Origin: an uncultured Ruminococcus sp. | GTDB taxonomy: Bacteria; Bacillota; Clostridia; Oscillospirales; Ruminococcaceae | Direction: 5' to 3' | NCBI GenBank assembly: GCA_900315755.1 | Contig: ONAI01000004.1 | Coordinates: forward strand, 1-49,080 | DNA: 49,080 bases | Shown here: in pieces, positions 1 through 49,080 of the stretch | Layout of the letters: each line of letters opens with the position of its first letter | How positions within the stretch are numbered: position 1 is the first letter of the stretch | Translations under genes and position numbers: made by a program | Notes under the pieces: model-generated | The model's input: the letters and a program-made list of their open reading frames with translations, nothing else | Told to the model about the DNA's origin: nothing | Database searches by the model: none

Positions 1-1320
1 GCTGTACTCCGTTCGTTTGAAAAGGAAATGGGCAGAAATGTTATTCGTCCTGCTATTTCCGGACTTATGGGCGCTTTCGGATGTGCTCTCTACGCTAAGG
101 AAAGAGCTGTCGGCGAAAAATCCACCCTCATCTCAGCTGAAGAACTCGAAACTTTCGCCTATACATCGCGCTCTGTGAACTGCAACGGCTGTACCGCACA
201 CTGTCAGCTGAACATCATCAACTTCGGTAAGGGCAGACGTTTCATTTCAGGAAACCGCTGCGAAAAGGGCGGCGGTATCAAGATCAAGAACAAAATACCA
301 AACCTCTATGAGTATAAATACGACAGCATCATAAATACAGTAAAAACTCACCAGCCGCGCAAATACCGCGCAACTGTCGGACTTCCGCTGGCTCTCAGCT
401 TCTATGAACAGCTTCCGTTCTGGCATATGCTGTTCACAACTCTCGGCTTCAGGACTATCATTTCGGACGAAAGCTCGCGCCAGATGTACTACCTCGGACA
501 GCATACCATACCTTCAGATACGGTCTGCTATCCTGCAAAGCTTACTCACGGACACATCGAGAATCTCCTCGATAAGGGTGCTGATTTCATATTCTATCCC
601 TGCATGAGCTACAATATTGATGAGGGCGGCAGCGATAACCACTTCAACTGTCCTGTCGTTGCGTATTACTCGGAGCTTCTTCTTGCAAACAATCCGCGTC
701 TCAACAATAACAACTTCATTCATCCTTATATGGATCCGAATATCAGAAAGAACGTTATCAACGTTATGACCAAAGCTCTTGCCAAGTATAACGTCAAGGG
801 AAAGATCCCGGCAGCTGTCGATAAGGCATATGAGGCTATGGAAAAATTCCGTGCAGAGATCGCAAACAAGGCAAGAGACATCATCGAACAGGCTCGTGCC
901 GAAAAAAGAAATATCATCGTTCTCGCAGGTCGTCCTTACCACATCGACAAGGAGATCAACCACGGTATACATAAACTTATTACAAGTCTCGGAATGGCTG
1001 TTGTTACCGAGGACAGCGTTGCTCAGCTTGCCCGTACTCCTAAGCTCGGCGTTCTCAACCAGTGGACTTACCATTCAAGACTTTACCGTGCTGCGAATTA
1101 CGTCACAACCCAGAGCGATATGCAGCTTATCCAGCTGGTATCATTCGGCTGCGGCATTGATGCTGTAACAAGCGATGAAGTACGTAACATACTCGAAAGC
1201 AAGGGAAAACTCTACACCCAGCTAAAGATCGACGAGATCAATAACCTCGGCGCTGCAAGAATAAGGCTGAGAAGTCTTGTCGCAGCTATGGAACAATCCA
1301 AAAACAGAACTGAGGAATGA
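1..1320 (+). CDS. acyl-CoA dehydratase activase-related protein, C-terminal part (5' truncated by window edge)
   Basis: The reading frame is open from base 1, so the true start lies upstream; 439 residues are visible. It resembles the region after the ATPase domain of the large (about 1,400-residue) activases linked to 2-hydroxyacyl-CoA dehydratases (BcrA/BadF plus DUF2229/COG3580 type). A cysteine cluster C-x2-C-x3-C at frame residues 61, 64 and 68, with another Cys at 87, is a likely Fe-S ligand set. In the family, activases use ATP to drive a low-potential electron into the dehydratase; whether this copy does so is inferred. The partner half follows after a 50-bp gap with its own GGAGG site, so the two are probably one operon. 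In many Clostridia both halves are one polypeptide. Confidence 0.75.
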   Translation, partial: AVLRSFEKEMGRNVIRPAISGLMGAFGCALYAKERAVGEKSTLISAEELETFAYTSRSVNCNGCTAHCQLNIINFGKGRRFISGNRCEKGGGIKIKNKIPNLYEYKYDSIINTVKTHQPRKYRATVGLPLALSFYEQLPFWHMLFTTLGFRTIISDESSRQMYYLGQHTIPSDTVCYPAKLTHGHIENLLDKGADFIFYPCMSYNIDEGGSDNHFNCPVVAYYSELLLANNPRLNNNNFIHPYMDPNIRKNVINVMTKALAKYNVKGKIPAAVDKAYEAMEKFRAEIANKARDIIEQARAEKRNIIVLAGRPYHIDKEINHGIHKLITSLGMAVVTEDSVAQLARTPKLGVLNQWTYHSRLYRAANYVTTQSDMQLIQLVSFGCGIDAVTSDEVRNILESKGKLYTQLKIDEINNLGAARIRLRSLVAAMEQSKNRTEE

Positions 1321-1370
1321 TACTTTAGAAATCCATTCTCAATTCTCCATTCTTTACCGGAGGTAACATA

Positions 1371-2600
1371 ATGTCTGAATACGTTAAATTCACCGAGGAA
1401 ATGAAAAAAACTCATACTATCCTCGTACCGGATATGCTGCCTATCCACTTCAAGATGCTCTGTAAGATCTTTGAAGCTGAGGGCTATAAAATGAAGCTTC
1501 TGCAAAATGATTCGCGCGCTGTCGTTGATGAAGGACTGAAAAACGTTCACAATGATGCCTGCTATCCGGCTCTGCTGGTAATAGGTCAGTTCATGGACGC
1601 TCTCAACAGCGGCGAATACGATGTCGATAAGACTGCTCTGCTTATCACTCAGACCGGCGGCGGATGCCGTGCTTCAAACTACATCCACCTTCTGAGAAAA
1701 GCCGTTGATAAGAATTATCCTCAGGTCCCGGTAGTTTCGCTGAACTTCAGCGGTCTCGAAAAGGACAGCGCATTCCGTATCACTGCACCTATGTTCGTGA
1801 AGCTTCTCCACGCTGTTCTCTACGGTGATCTGCTCATGACCTGCTATAACAAATGCCGCGCTTATGAGGTGAATAAGGGCGATTCAAAGAAAATGCTCGA
1901 TAAATGGCAGAACAGAATGGGTAATATCTTCCGCAAGAAGGATAAGAAATACCTTAAAGCAAAAAAGATATACCGCGATATACTCGATGATTTCGCTTCT
2001 ATCGAGCTTAGCAGCGAAAAGAAGATCAAGGTCGGTATCGTCGGTGAGATCTACGTTAAATACTCACCGCTCGCAAACAACCACCTTGAGGACTTCCTCA
2101 TCTCAGAAGGCTGCGAACCAGTTGTTCCTTCGCTGCTTGAATTCGTTATGTACTGCGCTGCCGGTACTTTCAACGATGCCGACATCTATGATAATCACAA
2201 TAAGATGTCGTTTGCCTATAAGCTTGGATACAAGTTGCTTTACGCTAAGCAGAAGGAACTCATAAAGGTAATGAAGGAGCAGGGAAGCTTTGAACCTCTG
2301 CATGATTTCGAGTACCTCAGAAAGCTTGCTGATAAGTACATTAATCAGGGAGTCGTTATGGGCGAGGGCTGGCTGATACCGGCTGAAATGGCTGCTCTGG
2401 CAAAATCCGGCGTTGAAAATATCATATGTGCCCAGCCTTTCGGATGCCTTCCGAACCACATCGTTGCAAAGGGTATGTCCCGTGCAATAAAGGAAGATAA
2501 TCCAAATGCAAATATAGTCGCTATCGACTATGACCCCGGCGCTACAAAAGTCAATCAGGAAAACCGTATAAAGCTTATGCTTGCCAATGCGAGATTATAA
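1371..2600 (+). CDS. 2-hydroxyacyl-CoA dehydratase family protein (COG3581-like)
   Basis: A 409-residue protein preceded by GGAGG (around 1360) at good spacing. Motifs typical of the HgdB/COG3581 group are visible: NDACYPALLVIGQF near residue 60 and QTGGGCRASNY near residue 98, whose cysteines are candidate [4Fe-4S] ligands. A late 'GEGWLIPAEM...CAQPFGCLPNH' segment carries two more conserved cysteines. It matches the C-terminal third of the large acyl-CoA dehydratase activase proteins and probably works with the preceding half. The substrate is not evident; no dehydratase alpha/beta subunits or CoA-transferase are in the window. Its stop is 2 bp from the psd start, suggesting co-transcription. 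Confidence 0.75.
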   Translation: MSEYVKFTEEMKKTHTILVPDMLPIHFKMLCKIFEAEGYKMKLLQNDSRAVVDEGLKNVHNDACYPALLVIGQFMDALNSGEYDVDKTALLITQTGGGCRASNYIHLLRKAVDKNYPQVPVVSLNFSGLEKDSAFRITAPMFVKLLHAVLYGDLLMTCYNKCRAYEVNKGDSKKMLDKWQNRMGNIFRKKDKKYLKAKKIYRDILDDFASIELSSEKKIKVGIVGEIYVKYSPLANNHLEDFLISEGCEPVVPSLLEFVMYCAAGTFNDADIYDNHNKMSFAYKLGYKLLYAKQKELIKVMKEQGSFEPLHDFEYLRKLADKYINQGVVMGEGWLIPAEMAALAKSGVENIICAQPFGCLPNHIVAKGMSRAIKEDNPNANIVAIDYDPGATKVNQENRIKLMLANARL

Positions 2601-2602
2601 TT

Positions 2603-3469
2603 ATGATCAAGAACAGAAAAGGCGAGATCATCGTCACAAATAAAAAACAGAACAAGCTGCTGAAACTGCTCTATGGTTCAGTCGGCGGAAGAATAATGCT
2701 CAAGCTTTTAACTGCACCTGCTCTTTCAAGAGCCGCAGGAAGATTCATGGATTCACGTCTTTCAAAGCCGCTCATAAAACGCTTCATCAGAAGCAGCGGC
2801 ATTGATACCTCACAATACGTGATGTACAATTTCCCGTCATATAACGCTTTCTTTACAAGAAGTGTCAAGCCGGAAATGCGGCCTGTCGATATGACACCGC
2901 AGCACCTTATAAGTCCGTGCGACTCAAAGCTTTCGGTATACCGTATCGACCGCAAGAGTATTTTCCGGATAAAGGGTTCTCGCTACCGCATATCAGACCT
3001 CATCGACCACAAATTCCTCGCAGACCGTTTCAACGGCGGACTCTGCCTGATATTCCGCCTTGAGGTCGACGATTACCACCGCTACTGCTATATCGACAGC
3101 GGCGTTAAAACAGGCAACACCTTCATCGAAGGCGTACTGCATACCGTAAACCCGATAGCGCTCGAAAAATACAACATCTATAAGCGCAACAGCCGCGAAT
3201 ATACTCTTATACATACTGATAATTTCGGCGATGTTATACAGGTAGAGGTCGGCGCGATGATGGTAGGACGTATCTGCAATCATGATGAGGCAGGTCCTGT
3301 AAAGCGCGGTCAGGAAAAAGGTATGTTTGAATTCGGAGGGTCAACCATCGTCGTTCTTCTTGAAAAAGGAAAAGCCTCTATCGACAAAGACATATTGAAA
3401 AACTCAGCAGAGGGTTATGAGACTATTGTTAAATACGGTGAAAAAATCGGAACTTCACTAAACTCATAA
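2603..3469 (+). CDS. psd: phosphatidylserine decarboxylase proenzyme
   Basis: A 288-residue pyruvoyl-dependent enzyme that converts phosphatidylserine to phosphatidylethanolamine at the membrane. The self-cleavage site is visible as FEFGGST, cutting between Gly246 and Ser247; Ser247 becomes the pyruvoyl group on the small alpha chain. Upstream family features include NAFFTRSVKPEMRPVD near residue 78 and SPCDSKL near residue 103. The start overlaps the end of the previous gene (2-bp gap) and has no strong ribosome site, which suggests translational coupling. No phosphatidylserine synthase gene is adjacent. A later in-frame ATG was not favoured because family members have an N-terminal stretch. 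Confidence 0.9.
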   Translation: MIKNRKGEIIVTNKKQNKLLKLLYGSVGGRIMLKLLTAPALSRAAGRFMDSRLSKPLIKRFIRSSGIDTSQYVMYNFPSYNAFFTRSVKPEMRPVDMTPQHLISPCDSKLSVYRIDRKSIFRIKGSRYRISDLIDHKFLADRFNGGLCLIFRLEVDDYHRYCYIDSGVKTGNTFIEGVLHTVNPIALEKYNIYKRNSREYTLIHTDNFGDVIQVEVGAMMVGRICNHDEAGPVKRGQEKGMFEFGGSTIVVLLEKGKASIDKDILKNSAEGYETIVKYGEKIGTSLNS

Positions 3470-3485
3470 AAAGGAGAATGCTAAT

Positions 3486-4040
3486 ATGAAATGTCCATAT
3501 TGCGGTGCAGAACTGCTTAATAACGCAAAATTTTGTGAGGAATGCGGTGCGGCAACAGGAAACGATAACTATTCGTCTTCTGCACCTCAGTTTTCTCAGC
3601 CATACGGTCAGCAGCAACAGAACAGCCGTCCTCAGGTCGATCCTAACTACGTGCCTGATCCGCCGGCTTTTGTAACTTTTCCTCAGGCTGTTAAGATGTT
3701 CTTCAAGAACTGGAACAACTTCAGCGGAAGATCTACAAGAAGCGAATTCTGGTACGCTTATATCCTGCAAATGATCATCGGAACAGTCGCAGGATATATC
3801 GGTATGGGAAATTACACAGTAACTCTTTTAGCTTCCGGACTCGTTTCACTGATATTATTCATTCCTTTTCTTGCAGCTTCAGTACGCAGACTTCACGATA
3901 TCGGAAAAAGCGGCTGGTGGTATCTGATCGCCTTTACCTGTATCGGAGCATTTTTCCTGCTCTATTGGTATGCACAGCCCGGCGACCCGAACGAGAATAT
4001 GTATGGTCCTTCCGCAGAACAGAAAAACCGCGGACTATAA
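3486..4040 (+). CDS. zinc-ribbon DUF805 membrane protein
   Basis: A 184-residue protein. Residues 1-20 form a treble-clef zinc ribbon (CPYCG...FCEECG), followed by a Q/S/P-rich linker to about residue 60. The rest matches DUF805: an amphipathic 'FFKNWNNFSGRSTRSEFWYAYI' entry, about three hydrophobic segments (near 98-115, 118-135 and 155-172), and the conserved ASVRRLHDIGKSGWW motif followed by a PGDPNENMYGP tail. DUF805 proteins are inner-membrane proteins of unknown function. The ribosome site AAAGGAG lies about 8 bases upstream. It follows psd by 16 bp and ends at a bidirectional terminator, so it is probably the last gene of the dehydratase-psd unit. Confidence 0.8.
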   Translation: MKCPYCGAELLNNAKFCEECGAATGNDNYSSSAPQFSQPYGQQQQNSRPQVDPNYVPDPPAFVTFPQAVKMFFKNWNNFSGRSTRSEFWYAYILQMIIGTVAGYIGMGNYTVTLLASGLVSLILFIPFLAASVRRLHDIGKSGWWYLIAFTCIGAFFLLYWYAQPGDPNENMYGPSAEQKNRGL

Positions 4041-4059
4041 TACTGATATATAATCAAAA

Positions 4060-4090
4060 ACCGGAAGCAGTCTGATGCTTCCGGTTTATT
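4060..4090. terminator. bidirectional terminator between convergent genes
   Basis: A 10-bp perfect stem (ACCGGAAGCA 4060-4069 with TGCTTCCGGT 4076-4085) has a 6-base loop. A T-rich tract follows on the + side and an A-run precedes it (T-run for the minus strand). It lies between the DUF805 gene (+) and the carboxypeptidase gene (-). Confidence 0.85.
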
Positions 4091-4108
4091 TTATACTATT
4101 ATTTGCAA

Positions 4109-5227
4109 TTATTCCTGAGGAGCTTCCTCGGCTTCTGTTTCAGCCTGAGTTTCTTCCTCCTGCTGTGTTTCTTCCGGCTGAGTTTCCTCATGAGGCGGTT
4201 CTTCAGCGTTCAGCTTTTCGTCCTTATACACTGTAACGATGAATCCGTTGTAATTATTGCCTGAGATTTCGTATTTCAGACCCGAAGGTACAGGCACACT
4301 CGTAGTTTCAGCGCTGTCATCGGAAGGAACAAAATAAACTTCAAAATTCCTGCCGTCCTCATCAGTAAACTCAAGATGCTCACCGCTGTAAGGATGCTGC
4401 TCTAAAAGGTCCATGTATTCTTCCATGCAAAGACCATTTTTGGTCATATAGTAAGAGTGGGGCTTTCCGACATAACGGAAATGCCATGGTTCATAGCGGA
4501 TATTTGTAATATTTTCCTTATCTTCAGGATACCTTATAATAAGACCGTATTTATAGCAGTTCTCACTGAACCACGCATAATCGCCTGTTCCCTGATAATC
4601 ATAATCCGGGAGAGTCGAGAAATCGACTGCATAGCCTGATTCATGCTCACTGAAGCCCGGCTTTGCAACACGCTGTTTATCTTCCTCATTATCGCTCTCC
4701 ATAGCCTTATCGTAGAGCTCCTTCTGGAACTCGGTAGTACGGAAAGCGCCGTAGATAATGATATTGTCGATATGGTAAATATCGTAGAAATCGCCGATCA
4801 TAGTTGCCAGCGGCTCATACATCTGACTTACGATAGTATAGGTATTATCAACTGCACCGAAATAAGTTCTTCCGGTCTCCTCATTTTTATCAAGGATACT
4901 TACCAGATCCTCTTCACCTGTTACATAATATTCATGCTTATCGTTAACAAGAATGAGATCGCCCTTGAATTTATCCTTTGTATTGATATTTTTTGTCTCA
5001 TATAGCGTTTTATTAGGATCAAAAGGCTCCTGAGGATCGGCGGATGTTTCCTGAATAATGATCTCGGACTTATCCTTATGCTCTCCGCTTGTAACAACGC
5101 TGCTTCTGTCTACCATACCCTTAACAGCAAAAACTCCGCCTGCGAGACAAGCCATGCATATTATCAATTCAGTTAGATGTTTAGTTCTGCGAATACTCTT
5201 TTCTTTGCTTATTTTTTTCTTTGGCAT
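4109..5227 (-). CDS. VanY-type D-alanyl-D-alanine carboxypeptidase (peptidase M15B)
   Basis: A 372-residue membrane-anchored zinc peptidase predicted to trim the terminal D-Ala of peptidoglycan stem peptides outside the cell. The start at 5227 is chosen because AGGAG lies about 7 bases upstream; a longer frame lacks a ribosome site. A basic N-terminus and one hydrophobic segment (about residues 18-40) make a signal anchor. The M15B zinc motif SEH...GYAVD (His195, Asp202) and the second motif EPWHFRYVG (His249) are intact. The last about 50 residues are Glu/Gln/Pro/Thr-rich and probably a disordered extracellular tail. It is single and convergent with the previous gene; there is no vanA-like resistance cluster nearby, so a housekeeping cell-wall role is likeliest. 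Confidence 0.88.
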   Translation of the reverse strand: MPKKKISKEKSIRRTKHLTELIICMACLAGGVFAVKGMVDRSSVVTSGEHKDKSEIIIQETSADPQEPFDPNKTLYETKNINTKDKFKGDLILVNDKHEYYVTGEEDLVSILDKNEETGRTYFGAVDNTYTIVSQMYEPLATMIGDFYDIYHIDNIIIYGAFRTTEFQKELYDKAMESDNEEDKQRVAKPGFSEHESGYAVDFSTLPDYDYQGTGDYAWFSENCYKYGLIIRYPEDKENITNIRYEPWHFRYVGKPHSYYMTKNGLCMEEYMDLLEQHPYSGEHLEFTDEDGRNFEVYFVPSDDSAETTSVPVPSGLKYEISGNNYNGFIVTVYKDEKLNAEEPPHEETQPEETQQEEETQAETEAEEAPQE

Positions 5228-5728
5228 TACTAACTCCTGACTGCCGCGATTCACAGCGGCTATTGCTTTTGTTCTTACTAAAAACATTGCTTTTTATCTT
5301 CGACTAACATTATAACACATCTTTTCATGAAAATATAGTCTTTCATTATCATATTTGTAAAAATACTGCTTTTCGTACAATATTCGATACCTCATTTTGT
5401 ATGATTCCAACAGTTTTATGCTGTATTTTAACCATCACAAAAGCTTAGCATAATAGTCGCTCGATCATCATTGTACACCTTTCACACAAAGCTATCGGTT
5501 ATATTGTGTATAACGTAGAGGGTTACAAAAAATACTCTCTGATTAGCACTTTTTTCACAATATTTCAAAAAGCCCTTGAAATCAATAAAATATAATGTTA
5601 TAATAAATAATGTGAAAATATGTCTAAAAATAAACGACAAGCAGCATTATCGTCCTATCATCCGTTAAGCAGCTGCAACAATCTGCTGCTGCGATGAGAC
5701 TATTTTTACAGTCAAGGAGTGATTTTCA
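5228..5728. other. AT-rich divergent promoter region
   Basis: A 500-bp non-coding stretch between two divergent genes. It contains a probable extended -10 for the carboxypeptidase on the minus strand (ATTATA at 5309-5314, preceded by TG on that strand, without a good -35). It also holds the strong rightward promoter listed separately. A 118-base leader with a short AGCAG/CTGCT stem precedes the zinc-ribbon repeat gene. No convincing ORF was seen. Confidence 0.6.
5576..5604 (+). promoter_or_regulatory. sigma-A promoter for the zinc-ribbon repeat protein gene
   Basis: TTGAAA (5576-5581), a 17-base spacer and TATAAT (5599-5604), with an extended -10 TG. A start near 5611 would leave a leader of about 118 bases before the ATG at 5729. 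Confidence 0.8.
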
Positions 5729-7282
5729 ATGATTTGCCCTCAGTGTGGAAACGAAAATCCGCCGAAACTAAAGTTTTGCGTCAATTGCGGTATGAACCTC
5801 GAAAACCCGCAGGAAGTTAATTACGAACAAGTCGACATGGGCGGCTATCATACAGAAGAAGAACCAAACGCCGGAGGATTCAAGTTCGGAAGCGGTACTT
5901 TTACTATAAGCGATAAAGCACCTACCGATTCTTCCTCTGATCTATATACCGCTGATGAACTCAACAGCGATGAACAGGAGTTCGATTTCAGCAGTTTTGA
6001 TGAACCGTTTATCCCAAAACTCGATACCGAAAGAGTTACCCTTCCTCACAGTGCTCAGCCAAATCCGCAGAATGCACCTATGCAAGGAATGTACGGCGGC
6101 TATCCTCAGCCTATGATGAATCAGCCGCAGATGACAGGTATGCCTCAAATGAACGGTATGCCTCAGATGTCACAGGTGGGCGGTATCCCTCAGTCAGGCG
6201 CTCAGCCGCAGATGAACGGTGCTCAGCCTCAGATAATCGGCTACGATCAGAACGGTATGCCTATCTACGGTCAGGCTCAGCCTATGATGTATGCTCAGCC
6301 TCAGATAATCGGTTACGATCAGAACGGTATGCCTATCTACGGTCAGGCTCAGCCTATCATGTACGCTCAGCCCCAGATAATCGGCTACGATCAGAACGGT
6401 ATGCCTATCTACGGTCAGCCTCAGCCTATGATGTACGCTCAGCCTCAGATAATCGGCTACGATCAGAACGGTATGCCTATCTATGGTCAGGCTCAGCCTA
6501 TCATGTACGCTCAGCCCCAGATGCTGAACGAAAACGGTGAACCCGTTCCGGCTCCTTATCCTCAGCCTATGCCATACGGCGGAATTGCTCCGGTGCAGCC
6601 CGCAGGTATGCCGCCTTATGGCGCTCCTGCTCCACAACCGCAGCAGCCACAGCAGCCGCAGCAGGATAAAGAACGTGTTGACGTTCCTGATGATTTCTGG
6701 GAATTCTTCGATGGCGGAAAATCCACTAAACACGCAGAAGACACTATGGATGACTTCTTCGGTAAACACAGCAATGATATGGGCGGTGTTTCAGCAAACG
6801 GCGGCGATATGGGCCGTCTTAAGAAGTTCGAGAAAAAACGTGTCGATTACATGGGAGATACACCTCTCGTAGACGCTTCAAAACTTATCCCGAATACGGC
6901 GGGTAAATTCAATAAGATGTATATGCGAAAGACCGATTCGGTAAATGCCGAAGATCTTGAAGCAAAAGTTCAGACAAAAACTCAGGACATCATGCGTGTC
7001 ACCAAGGAAGTTGACGCAAATAAGCTTAATTCATATGAACATATCAAGTCGCGCGTTACGATGAATGCTGCCGGTGAAGCTAATGCAGACGATCTTGAAG
7101 CCTATGTTCATGAGCATAAGGAAGCGATAATGTCTCAGAACGTTGAAGCAGTTGAAGCACTTCCAAAGAAAAAGTCCACTTACAATGACGAGATCGACGC
7201 GATAGAACTGCCGGATTATATGCAGGCACGCAAGACAGTCAAGGACGATGAACCGGAAATTCCCGGCTTGCCGGAAATTTAA
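5729..7282 (+). CDS. zinc-ribbon protein with Q/P/M/Y-rich tandem repeats, function unknown
   Basis: A 517-residue soluble-looking protein preceded by AAGGAG. Residues 3-22 form a zinc ribbon (CPQCG...FCVNCG). An acidic stretch follows, then a Met/Gln/Pro/Gly low-complexity region. Residues 167-262 are four 24-residue repeats of the form PQIIGYDQNGMPIYGQ plus A/P-QP-M/I-MYAQ, encoded by a 72-bp tandem repeat. The C-terminal part is more ordered: an acidic DDFWEFFDGG segment near residue 315, then a charged region containing two related motifs (NAEDLEA at 406 and NADDLEA at 452) that look like an internal duplication. No membrane segment or enzyme motif was recognised. The repeats resemble prion-like or scaffold linkers, but that is only a resemblance. 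Confidence 0.7.
   Translation: MICPQCGNENPPKLKFCVNCGMNLENPQEVNYEQVDMGGYHTEEEPNAGGFKFGSGTFTISDKAPTDSSSDLYTADELNSDEQEFDFSSFDEPFIPKLDTERVTLPHSAQPNPQNAPMQGMYGGYPQPMMNQPQMTGMPQMNGMPQMSQVGGIPQSGAQPQMNGAQPQIIGYDQNGMPIYGQAQPMMYAQPQIIGYDQNGMPIYGQAQPIMYAQPQIIGYDQNGMPIYGQPQPMMYAQPQIIGYDQNGMPIYGQAQPIMYAQPQMLNENGEPVPAPYPQPMPYGGIAPVQPAGMPPYGAPAPQPQQPQQPQQDKERVDVPDDFWEFFDGGKSTKHAEDTMDDFFGKHSNDMGGVSANGGDMGRLKKFEKKRVDYMGDTPLVDASKLIPNTAGKFNKMYMRKTDSVNAEDLEAKVQTKTQDIMRVTKEVDANKLNSYEHIKSRVTMNAAGEANADDLEAYVHEHKEAIMSQNVEAVEALPKKKSTYNDEIDAIELPDYMQARKTVKDDEPEIPGLPEI
6227..6514 (+). repeat. 72-bp in-frame tandem repeat, 4 copies
   Basis: Four near-identical 72-bp units (6227-6298, 6299-6370, 6371-6442, 6443-6514) start at CCTCAGATAATCGG (one unit CCCCAG). 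A degenerate partial unit follows. The unit is a multiple of three, so copy-number change would keep the frame. Units differ by a few silent changes and by M/I and A/P substitutions. Confidence 0.95.
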
Positions 7283-7315
7283 TAAATATTATAAAAAGTG
7301 AAGGAGAGAATTCAG

Positions 7316-7717
7316 ATGAAGAAGTTTCTTGAAGAATTCAAAGCATTTGCCCTTAAAGGCAACGTAATGGACATGGCTATCGGTGTTATCATCGGTGCTG
7401 CTTTCGGCGACATCGTTAAGGCTTTCACTGATGACTTTATCAATCCTATCATCGCAGCTATCGGCGGCGCTGAAGTTCACGGTATGACAGAGATCGGCAA
7501 CACAGGATCATATATCCTCTGGGGTGATTTCATCACAGCTGTTATCAACTTCCTTATCATGGCAATGTGCGTATTCATCATGATGAAGAGCGTTAATGCC
7601 CTTATGAACATCGGAAGAAAGAAGAAGGAAGAAGAGGAAAAGCCTGCTGAGCCGCCTAAGGAAGAAGTTCTCCTTACAGAGATCAGAGACCTTCTCAAAG
7701 CTCAGGCTAAGAAATAA
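7316..7717 (+). CDS. mscL: large-conductance mechanosensitive channel MscL
   Basis: A 133-residue membrane channel that opens under high membrane tension to release solutes during hypo-osmotic shock. The start at 7316 follows AAGGAG (7301-7306) at proper spacing; a GTG 18 bases earlier lies before the ribosome site and is rejected. The N-terminal MKKFLEEFKAFALKGNVMDMAIGVIIGAAF segment (S1 plus TM1) is classic for the family. TM2 is near residues 65-92, followed by a Lys/Glu-rich linker and a C-terminal helix (EVLLTEIRDLLKAQ). The length is normal for MscL. It sits 33 bp after the repeat-protein gene, so they may share a transcript, and it ends at a clear terminator. Confidence 0.95.
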   Translation: MKKFLEEFKAFALKGNVMDMAIGVIIGAAFGDIVKAFTDDFINPIIAAIGGAEVHGMTEIGNTGSYILWGDFITAVINFLIMAMCVFIMMKSVNALMNIGRKKKEEEEKPAEPPKEEVLLTEIRDLLKAQAKK

Positions 7718-7738
7718 TTATTGATACATAATGCGATT

Positions 7739-7765
7739 CAGGGATGATGCTTCATCCCTGTTTTT
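7739..7765 (+). terminator. terminator after mscL
   Basis: A stem CAGGGATGA (7739-7747) / TCATCCCTG (7752-7760) with a TGCT loop and a TTTTTG tract. Confidence 0.85.
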
Positions 7766-8081
7766 GTTGGGTAATAAATATTTCGGTGGTTACTGTGTAT
7801 CTGGCGTTCGCAATTGCATATTATACCACAAACCCAGCGCAGAGCCTGCGCCCCCTTCCACGGGGGCACTCGTTTTACTCGCTCACTTTGTAAGAAAACG
7901 TTAATCTGCTTGCGCTCACGGCATTGTATCTGAATCATTTCACATTTTCAGATACAGTCAAGACCAAGACAAGCGCCATAAATGGCGGTCTTGACAGAAT
8001 GTGTGTTTGTAGTTTGTGGCAATTACGCAAACGCCCAGCCATTTTCGACCACCCAAAAAGTTATATACTATTTTTTATGGC
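7766..8081. other. structured non-coding stretch between mscL and gpr
   Basis: About 315 bp with no convincing gene but many inverted repeats. These are GCGCAG/CTGCGC near 7840, a GCCCCC/GGGGGC stem near 7850-7867, GTATCTGAA/TTCAGATAC (7926-7934/7947-7955), and GTCAAGACC/GGTCTTGAC (7957-7965/7987-7995) with an inner GCCAT/ATGGC stem. One may end gpr transcription on the minus strand. Short open frames here lack ribosome sites and protein character. The base composition differs from the AT-rich gaps elsewhere, which suggests a decayed repeat or an RNA element. Confidence 0.5.
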
Positions 8082-8927
8082 TCAGAACAGCCCTTTCACA
8101 TCTTCAAGAGTCAATGACGGATGAAGCGCAAGATTTATCCCGAAAGCTATCAGCTGTGAGGCTCTTTCCGTAAGACGGTCTATATCACGCGGAGTTACCA
8201 TCATGTTCGGAACATCTGCCTGAGTGTCTATTCCGGTAAGACTTTTCACTATCGTATGCATATCCACAACAGTCGGAACTCCGATAGCTATAACTGGTAC
8301 TCCAAACTGCTTCTGCGAAAGCTCGCTGCGAGTGTTAGATACTCCGCTTCCGGGTGAAATACCGGTGTCTGAAAGCTGTATAGTAGTTCCGAGACGTTCA
8401 ACATCCGAACAGGCGAGTGCATCGACTGCTATTATTGCAGCCGGCTGAAGCTTATCGGCTATGGCACGTACTATCTCCGAAGTCTCGATACCTGTCTGAC
8501 CAAGAACACCTCCGGCAAACGAACTAACTCTTCTGAGCGAAGCAAGAAAACCTATCTCATCGCCAAGTTCACTGCGAAGATGCCTTGTTGCAAGTACCTT
8601 TGATACCACCTGAGGTCCGAGAGCATCAGGCGTTATATCGTTGTTGCCAAGTCCGACCACAAGCACCTCCCCATCAGGCACAAGATGGGAAAGCTCAGTT
8701 GCAAATTCAATCACCATCTCATCATAGTCATCTGCAAAACGGCTCAGACTGCGCCCTTCAAGCGTGATATAGCGTCCTTTGCCTTTTCCGAGCAATTCAA
8801 GACAGCTGTCTTCATGTATCACTATTTCCGTTATCTCAAATGATTTTCCGCGTTTTTCCCGGCTCACCCCCTCTGGAATATCATCTCCGCCAAAGCTTTC
8901 AACTGCAAGATCAGTACGCATATTCAT
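8082..8927 (-). CDS. gpr: GPR germination protease (peptidase A25)
   Basis: A 281-residue endopeptidase that, during spore germination, cleaves the small acid-soluble proteins protecting spore DNA. The start at 8927 is set by AAGGAG (8934-8939) six bases upstream; a TTG 18 bases earlier overlaps the ribosome site. The N-terminus MNMRTDLAVE carries the RTDLA propeptide hallmark. Family blocks VLVVGLGNNDITPDALGP, FAGGVLGQTGIET, IIAVDALACSD, TGISPGSGVSNTRSE and VPVIAIGVPTVVDM are all present, and the length is close to normal. It is divergent from rpsT, an arrangement related to the rpsT-gpr linkage of other spore formers. Its presence argues that the organism sporulates or recently did. Confidence 0.95.
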   Translation of the reverse strand: MNMRTDLAVESFGGDDIPEGVSREKRGKSFEITEIVIHEDSCLELLGKGKGRYITLEGRSLSRFADDYDEMVIEFATELSHLVPDGEVLVVGLGNNDITPDALGPQVVSKVLATRHLRSELGDEIGFLASLRRVSSFAGGVLGQTGIETSEIVRAIADKLQPAAIIAVDALACSDVERLGTTIQLSDTGISPGSGVSNTRSELSQKQFGVPVIAIGVPTVVDMHTIVKSLTGIDTQADVPNMMVTPRDIDRLTERASQLIAFGINLALHPSLTLEDVKGLF

Positions 8928-9012
8928 CTCATTCTCCTTGTTCAAACCGTTTTATTGTGCATATTGCTTTATTTACGATTAAAAATCGCATCAACATTTC
9001 AGTTTTTGACTA

Positions 9013-9041
9013 TTGAAAATCATAGCAGAAAATGTTATAAT
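9013..9041 (+). promoter_or_regulatory. sigma-A promoter of rpsT
   Basis: TTGAAA (9013-9018), a 17-base spacer and TATAAT (9036-9041), with TG one base before the -10. The predicted transcript starts near 9048. Confidence 0.8.
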
Positions 9042-9047
9042 TAATAA

Positions 9048-9166
9048 TGTCTCAGTATGATAAGTGTGCGTTGCACTTATCGCAGCACACATCTCCATGT
9101 GTGTTTATTATCTGTAAATTGCGGAGATATATACATTCCGCATAAATTTCAAGGAGGTGTAACAAA
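9048..9166 (+). promoter_or_regulatory. structured 5' leader of rpsT
   Basis: A leader of about 118 bases with three consecutive stems: GATAAGTG/CACTTATC (9059-9066/9074-9081), CACACAT/ATGTGTG (9086-9092/9097-9103) and TGCGGA/TCCGCA (9120-9125/9137-9142). The ribosome site AAGGAGGTGT (9151-9160) follows. S20 is known to feed back on its own translation in other bacteria; that this leader mediates such control is inferred. Confidence 0.45.
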
Positions 9167-9427
9167 ATGCCGAACATTAAATCCGCTAAGAAGAGAGTTA
9201 AGGTTAACGCAACTAAGGCTGCTGCTAACAAAGCAAGAAAGTCTAACCTCAAGACTATCCTCAAGAAGGCTGACACTGCTGTAACAACAGGTGCTGCTGA
9301 TAAGGCAGAGGCTATCAAGGTTGCTATCAAGAGAGTAGATCAGGCTTGCGCTAAGGGTCTTATGCACAAGAATAAGGCTGCAAGAAAGAAGTCTCAGCTC
9401 GCTAAGAAGCTCAATGCTGCTGACTAA
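9167..9427 (+). CDS. rpsT: 30S ribosomal protein S20
   Basis: An 86-residue, strongly basic primary 16S rRNA-binding protein of the small subunit. It has the family opening MPNIKSAKKRVKVNATKAAANKARKSNLKT and the late 'GLMHKNKAARKKSQLAKKL' helix. A near-perfect AAGGAGG precedes the ATG. It is monocistronic, with its own strong promoter, a structured leader and a terminator just after the stop. If replication initiates by dnaA, this highly expressed gene is transcribed toward the origin, against the fork. Confidence 0.98.
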   Translation: MPNIKSAKKRVKVNATKAAANKARKSNLKTILKKADTAVTTGAADKAEAIKVAIKRVDQACAKGLMHKNKAARKKSQLAKKLNAAD

Positions 9428-9454
9428 TTTTCTCTTTTATCAATAAAAAATGAA

Positions 9455-9488
9455 CCCCCTGTGTATCTCACAACACAGGGGGCTTTTA
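9455..9488 (+). terminator. rpsT terminator
   Basis: A stem CCCCCTGTGT (9455-9464) / ACACAGGGGG (9473-9482) followed by CTTTTATTTT. Confidence 0.9.
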
Positions 9489-9500
9489 TTTTCAGACTTA

Positions 9501-9547
9501 TAAAAAGCACCTCGCAAAGCCGTACCATACGGTCTATGCGAGGTGCT
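9501..9547 (-). terminator. terminator of the leftward zinc-ribbon membrane gene
   Basis: A stem AGCACCTCGCA (9506-9516) / TGCGAGGTGCT (9537-9547), with AAAAA on the left side giving a T-run on the minus strand. It sits 12 bp beyond the stop of the 9559 gene. Confidence 0.85.
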
Positions 9548-9558
9548 ATCGTTATGTA

Positions 9559-11277
9559 TTATTCCTGAACAGCTTCTGCCTTGATCTTAGCTGTTCTTTC
9601 CCTTCTCTTTACGCCCTTTCTTATTGCTCTGAAAATGAATGCAAAGAAGAGTTCGCCAACTCCGATACAAGCGGATATAACGCCTAATTTAAGGAGTACA
9701 TGGAATATCAGATAGAATACAACATTACTTGTTATAGCATAGAGTATCGGTGAAACAGCAAGTATTGCAACGCCTATAATAAGCATGATCACTCCGCTGA
9801 TACCGAATATGTAGTAATAGAAGCCTGTGAGGTGCTTTCCTCTGCGGTCAACGATAACTGCGATCCAGATAAGGAATACAACAACGAGTGCTGCTATAAT
9901 GCCGAGGGTTATGTAAGAAAGACCGTAGCTTACATTCTTCAGATCAAATCCGGACTTATCATTCCACTCCTTGACTGAAAGCTTCTTATCAACATCATTT
10001 TTAACAAGCTTCTTATTGATCTTATTAAGCTGGGATGAAGTGAACTTTGAACCAAGCTCTTCGTTTGCAACTCTGTTATTATCCTTGCTTCCGAAGAATT
10101 CGTCTGTTATATCATCGGCAGTAACGGAAGGATCATCACCCTTGCCTTCCATTATATAATCAGCGTAGTTCTCGACTTTACCGCCGACAAATTCGAGCAT
10201 ATCTGACTTTTCAAGATATTTCTTGAAGCTTGCCTTATCAGCATTGCCATTGGTAATACTTCTGATACCGAGAGTTTTGTAAATGTCCGATGAAAGATCA
10301 TCATCATCGAACTCAGCGCCAAGAACGGTCTTTGAATCGAGATCCTCAATGCTCTTTCTGAGTGTTTTTCCCGATGCGCCAAACTTAATTGCACAAAGAA
10401 GGCTCAGCGAAAGCATGAATACAACTGTAAATATAGTTACAAGTGTTGCTCCGAAAATTCTTCCTGCTCCAACCTTTACAGGCTTTTCACTTACAGCCGG
10501 CTGTTCAGGCACAGGCTGCTCCTGTTCTGCGAAATAAGGCTGCTGAGGAGCACCGTTCGGTGCGAACTGCTGCCCGTTATTCTGAGGATAAAGCGGCGGC
10601 AGCGGGGAAGTCTGAGCATTATCATTCTGCGGATATACCGGCGGAACCGGATCATTATGCGGCACATCTGAGAGAATATCGTTATTTATCTCCTCTGCCG
10701 GTGTATCTGCAATACCTGAAACAATGCTGTTTTCGCTTATCAGATCATCAATTTTCTTATCTCCGGAAACCGAAAGATCATCCTCCGGCTTTTCATCATT
10801 CTTAGTATCAAGCGACAAACCAAAATCAGGTTCAAGATCATCATTCTTTTTCTCAGGAACAATATCAGATACAGTATCAGTTAAAATATCGCTTGATGTG
10901 TCTGAAAAGCTATCGCTTATAACAGGCTCTTCGCTCACAGAAGGAGTATCATCAAGAAAACTTGAAGTATCGAAAGTATCAGCTGAACTTATGTCATCAG
11001 CAACTGTTTCTTCAACAGCTGTAACTGCTGTATCTGAAACATCGGCAATGTCGGACGAAATCTCAGACTGAATATCATCCGCAGTGCTTATGTCCTCAGT
11101 CTTGAATTCGCTGTCGGAAGCTCCGAAAAGGCTTTCCTCAGACGAAATACTGTCACTGAGCAGATCATTTTCTGCCGGAAATGCCGTATCAGTATCGTTT
11201 CTCTCGATCTTCGCACCACATTCGATGCAGAATTTCGCGTTATCATCTATCTGCTTTCCACAATTTTTACAAAACAT
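9559..11277 (-). CDS. zinc-ribbon, acidic-linker, multi-pass membrane protein of unknown function
   Basis: A 572-residue protein. Residues 3-22 are a zinc ribbon (CKNCG...FCIECG). About residues 30-200 are Ser/Asp/Glu-rich low complexity (repeated SDI/ADDI-type runs), followed by a Pro/Gln/Asn-rich stretch to about 260. A hydrophobic segment lies near 275-295, then a charged domain of about 140 residues, then three to four membrane segments (about 455-560) and a basic tail. The start is preceded by AGGAGGATGAGAAA. It shares only the zinc ribbon with the 3486 and 5729 proteins. A transcription-terminator hairpin follows, so it looks monocistronic. No family was recognised; membrane localisation is the only firm prediction. 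Confidence 0.65.
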   Translation of the reverse strand: MFCKNCGKQIDDNAKFCIECGAKIERNDTDTAFPAENDLLSDSISSEESLFGASDSEFKTEDISTADDIQSEISSDIADVSDTAVTAVEETVADDISSADTFDTSSFLDDTPSVSEEPVISDSFSDTSSDILTDTVSDIVPEKKNDDLEPDFGLSLDTKNDEKPEDDLSVSGDKKIDDLISENSIVSGIADTPAEEINNDILSDVPHNDPVPPVYPQNDNAQTSPLPPLYPQNNGQQFAPNGAPQQPYFAEQEQPVPEQPAVSEKPVKVGAGRIFGATLVTIFTVVFMLSLSLLCAIKFGASGKTLRKSIEDLDSKTVLGAEFDDDDLSSDIYKTLGIRSITNGNADKASFKKYLEKSDMLEFVGGKVENYADYIMEGKGDDPSVTADDITDEFFGSKDNNRVANEELGSKFTSSQLNKINKKLVKNDVDKKLSVKEWNDKSGFDLKNVSYGLSYITLGIIAALVVVFLIWIAVIVDRRGKHLTGFYYYIFGISGVIMLIIGVAILAVSPILYAITSNVVFYLIFHVLLKLGVISACIGVGELFFAFIFRAIRKGVKRRERTAKIKAEAVQE

Positions 11278-11446
11278 TTTCTCATCCTCCTGTTTGATTT
11301 AGAACCAACTATTACTTATTATATAATATAAATAGTTCCGTGTCAATAAATATATTTAAAAATATTCTGCGATAACGGTATATTTCTCTGTTTTCTCACA
11401 AATAATAACCATATTCAACAAATTATCCGGCTTTGTCAATTTCTTC

Positions 11447-11475
11447 TTGCAATTCCTTCTTTTTTGTGCTACAAT
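11447..11475 (+). promoter_or_regulatory. carB promoter
   Basis: TTGCAA (11447-11452), a 17-base spacer and TACAAT (11470-11475). The leader of about 66 bases contains only a small CGTAC/GTACG hairpin (near 11519-11533). Confidence 0.65.
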
Positions 11476-11548
11476 ATATTTTAAGAAGTTGTGCTATGGC
11501 GCAATTAATATATTATTTCGTACTTTCTGTACGGGTTGGGAGAACAGT

Positions 11549-14500
11549 ATGCCAAAAAGACAAGACATCAATAAGATCATGATCATCGGTTCAGGACCTA
11601 TTATCATCGGTCAGGCTTGTGAGTTCGATTATTCCGGAACTCAGGCTTGTAAAGCACTCAGAAATCTTGGTTATGAGATAGTTCTCGTAAACTCAAACCC
11701 TGCTACTATCATGACAGATCCGGATGTTGCAGATATTACCTACATCGAGCCGCTTAACCTTTCGCGTCTCACTCAGATAATCAAAAAAGAAAGACCAGAC
11801 GCTCTTCTGCCAAACCTCGGCGGTCAGTCCGGTCTCAATCTCTGCTCGGAGCTCGATAAAGCCGGCGTTCTCAAAGAGTATAATGTTCAGGTCATCGGCG
11901 TTCAGGTAGATGCTATCGAGCGCGGTGAGGACAGAATCGAATTCAAGAACGCTATGAGCGAACTCGGTATCGGTATGCCGAGAAGCGAGGTAGCTTATTC
12001 AGTTGACGAAGCTGTTAAGATCGCTGAAAAGCTCAAATATCCGGTCGTTCTTCGTCCAGCCTATACTATGGGCGGCGCAGGCGGCGGTATGGTCTATAAC
12101 GTAGACGAGCTCAAGGTCGTTTGTGCAAGAGGTCTTCAGGCTTCTCTCGTTGGACAGGTGCTCGTTGAAGAGTGTATCTACGGCTGGGAAGAACTCGAAC
12201 TCGAAGTTGTCCGCGATGCTGATAATAACAAGATCACAGTATGCTTCATTGAAAATATAGATCCTATCGGTGTTCACACCGGTGATTCCTTCTGCTCAGC
12301 TCCTATGCTCACTATCCCTGAGGATGTTCAGAAGGAACTTCAGGATATGTCCTATCGTATCATCGAGTCTATACAGGTTATCGGCGGCTGTAACTGTCAG
12401 TTTGCCCGCGATCCTGAAACAGGACGTATCGTTGTAATTGAGATCAACCCGAGAACTTCACGTTCTTCCGCTCTCGCTTCAAAGGCAACAGGCTTCCCGA
12501 TAGCTCTCGTTTCAGCTATGCTCGCCTGCGGTCTTACTCTTAAAGACATCCCTTGCGGCAAGTACGGTACTCTTGATAAATACTATCCGGACGGCGACTA
12601 TATCGTTATCAAGTTTGCTCGCTGGGCTTTCGAGAAGTTCAAGGGCGCTGAGGACAAGCTTGGTACTCAGATGAGAGCAGTCGGCGAAGTTATGAGCATC
12701 GGCAAGACATACAAGGAAGCTTTCCAGAAGGCTATCCGTTCACTCGAAAAGGACAGATACGGTCTCGGATTCGCTAAGAACTTCAACGAGCTCACTAAGG
12801 AACAGCTTCTCGATCAGCTTAAATACCCGACAAGCGAAAGACAGTTCGTTATGTATGAGGCTCTCCGCAAGGGCGCTACTGTTGATGAACTCCACGAACT
12901 TACAAAGATCAAGAAGTATTTCATCGAGCAGATGAAGGAACTCGTTGACGAGGAAGAAAACCTCATCTCAATGAAGGGCAGCGTTCCTGCTGAAAACGTA
13001 CTCAGACAGGCTAAACTCGATGGCTTCTCAGACCGTTACCTCAGCTCACTCCTCGAAGTTACTGAGGAAGAGATCAGAAACGCACGTATCGGCTTCGGTA
13101 TCAAGGAAGCTTGGGAGGGCGTTCACGTAAGCGGTACTCAGAATGCTGCTTACTACTACTCAACCTATCACCTCGATGAGGACAAGAGCCCTGTAAGCAC
13201 TGAAAAGCCTAAGATCATGATCCTCGGCGGCGGTCCTAACAGAATCGGTCAGGGTATCGAATTCGACTACTGCTGCGTTCATGCTGCTCTCGCTCTCAAA
13301 AAGCTTGGTTTCGAGTCTATCATCGTAAACTGCAACCCTGAAACAGTTTCAACTGACTATGATACCTCAGATAAGCTTTACTTTGAACCGCTTACCCTCG
13401 AAGATGTTCTCTCTATCCACGAAAAAGAAAAGCCGGTCGGCGTTATCGCTCAGTTCGGCGGTCAGACTCCGCTCAACCTCGCTAACGACCTCAAAAAATA
13501 CGGCGTAAATATACTCGGTACAACTCCTGAAACTATCGACCTCGCTGAGGACCGCGATCACTTCCGCGCTATGATGGACAAGCTCGGAATCCCGATGCCT
13601 GAGGCTGGTATGGCTGTAAACGTAGATGAGGCTCTTGAGATCGCTAACCGTATCGGCTATCCTGTAATGGTTCGTCCTTCCTACGTTCTCGGCGGAAGAG
13701 GTATGGAGATCGTACATGATGACGATATGATGCGTGTTTATATGTCCGCAGCTGTCGGCGTAACTCCTGACAGACCTATCCTCATCGACCGTTTCCTCAA
13801 CCACGCAACAGAGTGCGAGGCTGACGCTATCTCAGACGGTACTAACTGCTTCGTTCCATGCGTTATGGAACATATCGAGCTTGCAGGCGTTCACTCAGGT
13901 GACTCAGCTTGTATCCTTCCTTCAAAGAACCTCACAGAGAAGCAGGTTGCTACTATCAAGGAATACACAAAGAAGATTGCTGTTGAAATGAACGTTTGCG
14001 GTCTTATGAATATGCAGTACGCTATCGAGGGCGACACAGTTTACGTTCTTGAAGCTAATCCACGAGCTTCACGAACAGTTCCGCTCGTTTCAAAGGTTTG
14101 CGACATCAACATGGTTCGCATCGCTACTGACATCATAACTTCTTCACTTACAGGCAGACCTTCTCCTGTTCCGGAACTCAAAGACCGTCAGATCAACCAC
14201 TACGGCGTCAAGGAAGCTGTATTCCCGTTCAATATGTTCCAGGAAGTTGACCCTGTTCTCGGACCTGAAATGCGTTCAACAGGTGAGGTTCTTGGTATCG
14301 CACCTACATTCGGCGAAGCTTACTACAAGGCTCAGGAAGCTACTCAGACAAGACTTCCTGACGGCGGCAATGTACTCCTCAGTGTCTGCGACAGGGATAA
14401 GGCTGAACTTCTCGACATCGCTCATGCTTTCAATGATCTTGGATTCAATATCCTTGCAACAGGCAGAAGCTATGAGATGATCAAGGAAGAGGGCATCCCA

Positions 14501-14770
14501 TGCAAGAAGATTTTCAAGATCTATGAGGGACGTCCGAACATTGCTGACGAGATCGCTAACGGCGAAATACAGCTTATCATCAACACTCCCGCAGGAAAGA
14601 CAAGCATTCACGATGACAGCTATATCCGTAAAGCTGCTATCAAGCACCGTGTTCCTTATATCACTACTATGGCTGCTGCTAAGGCAAGCGCAGAGGGTAT
14701 CAAGGCTCACAGAGATAACAAGCACTTCGGCGTTAAATCGCTTCAGGCTCATCACGGCGACATAAAATAA
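11549..14770 (+). CDS. carB: carbamoyl-phosphate synthase large subunit
   Basis: A 1,073-residue enzyme, the same length as well-studied CarB. It makes carbamoyl phosphate from ammonia (delivered by the small subunit), bicarbonate and two ATP, feeding pyrimidine and arginine synthesis. The start MPKRQDINKIMIIGSGPIIIGQACEFDYSG follows GGGAGA; a longer upstream frame is rejected because it runs through the promoter. Two homologous halves are visible: ATP-grasp 1 (HTGDSFCSAP, EINPRTSRSSALASKATG) and ATP-grasp 2 starting at 'KIMILGGGPNRIGQGIEFDYCCVHA' (VHSGDSACILP, EANPRASRTVPLVSK). The final MGS-like allosteric domain has the LATGRSYEMIKEEGI segment. No carA gene is adjacent in the window, so the small subunit must be encoded elsewhere. 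Confidence 0.97.
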   Translation: MPKRQDINKIMIIGSGPIIIGQACEFDYSGTQACKALRNLGYEIVLVNSNPATIMTDPDVADITYIEPLNLSRLTQIIKKERPDALLPNLGGQSGLNLCSELDKAGVLKEYNVQVIGVQVDAIERGEDRIEFKNAMSELGIGMPRSEVAYSVDEAVKIAEKLKYPVVLRPAYTMGGAGGGMVYNVDELKVVCARGLQASLVGQVLVEECIYGWEELELEVVRDADNNKITVCFIENIDPIGVHTGDSFCSAPMLTIPEDVQKELQDMSYRIIESIQVIGGCNCQFARDPETGRIVVIEINPRTSRSSALASKATGFPIALVSAMLACGLTLKDIPCGKYGTLDKYYPDGDYIVIKFARWAFEKFKGAEDKLGTQMRAVGEVMSIGKTYKEAFQKAIRSLEKDRYGLGFAKNFNELTKEQLLDQLKYPTSERQFVMYEALRKGATVDELHELTKIKKYFIEQMKELVDEEENLISMKGSVPAENVLRQAKLDGFSDRYLSSLLEVTEEEIRNARIGFGIKEAWEGVHVSGTQNAAYYYSTYHLDEDKSPVSTEKPKIMILGGGPNRIGQGIEFDYCCVHAALALKKLGFESIIVNCNPETVSTDYDTSDKLYFEPLTLEDVLSIHEKEKPVGVIAQFGGQTPLNLANDLKKYGVNILGTTPETIDLAEDRDHFRAMMDKLGIPMPEAGMAVNVDEALEIANRIGYPVMVRPSYVLGGRGMEIVHDDDMMRVYMSAAVGVTPDRPILIDRFLNHATECEADAISDGTNCFVPCVMEHIELAGVHSGDSACILPSKNLTEKQVATIKEYTKKIAVEMNVCGLMNMQYAIEGDTVYVLEANPRASRTVPLVSKVCDINMVRIATDIITSSLTGRPSPVPELKDRQINHYGVKEAVFPFNMFQEVDPVLGPEMRSTGEVLGIAPTFGEAYYKAQEATQTRLPDGGNVLLSVCDRDKAELLDIAHAFNDLGFNILATGRSYEMIKEEGIPCKKIFKIYEGRPNIADEIANGEIQLIINTPAGKTSIHDDSYIRKAAIKHRVPYITTMAAAKASAEGIKAHRDNKHFGVKSLQAHHGDIK

Positions 14771-14781
14771 GATATAATTAC

Positions 14782-15133
14782 TAAGGGCAGCCCCTGTAAG
14801 TGCGAGACTTATATAGAATTATATGCGAGACTTATCGGGGAAAAACCCCTTTCCAAAGAATTTTATTTCGTTTTTTCGCAATGTTATAAAAAATTCCGGA
14901 AGCTAATCAAAAGCTTCCGGTTTTCTTTTTCTTGAAAGATGATTATACCATTGCGAAAAAACACGATGAAAGTTTTAGGAAGGGAGTTTGAGGGTGACTC
15001 CCCGCAGTGCGAGGAGATGTCCGAAGGACAAATGGGACCGCCGCTGTTGGCGGAACCCTTTTTCAAACGGGTTTCCCTCAATGAATCCCACAAATGTTTC
15101 TAATAAGCATTACACTTACAGGGGCAACCCTTA
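14782..15133. repeat. ~350-bp palindromic element bounded by 21-bp terminal inverted repeats (MITE-like)
   Basis: The left end TAAGGGCAGCCCCTGTAAGTG (14782-14802) and the right end (15113-15133, reverse complement TAAGGGTTGCCCCTGTAAGTG) match at 19 of 21 positions. Inside are an 11-bp direct repeat TGCGAGACTTA (14801-14811, 14824-14834), a perfect 14-bp inverted repeat GTTTTTTCGCAATG (14870-14883 versus 14949-14962), and a central terminator-like hairpin. A multi-stem module follows at 14989-15080. No transposase frame is present, so a non-autonomous element or large repetitive intergenic unit is the best description. Confidence 0.65.
14896..14930 (+). terminator. terminator-like hairpin downstream of carB
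   Basis: A stem CCGGAAGCT (14896-14904) / AGCTTCCGG (14912-14920) followed by TTTTCTTTTT. It is the first good terminator after carB, though it lies within the inverted-repeat element. Confidence 0.8.
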
Positions 15134-15140
15134 TTAAATA

Positions 15141-15383
15141 TCAGTCGCCGTCGAGACCACTTACGATGTCGCCGACAGCATCGGTAACACCCTTGATGAG
15201 GTCTCCGCCGGCATCTCCGGCACCCTGTACAGCATCGCTTACGTGTTCACCGACAGAGTTGCTGAACATAGTTGTAGACTCCGATCTGTCGTTTGAATCA
15301 TAATCGGTATCATCCGATCCGCAGGATGTGAAAGCTGTACACACGGTAAAAAATATGGAGCATATTGCTAAAAGCTTTTTCAT
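15141..15383 (-). CDS. small lipoprotein, function unknown
   Basis: An 80-residue protein starting MKKLLAICSIFFTVCTAFTSCGSDD, a lipoprotein signal with lipobox FTSC (Cys near residue 21). The mature part is Asp/Ser-rich, then an Ala/Gly/Val/Asp amphipathic stretch (VSDAVQGAGDAGGDLIKG and so on). The start at 15383 fits AAAGGA about 10 bases upstream; an earlier ATG at 15392 is too close to it. The stop lies only 8 bp from the right end of the inverted-repeat element. Its upstream region is the DnaA-box cluster, so DnaA could affect its expression; that is inference. Confidence 0.65.
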   Translation of the reverse strand: MKKLLAICSIFFTVCTAFTSCGSDDTDYDSNDRSESTTMFSNSVGEHVSDAVQGAGDAGGDLIKGVTDAVGDIVSGLDGD

Positions 15384-15409
15384 ATAAATCATATCCTTTA
15401 CTTTTGATT

Positions 15410-15613
15410 GTTGTGGAGTGCTTTTCCACAACTTAATTTTATTATTTACGCTTTTTCTTTGATTATCCACACGTTTTCAAAGTTTTTTTCACTTATTAAA
15501 AGTGAATATACCGTTGTTTTCCACCTATTCAACATAGTTTTCAACAATGTATGCTATAACTCCACATCTGTTTCCACATCATGTTGAAAACTTATTCACA
15601 GTCGTGTGGAAAA
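15410..15613. other. dense DnaA-box cluster away from dnaA
   Basis: A non-coding stretch with consensus or one-mismatch DnaA boxes: TTTTCCACA 15422-15430, TTATCCACA 15463-15471, TTTTCCACC 15517-15525, TTATTCACA 15592-15600 and TGTGGAAAA 15605-15613 (reverse). Variant TTTTCAACA boxes lie at 15538-15546 and, reversed, at 15582-15590. Weaker ones are AACTCCACA 15558-15566 and GTTTCCACA 15570-15578. A GTTGTGGA/TCCACAAC inverted pair lies at 15410-15417/15425-15432. It is between divergent genes (lipoprotein and DUF2461), about 17 kb from dnaA. It could be a DnaA titration or regulatory site or a distal origin segment. Confidence 0.7.
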
Positions 15614-15661
15614 GAATTAGGATTATATTGCTGTAAAATTCAGGCAGTTTTGTTCATATTC

Positions 15662-15690
15662 TTGAATTGTCTCAAAACATATGGTATAAT
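15662..15690 (+). promoter_or_regulatory. promoter of the DUF2461 gene
   Basis: TTGAAT (15662-15667), a 17-base spacer and TATAAT (15685-15690), just downstream of the DnaA-box cluster. The ATG at 15720 follows GGAGGAG. Confidence 0.8.
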
Positions 15691-15719
15691 TGTTGAAGCA
15701 ACTATTTTGGAGGAGTTAA

Positions 15720-16466
15720 ATGTTTAAGGGATTTTCTAAAGATGCACTGGATTTTCTGCTCGGCATCAGACTGAACAACAACAAAGAGTGGTTTGAGCCT
15801 CGAAAACAACTCTACATCGAAAAAGTATATGAACCAATGAAAGAACTCGGAAATGAACTGTTTGCGCCTTTTTCAGATAATAAGGACTTCGTCTGCAAGG
15901 TAGGACGAATTTACCGCGATGAAAAATTTCCGCCTTATCTGCATTACAGAGACACAATGTGGATATACGTCCGCTATGACGCATACTACTGGAACAGAAC
16001 ACCTACTTTGTATTTTGAGCTGTCACCGGAAGGTGCAGAGTACGGTTTCCGCATTTCAAAGCCGGAAGCCGCAGTTATGGAACGTTTCCGCAGTCAGCTT
16101 GCAGAAGATCATGAACCGTTTATTGAAATGATAGAGCGTCTTGAAAAGCATTATGGGTTAACTATCGGGGGCGATGAGTACAAACGCGGAAAACCTTGCA
16201 GCATCCCCGAAGCTGAGCGCTTTTTCAATAAAAAAGGACTCAGTGCCTATATTAAGGTAACTGAGCCCGAAATGCTTTATTCATCGGAATTAAGCCGGAA
16301 TGTCAGCGAAATCTTTGAAGCACTCGTTCCGCTGAACGACTATTTTCATGATATAGTACAGATAGAAGAGATCGCAAAAGCACTTGAACGTGAAGCAAAA
16401 TCAACCGAGATCTCTGAACCTGAAATAAATATGGTAAAAGCTCCTGAAACGGAGTTTATGTGGTAA
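15720..16466 (+). CDS. DUF2461 family protein
   Basis: A 248-residue cytoplasmic protein. The opening MFKGFSKDALDFLLGIRLNNNKEWFEPRKQLY, the 'VGRIYRDEKFPPYLHYRDTMWIYVR' block near residue 62 and the 'LYFELSPEGAEYGFRIS' block near residue 98 match the DUF2461/TIGR02453 family, whose function is unknown. The length is normal. GGAGGAG precedes the ATG and a strong promoter lies 30 bases upstream. It is convergent with the next gene (13-bp gap). Confidence 0.8.
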   Translation: MFKGFSKDALDFLLGIRLNNNKEWFEPRKQLYIEKVYEPMKELGNELFAPFSDNKDFVCKVGRIYRDEKFPPYLHYRDTMWIYVRYDAYYWNRTPTLYFELSPEGAEYGFRISKPEAAVMERFRSQLAEDHEPFIEMIERLEKHYGLTIGGDEYKRGKPCSIPEAERFFNKKGLSAYIKVTEPEMLYSSELSRNVSEIFEALVPLNDYFHDIVQIEEIAKALEREAKSTEISEPEINMVKAPETEFMW

Positions 16467-16479
16467 ACGGAGAATGAAC

Positions 16480-17733
16480 TCAGCAGCAGATATTATAAAT
16501 TGCTTCTGCCATGATCTCTGCGTTTTTCAGAAGATTCTCCACTGTTATGAACTCGTCCGGACTGTGCATATGACCGTCCTCGCCGGGAAATTCCGCTCCA
16601 AAAGCAACTCCGCCTTCTATCTCATGTACATAAGTACCGCCGCCAATAGCTATACAGCGTCCTTTATCGCCTGTAACGCTCTCATAGGCTTTCAACAAAG
16701 CTTGTACAAATGTTGAATTTTCATCGGTGCAGTGCGGCTCAACACCTTCACAGCTATCAATTTCAAATCCGGCAGAGGTCAGTTTTTCGCATATGATCCC
16801 ACTGACCTCAGACTTGCTTCGATCAAGCGGAAAGCGTATGTCAATACCGCCGCAAAGTCTGCCGTTTTCGGTATTGAGCATCGTAAGAACGCAGGTCATC
16901 TCGCCTGAGACCTCATCCGAGAAACCAAGTCCGCAGCTCTTGCCGTTCAGCTCGCCGTGAGGGAAAAGCTCCGAAAGATTATTCAACAGAGGGTGAAGAT
17001 TTCCCTGTATACTGAGAAATTTCGTTATTGCATTCTCGCCCTTCTCAGGAGTTGAGGCGTGAGCCGATTTGCCGATATAATCCTCAGCATCGTCAGAGCA
17101 TATTGACGGGACCGCGTTTATGACCGTTCCGCCGTGAACAGGAATACCGCTGTATTTCGCGGAAAAATACACCCTCAGCATACCTTTTTCCGCATTTATT
17201 ACAGGATACTCACCGTCCGGAGTGAAAACCATAGGCGGCAGATTATGTAAATCACGGTACATTTTAAGGTCAGCTGAGCCGTTTTCCTCGTTAGTGCCAA
17301 ATATAAGCCGAACGCCTTTTTTCAGCGATATTCCGAGGTCTTTTACTGCTCTTGCAGCAAAAAGTGCTGCAACTGCCGGACCTTTATCGTCAATAGTTCC
17401 TCTGCCTATAAGCTTATCGCCGGAACGTGTGAGTGTAAACGGATCAGATGACCAGCCTTTCCCCTCCGGAACAACGTCAAGATGCGTCAATACAGCAAGC
17501 TGCGGCTCTGAACCGTCAATGTCAGCTGAACCGACGTAATTCCCGGTATTTTCAGTTAAGAAACCGTATTCACTGCACTTTCTGAGCATTATTTCCAATG
17601 CTCTTGCAGGCTCTTTACCAAAAGGCTTACCGTCCTCAGCATCGCCCTGAACGCTTCTGACAGCAACAAGATCGCTCAGCAAAGCGATCATCTCGTCCTT
17701 GTGCTCATCAAGATATTCCCTTATCTGTGACAT
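16480..17733 (-). CDS. M20 family metallo-dipeptidase (PepV/Sapep-like)
   Basis: A 417-residue zinc peptidase predicted to cleave dipeptides in the cytoplasm. Zinc-ligand motifs are visible: LTHLDVVPEGKGW near residue 82 (His, then catalytic Asp), GRGTIDDKGP near 113 (bridging Asp), GTNEENGS near 147 (Glu base and ligand), TPDGEYPV near 171, and a C-terminal GGGTYVHE / DGHMHSPDEF His ligand. This set fits the PepV branch, and the length is slightly short for it. GAGGTG precedes the ATG. It stands alone, with a terminator of the next leftward gene upstream of it. Confidence 0.85.
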   Translation of the reverse strand: MSQIREYLDEHKDEMIALLSDLVAVRSVQGDAEDGKPFGKEPARALEIMLRKCSEYGFLTENTGNYVGSADIDGSEPQLAVLTHLDVVPEGKGWSSDPFTLTRSGDKLIGRGTIDDKGPAVAALFAARAVKDLGISLKKGVRLIFGTNEENGSADLKMYRDLHNLPPMVFTPDGEYPVINAEKGMLRVYFSAKYSGIPVHGGTVINAVPSICSDDAEDYIGKSAHASTPEKGENAITKFLSIQGNLHPLLNNLSELFPHGELNGKSCGLGFSDEVSGEMTCVLTMLNTENGRLCGGIDIRFPLDRSKSEVSGIICEKLTSAGFEIDSCEGVEPHCTDENSTFVQALLKAYESVTGDKGRCIAIGGGTYVHEIEGGVAFGAEFPGEDGHMHSPDEFITVENLLKNAEIMAEAIYNICC

Positions 17734-17758
17734 TTTTTCACCTCATTTATAATCAACA

Positions 17759-17788
17759 AAAAACCGCAGTAATGATACTGCGGTTTTT
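17759..17788 (-). terminator. terminator after the MsmK-type gene
   Basis: A stem ACCGCAGTA (17763-17771) / TACTGCGGT (17776-17784) with an ATGA loop and A-run on the left, giving a T-run for leftward transcripts. The right flank also has TTTTT. Confidence 0.85.
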
Positions 17789-17843
17789 GCGTACAGACAT
17801 CGTCTGCACAAGAAAGAAAGGATAAATATGAAAAGAAAATTAA

Positions 17844-18965
17844 TCAGTTGATAATTGTTTTTTCTGTTTCCTTATCGAAGATATGGATTCTGTTAGGATC
17901 AATTGCAACTCTGATCTCATCACCAGACTTAGCAGTTGATCTTGCACTTACTCTTGCTGTAAGCGGGATACCCTCACAAAGGAGATAGAGATATGTCTCA
18001 GCACCCATCATTTCTGTGAGTTCAACATAAGTATTGATAACACCTGTTGAAGCGTTGGAGAGATACATTTCCTCATCGTGGATGCTCTCAGGACGTACAC
18101 CGAGAACGATCTCCTTACCAACATAGTTGCCAAGCTCGGAATTGACCTTAGACTCAGGAACAACGATAGTGAACTTCTGTGTCTTGCTGCCGAATTCAAC
18201 GATATACTGACCATACTCTTCCTTGAGTACAGCATCAATGAAGTTCATCTGAGGTGAACCGAGGAATCCTGCAACGAACTTATTGATCGGATTATCATAA
18301 AGATTCTGAGGAGTATCAACCTGCTGAACGACACCATCCTTCATACAAACGATTCTGTCGCCCATTGTCATAGCCTCAGTCTGATCGTGAGTTACGTAGA
18401 TAAATGTTGTACCGAGCTTCTTGTGGAGCTTTGAAATAACGACGCGCATCTCACCACGAAGCTTTGCATCGAGGTTTGAAAGAGGCTCATCGAGAAGGAA
18501 TACCTTAGGTGAACGAACGATAGCACGACCAAGTGCAACACGCTGTCTCTGACCACCTGACATAGCCTTAGGCTTTCTGTCGAGGTACTTATCAAGTCCG
18601 AGAGCAACAGCTGCTTCGTTAACCTTTCTCTCGATCTCATCCTTAGGAACTTTACGGAGTTTAAGTCCGAAAGCCATGTTATCGAATACTGACATATGCG
18701 GATAGAGCGCATAGTTCTGGAAAACCATAGCAATATCTCTGTCCTTAGGGGCGATGTCGTTTACAAGACGGTCACCAATATAAAGTTCGCCCTCTGAGAT
18801 TTCTTCAAGACCTGCGATCATACGAAGAGTTGTTGATTTACCGCAGCCAGAAGGTCCTACAAGAACGATGAATTCCTTATCTCTTATCTCTAAATTTACA
18901 TCCGAAACTGCAACAACGCCGCCCGGATATTTTTTATAAATGCCTTTAAGTGTTAAACCTGCCAT
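17844..18965 (-). CDS. msmK: ABC transporter ATP-binding protein, MsmK/UgpC (sugar) type
   Basis: A 373-residue ATPase, normal length for the CUT1 sugar-transporter ATPase group. The start [16 protein letters not shown] is preceded by GGAGG about 10 bases upstream. Walker [10 protein letters not shown] (near residue 36), Q-loop [11 protein letters not shown], signature [14 protein letters not shown], Walker [14 protein letters not shown] and H-loop [10 protein letters not shown] are all intact, followed by a TOBE/MOP-like C-terminal domain from about residue 235. No binding protein or permeases are adjacent. In Firmicutes such orphan MsmK ATPases can energise several sugar importers; that role is inferred here. 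Confidence 0.88.
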
Positions 18966-19081
18966 TTGGTCCAGTCCTCCAGTTCTAATTTTGTGCCGAT
19001 ATATTTTTGCATTATCAGCTATGTTAATATAATACCACAAACAAAAAAATATTTCAAGTTGCTAAATTGACAAAGTTACAA

Positions 19082-19861
19082 TTATATGTTTATTAAGTTT
19101 GCCGAAAAAAAGCCGGAAAAACTGCTTAAAAAAGCATTAAATTCCCTTTCGGCAAACAAGTTTTCAACATCTTTGTGCAATAATTCCATACATTCTCCGA
19201 TTGCCAGTTTTTCGGGCAAAATGAGTGATCCAAGTGATATTCTCATCAAAACCTCTACATGATTTCCGACAGCGGCAAACATTCTCTTCACCTGATGATA
19301 TTTACCCTCATTAAGTTCAATAAATGCCTGATTTTCGGAGTTTTCAACTGGTTTTACATTTGCTGGCATACAGGCTTCTCCATTTGATAGAACTATTCCA
19401 CTATTGAATATGTCAACATATTTATCTTCAAATGGTCTGGCAAGTTGCACTATATATATTTTGGGGATATGGCTCTTCGGCGAGAGCATTCTATGAGCTA
19501 TATCTCCGTCATCTGTTATCAGCAATGCACCGAGCGAATCCTTATCAAGTCTGCCTGCCGGAAAGAGTCCTTTTGTACGTAATTCTGGCGGAATAAGTTC
19601 AAGAACATTTTTACCGTCCTTATCGTCAGTTGAGCAGACATATCCCTGCGGCTTGTTGAGAAGTATATATCTGTGCTTATCTTTCCCTATAATTTCTCCG
19701 CAGACCTCAACACTATCATTCTCCGGATCAATTTTAGTATCAGTCTTTTTTATCACCTTTCCGCTAACTTTTATAGCTCCGGAAGCTGCAAGCTGCTTTA
19801 TACGGCTGCGAGTGTATTCAGTTCTTTCCGATATGAACTTATCAAGCCTTATCTGCGCCAT
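19082..19861 (-). CDS. RsuA-type 16S rRNA pseudouridine synthase
   Basis: A 259-residue enzyme that isomerises a uridine in rRNA. The start MAQIRLDKFISERTEYTRS follows AAAGGAG; longer frames overlap the divergent neighbour. An N-terminal S4 RNA-binding domain covers about residues 1-60. The catalytic motif GRLDKDSLGALLITDDGD near residue 103 contains the nucleophilic Asp. KYHQVKRMFAAVGNHVEVLMRISLG near residue 188 is the other family hallmark. It is divergent from the 19926 gene with only 64 bp between starts, so their promoters overlap. RsuA versus RluB/E type cannot be settled by eye. Confidence 0.85.
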   Translation of the reverse strand: MAQIRLDKFISERTEYTRSRIKQLAASGAIKVSGKVIKKTDTKIDPENDSVEVCGEIIGKDKHRYILLNKPQGYVCSTDDKDGKNVLELIPPELRTKGLFPAGRLDKDSLGALLITDDGDIAHRMLSPKSHIPKIYIVQLARPFEDKYVDIFNSGIVLSNGEACMPANVKPVENSENQAFIELNEGKYHQVKRMFAAVGNHVEVLMRISLGSLILPEKLAIGECMELLHKDVENLFAEREFNAFLSSFSGFFSANLINI

Positions 19862-19925
19862 TTTTTCTCCTTTCGTCATAAAACCGGTCATGTTTCTAAT
19901 ATAATGAAATATCCGAGGTGATAAA

Positions 19926-20351
19926 ATGAAAAAATACACTTTTCTGATAATTTCAGTTGCTGTACTTACTGCCGCAATATTCATCGTTCCAAAGAGAAAT
20001 GATTCCGAAAATATTGATGATGCCGAACTTATCTCAGCTTCAGATCCCGGAGAAAGGATCGACTATTTTGCTTCTCATGGCTGGGAAGTTGAAGAGATCG
20101 CAGGAAGGAATATTACCATACCAAATGATTTTTCAGATGTCTATGAAGAATATGCCCAGCTTCAGGATAAACAGGGACTTCCTCTGCGAAACTACGCCGG
20201 ATGCAATGCAATACTCTACGTCTATAACGTTAAGAATTATGCTCCTGAAAATAAGAAAATGCTCGCTGAACTTATCGTATGTGATAACACAGCTGTCGCT
20301 TCTATGGTTTACAGTGAGGACGGCGGAACGATACGCTGTGCCGTAAGCTGA
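19926..20351 (+). CDS. membrane-anchored small protein, DUF4830-like
   Basis: A 141-residue protein with one N-terminal hydrophobic segment (residues 4-21, KKYTFLIISVAVLTAAIFIV) that should anchor it outside the membrane. The extracytoplasmic part begins acidic and contains 'RIDYFASHGWEVEEIAG' near residue 46 and a C-terminal 'YSEDGGTIRC' hairpin-like end, reminiscent of DUF4830. GAGGTGAT precedes the ATG. It is convergent with nrdR (19-bp gap). No function can be inferred. Confidence 0.6.
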   Translation: MKKYTFLIISVAVLTAAIFIVPKRNDSENIDDAELISASDPGERIDYFASHGWEVEEIAGRNITIPNDFSDVYEEYAQLQDKQGLPLRNYAGCNAILYVYNVKNYAPENKKMLAELIVCDNTAVASMVYSEDGGTIRCAVS

Positions 20352-20370
20352 AACAGCTGCTATTAATAAG

Positions 20371-20817
20371 CTATTTCTTTTCCAGTTCGCTTATTGCAGC
20401 AACAAAGCTCGCAACATCGCTGAAATCCTCATATACTGAAGCAAATCTTATATATGCGACCGGATCTATTTTACTTAGTCTGTTCAGCACTATCTCACCG
20501 ATCTCTTTTGACTTTATCACTGTTTTGAGTTGATCCGCACAGTAATTCTCTACGTAATCCGCTATCTCATCGACCTGATTCTTATTTACCGGTCGCTTTT
20601 TGATTGCAGTAAATATGCCCTTTACAAGCTTTGTCTTATCAAAAGCCTCAAAACCGCCGGACTTCTTTTCAACCATTAACAGCGGAACTTCAACAGTTTC
20701 ATATGTAGTAAATCTTCCGCTGCATTTTACACATTCTCTGCGCCGCTTTATCTTATCATCGTAAGGACGTGAATCTATTACCTTTGAATCATCAAATCCG
20801 CAGTAAGGACATTTCAT
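20371..20817 (-). CDS. nrdR: transcriptional repressor NrdR
   Basis: A 148-residue ATP/dATP-sensing repressor of ribonucleotide reductase genes, the typical length. The N-terminal zinc ribbon is MKCPYCG...CVKCSGRFTTYE, followed by an ATP-cone from about residue 47 (VEKKSGGFEAFDKTKLVKGI) and the conserved 'VAYIRFASVYEDF' end. Its start overlaps the stop of the upstream epimerase-like gene by ATGA, so the two are translationally coupled. No NrdR box or nrd gene was seen in the window. Confidence 0.95.
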   Translation of the reverse strand: MKCPYCGFDDSKVIDSRPYDDKIKRRRECVKCSGRFTTYETVEVPLLMVEKKSGGFEAFDKTKLVKGIFTAIKKRPVNKNQVDEIADYVENYCADQLKTVIKSKEIGEIVLNRLSKIDPVAYIRFASVYEDFSDVASFVAAISELEKK

Positions 20818-21611
20818 TGTTTTTGCTCCCTTCCATATGGCTCGATCATATTCCTGATAATGTTATAGCTTGTTATCAGGTCACTTATCCCACCGAATCC
20901 GCTTCTGTATAGTTCAAGGACTACGGAACAATCCGGATTGAGGGTATTCAGTTTGTCAAAAAACTGTCTGAATCTGAAATTTCCTTTTCCGATGAGCAGA
21001 CAGTCTCCAAGCTGTCCGGAATCGCTTATATGCACATGAACAGTCTTGCTGCCGGCAGCATCAAGAAATCTGAAAGGATCTTCACCTGCACGGATAGCCT
21101 GTTTTGTATCAAGAACGAACGCAAACTCGTTTCCAAGCATTTTTTCAAGATCCCTTATATACGCTGATGATGCACTCTGACAGCGTGAAACATTCTCAAT
21201 AGCAACTGTTATGCCAAATTCCTTTCCAAGCCTATAAAGCTTGCTGAAGCGCTCACAGTAGACCTCTTTTGATTTAACAGACTTTGCGCCGTGAAATACG
21301 AACACATCAGCCCCGACTATATTCATCAGTCTGAAATAGTATTTGTAGTATTCAAGCATATCATTTACTCGGCGTTCATAATCTGAAAAAAACATCATCT
21401 GTTCCATTTCACAGGTAAAAGGATGAACAGAACAACACTTAACATCGAATCTTTTAAGCAGATTCGCAGCACCGTGTGCAAATCCGAGTTTCAGCTCAGA
21501 ATGGGTATTTACAAACATTTCAACGCATGAAACACCGTTTACTGCAAGATCATAAAGACTCTCTTCAAGAGGTCTCGGAAACAGGCAAGCTGTTGATACT
21601 CCGGCTATCAT
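20814..21611 (-). CDS. TIM-barrel sugar phosphate isomerase/epimerase family protein
   Basis: A 265-residue protein with the AP-endonuclease-2/xylose-isomerase-like barrel. Candidate metal ligands are Glu in VAIENVSR, Asp in AFVLDTKQA, His in KTVHVHISDSG and Glu in VVLELYRSG. The start at 21611 gives AAGGAGG a 6-base spacing; the ATG two codons earlier would abut the ribosome site. It is coupled to nrdR by a 4-bp overlap. The substrate is unknown; members include sugar epimerases and endonuclease IV-like enzymes. Confidence 0.75.
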   Translation of the reverse strand: MIAGVSTACLFPRPLEESLYDLAVNGVSCVEMFVNTHSELKLGFAHGAANLLKRFDVKCCSVHPFTCEMEQMMFFSDYERRVNDMLEYYKYYFRLMNIVGADVFVFHGAKSVKSKEVYCERFSKLYRLGKEFGITVAIENVSRCQSASSAYIRDLEKMLGNEFAFVLDTKQAIRAGEDPFRFLDAAGSKTVHVHISDSGQLGDCLLIGKGNFRFRQFFDKLNTLNPDCSVVLELYRSGFGGISDLITSYNIIRNMIEPYGREQKQ

Positions 21612-21814
21612 ATTCATCCTCCTTCCGCAGAATATTCTTAAATAATTATAACATATTATTACAGAAATAGCAAGATACGCGGAAAAAAAGCAGCGGGGGC
21701 TCCCTGCTTATAGCATATAATCAAAGAAATATCAACAGACGCAGTGAAAATATTCACACACTTCCGCGGTTCGGCATATACTGGTCTGAACAACAAAGCG
21801 GAGGTGTTTTCAGA

Positions 21815-22426
21815 TTGTATAAAGAATTATTCATCGCATTTATCGTTAGTATTGACATATACCTGACTGCTGCGGTATATTGCAACAGCGGAATTAAAAT
21901 TCCTTTACCTTCAGCAGCAATAATTGCTTTTGTCGGATCGGCTGTACTTACTGTGTCAATGGTATTTTCCGGATTTCTTAAACACTTCATTCCACCATCG
22001 GATTTTCATTGCTGCGGTATAGTTTTACTGACAATTATCGGAGTTTTCACGATATTCAAAAGCATTATCAGAAATTTCATCGAGCATCTTTCAAAAAAAG
22101 AGTCTATTTCCATGAAAACAGAAAAAGGCTCTCTGGTATTGCAGCTGTATCTTGATGATACTGCTGCTGATATAGATGATTCAAAAACACTGTCTGCCGC
22201 AGAAGCATTTTCTATTGCTATTATAAGTTCACTTGACTGCGCCGCAACAGGTATTGGCGTTGGATGTGCGAACATAAATGTACCTTTAGCAGCAGGAGCA
22301 ACTTTGATCTGCGGATTCAGTGCCATGCTTCTCGGAAATCTTACCGGTAAAAAATTATCGTCTCTGAATCACGATTTCTCATGGATAGGCGGAACATTGC
22401 TAATAGTCTTTGCATTTTTAGTATAG
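21815..22426 (+). CDS. YtaF-like sporulation membrane protein (MntP superfamily)
   Basis: A 203-residue integral membrane protein with about six hydrophobic segments arranged as two similar halves. Each half has a short acidic or small-residue membrane motif (SIDIYLTA near residue 12, SLDCAATGIGVG near 137), as in the MntP/YtaF group of putative cation exporters. The start is a TTG at 21815, chosen because GGAGGT lies 9 bases upstream and the N-terminus of the first helix follows directly. YtaF is made in sporulating Bacillus, but its function is not known. A minus-strand terminator follows. MntP manganese exporter is the alternative name. Confidence 0.7.
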   Translation: MYKELFIAFIVSIDIYLTAAVYCNSGIKIPLPSAAIIAFVGSAVLTVSMVFSGFLKHFIPPSDFHCCGIVLLTIIGVFTIFKSIIRNFIEHLSKKESISMKTEKGSLVLQLYLDDTAADIDDSKTLSAAEAFSIAIISSLDCAATGIGVGCANINVPLAAGATLICGFSAMLLGNLTGKKLSSLNHDFSWIGGTLLIVFAFLV

Positions 22427-22429
22427 CCA

Positions 22430-22462
22430 AAAAGGCGGCAAGAGAGAATCTCCCTTGCCGCT
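22430..22462 (-). terminator. terminator of the metallophosphoesterase gene
   Basis: A stem GCGGCAAG (22435-22442) / CTTGCCGC (22454-22461) with an inner GAG/CTC. AAAAA on the left gives a T-run for leftward transcripts. It may also weakly stop the ytaF-like transcript. Confidence 0.7.
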
Positions 22463-22598
22463 AATTCATGATCAACACAGTTAGCGAGTAAGTGTAAGCT
22501 TAACTGTTAAAGTAATCGCGTGAAACAAGCATCAACGTTGAGAAGGGCGCAGATTCTGCGCAGTTGAAGCCAGTGAGGACTACTCACCGTTATGCTGC

Positions 22599-23399
22599 TT
22601 ATATCATGTAAACTACTGCTTCCGGCGGATTGAAAAGTCTTAATTTGCCAAGACCAGCTGAAACAAGAAGCTTCATTCTGCCGTATTTATATACTCCCTT
22701 TGAATTCTTAGGGAAAAATACTCTTTCAGGTGATAGTATTGCCTTCCCGAAAAGACGTACTGAACCACCATGTACATGACCGCTGAATACAACATCAGCT
22801 CCCCACTGAGAGTAGCTTTCGGCAAAAAACGGATTATGTGCTATCAGCCATACTTCTTCGTCTGCGATGTCTCCGAGATAGGTATGCATATCTTCCGGAG
22901 TTATTATTTCAAGATCGCGGTAGCCGCCGTTTTTCTTATAGACCTCATAATGCTCTTCAAGTCCATAAATCGTTATTTTTCTGCCGTTTTTCTCAAAATT
23001 ATCCTTACCGTTACGCAGAAGCTTTGCATCTGTTACCGAAACTGTTTCCAAAAACTTTTTCTGCATTTCAGCCGGCATACTCTGCTCGTGATTGCCGAAT
23101 ATCATATAAACAGGCGCTATTCTGCACAGTTTTGCAAGAGTTTTTCCGACTGTTTCAAAATTCGTCTCAGAACGCGAGACCAGATCTCCGCTGATAATAA
23201 TAACATCCGGCAATTCTCTTTCCACTATCCTGCACAAACGTTTATTATATTTACCAAATCTTTTTTTATGAAGATCTGATATATGAACTACCTTTATATC
23301 CCCACCGAATTCCTCACGCCTTACACACAGCATGAATATGTTCTCAATAATGGCATATAGCAGTAATATCCCTATAATTATCAGTATCAGATATATCAT
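22599..23399 (-). CDS. membrane-anchored metallophosphoesterase (YkuE/calcineurin-like)
   Basis: A 266-residue protein. An N-terminal hydrophobic helix (about residues 2-27) anchors it. The two-metal phosphoesterase motifs follow in order: HISDLH, IISGDLVSR, MIFGNHEQS, LIAHNPFF and VFSGHVHGG. These are the complete ligand set of calcineurin-like enzymes. YkuE-type proteins sit at the cell surface, and their substrates are poorly known. The start overlaps the stop of the upstream membrane-protein gene (ATGA), making it the third coupled gene after gyrA. Confidence 0.85.
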   Translation of the reverse strand: MIYLILIIIGILLLYAIIENIFMLCVRREEFGGDIKVVHISDLHKKRFGKYNKRLCRIVERELPDVIIISGDLVSRSETNFETVGKTLAKLCRIAPVYMIFGNHEQSMPAEMQKKFLETVSVTDAKLLRNGKDNFEKNGRKITIYGLEEHYEVYKKNGGYRDLEIITPEDMHTYLGDIADEEVWLIAHNPFFAESYSQWGADVVFSGHVHGGSVRLFGKAILSPERVFFPKNSKGVYKYGRMKLLVSAGLGKLRLFNPPEAVVYMI

Positions 23400-23854
23400 T
23401 CATCTTTTTCCTTTTCTTCTGATTTTTTCAGGAGAGGGATGTCTATAACAGCAAATATCAGCAGATATACTGAGGTTATCATTATCCTTCCGGCATATAT
23501 TGCTATCGTTTCAATGAAATTTCCGCTGTATTCCTCATACGGATCAAAAATACTCAGTTCCGGCGAGAATATAAATAGTAAAACTGTAACAGCCGTACTG
23601 AATATAAGCGGAAGAGCTACTGAAAATAAAAAAAAGAAACGCCGAGAAAAATTACCGTGTTTTCCGGCGTCCATCTGAACAAAATGGTACATGAAACAAA
23701 GTATGAGCGGAGTTAAAAGCATATAACCCCACCCATATTCCATTTTTTCATAGATATACCAGTTCAGCCACTGCGAAAACATACTCATCATAAATATCGC
23801 AGCAGCTGAAACAAATGATGCTTTATAGCATAAATACCGACTGTTTTGCGGCAT
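23396..23854 (-). CDS. four-helix membrane protein of unknown function
   Basis: A 152-residue protein with four hydrophobic segments (about residues 12-34, 42-60, 72-95 and 118-142) and a Lys/Glu-rich tail. Its ATG shares a base with the gyrA stop codon (TAATG), and its own stop overlaps the next start, so it is translationally coupled in the gyrA transcript. No family was recognised. Confidence 0.6.
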   Translation of the reverse strand: MPQNSRYLCYKASFVSAAAIFMMSMFSQWLNWYIYEKMEYGWGYMLLTPLILCFMYHFVQMDAGKHGNFSRRFFFLFSVALPLIFSTAVTVLLFIFSPELSIFDPYEEYSGNFIETIAIYAGRIMITSVYLLIFAVIDIPLLKKSEEKEKDE

Positions 23855-26481
23855 TATTCATTATCCTGATCCTCTGGATCAGCCTCAATGACTACTTCGT
23901 TCTTTTCCTCAATAGCAGCTTCCTCTTCGGCAGCCTTTGCCTGTTCCTCGGTGAGCTGTTCAACCTTTTCGGTCTCGGCATTATCATCATGCTCGGCTCT
24001 TGTGAACGCTACTACCTGTGCGCCCTCATTTACCTTCATAACACGAACACCCTTTGCTATACGTCCCATAACACGTACATCGCTTGCAAGTATTCTTATG
24101 ATGATACCATCGCTTGATACAAGAATAACGTCATCGGTTTCGTCTACTATCTTGATTCCGCAGACATGACCTCTTACATTATCTACCTTATAGTTTGTAA
24201 GACCGAATCCGCCTCTGTTCTGGATACGATAGCTTTCAAGATCAGTACGCTTACCGTAGCCGTTTTCGGTAACTGTGAGAAGAGTTGCACCATCGCGGAC
24301 TCTTGCCATTCCAACAACATAATCTCCTTCGCGGAGTTTGATAGCTCTTACGCCGTGAGCTGAACGTGAAAGCGCACGTATCTTCTCTTCCTCAAGACGT
24401 ATTGCCATACCGTTTCTTGTAGCAACAAACAGCTGAGCCTGACCTTCTGTCATACGAACGCCTGCGATCTCATCTCCTTCATCAAGACCAATAGCAATAA
24501 GACCGTTCTTGCGGACATTCTTATACATTGAAAGATTAGTTCTCTTGATCTTGCCGTTCTTTGTAGCCATTGTGATGAACTTCTCATCACTGAAATCGGT
24601 AGTCTTAATCATAGCGGCTATCTTTTCACCTTCTGTGAGAGGAAGCAGATTTATAAGATTAAAGCCTCTTGAAGCCTTTGAACCATCCGGTATCTCATAA
24701 CATTTCAGCTTATACATAATACCCTTGTTCGAGATGAACAGAATATTGTCGTGAGAGCCGCAGATGAACATTTCTTCAACGAAGTCCTCTTCACGCTGCT
24801 TCATACCGGTAATACCTCTGCCGCCGCGGTGCTGAGTCTTGTATTCTGTAAGCGGCATACGCTTGATATAACCGTTATTTGTGAGAGTTACAACACATTC
24901 CTCATACGGGATGAGGTCTTCGATGTCCACCTCACCGCTGACATTTTCGATGTCAGTACGGCGCGGATCACTGAACTTCTTGCGAATAGCATTGAGATCG
25001 TTCATGATGATCTCATATACTCTGTTCACATCAGCGAGAATGTCCTCATAATCTGAGATCTTAGTGAGAAGTCCGTAGAGTTCATCGGTTATTTTCTGTC
25101 TTTCGAGACCTGTGAGCTGTCCGAGACGCATCTGAACGATAGCCTCAGCCTGTTCCTCAGAGAGACCTGTCTGATCCTCAACGTGAAGACCTGTAAGATC
25201 GTACTGAGCGCGGTCAAGAAGTGCAGACATATCTACATCCTTGAAGCGTTCTATCATTTTAACTTTAGCTTCCTGAACAGTTGCGCTTGCACGGATTATT
25301 GCGATAACTTCGTCAATATAGTCAGCAGCAAGCACGAAGCCCTGTAAAATGTGTGCGCGTTCGAGAGCCTTTTTGAGGTCGAAACGTGTTCTTCTCTGGA
25401 TGACCTCGACCTGAAAATCAAGGTAATCCCTGAGCATCTGTTTGAGTGTAAGTATCTTAGGCTCACTGTTTACGAGGGCAAGCATAATGATTCCGACTGT
25501 ATCCTGAAGCTGAGTGAGTGCAAAAAGTTTATTGAGGACTATCTCAGGAATAGCATCCTTTTTCAGCTCGATAACAACTCTCATACCGTCCTTGTCGGAC
25601 TCATCGCGGAGATCGTAGATACCGTCTATCTTCTTATCGCGGACAAGCTGTATAATGCTCTTGAGCAGACGCTCTTTCCTGAGCATATAAGGTATCTCAT
25701 CAACAATGATACAGTTTCTGCCCTTTATCTCCTCAAAATGAGTACGGCTGCGGAGTATTATCTTACCCTTGCCGGTAGCATAGGCTGCACGTATACCTGC
25801 TCTGCCCATGATGATACCGCCGGTAGGAAAGTCAGGTCCTTGTATATGTTCCATGAGCTGTTCAAGTGAGCATTCGGGATCATCTATGAGAAGCTGAAGA
25901 GCATCTATGACCTCGCCGAGATTATGCGGAGGTATATTTGTAGCCATACCAACAGCGATTCCGACAGAACCATTTACAAGAAGATTAGGAAAACGTGAAG
26001 GAAGAACCGATGGCTCTTTGAGACGATCATCATAGTTCGTAGTGAAATCAACAGTGTCCTTGTTGATGTCGGTAAGCATTTCAAGTGTAAGCTTAGCCAT
26101 TTTAGCTTCAGTATAACGGTAAGCGGCAGGACCGTCGCCGTCGATAGAACCGAAGTTTCCGTGGCCATCCACAAGCGGATATCTCATAGAGAAATCCTGT
26201 GCAAGTCTTACAAGAGCATCATAAACGGAAGCATCACCGTGCGGATGATAACGTCCGAGAACTGCACCGACTGTATCCGCACATTTACGGTAGGGTTTTT
26301 CAGGAGTTAGTCCGTTTTCATGGAGCGTATACAGAATACGTCTGTGAACAGGCTTTAATCCGTCCCTTACATCCGGAAGTGCTCTCGATACAATTACCGA
26401 CATCGCATAGTTGAGCATTGAATTTTTCATCTCATCTACAAGCTCGGTATTTATTATCTTTGAATTATCCTGATATAACAA
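23854..26481 (-). CDS. gyrA: DNA gyrase subunit A
   Basis: An 875-residue type II topoisomerase subunit that breaks and rejoins DNA and, with GyrB, introduces negative supercoils. It starts with TTG at 26481, with GGAGGT about 8 bases upstream; the next internal Met would delete conserved N-terminus. The catalytic tyrosine is Tyr123 in AAYRYTEAK. The quinolone-region motif is HPHGDASVYDALVRLAQ, with Ala84 where E. coli has Ser83. The C-terminal wrapping domain contains the GyrA box as QHRGGRG near residue 560. The tail is Glu/Asp/Ala-rich, about 45 residues. It is separated from gyrB by a ycxB-like gene. Confidence 0.98.
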   Translation of the reverse strand: MLYQDNSKIINTELVDEMKNSMLNYAMSVIVSRALPDVRDGLKPVHRRILYTLHENGLTPEKPYRKCADTVGAVLGRYHPHGDASVYDALVRLAQDFSMRYPLVDGHGNFGSIDGDGPAAYRYTEAKMAKLTLEMLTDINKDTVDFTTNYDDRLKEPSVLPSRFPNLLVNGSVGIAVGMATNIPPHNLGEVIDALQLLIDDPECSLEQLMEHIQGPDFPTGGIIMGRAGIRAAYATGKGKIILRSRTHFEEIKGRNCIIVDEIPYMLRKERLLKSIIQLVRDKKIDGIYDLRDESDKDGMRVVIELKKDAIPEIVLNKLFALTQLQDTVGIIMLALVNSEPKILTLKQMLRDYLDFQVEVIQRRTRFDLKKALERAHILQGFVLAADYIDEVIAIIRASATVQEAKVKMIERFKDVDMSALLDRAQYDLTGLHVEDQTGLSEEQAEAIVQMRLGQLTGLERQKITDELYGLLTKISDYEDILADVNRVYEIIMNDLNAIRKKFSDPRRTDIENVSGEVDIEDLIPYEECVVTLTNNGYIKRMPLTEYKTQHRGGRGITGMKQREEDFVEEMFICGSHDNILFISNKGIMYKLKCYEIPDGSKASRGFNLINLLPLTEGEKIAAMIKTTDFSDEKFITMATKNGKIKRTNLSMYKNVRKNGLIAIGLDEGDEIAGVRMTEGQAQLFVATRNGMAIRLEEEKIRALSRSAHGVRAIKLREGDYVVGMARVRDGATLLTVTENGYGKRTDLESYRIQNRGGFGLTNYKVDNVRGHVCGIKIVDETDDVILVSSDGIIIRILASDVRVMGRIAKGVRVMKVNEGAQVVAFTRAEHDDNAETEKVEQLTEEQAKAAEEEAAIEEKNEVVIEADPEDQDNE

Positions 26482-26550
26482 AATTTTTACCTCCTGTTAA
26501 GAGTTTGAATTTATATTTATGTTACAAGTCTGACTATAAATACAGGATCA

Positions 26551-27114
26551 TCATACCTTCTCTGTTTCTCTGACTATTTCGAGTTCTGCCTCGGAAAAAC
26601 CTTCTTTCGGCAGAATATAGAACATTTTTTTGCCTTCCATAAGAAGGAAGAACCTATCATATTCAAGCAGTTTATAGTCCTGATCGAGTTTTATCACTGA
26701 TTTCTCCGGCAGAGGTTCAAACTCTTCCGGAATATCGGCAGTATCCTCATCTTCAGTATCATTTTCCGGTTCAGGCTCTGAAACAGTAGTAATGTCGATA
26801 TGATCTTCAGCAATGCCTATTTTGTAGGTAGGTTCGCCAAGAGCCTTCATGGTCTCGGATATATTCTGGAATATCCTGTGAGGATTGTACCATTCTCTGA
26901 AAGCAAAAGCAATACATACCATTATCAGCAGATAAACAAGCCTGTTATCAGGAGATTTTACCGCTGCATACACAAAATCCGCAGCAAGAAAGAGAAACAG
27001 TACCGAAAAAATGATGCTCTTCGGCTTTACAAATTTTTTCTGGTATGCCTTATAAGCCTCCTTGAAGGTCTCATGCGGCACACGGTATTCTTTTTCGAGT
27101 TTATAATTATCCAT
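26551..27114 (-). CDS. YcxB-like membrane protein
   Basis: A 187-residue protein with two membrane segments (about residues 34-52 and 58-76). A cytoplasmic region follows with an acidic insertion (PEPENDTEDEDTADIPEEFEP) and a C-terminal 'DRFFLLMEGKKMFYILPKEGFSEAE' block typical of the YcxB-like family, whose function is unknown. It lies 3 bp after the gyrB stop, and gyrA begins 69 bp further on. It is therefore inserted between the two gyrase genes, presumably co-transcribed with gyrB. Confidence 0.65.
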   Translation of the reverse strand: MDNYKLEKEYRVPHETFKEAYKAYQKKFVKPKSIIFSVLFLFLAADFVYAAVKSPDNRLVYLLIMVCIAFAFREWYNPHRIFQNISETMKALGEPTYKIGIAEDHIDITTVSEPEPENDTEDEDTADIPEEFEPLPEKSVIKLDQDYKLLEYDRFFLLMEGKKMFYILPKEGFSEAELEIVRETEKV

Positions 27115-27117
27115 ATA

Positions 27118-29085
27118 TCAAATATCAAGATCCTGTGCAAATTTAGCGTTTTCTTCAATGAAAAGACGGCGTGGCTCTACCTTATCTCCCATGAGTATCG
27201 AGAATACCTCATCAGCTTTGAAAGCGTCCTCCATACCGATCTTTACAATTGTACGTCTTTCCGGATCCATAGTAGTCTCCCAGAGCTGTTCAGGGTCCAT
27301 TTCACCAAGACCTTTATAGCGCTGAACTTCAACGTCTTTATACTTGCCTTCCTCTGAGAGTTCAGCTATATAGCGGTCTCTTTCCTCATCCGAGAAAGCA
27401 TAGCGCACTTTTTTCTTGCGCTCAACTCTGAAAAGAGGCGGCTGAGCAATATATACATTGCCGTTTGCTATGAGAGGTCTCATATAGCGGAAGAAGAATG
27501 TAAGAAGAAGAGTTCTGATATGCATACCGTCAACATCGGCATCCGCCATGATGATTACTTTTCCGTAGCGAAGCTTTTCAATATCGAAATCCTCACCGAT
27601 ACCTGTACCGAGAGCGGTAACAACAGGTTCGAGCTTATCATTGCCGTAGATACGGTCTATACGTGCCTTTTCAACATTGAGCATCTTGCCCCAGAGAGGA
27701 AGGATAGCCTGATAGCGGCGGTCACGTCCCTGTTTTGCAGAACCGCCCGCAGAATCTCCCTCGACGATATAAACTTCTGTATAGCGATTATCGCGCTCTG
27801 CACAGTCAGCAAGCTTTTCCGGCATTGAGTTATTTCCGAAAGCATTTTTCTTACGCTCGGCTTCTCTTGCACGTTTAGCAGCTTCTCTTGCTCTGTAAGC
27901 AGATAGACATTTTTCAAATATAAGATTTGCTGTATCAGGATTTTCCTCAAGGTAATTCATGAGTTTCTCTGTAACAAGATTCTCTACAAAAGGCTGTACT
28001 TCAGGATTTCCGAGACGTCCCTTTGTCTGACCTTCAAATTCACATTCAGTAAGCTTTACCGATATTATCGCAGTAAGACCTTCAAGAACATCGTCCTTTT
28101 TAAGGCTCTCAATTTCCTTTTTAGGAGAGTCTTTACCTTTCTTTGAGCTTTCCTTTTCCTTGAACTTTCCGAATTTTTTTCCGTATTCGTTTATTACTTT
28201 GAGGAGAGCCTTTTTGAAGCCGTTCTCATGAGAACCGCCGTCCTTGGTATGGATATTATTTGCAAATGAAAGTATTATCGGGTTATAGCTGTCGTTGTAC
28301 TGAAGTGCTATCTCAGCGAAGGAATCGCCCTGCATACCGGAAACATAGATAACATCGCCGCTGAGTGATTCAAGGCCTCTTGTCTTATGGATATGCTCAA
28401 CAAACTGTCTGATACCGCCCTCATAGTGGAGTGTTTCACTGATGATTTCGTCCTTGTTTCGCTTATCCGAGAATACTATCTTGATACCGGCATTGAGGAA
28501 TGCCTGTTCACGGAGTCTCTTGAGAAGAACTTCATAGTCATAGACAGTGCTTTCAAAGATTTCGGAGTCTGCCTTGAACATTACAGAAGTACCGGTTTCG
28601 GTAGTTTTACCTATTTTCTTGAGCTGTTCGTCGTAGTGACCACGCTCAAAACGCTGGAACCACACATTTTCGCCGTCCTTAACCGTGAGTTCAAGCCATT
28701 CCGACAGTGCATTTACAACAGAGGCACCAACGCCGTGGAGACCGCCTGATACCTTGTATCCGCCGCCTCCGAATTTACCGCCTGCATGAAGTATCGTATA
28801 AACAACTGTTGCTGCCGAGATACCCTCCTTAGGATGGATTCCGACAGGGATACCGCGTCCGTTATCAGATACACGGATAACATCGCCTTCAAGTATCTCA
28901 ACTGTAATTTCAGTACAGTATCCGGCAAGAGCCTCGTCTATTGAGTTATCAACAATCTCGTAAACAAGATGATGCAGACCTCCGGGACCTGTCGAACCTA
29001 TGTACATACCCGGTCTTTTGCGGACCGCTTCAAGTCCTTCCAAGACTTGTATGTCGTTTTCGTCGTAATTATTCTGCTGACTCAT
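27118..29085 (-). CDS. gyrB: DNA gyrase subunit B
   Basis: A 655-residue ATPase subunit of gyrase. The start at 29085 (MSQQNNYDEN) has GGAGG 5 bases upstream; an earlier TTG overlaps that site. The GHKL ATPase motifs are IVDNSIDEAL (Glu/Asn), SDNGRGIPVGIHP and GGLHGVGASVVNALS. The TOPRIM motifs are EGDSAGGSAKQGRDRRYQAILPLWGK and DADVDGMHIRTLLLTFF. The C-terminus ends in the usual RRLFIEENA. A Lys/Ser/Glu-rich insertion (KEKESSKKGKDSPKKEIES, encoded near 28095-28190) in the transducer domain is longer than in common relatives. Confidence 0.98.
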   Translation of the reverse strand: MSQQNNYDENDIQVLEGLEAVRKRPGMYIGSTGPGGLHHLVYEIVDNSIDEALAGYCTEITVEILEGDVIRVSDNGRGIPVGIHPKEGISAATVVYTILHAGGKFGGGGYKVSGGLHGVGASVVNALSEWLELTVKDGENVWFQRFERGHYDEQLKKIGKTTETGTSVMFKADSEIFESTVYDYEVLLKRLREQAFLNAGIKIVFSDKRNKDEIISETLHYEGGIRQFVEHIHKTRGLESLSGDVIYVSGMQGDSFAEIALQYNDSYNPIILSFANNIHTKDGGSHENGFKKALLKVINEYGKKFGKFKEKESSKKGKDSPKKEIESLKKDDVLEGLTAIISVKLTECEFEGQTKGRLGNPEVQPFVENLVTEKLMNYLEENPDTANLIFEKCLSAYRAREAAKRAREAERKKNAFGNNSMPEKLADCAERDNRYTEVYIVEGDSAGGSAKQGRDRRYQAILPLWGKMLNVEKARIDRIYGNDKLEPVVTALGTGIGEDFDIEKLRYGKVIIMADADVDGMHIRTLLLTFFFRYMRPLIANGNVYIAQPPLFRVERKKKVRYAFSDEERDRYIAELSEEGKYKDVEVQRYKGLGEMDPEQLWETTMDPERRTIVKIGMEDAFKADEVFSILMGDKVEPRRLFIEENAKFAQDLDI

Positions 29086-29147
29086 ATTTACCTCCAAAGG
29101 TTATTTCAATTCATAATACATAATGCAAAATCAATATTATATCAAGC

Positions 29148-29159
29148 GTAATTACGCAT
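29148..29159. promoter_or_regulatory. palindrome upstream of gyrB
   Basis: GCGTAATTACGC, a perfect 12-bp palindrome in the 79-bp gap before gyrB, next to a TATAAT on the minus strand (ATTATA near 29136-29141). A possible operator; the protein is unknown. Confidence 0.35.
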
Positions 29160-29164
29160 TATTA

Positions 29165-29425
29165 TCAATATCCGCCGCCGGAATTTATTCTCTTGCGGAG
29201 CGTTGAAGCCGAAAGCTGTGAAATATACACCATTTCAATGCCGTTTTTCATGGCTATTATGAAACTTTTCGGCATTTCATAGGTGGTATAGACGCAGTGA
29301 TGCTCTTTCTCAGCACGGTCGAGCAATATCTTGGTACACTTTTCAACAGTTGTATTTTCAATGTCGAAAACTCCGATAATATTCTTCATCTCAACCGAAT
29401 AGTTATTGCCAATATGAAGATACAT
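29165..29425 (-). CDS. remB: extracellular matrix/DNA-binding regulator RemB (DUF370)
   Basis: An 86-residue protein matching the DUF370/Rem family (MYLHIGNNYSVEMKNIIGVFDIENTT...). In Bacillus subtilis yaaB/remB sits at the same place between recF and gyrB and affects biofilm matrix gene expression. The start directly follows the recF stop codon, with AGGAG inside the recF end, so translation is coupled. The name rests on family resemblance and position. Confidence 0.85.
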   Translation of the reverse strand: MYLHIGNNYSVEMKNIIGVFDIENTTVEKCTKILLDRAEKEHHCVYTTYEMPKSFIIAMKNGIEMVYISQLSASTLRKRINSGGGY

Positions 29426-30550
29426 TCAAATCTCCTCCGTTATCCTGCCTTCTCTTATACGCAGTATCTTTCCCTTTATTTCGGGAAGAAGCGCACTTTC
29501 GTTCGGAGTTGTCAGAAATACCTGCATATCCTTGATTATATCAAATACGAATCTCTGACGGGTTTCATCGAGCTCTCCCATAACATCGTCAAGGAAGATA
29601 ACAGGTGCATCCTTTGATTTTTTCATGAATATTTCAGCCTGTGCAAGCTTCATTACAAGTGCCGCACTTTTAACCTGTCCCTGAGAGCCGAAATCTCTCG
29701 CACTTACGCCATTTATTCTTACTATTATCTCATCTCTGTTTACTCCCGCATGAGTTGAGCCTGTTCTGATGTCATATTCTGATGTCTCACACAGTTTGCG
29801 GTAATATTGCTCATAGGCTTCATCATTGCAGGGAGCATCAAAATCCTCGTTATGGAAAACGTTTGATCTGTATTCAAGTTCAAGCTCTTCGCTGCCGCCT
29901 GAAATTATCTTATAAAGTCTGCCGCATATTTCATTAATTTTTGAGACATACTCATTTCTCATATATGAGATTACAGTACCTTCATGAGCAGCTTGTCTGT
30001 CCCATATTTCGAGGATATTTGCAGGTGAACTGCCCTGCATTATCTCTTTCAGCAGAGCATTCCTCTGGTTCATTATAGCATTATGCTTCATGATATGGAC
30101 CACAAACATCGGATTCAACTGTGAAGCTGCCATATCAATGAAATTTCGTCTTTTTTCCGGTGATCCCTTGATTATCTCAACATCATCCGGAATAAATGCG
30201 ATACACTTGAAAACGTCGAATAATGCTCTTGTGCCCTTCTGTTTAACGCCGTTGAGGTGTATGACCTTGGGTGAAGAGGCACTTCTGGTCATTTCATAGC
30301 TGATTTTCTGCTCGCGGACGCTGTCCTGAAGTTTTATCTTTGAAGTCATCTTGTTTCCGCTCAGACAAACATAGTCTTTTTCCTTTGAACCGCGGAAACT
30401 CCGGCATCCGGAAAGAATCCACATGGCTTCGAGAAGATTTGTTTTTCCCTGAGCATTCTGTCCGACTATGATATTATACTTTGGATCAGGGGCAAACGAA
30501 ATACCGCTGAGATTTCTGAACCCGTCTATCTCGGCATAAGTGACTATCAC
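29426..30550 (-). CDS. recF: DNA replication and repair protein RecF
   Basis: A 374-residue SMC-like ATPase that helps load RecA at gapped DNA. Walker A is [13 protein letters not shown] near residue 31. The signature region is '[19 protein letters not shown]' near 294, and Walker B is '[15 protein letters not shown]' near 323. It starts with GTG at 30550, overlapping the yaaA stop as GTGA, with normal N-terminal family sequence immediately after. The length is typical. Confidence 0.96.
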
Positions 30551-30759
30551 TCTACTTCAACCTCGTTATCTCCGAGAGTTACTTTATCTCCGGGATGTAT
30601 TTTCTTTCCCCGCATGGTACATACCTCGCCGTTTACGAGTACCTCACCGTTCTGGATAAGAGTTTTGGCTTCTCCTCCCGAACCTACCATTGATGAAAAT
30701 TTGAGCAGAGCATCAAGTTTAATGAATTCTGTTGTTATTTTTATTTTATTAATGCTCAT
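30547..30759 (-). CDS. yaaA: S4-domain RNA-binding protein YaaA
   Basis: A 70-residue S4-like protein ([34 protein letters not shown]) corresponding to B. subtilis YaaA/RlbA, encoded between dnaN and recF. The start at 30759 is set by GAGGT upstream; a TTG two codons earlier is less likely. The RNA partner is unknown, though a ribosome-related role has been proposed. It is coupled to recF. Confidence 0.88.
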
Positions 30760-30765
30760 ATTCAA

Positions 30766-31215
30766 CTACCTCTTATAGCTTTGTTTTTTTAGATTTTTCC
30801 GTTCAACTATATCATAATAGCTCGTTCTTGCATATTTATACTTGAAATCTCTGTTCAATGAAGCTGCATACTCATAGTAATATGGGTTTTCACAGCAGTA
30901 TTCATAAGCGAACTTAACGCTCTTCCTGACCTTTCTTGCAATAGTTTTTTCAGCTATTTTACGTCCTATATACTTTGAAGCAAGCATAAGTATCATTGAA
31001 GAAACTATCAGTATTATCTCAAGCTTTATCCAGTCTCTGTTCACCTTGTATCTGAAACTGAATATTTCAAGATCTATTTTTTTCGGAATGAACTTTGCGA
31101 TTATCAAGCCGATCCCTATAACTGCCGCAGCTATTGCTGATAATGAAGCTAATACTCCGGTAGTCCACGAAAAAAACGATGCAGCTTTTGCATGGGGATA
31201 TGTTCTGTATATCAT
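30766..31215 (-). CDS. two-helix membrane protein of unknown function
   Basis: A 149-residue protein between dnaN and yaaA. It has two hydrophobic segments (about residues 15-42 and 62-84) separated by a basic loop, and a long Tyr/Lys/Arg-rich cytoplasmic tail (for example YEYCCENPYYYEYAASLNRDF). GGGAG precedes the ATG, and its end contains the yaaA ribosome site. No family was recognised. It is an insertion into the otherwise standard dnaN-yaaA-recF order. Confidence 0.6.
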   Translation of the reverse strand: MIYRTYPHAKAASFFSWTTGVLASLSAIAAAVIGIGLIIAKFIPKKIDLEIFSFRYKVNRDWIKLEIILIVSSMILMLASKYIGRKIAEKTIARKVRKSVKFAYEYCCENPYYYEYAASLNRDFKYKYARTSYYDIVERKNLKKQSYKR

Positions 31216-31247
31216 TCAGCCCACTCCCTTCATAAGTGGTTATATGT

Positions 31248-32351
31248 TCAGTTTTTAAGCTGGATAGGCATTATGAGGAATATGAAGCTTTCACCTTCAA
31301 GCGGAAGCATTTCTATTACCTTCATTGCTCCGTTAAAGCGTATTTTTACCATATCACCTTCAGCTGCTTTAAGTGCCTCGAACATAAGACGGTTATTGAA
31401 GCCTATTGTTACTGTTTCTCCCGAAACATCGGCAGATATAACGTCATTTATCTTACCTATCGCGGTCTTGCAGTTAAGCTTCATTACTCCGTTGCCGATC
31501 TCACAGCGTATAGGCGACTTGTTCTTATCGTCTATAAGGAGCGAACATCTTTCAAGAGAGGTCGCAAAATCCTTCTTGTTTATGATTACTTCTGTCTTGA
31601 AGCTGCTTGGTATACTGAGTTTATAGTTATGGAAAGCACCTTCAAGAAGTCTTGAGATGAGAAAAACATTCTCAAGCTCAAATATTATATGTCTGTCATT
31701 AGTGAAGATCTTGCAATACTTATCCTCATCGTCTTTTATGAGTGAAGAAAGTTCAAGCAAAGTTTTCTTAGGAACTACAAAATGATAATTTTCATTGCAG
31801 TCTGTCATTTCGTTTCTTATTGCAAGACGGAAACCATCTATTGCAACGAGATTAAAGCTTCCGTTTTCAATATCGAAGAGCTCTCCGGTGAGTACAGGTT
31901 TGCTTTCGTTTATAGAAGCAGCATAGCTTGTCTGATTTATCATAGAACGGAGAACTGTCTGTTTGATACTGAATGATCTTTCAGAATCTACCTTTGGAAG
32001 CTCAGGGAATTCCTCAGCAGACATTGCTGAGAAGCTGCATTCTGTTGCATTGCTTGAAATATTTATGATAAGGTCATCGCTTATATTGAATGTTATATCG
32101 CTGCCGGACATACGTCTTGTGAACTCGCTGAAAAGTCTTGCGCTTACCACGAATTCACCTGTTCCTTCAGTTTCAGCTTTAATTGAAGTACGAACTCCCA
32201 TTTCAAGATTATAGGCTGTAAGCTCTACGCTTCCTTCATTGAGTTTTACCTTAACGCCTTCAAGTGCCGGTATAGTGGATTTAGGTGAAACTGCTTTTGA
32301 AACATATCCGATAGCTTCACTGAGTTCGTCTTTACTGCAAATGAATTTCAT
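31248..32351 (-). CDS. dnaN: DNA polymerase III sliding clamp (beta subunit)
   Basis: A 367-residue ring-forming clamp that tethers the replicative polymerase to DNA. The start MKFICSKDELSEAIGYVSKAVS has GGAGGT 9 bases upstream; an 11-codon longer frame precedes that site. Three clamp domains of about 120 residues are recognisable, with EFPELPKVDSERSF and AIDGFRLAIRNE in the middle region and 'IEMLPLEGESFIFLIMPIQL' at the end (the usual C-terminal MPIRL-like hydrophobic-pocket strand). It lies downstream of dnaA across a 456-bp gap. Confidence 0.97.
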   Translation of the reverse strand: MKFICSKDELSEAIGYVSKAVSPKSTIPALEGVKVKLNEGSVELTAYNLEMGVRTSIKAETEGTGEFVVSARLFSEFTRRMSGSDITFNISDDLIINISSNATECSFSAMSAEEFPELPKVDSERSFSIKQTVLRSMINQTSYAASINESKPVLTGELFDIENGSFNLVAIDGFRLAIRNEMTDCNENYHFVVPKKTLLELSSLIKDDEDKYCKIFTNDRHIIFELENVFLISRLLEGAFHNYKLSIPSSFKTEVIINKKDFATSLERCSLLIDDKNKSPIRCEIGNGVMKLNCKTAIGKINDVISADVSGETVTIGFNNRLMFEALKAAEGDMVKIRFNGAMKVIEMLPLEGESFIFLIMPIQLKN

Positions 32352-32807
32352 TATAAAATTACCTCCGGTGATAGGTGAAGCCATCCGGCTTCTGAAAAAG
32401 ATGTGTTATGCCAGAATAAATTATAGTAATATATAAATAAATATATTGTTGTTGTTATAGGGGCGGTGGAAAAGTTGAGACAGGCTTTATATGGCTATAT
32501 ATTGTTTCAAACTCGTCCACAAGGGTATGTTGCCGGATCTTTGAAAAATGTAGGAAACTTTTTGATGTGACCTGTTTTCTGTTGAATAGGTTAAACCGTG
32601 TTAAGCAGAAGTTGAGATTTATGTTGAATTATGTATGGCAATTATGAGATCGTTTTTTCTGATCCGGAAAATGTTAGTGTTGAAAATTAAAAAATGTGGA
32701 AAGTAAAAATTCACATGGAAATAATTCTTCGTAAATAGAAGATCTGTATTCAAAATTACTTTAAACACATTGTTGAAAACTGTGTTGATTGAGCGAGTTT
32801 TCAACAA
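32352..32807. other. dnaA-dnaN intergenic region, probable oriC segment
   Basis: A 456-bp non-coding gap. Near dnaN lies a very AT-rich stretch (32416-32458), a candidate DNA unwinding element. DnaA-box-like sites are GGTGGAAAA 32465-32473 and TGTGGAAAG 32695-32703. An inverted pair of the variant box sits beside the dnaA stop: TGTTGAAAACT 32771-32781 and AGTTTTCAACA 32796-32806. The + strand is visibly G-rich relative to C from 32.46 to 32.70 kb. The layout parallels the downstream half of the bipartite B. subtilis oriC. A 62-codon minus-strand frame here has no ribosome site. Confidence 0.65.
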
Positions 32808-34175
32808 TTATGCTTTGCTCTTATCTCTGATATTCTTTATGATGTCATCAACAAGGTTTTTAAGGTTGGAATCTTTTTCCATTGCGTCAGAAACGCTTGT
32901 AACTGAGTAAACGATAGTTGAATGATCTCTTCCGCCGAACTCAGTACCGATAGAAGCAAGCGGCATACCTGTTATCTCACGAACTACGAAAATAGCTACT
33001 TTACGTGCTATCGAGATCTGTGATGAACGCTTGTTAGAACGTATATCTTCAGCTGAAACGCCGTAAACAGTTGATACCTCTGAGATGATCTTCTCAACTG
33101 TGATAGGTATAGGCTGCTCATCTGTAAGCACATCCCTGATGACGCTCTGAGCCATAGAAATTGTTATCGGGCTTCCTGCAAAGTGATTGAGAGCCTTGAG
33201 ACGTACAACAGCGCCTTCAAGCTGACGAATGTTGGATTTAAGGCGATTAGCCATGAATTCAGCCACTTCGCTCGGCATTTTGAGTTCAAGGAGTTCAGAT
33301 TTTCTGTTGATTATAGCAAGTCTTGTTTCATAGTCAGGGGCAGATATATCAGCGATAAGACCGCCTTCAAATCTGGTCCTGAGTCTTTCTTCAAGAGTGA
33401 GGAGCTCCTTCGGAGGCTTATCTGATGTGATAACGATCTGTCTGCCGTCCTGATGGAGCTTATAGAATGTATGGAAGAATTCTTCCTGCATACGTTCCTT
33501 GCCTGAGAAGAATTGAATATCGTCGATAAGAAGAATATCGGCGTTTCTGTATTTATCGTGGAAATCTGATATGAGACCGTTATTTATAGCGTTTACGAGG
33601 TCGCTGCCAAATGTTTCACTGGTAACATATACGATATTGAAATCCGGATTATTTTTGCGGACTTCGTTTGCAATAGCTGTGATAAGGTGAGTTTTTCCCA
33701 TTCCTGAAGGACCATATATGAAGAGCGGATTGTAGTCAGGAACAGCTTTTACGCCGCAGTTCTTGGCAACAGCCTTACTGCAGGCAAGAGCAAACTCATT
33801 TGATCTTCCTTCAATGAAGGTATCGAAAGTATAGTCATAGTTAGCGAATTTATAAGTCTTTTCGAGTTCAGCGTGTTTCTGTTCGAGTTCATCATCTGTC
33901 GGAACCTTGATCTTATTTGATTCATCTGTTTCGCTGTTGATGATGATATTAACTTCAAAGCCGAGGATATTATAGAAAGCCTCTTTCAGAATATCGCCGT
34001 ATTTATTGAAAACTATATCTCTCTGGAAATCTGTCTGAACGATGAATACAGCGTCTGTACCGTTAAAGCTTACGGGTTTCATCTGGTCAATCCAAGTAGT
34101 GATAGCGATTGCGGGGATATTTTTCTGAAGGCAGTATTGTTTAACATTTTCAAAAACTTCCTCAAAAGAATTCAT
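32808..34175 (-). CDS. dnaA: chromosomal replication initiator protein DnaA
   Basis: A 455-residue AAA+ initiator that binds DnaA boxes and melts the origin. Domain I (about 1-85) is followed by a short linker, then the AAA+ domain with Walker A YGPSGMGKTHLI (near residue 151), Walker B ILLIDDIQFF (near 213) and the sensor/arginine-finger region LRTRFEGGLIADI. The C-terminal DNA-binding domain carries the signature FGGRDHSTIVYSV. GGAGGT lies just before the ATG. Transcription is leftward from the promoter at 34249-34277. Confidence 0.98.
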   Translation of the reverse strand: MNSFEEVFENVKQYCLQKNIPAIAITTWIDQMKPVSFNGTDAVFIVQTDFQRDIVFNKYGDILKEAFYNILGFEVNIIINSETDESNKIKVPTDDELEQKHAELEKTYKFANYDYTFDTFIEGRSNEFALACSKAVAKNCGVKAVPDYNPLFIYGPSGMGKTHLITAIANEVRKNNPDFNIVYVTSETFGSDLVNAINNGLISDFHDKYRNADILLIDDIQFFSGKERMQEEFFHTFYKLHQDGRQIVITSDKPPKELLTLEERLRTRFEGGLIADISAPDYETRLAIINRKSELLELKMPSEVAEFMANRLKSNIRQLEGAVVRLKALNHFAGSPITISMAQSVIRDVLTDEQPIPITVEKIISEVSTVYGVSAEDIRSNKRSSQISIARKVAIFVVREITGMPLASIGTEFGGRDHSTIVYSVTSVSDAMEKDSNLKNLVDDIIKNIRDKSKA

Positions 34176-34248
34176 ATTTTACCTCCGTACGAAATAATAA
34201 TGGGAAAGAAAAATTAACGATACTTCCCTATAATAATAATATACATAT

Positions 34249-34277
34249 ATTATAGCATACCGCTGATGAAATTGCAA
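34249..34277 (-). promoter_or_regulatory. dnaA promoter
   Basis: On the minus strand: TTGCAA (34272-34277), a 17-base spacer and TATAAT (ATTATA at 34249-34254 on the + strand). The leader is about 65 bases to the ATG at 34175. Confidence 0.75.
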
Positions 34278-34553
34278 GTGATTTTATATATCAAAGAATT
34301 AGAAAATAGACTTTCTTTCCACACGTAAATTGACATACTGTTGAAAACTGTGTTGAATCACATTAAAAATCATCCTGATTTCGAGAAAAAAAGCCACGAT
34401 CGCTGTTGAAAACTTCTGAACAGTGGGAAATCGTTCATTTTTTGCCTGTATTCATAAATTGACAATATGATGAAATTTAAGAGCTGCCCTGACAGGACAT
34501 ATTGGTAAAAAAACTGAAAATATCACTTTTTTATGAAAAATTTCATAAACTGC
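34278..34553. other. dnaA-rpmH intergenic region, probable oriC upstream segment
   Basis: Non-coding DNA between the divergent dnaA and rpmH promoters. DnaA-box-like sites are CTTTCCACA 34315-34323, TGTTGAAAACT 34339-34349, TGTTGAAAACT 34404-34414 and a degenerate CAGTGGGAAA near 34421. The 18-base string TGTTGAAAACTGTGTTGA (34339-34356) also occurs at 32771-32788 beyond dnaA. Gene orientation switches here from leftward (replication genes) to rightward (rpmH onward), which is the expected place for oriC. Confidence 0.65.
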
Positions 34554-34582
34554 TTGACATCAGTACATTTTTGATATATAAT
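34554..34582 (+). promoter_or_regulatory. rpmH promoter
   Basis: A consensus sigma-A promoter: TTGACA (34554-34559), a 17-base spacer and TATAAT (34577-34582). The leader is about 105 bases and contains a TGCCGGCA palindrome near 34607. Confidence 0.9.
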
Positions 34583-34694
34583 TGGTTAGTGTAATGTTGG
34601 CAAATATGCCGGCATATTCTACAACGATATGAATATTGCGTATTTTCGCATATATTCTCAAGTATAACATAAGCTCAGAGAGGAGGATCTCATA

Positions 34695-34829
34695 ATGAAA
34701 AGAACATATCAGCCTAAGAAGCTCCACAGAAAGAAAGAGCACGGCTTTATGAAGAGAATGGCTACTAAGAACGGCAGAAAGGTTTTAGCTCGTAGAAGAT
34801 CTAAGGGCAGAGCAAGATTAACTCACTGA
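34695..34829 (+). CDS. rpmH: 50S ribosomal protein L34
   Basis: A 44-residue, highly basic protein: [18 protein letters not shown] at the start and [19 protein letters not shown] at the end, matching L34 along its whole length. AGAGGAGGAT precedes the ATG. It has a strong promoter upstream and an intrinsic terminator immediately downstream. The divergent dnaA/rpmH arrangement is a hallmark of the bacterial origin region. Confidence 0.98.
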
Positions 34830-34836
34830 CGACGCT

Positions 34837-34867
34837 GACCACAAAATCTATTTTTGTGGTCTTTTTT
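34837..34867 (+). terminator. terminator between rpmH and rnpA
   Basis: A stem GACCACAAAA (34837-34846) / TTTTGTGGTC (34852-34861) followed by TTTTTT (34862-34867). It should limit read-through from rpmH into rnpA. Confidence 0.9.
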
Positions 34868-34888
34868 GTTAATTACGATGGTATTTTT

Positions 34889-35260
34889 ATGCTTTATACG
34901 GAAATTTTGAATGAAAACAGAGACTTTCTGACTCTTTATAAGAAAGGCAGATATTCTGCCTCAAGATATTCTGTTATCTATGTCAGACCTAATGGCAGAT
35001 CATTTAATCGTCTTGGTATAACTGCCGGAAAGAAAATCGGAAACGCTGTTCACAGGAACAGAGCAAAAAGACTTATCCGCCTTGCTTATCGTCAATATGA
35101 GGTAGATATACCTGTCGGCATAGATATAGTAATAGTTGCAAGAGAGCCGATATGCAGTATAAAGTCTCAGGAATACTGCGGCTATATGGAAAAGCACGGA
35201 GTTAAGGAGATACAGAAAATGTTCAGGAGCTTTCCGGCTGGCGGAAAGAATAACAGATGA
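34889..35260 (+). CDS. rnpA: ribonuclease P protein component
   Basis: A 123-residue basic protein that assists the RNase P RNA in 5' tRNA processing. The RNR hallmark is clear: GNAVHRNRAKRLIRLAYR near residue 55, preceded by RLGITAGKKI. The ATG at 34889 is chosen because a GTG 33 bases earlier lies within the rpmH terminator stem. The ribosome site is weak, which fits low expression relative to L34. The stop overlaps the yidD start (ATGA). Confidence 0.93.
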   Translation: MLYTEILNENRDFLTLYKKGRYSASRYSVIYVRPNGRSFNRLGITAGKKIGNAVHRNRAKRLIRLAYRQYEVDIPVGIDIVIVAREPICSIKSQEYCGYMEKHGVKEIQKMFRSFPAGGKNNR

Positions 35261-35547
35261 AATATCTGGCTATGCTTCTGATAAAGTTCTATCAGAAATG
35301 TATCTCACCGTTCTTTCCGGCTAAATGCAAGTATCACCCTACGTGCAGTGCCTATGCAATGGAAGCTTTCAGAAAATTTGGTTTCTTCAGAGGTTTTCTG
35401 CTCGCAGGATGGAGAATACTCAGATGCAATCCGTGGTCAATGGGCGGATTTGATCCTGTTCCTGAAAAATTTACGTTCAGAGCACAAAGCTGCGATCACA
35501 CAGATATACATTCTTTTGAATGTGAAGAAGACAATAAAACTAATTAA
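35257..35547 (+). CDS. yidD: membrane protein insertion efficiency factor YidD
   Basis: A 96-residue protein with the full family core (MLLIKFYQKCISPFFPAKCKYHPTCSAYAMEAFRKFG...GWRILRCNPWSMGGFDPVP). The three conserved cysteines are in the KCKYHPTCS and RCNPW motifs. It is thought to aid YidC-dependent membrane insertion. It overlaps rnpA by 4 bp and precedes yidC, the standard order. Confidence 0.94.
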   Translation: MKYLAMLLIKFYQKCISPFFPAKCKYHPTCSAYAMEAFRKFGFFRGFLLAGWRILRCNPWSMGGFDPVPEKFTFRAQSCDHTDIHSFECEEDNKTN

Positions 35548-35559
35548 GAGGGATAAATA

Positions 35560-36684
35560 TTGAACGCAATTTATGATATTATCGGTATCCCTTTCGGATA
35601 CCTTATGATGCTGATTTACCGTATCTTCCAGAACTATGCTGTTTCGATAATCGTTTTTACTATCGTTACGAAAATAATTCTTCTTCCGGTAAACTTCAAA
35701 ACACAGAAAAATGCTGCTCGTATGCAGCTGCTTACACCTAAACTTGAAAAGCTTCGCAAAAGCTATTCAAACAATCCGCAGAGACTTCAGGAAGAACAGC
35801 AGAAGCTTTATATCCAGGAAGGCATCAATCCTATGGGAAGCTGTCTCCCGGCATTTATCCAGATGTTCCTTCTCTTCGGTGTGCTGGACGTTGTTTATAA
35901 GCCTATAACACATATCCTCAGATTCTCTAAGGGTATAAGAAAAGAAGCTGCTGCTATTGCAGGTACTAAGCTGAGCAACCTCAGAGGTGAGCTTGTCATT
36001 ATGAATGATCTTAATGATGAGCCTTCAAAGTATTCAGGTCTCCTCGATGGAGAATTCCGTACAAAAGTTAGGGAATTCAGCGATAACTTCACTATATTCG
36101 GCGCAAATCTCGGTAAAGTCCCTTCGATCCATGTTGATTGGTCAAGCAGAGAATCTATCGTTCTCTTCTCTATTCCTATCTGTGCAGGTCTTGCACAGCT
36201 TATTGCATCAGTATACAGTCAGATCCATCAGAGAAAGGTAAATCCTAATATGCAGAGCAACGGCTGTCTTACATTCATGATGTATTTCATGCCGCTCATT
36301 TCTGTATGGTTTGCTTACAGTGTTCCTGCCGGTGTTGGTTTCTACTGGATATGGTCCGCACTCTTTTCATTCTTTATTACTTTCGCCCTCAACCACTATT
36401 TTACTCCCGAACGTACTGAGGCGATCAATGAGAAGGAAAAAGAAAAAGCACGTATTTATGCTGAAAAACATCCTGAGAAGAAAACATTTATGCAGAGAAT
36501 GCTCGAACAGCAGGAGCTCGCTAATCAGCAGAATTCTGGTAAAAACGGTAAAAAGTCTAACGGCGACAAGGCTTCACGTTCTGAAATGAATAAGTATAAC
36601 CGCGATAAGATCAAAGAAGCAAGAAAGCGTATGGCTGAAAAATACGGCGATGTCTACGATGATAATGATATTGATGAGGATTGA
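35560..36684 (+). CDS. yidC: membrane protein insertase YidC/Oxa1
   Basis: A 374-residue insertase that places proteins into the cytoplasmic membrane. The start is a TTG at 35560 with AGAGGG about 7 bases upstream; no ATG fits before the first helix. Membrane segments lie near residues 9-50, 88-112, 205-230 and 240-290. The 60YidC core contains FKTQKNAARMQLLTPKLEKLRKSY and 'NPMGSCLPAFIQMFLLFGVLDVVY'. An about 60-residue loop lies between TM2 and TM3, and the Lys-rich C-terminal tail (about 75 residues) may contact the ribosome. There is no N-terminal lipobox. Its last codons overlap the region just before jag. Confidence 0.93.
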   Translation: MNAIYDIIGIPFGYLMMLIYRIFQNYAVSIIVFTIVTKIILLPVNFKTQKNAARMQLLTPKLEKLRKSYSNNPQRLQEEQQKLYIQEGINPMGSCLPAFIQMFLLFGVLDVVYKPITHILRFSKGIRKEAAAIAGTKLSNLRGELVIMNDLNDEPSKYSGLLDGEFRTKVREFSDNFTIFGANLGKVPSIHVDWSSRESIVLFSIPICAGLAQLIASVYSQIHQRKVNPNMQSNGCLTFMMYFMPLISVWFAYSVPAGVGFYWIWSALFSFFITFALNHYFTPERTEAINEKEKEKARIYAEKHPEKKTFMQRMLEQQELANQQNSGKNGKKSNGDKASRSEMNKYNRDKIKEARKRMAEKYGDVYDDNDIDED

Positions 36685-36704
36685 TTCCTCAGGGAGGTAT
36701 AATA

Positions 36705-37760
36705 ATGACTGAAATTTTTACAGCAAAAACAGTTGAAGAAGCAAAAGAACTCGCAGCTAAGAAATTCGGCAAGGACATTAAAGAGATCAGATTTGAGATC
36801 GTTGATGAAGGTAAAAAAGGTCTTTTTGGTCTCGGCGCTAAGGATGCAAAGGTAAAAGCTACTATCGCTTCATCTGAGAAGAAAACAGCCGCTCCTGAAA
36901 AGAAATCAGAAGAGACTGTTAAAAAAGCTGCTCCGGAAAAAACTGTCAGCGAACAGCCTAAGATCACATTGACAGCTGCTGCTGATGTCAAGAAGGATGA
37001 AGAAAAAGCAGTTGAAACAGCTGCTGAAACAGCTCCGGCTGCTGATGTTCATGACGATGATGAAGAGTATTCACTTGATAACTTCACCCTCATTGAGGAT
37101 GAGAGCCTTATTAATCCTAAGGTAAAGCTTGCAAGAGACTATATCACAAGCATCCTCAGAGCTATCGGTGTTGACGCTGAATATAAGATATATCAGAATG
37201 AATCAGGTGCTATAATCAATATCGAGAGCGATAATAACGGTACTATAATCGGCAGAAGAGGTGAAACTCTCGATGCTATACAGTACCTCTGCTCTATCAT
37301 CGCTAATAAGGGCGATAAGGACTATTACAGAATTACTATTGATTGTCTCGGTTACAGAAATAAGAGAAAAGAAACTCTCGAACAGCTTGCTGCAAAGGTA
37401 GCTAAGTCGGTTCTCAGAACAGGAAGATCACAGCCGCTTGAGCCAATGAATCCTTATGAGAGAAGAGTTATCCATTCTGCTATTTCTAATATTGAGGGTG
37501 TTTCTTCACGTTCAGTAGGAGAAGAGCCTTACAGAAAGATAATCATTTCTTCAAATAATCCGAGAAGAAACGACAGACGTCGTGATGACCGCAGAGGCGG
37601 CAGAAGAAACGATCGCAGAGGCGGTTCAAGAAATCGTGACAGAGAGGTAACAATGGAGAGAAAGTCTGTTGACCTTTCTACGAGCTTTGAAAAGGACTAC
37701 AAGAGACCTAAGCCGGAAGATAATATGGAAGGCGGTCTCTACGGAAAGATCGAACTTTAA
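36705..37760 (+). CDS. jag: Jag/KhpB RNA-binding protein (Jag-N, KH, R3H)
   Basis: A 351-residue RNA-binding protein; in Firmicutes Jag (KhpB) acts with KhpA in post-transcriptional control linked to cell elongation. The ATG at 36705 is preceded by GGGAGGT. The Jag N-terminal domain is MTEIFTAKTVEEAKELAAKKFGKD...GLFGLGAKDAKVKA (1-50). A Lys/Ala/Glu linker (about 52-125) precedes the KH-II domain (IINIESDNNGTIIGRRGETLDAIQYL, about 165-195) and the R3H domain (MNPYERRVIHSAISNIEGVSSRSVGEEPYRKI, about 245-280). Then comes an unusual Arg/Gly/Asn/Asp-rich tail of about 70 residues with RRGG-type repeats. Confidence 0.92.
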   Translation: MTEIFTAKTVEEAKELAAKKFGKDIKEIRFEIVDEGKKGLFGLGAKDAKVKATIASSEKKTAAPEKKSEETVKKAAPEKTVSEQPKITLTAAADVKKDEEKAVETAAETAPAADVHDDDEEYSLDNFTLIEDESLINPKVKLARDYITSILRAIGVDAEYKIYQNESGAIINIESDNNGTIIGRRGETLDAIQYLCSIIANKGDKDYYRITIDCLGYRNKRKETLEQLAAKVAKSVLRTGRSQPLEPMNPYERRVIHSAISNIEGVSSRSVGEEPYRKIIISSNNPRRNDRRRDDRRGGRRNDRRGGSRNRDREVTMERKSVDLSTSFEKDYKRPKPEDNMEGGLYGKIEL

Positions 37761-37766
37761 TTTGCA

Positions 37767-37825
37767 GGGACGGCTCGTCCGTCCCCGAATACTTTATTCA
37801 ACGGCAGCTTTGCCGTTGTTTTTTT
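37767..37825 (+). terminator. double hairpin terminator between jag and mnmE
   Basis: A first stem GGGACGG/CCGTCCC (about 37768-37784). Then CAACGGCA (37799-37806) / TGCCGTTG (37811-37818) is followed by TTTTTTT (37819-37825). The mnmE ribosome site AGGAG begins at the very end of the T-run, so read-through or a promoter overlapping the hairpins must serve mnmE. Confidence 0.85.
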
Positions 37826-37838
37826 AGGAGTGATAGAT

Positions 37839-39200
37839 TTGTCAACGATTGCTGCTGTTTCAACTCCGGATGCAACCGGCGGTATCGCAGTGATAAGGAT
37901 CTCCGGCGAAAAAGCATTGGAGATCGCTGATAAAGTATTTACGTCTGTGAGCGGAAAAAAGGCTGTTGATATGGAGGGCTATACCTGCGCTTACGGATAT
38001 GCGTCTGACGGTGATGAACGTCTTGATGACTGTATATTGACTGTATTTCGTGCGCCTCACAGTTATACCGGCGAGAATACTGCCGAGATCTCGTGTCATG
38101 GGGGAATATATGTAACGAGACGTATTCTTCGCACCCTGATTAATAATGGTGCTGATAATGCTATGCCGGGCGAATTTACTAAACGTGCGTTTTTAAATGG
38201 TAAGCTTGATCTCACTCAGGCTGAGGCTGTTATGGATGTTATTTCAGCTAAGAGTGAACGCGAATTAAAAATGGCGGAAGAACTTCGTGATGGTGCTGCT
38301 TTTAAGCTTGCAGACAAGTGCTCGGGAAAGCTTATCAAGATACTCGGTGACCTTGCTGCGTGGGCTGATTATCCGGAAGAGGACATTCCTGCTGTTGAGC
38401 CTGAGAATCTGAAAAAGGTTCTTGTGGATGTCCGCAAAGAGCTTTCGTCGCTTGTTCAGAATTACGATGCCGGAAGAATTATCCGCGAAGGTATTATGAC
38501 TGCTATTGTTGGAAGACCAAATGTTGGAAAGTCTACCCTTTTCAATTCATTGAGCGGAGTTCAGAGAAGTATTGTTACTGATATTGCCGGTACTACACGC
38601 GACATCGTTGAGGAAACTGTTCGCCTCGGAGATATTGTACTTCGCCTTTCTGATACTGCCGGTATCAGGAATACTGACGATGTGATCGAGGGTATCGGAG
38701 TTGAAATGGCTGAAAAAATGATTGATTCAGCTGAACTTGTAATTGCTGTTTTTGATGGCGGTTGTCCGCTGACCGAGGACGATTTATATTTAATTAATAA
38801 AATTAATAATAAAAATACAGTAGCAGTAATCAATAAAAATGATATTGATCTAAAGCTTGATACTTCAATTTTTAAAGATAGTAATATACAATTCGTATAT
38901 TTATCAGCCAAAGAAAATACCGGTATTTCTGAATTAAAATCTGCTATTGAAAACATATTTATGCTGAATGAGGCTTCTTTCAATACTGTTTCGGCAGCTA
39001 ATGAACGACAGAAATGCTGTATAGACAAAGCTGTGTCATCTATTGAAAGTGCAATTGCTGCCATTGATTCCGGCGAACTTCTCGATGCTGTTAATGTCCT
39101 GATCGATGAAGCGGAGCAGTCTCTGCTTGAACTTACGGGCAAAAAAATTACTGATTCTGTTGTTGATGAGGTATTTTCAAGATTCTGTGTCGGCAAATAG
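37839..39200 (+). CDS. mnmE: tRNA modification GTPase MnmE
   Basis: A 453-residue GTPase that with MnmG adds the aminomethyl-type group to wobble uridine 34 of tRNAs. The start is a TTG at 37839 giving the family N-terminus M-STIAAVSTPDATGGIAVIRISG, with AGGAG 8 bases upstream; a GTG at 37830 overlaps that site. The formate/THF-binding N-domain is followed by the G domain (GRPNVGKSTLFN near 224, DIAGTTRD near 249, DTAG, NKND) and the C-terminal CVGK with the required cysteine. The length is typical. Confidence 0.96.
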   Translation: MSTIAAVSTPDATGGIAVIRISGEKALEIADKVFTSVSGKKAVDMEGYTCAYGYASDGDERLDDCILTVFRAPHSYTGENTAEISCHGGIYVTRRILRTLINNGADNAMPGEFTKRAFLNGKLDLTQAEAVMDVISAKSERELKMAEELRDGAAFKLADKCSGKLIKILGDLAAWADYPEEDIPAVEPENLKKVLVDVRKELSSLVQNYDAGRIIREGIMTAIVGRPNVGKSTLFNSLSGVQRSIVTDIAGTTRDIVEETVRLGDIVLRLSDTAGIRNTDDVIEGIGVEMAEKMIDSAELVIAVFDGGCPLTEDDLYLINKINNKNTVAVINKNDIDLKLDTSIFKDSNIQFVYLSAKENTGISELKSAIENIFMLNEASFNTVSAANERQKCCIDKAVSSIESAIAAIDSGELLDAVNVLIDEAEQSLLELTGKKITDSVVDEVFSRFCVGK

Positions 39201-39216
39201 TGTTTCACGTGAAACA
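39201..39216. promoter_or_regulatory. parS site
   Basis: TGTTTCACGTGAAACA, a perfect 16-bp match to the Spo0J/ParB-binding palindrome. It begins directly after the mnmE stop codon and ends 14 bases before the mnmG start, just upstream of its ribosome site AAAGGAG. Confidence 0.95.
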
Positions 39217-39230
39217 AAAGGAGTGATAAG

Positions 39231-41108
39231 ATGAATTACAATATGGGCGAATTTGATGTTGCTGTTGTCGGCGCAGGTCATGCTGGTGTTGAGGCAGCGC
39301 TTGCTTCTGCGCGGCTTGGATGCAAAACGGTCATGTTTACAATTTCACTTGACCAAATTGCAAATATGCCATGTAACCCGTCAATTGGCGGTACTGCGAA
39401 AGGTCATCTCGTTCGTGAAATAGACGCACTTGGCGGTGAAATGGGAAAAGTTGCGGATAAATGCTTCATTCAGAGCAGAATGTTGAATCGTGGTAAAGGT
39501 CCGGCTGTGCACAGTTTAAGAGTACAAGCAGATCGTGTGAAGTACCATAATTATATGAAGGAAGTATGTGAAAAGCAGCAGAATCTGTTCGTAAAGCAAG
39601 CTGAAGTTGCTGAAATTATTGTAGAGGACGGAAAAATTTCCGGGATAAGAACATCGCTCGGTGCTGAATATTCTGTGAAAGCTGTCATAATTTCCACAGG
39701 TACTTACCTTAAAGGTAAAATTCACATCGGCGAAAAATCATACGAAAGCGGACCTGATTCCGCATTGCCAAGCAAGTATCTTTCAAAAAGTCTTACTGAC
39801 TGCGGAGTTGAGCTTCGCCGTTTTAAAACAGGTACTCCCTGCCGTGTTAATAAAAGAAGTATAAACTTTGACATTATGGAACGTCAGGACGGAGATCAGC
39901 AAATAACTCCGTTTTCATTTGAAACTGATCCTGCTACTCTTGATAATAAAGTCTCATGCTACGTTACTTATACTAACAGTAAAACACATGAAGTGATACT
40001 TGCAAACCTCGACAGATCGCCTTTATACTCGGGAAAAATTGAAGGTGTTGGACCAAGATATTGTCCGTCAATCGAGGACAAAATTGTGAGATTTTCTGAT
40101 AAGCCAAGACATCAGTTGTTCGTAGAGCCGATGGGGCTTACAACAGAAGAATACTATTTACAGGGAATGTCATCATCGCTGCCAGAGGACGTTCAGCTCG
40201 CTTTTTTAAAGACAATAGACGGACTTGAGGATGTTGAGATAATGCGTCCTGCATACGCAATTGAATATGATTGCTGCAATCCAACACAGCTTCTGCCTAC
40301 TCTTGAGTTTAAAAAAATCAAAGGACTTTATGGCGCAGGACAGTTCAATGGCAGCTCTGGATACGAAGAAGCGGCAGCACAAGGAATAGTTGCAGGCATA
40401 AATGCTGCTTTGAAAATAAAAAATCGTGAGCCAATGATCCTCGACAGAGCAAGTTCATATATTGGTACGCTTGTTGATGATCTTGTTACTAAAGGATGCT
40501 CAGATCCTTATAGGATGATGACTTCCAGAAGTGAGTACAGGCTTGTTTTGAGGCAGGATAATGCAGATCAGCGCCTTACTCCTATTGGTCATAAACTCGG
40601 ACTGATTTCCGATGCGAGATATGAGCGGCTTATGGAAAAAATCAGGCTGACTGATGAAGAAATCCATCGTGTAAAAACTACTAATATTGCACCAAGTGAC
40701 AGCTTGAATGTTTTTCTTGAGAGTAAGGGTACTTCTATTCTTACAACAGGCTGTAAATTAGCTGATCTCATTAGACGTCCTCAGCTGAATTATGACGATA
40801 TTGCAGCTTTTGATAAGAACAGACCTCTCCTTCCTGATGACGTTTGTGAACAGGTTGATCTTCAGATAAAATATGAAGGCTACATATCTAAGCAGTTGGA
40901 TCAGATTGAGCTTATGCGTAAATTTGAAAACGTAAAGCTTCCTGAAAACACTGATTATAGCCAAGTTAGAGGTCTAAGACTTGAGGCTGTCGAGAAGTTG
41001 AATAAGCTTCAGCCATTTTCAATTGGTCAGGCTTCACGTATTTCTGGTGTGTCACCAGCTGATGTTTCATTGCTGTCTGTGTGGCTGCAAAAATCTAAGG
41101 AGAAGTAA
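39231..41108 (+). CDS. mnmG: tRNA uridine-5-carboxymethylaminomethyl modification enzyme MnmG
   Basis: A 625-residue FAD enzyme, partner of MnmE in wobble uridine modification. The FAD-binding motif [21 protein letters not shown] (residues 9-29), the [22 protein letters not shown] block, [11 protein letters not shown], '[22 protein letters not shown]' and the C-terminal [19 protein letters not shown] are all family hallmarks, and the length is normal. AAAGGAG precedes the ATG, with a parS site just before that. Confidence 0.97.
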
Positions 41109-41109
41109 A

Positions 41110-41814
41110 ATGCTGCCTGAATTTGAATTATCTTGCTCAAAATTTGAGCAGTATGGCCTTACATTAGATCATAGTACATATAATAAATTAGACAATTACG
41201 CACAGTATCTTGTAAGCTACAATGAAAATGTCAACCTTACTGCAATAACCCAGCCTGATGAAATACTTATAAAGCATTTTATTGACAGCATTTTGCTTTG
41301 CAAATATGCGAATATACCACAGAACGCGTCAATTATTGATGTTGGAACAGGTGCTGGTTTCCCTTCTGTACCGCTGAAACTCTACCGACCTGATATAAGC
41401 ATAACACTTCTGGACAGCTTGAATAAGAGAATTGTTTTCCTTCAAAATTTGTGTGAAATGCTTGAAATTGAAGCAGAGTTTATTCATGGACGTGCTGAGG
41501 ACTACGGTAAAAAGACTGAGTACCGTGAAAAATTTGATGTTTCTTGTGCAAGAGCAGTAGCTAATATGTCGCTGCTTAGTGAATTGTGTCTGCCTTTTGT
41601 TAAAGTAGGAGGACAATTCTTGTCAATGAAAGGTCCTTCTGAGGATATTTCTGCCGGTATGAATGCTGTAAAACTGCTTGGCGGAGCGTTAAAGGACGAT
41701 ATAGCATACGGACTTGAAACTGATGAAAGGCGAATAATTATTATAGATAAAATATCGCAGACTTCGTCAAAATATCCGCGCAATAGCAGTCAGATCAAGA
41801 AGAAACTGCTTTGA
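41110..41814 (+). CDS. rsmG: 16S rRNA (guanine527-N7)-methyltransferase RsmG
   Basis: A 234-residue SAM-dependent methyltransferase acting on G527 of 16S rRNA. The ATG at 41110 is chosen because AAGGAG at 41097-41102 sits 7 bases upstream, inside the mnmG end; a longer frame inside mnmG is rejected. Family blocks are NLTAITQPDEILIKHFIDSI (near 40), the SAM motif IIDVGTGAGFPSVPLKLY (near 75), 'ITLLDSLNKRIVFLQNL' and 'SCARAVANMSLLSELCLPFVKVGG'. A terminator follows. Confidence 0.95.
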   Translation: MLPEFELSCSKFEQYGLTLDHSTYNKLDNYAQYLVSYNENVNLTAITQPDEILIKHFIDSILLCKYANIPQNASIIDVGTGAGFPSVPLKLYRPDISITLLDSLNKRIVFLQNLCEMLEIEAEFIHGRAEDYGKKTEYREKFDVSCARAVANMSLLSELCLPFVKVGGQFLSMKGPSEDISAGMNAVKLLGGALKDDIAYGLETDERRIIIIDKISQTSSKYPRNSSQIKKKLL

Positions 41815-41834
41815 ATATATAGAATAATATTGTT

Positions 41835-41870
41835 AATACCGCTAAAATGTCGAGTTTTAGCGGTATTTTT
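41835..41870 (+). terminator. terminator after rsmG
   Basis: A perfect 13-bp stem AATACCGCTAAAA (41835-41847) / TTTTAGCGGTATT (41855-41867) followed by TTT. Confidence 0.9.
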
Positions 41871-41944
41871 GTGTGGTAATTATTTCCGGACAGTGCTATT
41901 ATTGTTAATGAGGATACTCAAAATAATATTTGTGAGGTTTTAAA

Positions 41945-42763
41945 ATGTCTGGATTTTTAGGAATTTCAAAAGAAAAATACGTAAATAAGGTAGTTGAGGT
42001 AAGCGTTGACAGAATCGTGCCTAATCCTCATCAACCGCGCAGAGAATTTGCGGAATGTGATATTGTTTCACTTGCACAGTCGATTTCTCAGAATGGAATA
42101 TTGCAGCCTCTCACCGTTCGCAGAAGAGCCGGAAAGTATGAACTGATTGCCGGTGAGCGCAGACTTCGTGCCGCTAAGATTTGTGGATTTGCAGCTGTTC
42201 CGTGCATTGTCCTCGACATATCAGAGCGGAATTCTGCCATTCTTGCATTGATTGAAAACATACAGCGTCAGGATCTTTCATTTTTTGAGGAGGCAATCGC
42301 AATTGAAAAACTGATCTCATATTACGGTATGACACAGGAAGAGGCAGCTTCAAAGCTTGGTAAAGCTCAAAGTACAATTGCAAATAAATTGAGACTGCTG
42401 CGTCTAACCGAGACTGAACGTGATATTATCATGAGTCATAATCTGACTGAACGCCACGCAAGATCTCTTCTTAGGCTCGCTTCTCCGGAAGAAAGAATGC
42501 TTATAATTGACAAAATCATCAAGGAATCATTAAATGTAGAGCGTACTGAAAAATTGATAGATGATTACATAAATGATCGCGTGATAAAAAGCAGCGGCAA
42601 GAAACATTCAAAGATATTTCAGAATGTTCTGAGCTTTGTAAATACTATCAATAAGGCTGTTGAGAATATGCAGGCTGCTGGTATTTCTGCGGATTCAAAG
42701 AAGATTCAAAGTGAGGATTACATTGAATATAGAGTACGCATCCCAATTCAGCATAGACAGTAA
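41945..42763 (+). CDS. noc: nucleoid occlusion protein Noc (ParB/Spo0J family)
   Basis: A 272-residue ParB-family DNA-binding clamp. The position after rsmG and before parA, plus Noc-like sequence, favours Noc over a second Spo0J: GKAQSTIANKLRLLRLTETE, LTERHARSLLRL, KESLNVERTEKLI and the end IEYRVRIPI. The CTP-binding motifs GERRLRAAKICG and ENIQRQDLSFFEEA are intact. In Bacillus Noc keeps the division ring off the nucleoid; here that is inferred. GAGG is upstream of the ATG. Two parS palindromes follow its stop. No copy of the Bacillus Noc-binding site was noticed in the window. Confidence 0.85.
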   Translation: MSGFLGISKEKYVNKVVEVSVDRIVPNPHQPRREFAECDIVSLAQSISQNGILQPLTVRRRAGKYELIAGERRLRAAKICGFAAVPCIVLDISERNSAILALIENIQRQDLSFFEEAIAIEKLISYYGMTQEEAASKLGKAQSTIANKLRLLRLTETERDIIMSHNLTERHARSLLRLASPEERMLIIDKIIKESLNVERTEKLIDDYINDRVIKSSGKKHSKIFQNVLSFVNTINKAVENMQAAGISADSKKIQSEDYIEYRVRIPIQHRQ

Positions 42764-42767
42764 GAAA

Positions 42768-42783
42768 TGTTTCACGTGAAACA
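42768..42783. promoter_or_regulatory. parS site
   Basis: TGTTTCACGTGAAACA, a perfect palindrome, 5 bases after the noc stop codon. Confidence 0.95.
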
Positions 42784-42794
42784 CTCGCTAAAAA

Positions 42795-42810
42795 TGTTTC
42801 ACGTGAAACA
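42795..42810. promoter_or_regulatory. parS site
   Basis: TGTTTCACGTGAAACA, a second perfect copy, separated by 11 bases from the previous one (27-bp centre spacing). It lies upstream of the parA promoter. Confidence 0.95.
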
Positions 42811-42837
42811 TTTATTTATAAATTTCCGTTCTTTGTA

Positions 42838-42866
42838 TTTACAACAGCAATTAAAAGTGGTATAAT
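42838..42866 (+). promoter_or_regulatory. parA promoter
   Basis: TTTACA (42838-42843), a 17-base spacer and TATAAT (42861-42866). It starts 28 bases beyond the second parS site, so ParB spreading could influence it. Confidence 0.8.
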
Positions 42867-42897
42867 AGTATCATACTGCGAAAGAAAGGAAGATCAT

Positions 42898-43707
42898 ATG
42901 GGCAAAATTATTGCTGTTGCTAATCAAAAGGGCGGCGTCGGTAAGTCTACAACTGTTGTAAACCTGGCTGCTTATCTTGGTTCACGCGACTTTAAGGTGC
43001 TTTGTGTGGACTCTGATCCACAGGGTAATACTACCACTGGCTTCGGTATAAAGAAAAAATCCGTTGAATCAACTACATATGATGTTATTACAGGTAAGAC
43101 GAGAATTCAGGATACTGCTATTTATACTGAATATGCCAATGTAAGTCTTGTTCCGGCAACAGAAGATCTTGCTGGATGTGAAATAGAACTCGCTAATTTT
43201 GAAAACCGCGTGAACAGGCTGAAAATGCAGCTTCTAACAGTCAAATCAGATTACGATTATATATTCATTGATTGTCCGCCTGCACTTGGTACTATTACTA
43301 TAAACGGTCTTGTTGCCTGTGATTCAATAATTGTACCCATGCTTGCGGAATTCTATGCACTTGAAGGATTATCTCAGCTTGTAAATACTATCAAAATTGT
43401 TAAAGCAAATTACAATCCGGCTATGGAAATCGAGGGTATTCTGTTCACTATGTTCGACGGCAGACTTAATGTTGCAAATGACGTCGTTTCTGAGGTTGAG
43501 AAATACTTTGAAAATAAGGTCTTCAAGACTAAAATACCGCGTAATGTGCGTATTTCCGAAGCTCCGAGCCACGGAAAGCCGGTAATGTATTATGATAAAT
43601 CCTCTAAGGGGGCTGAGGCTTATGAGCTGCTTGGGCATGAGATTCTCGGAGAGTCTCTTGTGATACCTAAGAAAAAGAAAATTTTCAGCTTTAAAAGAAA
43701 AAAGTAA
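42898..43707 (+). CDS. parA: chromosome partitioning ATPase ParA/Soj
   Basis: A 269-residue Walker-type ATPase that moves ParB-parS complexes and, in Bacillus, modulates DnaA. The deviant Walker A is KGGVGKSTTVVNLAAYLG (residues 10-27), Walker A' is VDSDPQGNTTTGFG (near 40), and Walker B is YIFIDCPPALG (near 122). AAAGGA precedes the ATG. The C-terminus is Lys-rich. It is followed 34 bp later by parB. Confidence 0.95.
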   Translation: MGKIIAVANQKGGVGKSTTVVNLAAYLGSRDFKVLCVDSDPQGNTTTGFGIKKKSVESTTYDVITGKTRIQDTAIYTEYANVSLVPATEDLAGCEIELANFENRVNRLKMQLLTVKSDYDYIFIDCPPALGTITINGLVACDSIIVPMLAEFYALEGLSQLVNTIKIVKANYNPAMEIEGILFTMFDGRLNVANDVVSEVEKYFENKVFKTKIPRNVRISEAPSHGKPVMYYDKSSKGAEAYELLGHEILGESLVIPKKKKIFSFKRKK

Positions 43708-43741
43708 TTTGGAAAGGAGAATCATCCGCTTCGGATGAATT

Positions 43742-44593
43742 ATGCTTATGGCAAAAGGTGGTTTAGGCATTGGTCTTGATACGCTGTTTCTTGACAACAC
43801 TAATGATGTTCAGGTAAAGAAAACTCTGCGTACTACTGAAATAGAGCCAAATCGCAATCAGCCGCGTAAGAATTTCAGTGAAGAGGCTATTTCGGCTCTT
43901 GCGGATTCTATACGTGAACATGGTATGCTTCAGCCTATCCTTGTGCGTCCTATAAGTTCCGGCGGTTATCAGATAGTTGCCGGTGAGCGCAGATGGAGAG
44001 CTGCAAGAATGCTTGGTCTTGATGAAGTTCCGGTAAATATTCGCGAGCTCTCAGATGCTGAGACAATGCAGATTGCAATTATCGAGAATCTTCAGCGTGA
44101 GAACCTCAACCCTATCGAAGAGGCTGCCGGTTATAACAAACTCATTGAAAAGTATGGTATGACTCAGGATAAGATTGCAAAAATGGTTGGAAGATCGCGT
44201 TCAGCTGTTGCAAACTCAGTGAGACTTCTCTCACTTCCAGAAAGAGTTGTTAAAATGCTTGATAACGGTGAGATCTCGGCAGGTCATGGACGTGCTCTGC
44301 TTGGCTTTGAAAATGAGGAACTCCTCATTGCTACTGCTTTGAAAGCTGCTGAGGGCGGACTTACAGTGCGTCAGGTAGAACGCGCTGCACAGAAGTCAAC
44401 TGAGGATCATAGTGATGACCGAAGCAGCGATAAGAGAATAGATAACTATTTCGTTGAAATGGAGCTTTCACTCAATGAGCGTCTCGGACGCAAGGTAAAG
44501 GTAGATTACGGCAAAAATAAGGGTGCTCTCATCCTTGAATTTTATGATAAAGAAGATCTTGCAGCGCTTGCAGAAAAGCTTGCAAATGATTAA
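43742..44593 (+). CDS. parB: chromosome partitioning protein ParB/Spo0J
   Basis: A 283-residue parS-binding CTPase clamp. The N-terminus 'MAKGGLGIGLDTLFLDN' resembles the ParA-activating region of Spo0J. The CTP motifs are GERRWRAARMLG (near 80) and ENLQRENLNPIEEAAGY (near 118). The helix-turn-helix is GMTQDKIAKMVGRSRSAVANSVRLL, and the C-terminal dimerisation domain ends 'DKEDLAALAEKLAND'. Two ATGs (43742 and 43748) are possible. The AGGAG at 43715-43719 lies 22 bases before the first, with a small ATCCG/CGGAT hairpin (43724-43736) between. Confidence 0.95.
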   Translation: MLMAKGGLGIGLDTLFLDNTNDVQVKKTLRTTEIEPNRNQPRKNFSEEAISALADSIREHGMLQPILVRPISSGGYQIVAGERRWRAARMLGLDEVPVNIRELSDAETMQIAIIENLQRENLNPIEEAAGYNKLIEKYGMTQDKIAKMVGRSRSAVANSVRLLSLPERVVKMLDNGEISAGHGRALLGFENEELLIATALKAAEGGLTVRQVERAAQKSTEDHSDDRSSDKRIDNYFVEMELSLNERLGRKVKVDYGKNKGALILEFYDKEDLAALAEKLAND

Positions 44594-44610
44594 TAAAAGG
44601 AGTTTTTAAA

Positions 44611-45903
44611 ATGTTAGACATTAAACTTATCAGAACAAATCCTGAGCTCGTTAAAGAGAACATAAAGAAGAAATTTCAGGATCAGAAAATTGAACTCGTT
44701 GACAAGGTTATCGAACTCGATAAGCAGTTCCGTGAGACAAAGCTTGAATGCGATAATCTCCGCAATATGCGTAATGTTAAGAGCAAAGAGATCGGCGGAT
44801 ATATGAAGAACGGTCAGAAGGACGAGGCTGAAAAAGTTAAGGCTGAGGTCGCTGAGATCGGTAAGAAGCTTGAAGAACTTGAACAGCTTGAGGTCAAGCT
44901 CGAAGCTGATATACGTGAGATAATGCTCGTTATCCCGAATATCATTGACGAGAGTGTACCGATAGGCAAGGATGACAGCGAAAACGTTGAGGTTGAACGC
45001 TTCGGAGAGCCTGCTGTTCCTGATTTTGAAGTTCCATACCATGTTGACATTATGGAGAATGTGAACGGTATCGACCTCGACAGTGCAAGAAAAACAAGCG
45101 GTAACGGATTCTATTACCTCTGCGGTGATATTGCACAGCTCCAGTCCTGTATACTTTCCTATGCAAGAGATTTCATGATAGATAAGGGCTTCACTTATTA
45201 CATTCCGCCTTTCATGATCCGCAGCGACGTTGTTACAGGTGTTATGAGCTTTGCTGAAATGGAAGGTATGATGTACAAGATAGAGGGTGAAGACCTCTAT
45301 CTCATCGGTACTTCTGAGCATTCTATGATAGGTAAGTTTATTGATACGATCCTTCCTGAGGAAGAGCTTCCTAAGACTCTTACAAGCTATTCTCCTTGCT
45401 TCCGTAAGGAAGTAGGTGCTCACGGTATAGAAGAGCGCGGTGTTTATCGTATACACCAGTTCGAGAAGCAGGAAATGATAGTTGTCTGCAAGCCTGAGGA
45501 TTCAATGGATTGGTTTCATAAGCTTTACAGCTATACAGTTGAATTTTTCCGCACACTTGATATTCCGGTGCGTACTCTTGAATGTTGTTCAGGAGACCTC
45601 GCTGATCTGAAGGTGAAGTCTATCGACGTTGAGGCATGGTCACCGCGTCAGAAGAAGTATTTTGAGGTTGGAAGCTGTTCTAACCTCGGTGACGCTCAGG
45701 CAAGACGTCTCGGTATCCGCGTTAAGGGCGCAGACGGCAATAAATATTTCGCTCATACTCTTAATAATACCGTTGTTGCACCGCCAAGAATGCTGATCGC
45801 GTTCCTTGAAAATAACCTCAATGAAGATGGAAGCATCCGTATTCCTAAGGCACTCCAGTCCTATATGCGTAAGGACATCATAAAAGTACCAGAAAAGAAG
45901 TAA
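44611..45903 (+). CDS. serS: seryl-tRNA synthetase (with unusual motif 3)
   Basis: A 430-residue class II synthetase charging tRNA-Ser. The N-terminal coiled-coil arm spans about residues 25-110 (KVIELDKQFRETKLECDNLRNMRNVKSKEI...). The serine-site TSEHSMIGKF is near 230. Motif 2 is CFRKEVGAHGIEERGVYRIHQFEKQEM (near 267). Motif 3 reads NNTVVAPPRMLIAFLENN, keeping the Arg but lacking the GSGLAVGR form of E. coli/Bacillus SerRS. AAAAGGAG precedes the ATG. It follows parB by 17 bp, a common Clostridial order, and ends at a hairpin. Confidence 0.92.
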   Translation: MLDIKLIRTNPELVKENIKKKFQDQKIELVDKVIELDKQFRETKLECDNLRNMRNVKSKEIGGYMKNGQKDEAEKVKAEVAEIGKKLEELEQLEVKLEADIREIMLVIPNIIDESVPIGKDDSENVEVERFGEPAVPDFEVPYHVDIMENVNGIDLDSARKTSGNGFYYLCGDIAQLQSCILSYARDFMIDKGFTYYIPPFMIRSDVVTGVMSFAEMEGMMYKIEGEDLYLIGTSEHSMIGKFIDTILPEEELPKTLTSYSPCFRKEVGAHGIEERGVYRIHQFEKQEMIVVCKPEDSMDWFHKLYSYTVEFFRTLDIPVRTLECCSGDLADLKVKSIDVEAWSPRQKKYFEVGSCSNLGDAQARRLGIRVKGADGNKYFAHTLNNTVVAPPRMLIAFLENNLNEDGSIRIPKALQSYMRKDIIKVPEKK

Positions 45904-45915
45904 TAGTATAAAAAC

Positions 45916-45946
45916 AGCCCCGGGACTATGTTCCGGGGCTTATATA
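45916..45946 (+). terminator. terminator after serS
   Basis: A stem AGCCCCGG (45916-45923) / CCGGGGCT (45933-45940) followed by TATATATT. The T-tract is imperfect. Confidence 0.65.
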
Positions 45947-45979
45947 TTCTGTTATGATATTTGTATTGATATGGCTTCA

Positions 45980-46387
45980 TTAATCTTTATTCTCGTATGG
46001 TTTATTCCATGAACCGATTTCGATGAGATTGCCTTCGGGATCTGCAATATAGCAGGTTCTTTGTCCCCAGGGTTCAAGTTCCGGTTCAAGAACAGGAACA
46101 GCACCTTTATTTACGGCATTTTTAAATGCGCTGTCAACTTCTTCAAAAGTGTCAACATATAGAGCAATTTCAGAATGTCCGTTAATTCCTTTGATGTAGT
46201 CATATCTGCGGTTTGTCATCTTCTCAAAATCTTTTCTGCCGTACAGCAGGAATAAAGTACCGTCTTTCACAAGATAAACATTTGATGTATCCTCTGATTC
46301 TTTTATCTCGAAGCCGAGTACATCCCTGTAAAAACGAATCATTTTCGCCATATCCTCAACAAACAGTCCAAAACCGTCTAATCTCAT
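45980..46387 (-). CDS. VOC (glyoxalase/bleomycin-resistance) superfamily protein
   Basis: A 135-residue protein with two beta-alpha-beta-beta-beta modules. 'MRLDGFGLFVEDMAKMIRFYRDVLGFEI' opens the first. The second begins near 'HSEIALYVDTFEEVDSAFKNAV' and ends with 'CYIADPEGNLIEIGSW', typical of VOC metal-binding folds. The start at 46387 is preceded by AGGAGG; a longer frame runs back into the neighbouring terminator. The substrate is unknown; it could be a detoxification or binding protein. Confidence 0.8.
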   Translation of the reverse strand: MRLDGFGLFVEDMAKMIRFYRDVLGFEIKESEDTSNVYLVKDGTLFLLYGRKDFEKMTNRRYDYIKGINGHSEIALYVDTFEEVDSAFKNAVNKGAVPVLEPELEPWGQRTCYIADPEGNLIEIGSWNKPYENKD

Positions 46388-46455
46388 ATATACCTCCTGA
46401 TACAGAATTATTTCAGTACACATTATATCATAACACAACATTGATGTCAATGTAA

Positions 46456-46502
46456 AAAAAGCCATACCGTTTCAGAACATAAATCAGAAATGGTATGGCT
46501 TT
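46456..46502 (-). terminator. terminator of the small DUF3789-like gene
   Basis: An inverted repeat AGCCATACCGTTTC / GAAATGGTATGGCT (near 46458-46471 and 46487-46500, one mismatch) is flanked on the left by AAAAAAA. This makes a strong terminator for leftward transcription. Confidence 0.8.
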
Positions 46503-46522
46503 CAGTTTTATATCACGTTGAT

Positions 46523-46630
46523 CTATTTGATGTTTGTATAGTCATCGCTCCACTTGGCTGCTGTACACAGACACATTGCGACCACTCCGACTGTTCCGCC
46601 AAACATCGAGCCTATCAGAAATTGCAGCAT
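46523..46630 (-). CDS. 35-residue single-helix membrane microprotein (DUF3789-like)
   Basis: A short frame read on the minus strand: MLQFLIGSMFGGTVGVVAMC at the start and a polar C-terminus (KWSDDYTNIK). It contains one glycine-rich membrane helix (about residues 2-25). GGGGTGAT lies 3-10 bases before the ATG. A TATAAT is about 17 bases upstream (ATTATA at 46648-46653) and a dedicated terminator follows, so it looks like its own transcription unit. It resembles DUF3789 microproteins of Firmicutes, often seen in mobile regions; function unknown. Confidence 0.6.
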   Translation of the reverse strand: MLQFLIGSMFGGTVGVVAMCLCTAAKWSDDYTNIK

Positions 46631-46673
46631 ACTATCACCCCAATAGTATTATACCCTCTCAGAGGCAGTATAA

Positions 46674-47141
46674 TCACCTGTATTTTTCAAGACGGTATAT
46701 CTGTTCTTCATCCGGCTCTTCAAAGCCTTTTTTGTGATCGTAGCCGAACTTTTTATAGAAGTTCAGCGCGGTTATTGAGGATGGTATCTCTATACGCTTT
46801 GCTCGTAGGAAAAACTCATCCTGTTCAAGAGTATTCATGATAAGTCTGCCGATACCTTCGCCATGACGGTCTGCATCGACGAATATAGTAAAAAGACTGC
46901 TCTCATCATTTTTGCCCCAGTATGGTCCGATACCGCCGCAGCCGATGATCTTTTCATTTTCTTTGACTACATAGAAGTGCATCCAACTTGCACGGTTGAT
47001 GAGATTATCCGGAGAGAGACTTTTTATACATTCCTCCATAAGCTCAGGAGTGTAGTCCTTTGTGTTGCAGGTACGAAGAGTATTTGCTATCATAGATGAG
47101 GTTGAAGCAGCGTCGGTATTATTGAAGCGTTGTATGATCAT
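46674..47141 (-). CDS. GNAT family N-acetyltransferase
   Basis: A 155-residue acetyltransferase. The acetyl-CoA binding motif A appears as FTIFVDADRHGEGIGRLIMNTLE near residue 87, with the later 'SSITALNFYKKFGYDHKKG' block. The start at 47141 has GGGAGGT 6 bases upstream. The substrate is unknown. It has no co-directional partner within 90 bp, so it is probably monocistronic. Confidence 0.85.
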   Translation of the reverse strand: MIIQRFNNTDAASTSSMIANTLRTCNTKDYTPELMEECIKSLSPDNLINRASWMHFYVVKENEKIIGCGGIGPYWGKNDESSLFTIFVDADRHGEGIGRLIMNTLEQDEFFLRAKRIEIPSSITALNFYKKFGYDHKKGFEEPDEEQIYRLEKYR

Positions 47142-47233
47142 GATGTTACCTCCCATAAAATTTTTATTATTATATCATGAGAGTTCTGATTTGTCAATAA
47201 AAATGAGCGGCAGAAACCGCTCATCAAATATCA

Positions 47234-47551
47234 TTATAAGCCCAGCATTTTTATAACATCAGCTTTTGAACGATAGCCAACAGCCTGATTTACGATACCG
47301 CCGTCCTTGACGACAACCAGCATCGGAATGCTTTCAACCTTGAAAGCGGCTGCCAGCTCCGGCTGCTCGTCCACGTTGACACTGCCGACCTTGATCTTTC
47401 CTGCGTATTCGTCAGCTATCTCTTCAATGACAGGTGCGAGCATCATACACGGACCGCACCAGCTTGCCCAAAAATCGAGGAGTATTGGCATACCCTTATA
47501 GTTGCGGACTTCTTCATCAAAATTATCTTTTGTTATAACTATCTCGTTCAT
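47234..47551 (-). CDS. trxA: thioredoxin
   Basis: A 105-residue disulfide reductase. The active site WASWCGPCMMLAPVIEE is near residue 27, and the cis-Pro segment VESIPMLVVVKDGG is near 70. The start at 47551 uses AAAGGAGG, which lies inside the last codons of the upstream FTR-like gene (one base between its stop and this ATG), so translation is coupled. It is the third gene of an fprA/FTR-like/trx unit. Confidence 0.95.
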   Translation of the reverse strand: MNEIVITKDNFDEEVRNYKGMPILLDFWASWCGPCMMLAPVIEEIADEYAGKIKVGSVNVDEQPELAAAFKVESIPMLVVVKDGGIVNQAVGYRSKADVIKMLGL

Positions 47552-47552
47552 G

Positions 47553-47756
47553 TTAGTCCTCCTTTGATTTGTAGTAGAGCATACAGTGGCAGAAGCCTTC
47601 AAAGTCCGGATTGGCTATCTGGTCGCGGAACTCCTTGCACATACACTTATTCTCGGGTGTTTTGGCGAGCCTGCATGGACAATAACCGTCCTTCATTTTA
47701 AGTCCTTCTTTGATTCTGTCAACAACTTCCTTGTCGGGATTCAGGGTTATCTTCAT
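47553..47756 (-). CDS. ferredoxin-thioredoxin reductase catalytic-subunit-like Fe-S protein
   Basis: A 67-residue protein with the FTR catalytic-chain cysteine pattern: CPC (near residue 26), a middle C-x-C (KCMCKEF near 38) and FCHC (near 56). In plant and archaeal FTR these ligate a [4Fe-4S] cluster next to a redox-active disulfide that reduces thioredoxin from ferredoxin. It lacks the N-terminal extension and is about half the usual catalytic-chain length. Immediate linkage to trxA supports a thioredoxin-reducing role; this is inferred. AAAGGAG precedes the ATG. Confidence 0.75.
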   Translation of the reverse strand: MKITLNPDKEVVDRIKEGLKMKDGYCPCRLAKTPENKCMCKEFRDQIANPDFEGFCHCMLYYKSKED

Positions 47757-47788
47757 AGTATCACTCCTTTTCCGGGAGCGCTGCTCCC

Positions 47789-48949
47789 TTACTTCATAAG
47801 TTCATCTGCAAGTGCTTCTATCTGAGCGATATTTTCAGCCTTAACGGCAGATCTAACTGTTACTGTCGTTTCAGTCCAGCTTATATTCTTGGATTTCTCA
47901 AACATGGTCTTAACTACCTTTGCAGCGGTAGGAGCCCAGCTTCCGTTTTCAATGATACCGATAGTACGGTTCTGGTAGCCGCGTTCAGTAAGGTCGAGGA
48001 TAAAATGCTTCATGAAAGGGAAAATATCAGCGTTATAGGTAGTTGTAGCGATAACGAGTTTGCCATAGCGGAAAGCGTCCTCAACTGATTCAGCCATATC
48101 CTCGCGCGCAAGATCAGCGATAGCTACCTTTGGGCAGCCTTTTTCGAGAAGCTTGTCTCTGAGAAGTTCAGCAGCATTTTTTGTATTGCCGTAAACGGAT
48201 GTATAAGCGATGAAAATGCCCTCTGACTCAACGCCGTAGCTTGACCATGTATTATAGAGTCCGAGGTAGTATGGAAGATCCTCGCTAAGGACAGGTCCGT
48301 GGAGCGGACAAATAATATTAATGTCGAGAGCAGCAGCCTTTTTGAGGACATTCTGTACCTGAACACCGTATTTTCCTACGATACCAAAATAGTAGCGGCG
48401 AGCTTCACAAGCCCAGTCCTCATCGGCATCAAGTGCTCCGAATTTACCAAAAGCGTCGGCGGAGAAAAGCACCTTATCTGTGCTGTCGTAAGTGAACATT
48501 ACCTCCGGCCAGTGAACCATAGGAGCAAATATGAATGTGAGTTCGTGCTTGCCGAGTGAAAGGCTTTCGCCGTCCTTGACTTCTATCTTCTTATCAGTGA
48601 GATCAAGTCCGTCGAAGAAGTTCGACATCATTGCGAAGGTCTTGGAGTTTCCGATTATTTTAGCGTCCGGATAAGCATTTATAAAATTGAGAATATTAGC
48701 GGAATGGTCGGGTTCCATGTGCTGAACGATGAGGTAATCAGTCTGACGTTCACCGATAGCTTCCTTGATATTTGCGAGCCATTCTTCAGTGAAATTTCCG
48801 TCTACTGTATCGAAAACGGCGATCTTTTCGTCGATGATGACATATGAGTTATAAGCCATACCATTCGGTACATCATACTGTCCTTCAAAAAGATCAATTT
48901 CGTGATCGTTTACACCTATATATTTTATATCATTAGTTACATTGTTCAT
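47789..48949 (-). CDS. FprA-type flavo-diiron protein (A-type flavoprotein)
   Basis: A 386-residue protein. The N-terminal metallo-beta-lactamase-like diiron domain has the ligand set HMEPDHS (near residue 77), VHWPE (near 144), SADAFG (near 163) and CPLHGP (near 223). The C-terminal flavodoxin domain starts near residue 250 with FIAYTSVYGNTKNAAE (FMN phosphate loop) and 'ENGSWAPTAAKVV'. In anaerobes these enzymes reduce O2 (and sometimes NO) to harmless products using electrons from rubredoxin or F420-type donors. It has no rubredoxin domain. It is the first gene of the redox unit, 32 bp before the FTR-like gene. Confidence 0.92.
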   Translation of the reverse strand: MNNVTNDIKYIGVNDHEIDLFEGQYDVPNGMAYNSYVIIDEKIAVFDTVDGNFTEEWLANIKEAIGERQTDYLIVQHMEPDHSANILNFINAYPDAKIIGNSKTFAMMSNFFDGLDLTDKKIEVKDGESLSLGKHELTFIFAPMVHWPEVMFTYDSTDKVLFSADAFGKFGALDADEDWACEARRYYFGIVGKYGVQVQNVLKKAAALDINIICPLHGPVLSEDLPYYLGLYNTWSSYGVESEGIFIAYTSVYGNTKNAAELLRDKLLEKGCPKVAIADLAREDMAESVEDAFRYGKLVIATTTYNADIFPFMKHFILDLTERGYQNRTIGIIENGSWAPTAAKVVKTMFEKSKNISWTETTVTVRSAVKAENIAQIEALADELMK

Positions 48950-49080
48950 TGGAGTTTCCCTCGTTTCTTATTATTTGCAATTTCTTACACAATTATTATA
49001 GCATAAATTTATATATTATAATAGTGACTTTTGCAACACTTTTGAAATTTATATTGCAGGAATGTCTGAGAAGTAATGTT
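48950..49080. other. upstream region of fprA, window edge
   Basis: An AT-rich stretch with two TATAAT-like sequences on the minus strand (ATTATA near 48996-49002 and TATTATAAT near 49015-49022) but no convincing -35. It probably holds the fprA promoter. The window ends here; no gene was seen. Confidence 0.4.

Follow-up and report, generated by a model that had tools for sequence, protein, structure and literature searches.

The 49,080-nucleotide window analysed here, contig C52 of a 2.45-Mb draft Ruminococcus genome in 123 contigs (G000), carries a conserved 237-bp element rich in DnaA boxes (E1; positions 15396–15632, + strand), which adjoins the gene for a small lipoprotein. E1 is found in most genomes of the genus, includes a hairpin of the lipoprotein mRNA leader and shares a core of tandem boxes and a convergent box pair with a second locus, E2; the convergent pair is itself concentrated at E1, at E2 and in the gap between dnaA and dnaN. 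The E2 locus, the shared pair and the leader hairpin were not foreseen in the original prediction. Outside Bacillus, the timing of replication by DnaA availability is little understood in Gram-positive bacteria. Judging from sequence, we lean with slightly better than even confidence towards E1 being a DnaA-binding locus for titration or regulation that also controls the lipoprotein gene, with E2 in the same circuit; titration or reactivation, along with promoter control, appears to be the most likely role of E1.

The E1 array and its conservation

A motif scan of the gap at 15384–15719 found nine boxes with at most one mismatch to TTWTNCACA, four of them exact. Dinucleotide-preserving shuffles of the same gap, 1000 in number, averaged 2.09 and 0.15 such boxes, peaked at seven and two and never reached the observed counts. 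The densest 200- and 250-base stretches of the window both fall here (nine and ten matches at up to one mismatch), and the next-densest stretches hold five. The gap had been described as denser than those flanking dnaA, which understated the case: no other stretch of the window equals it, and two of the four places in the draft genome with direct pairs of the form TTTTCMAC-N0–30-TTTTCMAC lie within it (reversed control, one place). Box totals show no comparable enrichment, TTATNCACA occurring 49 times in the whole window at up to one mismatch (49.3 expected) and exact TTWTNCACA 229 times in the draft genome against 180 for the reversed control, a mild excess. It is thus the clustering that is special, and E1 shows the above-chance concentration of several boxes in a few hundred bases that characterizes clusters of the DBC type.

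The array comprises eleven box positions, whose retention was assessed over 66 distinct copies. B1 (TTTTCCACA, 15422–15430, +), within one mismatch in 65 of 65 copies, overlaps an arm of the leader hairpin, and B2 (TTATCCACA, 15463–15471, +; core in 64 of 66) overlaps the putative −35 element of the lipoprotein promoter. The B3 position (15475–15483, +) reads TTTTCAACT in 50 of 66 copies, retains the core in 58 of 66 and is degenerate in the window's genome. B4 (TTTTCCACC, 15517–15525, +; core in 64 of 65), B5 (TATTCAACA, 15526–15534, +; 65 of 65) and B6 (TTTTCAACA, 15538–15546, +; 65 of 66) are arranged head to tail with starts 9 and 12 bp apart. They are followed by the weak box B7 (..TCCACA, 15558–15566, +), with the core in 59 of 65 copies and only seven of 65 within one mismatch of TTWTNMACA. 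B8 (GTTTCCACA, 15570–15578, +; core in 65 of 66, within one mismatch in 50 of 66) and B9 (TTTTCAACA, 15582–15590, −; 66 of 66) converge with 3 bp between them and form the pair TTCMACA-N3-TGTKGAA at 15572–15588. B10 (TTATTCACA, 15592–15600, +) is less conserved (core in 40 of 63), and B11 (TTTTCCACA, 15605–15613, −) keeps its core in 51 of 61. Every site named in the original prediction was recovered, at B1, B2, B4, B6, B9 and B10 and, as TGTGGAAAA, at B11 (15605, −). The right edge of E1 is formed by a non-box motif, ATATTGCT (15625–15632, +), invariant in the first ten aligned copies and of high information in the 66. Nine of the eleven boxes, B1 to B9, keep the core in at least 58 of 65–66 distinct copies, and the mean information of the 66-copy alignment is 1.54 bits in box columns versus 1.08 outside them.

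The distribution of E1 was determined with R1, a sequence-only model built from ten relatives including the window (mean column identity 79%), which scores the window's own element at 170.6 bits. Among 80 genomes of the genus, the window's own included, R1 gave 54 matches above 100 bits in 52 genomes and further matches of 42–87 bits in four, placing E1 in 56 of 80 genomes, many of the compared genomes being incomplete drafts. The maximum in 196 other genomes of the order (197 drawn, including the window's own) was 34.3 bits. The alignment comprised 91 matches from 92 sources, reduced to 66 distinct copies. The original prediction hinged on the boxes being kept in related genomes, and in Ruminococcus relatives they are; a 34-base E1 pattern was likewise found on 48 contigs of named genomes, mostly Ruminococcus flavefaciens or Ruminococcus sp. 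Over the same 12 genomes, mean pairwise identity was 0.704 for E1, 0.44 for the dnaA–dnaN gap and 0.763 for the dnaA gene, a comparison tilted towards E1 because these genomes were picked for carrying it. Two drafts, G034 (C86, C8) and G065 (C6, C24), contain two strong E1 matches each, from duplication or a mixed bin. A plasmid collection gave no match to the DNA of the E1 region; with the DnaA protein it gave 62 records, all below 60% identity.

Position relative to dnaA and the main origin

Summed along the window in 2-kb steps, GC skew reaches its minimum near 32 kb, where dnaN and dnaA lie, and shows no turn at 15.5 kb. The skew at fourfold sites of minus-strand genes is less clean: it is +0.138 to the left of E1, +0.246 between E1 and dnaN, +0.56 in dnaA and +0.587 at the right end, so that the stretch from E1 to dnaN is nearer to the left-side value. 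The dnaA–dnaN gap (32385–32807, −) contains a DnaA box at 32465–32473 (−), a G+C-richer spacer, trio repeats and an AT-rich stretch, and in an alignment of 12 genomes, read by eye, this arrangement is retained. It matches the clostridial oriC2 as described in the accessible portions of one report (PMC7561715). Boxes of the TTTTCMACA type seen in E1 also fill this gap, and one stands next to the trios. Trio repeats were not seen, by eye, in the E1 consensus of 66 copies, nor was the succession of DnaA box, G+C-rich spacer and DnaA-trio leading into an AT-rich stretch, and E1 has no GC-skew turning point. E1 was accordingly rejected as the main origin, and the likely main oriC is the dnaA–dnaN gap, in agreement with the expectation that the main origin is still next to dnaA. 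By GC skew, by the features of the dnaA–dnaN gap and by distance, E1 lies outside oriC.

E1 is 17,179 bp from dnaA, matching the predicted figure of about 17 kb. For 31 of the 54 strong E1 matches dnaA is on the same contig, and all of these are downstream of it, 30 at 11.2–23.3 kb and one at 45 kb; the other 23 are either on a different contig from dnaA or in a genome where no dnaA was matched. The orientation of E1 relative to dnaA is the same in 20 of the 31 and opposite in 11. In G063, G103 and G084 the lipoprotein gene is 17.5–19.3 kb from dnaA and no box cluster was found there among the four densest clusters per region. Since these relatives hold the gene equally far from dnaA without the boxes, the distance reflects gene order (synteny) and was discarded as a sign of selection. 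Elsewhere in the window's genome, a 180-aa frame (C20, 2773–3255) is 38% identical to the AAA+ portion of DnaA and may encode a DnaA-like or helicase-loader-like protein.

The lipoprotein gene and the second locus

The gene beside E1 (15141–15383, −) encodes an 80-aa lipoprotein (MKKLLAICSIFF..SCG) with acidic repeats. A lipoprotein-like frame, called by a simple rule of signal peptide plus composition, starts beside E1 in all 64 copies (of 66) with enough flank, 11–23 nt from the E1 edge in 63 of them and at −34 in one. The protein had no family in Pfam and its NCBIfam matches were all under the cut-off; an Rfam search of 15100–15800 returned nothing at E values up to 1. A putative promoter for the gene, TGGATA-17-AATAAT (15441–15469, −), is a weak computed match (9 of 12), and its −10 element lies in a block, TTTATTRTTTAC in + strand letters (15438–15449, −), that is conserved in the 66-copy alignment. 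The mRNA leader contains a hairpin (15410–15432, −) whose pairing is kept across copies: eight pairs, summed over 66 copies, comprise 463 Watson–Crick pairs, 45 G–U pairs and nine mismatches on the mRNA strand, compared with 463, five and 49 on the opposite strand. A scan had proposed the hairpin as a + strand terminator, which we rejected because the substitutions leave the pairing largely intact when read on the lipoprotein mRNA strand but far less so on the + strand. Folding of the sequence from the window's genome points the other way, the + strand being the better folded (z of −4.8 versus −3.3 for the mRNA strand).

In G063 and G103, which lack the boxes, the region upstream of the lipoprotein gene still holds a TTTATTGTTTAC block and an inverted repeat whose arms differ in sequence, so the promoter block and the repeat appear to belong to the gene and not to the array. 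On the other side of E1, the DUF2461 gene (15720–16466, +; promoter-like site at 15662–15690) was rejected as a partner gene: it lies to the right of E1 in some genomes only, others having different genes there, and in G035 it is 6 kb from E1. A search of viral contigs for DUF2461 found none. The notion of a DnaA-controlled divergent promoter region is therefore supported on the lipoprotein side, where the gene adjoins E1 in all 64 copies with flank, and not on that of the variable neighbour.

Box-pair patterns and weak R1 matches elsewhere in the genomes of the genus led to E2. Twenty places hand-picked from these two sources were used to build a second model, R2 (alignment A4); all 20, which match R2 by construction, contain a GTTTAAAC-like sequence and TTCAACA-N3-TGTTGA, and flanking protein similarity is common to 19. 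At a threshold of at least 41 bits, R2 places E2 in 56 of the 80 genus genomes, and in 146 other genomes sampled from the order no score exceeded 29.4 bits. The E2 core resembles that of E1, with tandem boxes (12 and 9 bp) and the convergent pair. In the window's genome E2 lies at C121:51835–52016 (94.6 bits; locus L219, near 3323–3530), between YpsA-like and LytR-like genes, and its middle tandem box is degenerate. Over 36 E2 loci, of which the core expression missed two (L223 and L231), a LytR-like gene, followed by TatD and PP2C genes, flanks 35, and a YpsA-like gene lies opposite in 33; L216 has neither. At this last locus (G011:C36, about 2824–2854 of L216) the core sits between genes that read as glycoside-hydrolase-like in translation, with no LytR-like gene nearby, and it is probably a moved copy. 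The 33 R2 matches in the genus below 41 bits comprise 27 at E1, four beside dnaA and two elsewhere, a distribution that reveals the shared core. In G035, assembled as one 3.6-Mb contig, dnaA is at 2,477,755, E1 at 2,460,487 and E2 at 2,005,943, the last 472 kb from dnaA.

Across 20 genomes the convergent pair TTCMACA-N3-TGTKGAA occurs at 52 places, one to four per genome, compared with a single place for the reversed control; 19 are in E1, 20 in E2 and five in the dnaA–dnaN gap, 44 in all, and eight are elsewhere. The window's genome has only two, in E1 and in E2, and the E1 of G013 lacks the pair. Five of the sites elsewhere (L238, L240, L242, L243 and L245) share flanking protein similarity and possibly constitute a third conserved convergent-pair site; the pair of L238 adjoins genes that read from translation as CobW-like and metal-ATPase-like.

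Both elements are present in 52 of the 80 genomes, E1 only in four, E2 only in four and neither in 20, these being raw counts that ignore shared ancestry and include several incomplete genomes. In a tree of DnaA from 38 members of the genus and two others, some deep forks of which are poorly supported, the 11 of these 20 genomes that were included fall in four places: G016; G002, G003, G101, G063 and G103; G025, G084 and G085; and G073 and G089. G026, which has only a weak E1, groups with the second set. The sister pair G073 and G089 has no strong R1 match; dense box clusters (scores of 22 and 20 in 250 bp) nevertheless lie beyond the M20 gene at the expected place of E1 (G073:C16, 162760–163330; G089:C11, 138030–138590), with a lipoprotein gene found in G073 and not in G089. 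The dnaA flanks of G063 and G103 also score low for boxes, so the box type of these two genomes may differ. Some of the 20 genomes may be remodelled.

Candidate functions of E1 and E2

In the mechanism that we favour, DnaA would assemble a cooperative complex on the head-to-tail boxes and the convergent pair of E1, which would bind DnaA, and so titrate it or perhaps change its state, shortly after duplication of the origin region. Lying over the promoter and leader, E1 would also make the lipoprotein gene responsive to DnaA; repression would be the simplest form of this, given that B1 and B2 overlie the leader and the putative −35 element. E2, with a similar core and different neighbours, may belong to the same circuit of DnaA control.

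The strict link with the lipoprotein gene fits plain promoter control equally well. E1 could be solely a DnaA-regulated promoter: DnaA would control transcription of the lipoprotein gene, as it does at sda or ywlC of B. subtilis, and the effect on initiation would be negligible. We regard this as possible, if doubtful. It would account for the constant adjacency of gene and array in either orientation to dnaA, for the overlap of boxes with the putative promoter and leader hairpin, and for the persistence of the promoter block and an inverted repeat in G063 and G103. About ten boxes, however, would seem to exceed the needs of a promoter; the lipoprotein gene occurs without the cluster in G063, G103 and G084, and the E2 core adjoins other genes, glycoside-hydrolase-like ones in G011. 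It is improbable that the boxes serve another DNA-binding protein with a TTTTCMACA-like motif, as the departure of TTTTCAACA from the classical TTATCCACA might suggest and as the invariant ATATTGCT edge, which hints at a further factor, might too; TTTTCCACA and TTATCCACA match the standard DnaA consensus, and TTTTCMACA boxes populate the dnaA–dnaN gap, one of them next to the trios. A distal or alternative chromosomal origin module, another proposal of the original prediction, is very improbable: E1 is AT-rich and has tandem head-to-tail boxes as origins do, but it shows no skew turn, the trios present in the dnaA–dnaN gap were not seen in its consensus, and its orientation to dnaA varies among species. 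A chance cluster, for which only the G+C content of about 30% speaks, is already refuted by the shuffles and by the recurrence of E1 in the genus.

Among known systems, titration or regulation by E1 and E2 finds its closest parallel in the DBCs of B. subtilis. The available parts of two reports describe six DnaA regions outside oriC in that species, with 4 to 11 sites each (apparently box numbers) and several of them promoters (PMC4447404), and early initiation upon joint deletion of six DnaA-box clusters (PMC5295017). Like E1, the clusters at sda, ywlC, ywcI, yydA and gcp/ydiF lie in gaps outside oriC, several over DnaA-controlled promoters, as far as these sources extend (PMC5295017, PMC4447404). 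E1 and E2 differ from them in a fixed architecture held across most of the genus, in the shared tandem-plus-convergent core and in their neighbour genes.

A second parallel is with the reactivating sequences DARS1 and DARS2 of E. coli; a DARS releases ADP from DnaA, whereas datA of the same species stimulates DnaA-ATP hydrolysis. DARS1 of E. coli K-12 lies after bioD, where we found a + box followed by two − boxes (L236, 1608, 1622 and 1634). The convergent pair B8/B9 of E1, which is conserved and has further boxes beside it, resembles the opposed boxes of DARS. The pair spacing is 3 bp in E1 and 5 bp after bioD, and the tandem boxes of E1 are on the other side. The sections available give head-to-head boxes I and II plus a box III as the layout of E. 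coli DARS and call the opposed boxes essential (PMC10380432, PMC8682772), and the first of these reports conservation of DARS-like sequences across many species of proteobacteria (PMC10380432). The datA locus and a box-rich region near oriC of E. coli, proposed as DnaA sinks in the excerpts available (PMC12371093, PMC5295017), are like E1 in having several boxes in non-coding DNA near oriC, a likeness of description; datA, for its part, is stated in the accessible text to need IHF and a set spacing (PMC10380432). The bipartite oriC of Clostridioides difficile is, as here, a Firmicute origin with a DnaA-trio in the dnaA–dnaN gap; it differs in that the portion of the report at hand describes no remote cluster (PMC7561715). 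Our searches of open-access papers listed no report on such DnaA-box loci in Ruminococcus.

By analogy with these systems, E1 and E2 are best read as loci resembling the B. subtilis DBCs with a DARS-like pair. A more speculative and rather unlikely extension is that the two form a position-separated two-locus system of Gram-positive DnaA control, comparable to datA and DARS, in which the pair with the 3-bp spacer would switch the nucleotide or oligomer state of DnaA and which would be lost or remodelled as a whole.

For Ruminococcus, an important fibre-degrading genus of gut and rumen, two loci of fixed architecture, about 17 kb and several hundred kilobases from dnaA, are now named targets for studies of DnaA titration or reactivation. 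The convergent pair is a rare motif and is suited to mutation, and at E1 the boxes are tied to the gene of an envelope lipoprotein whose mRNA leader carries a hairpin.
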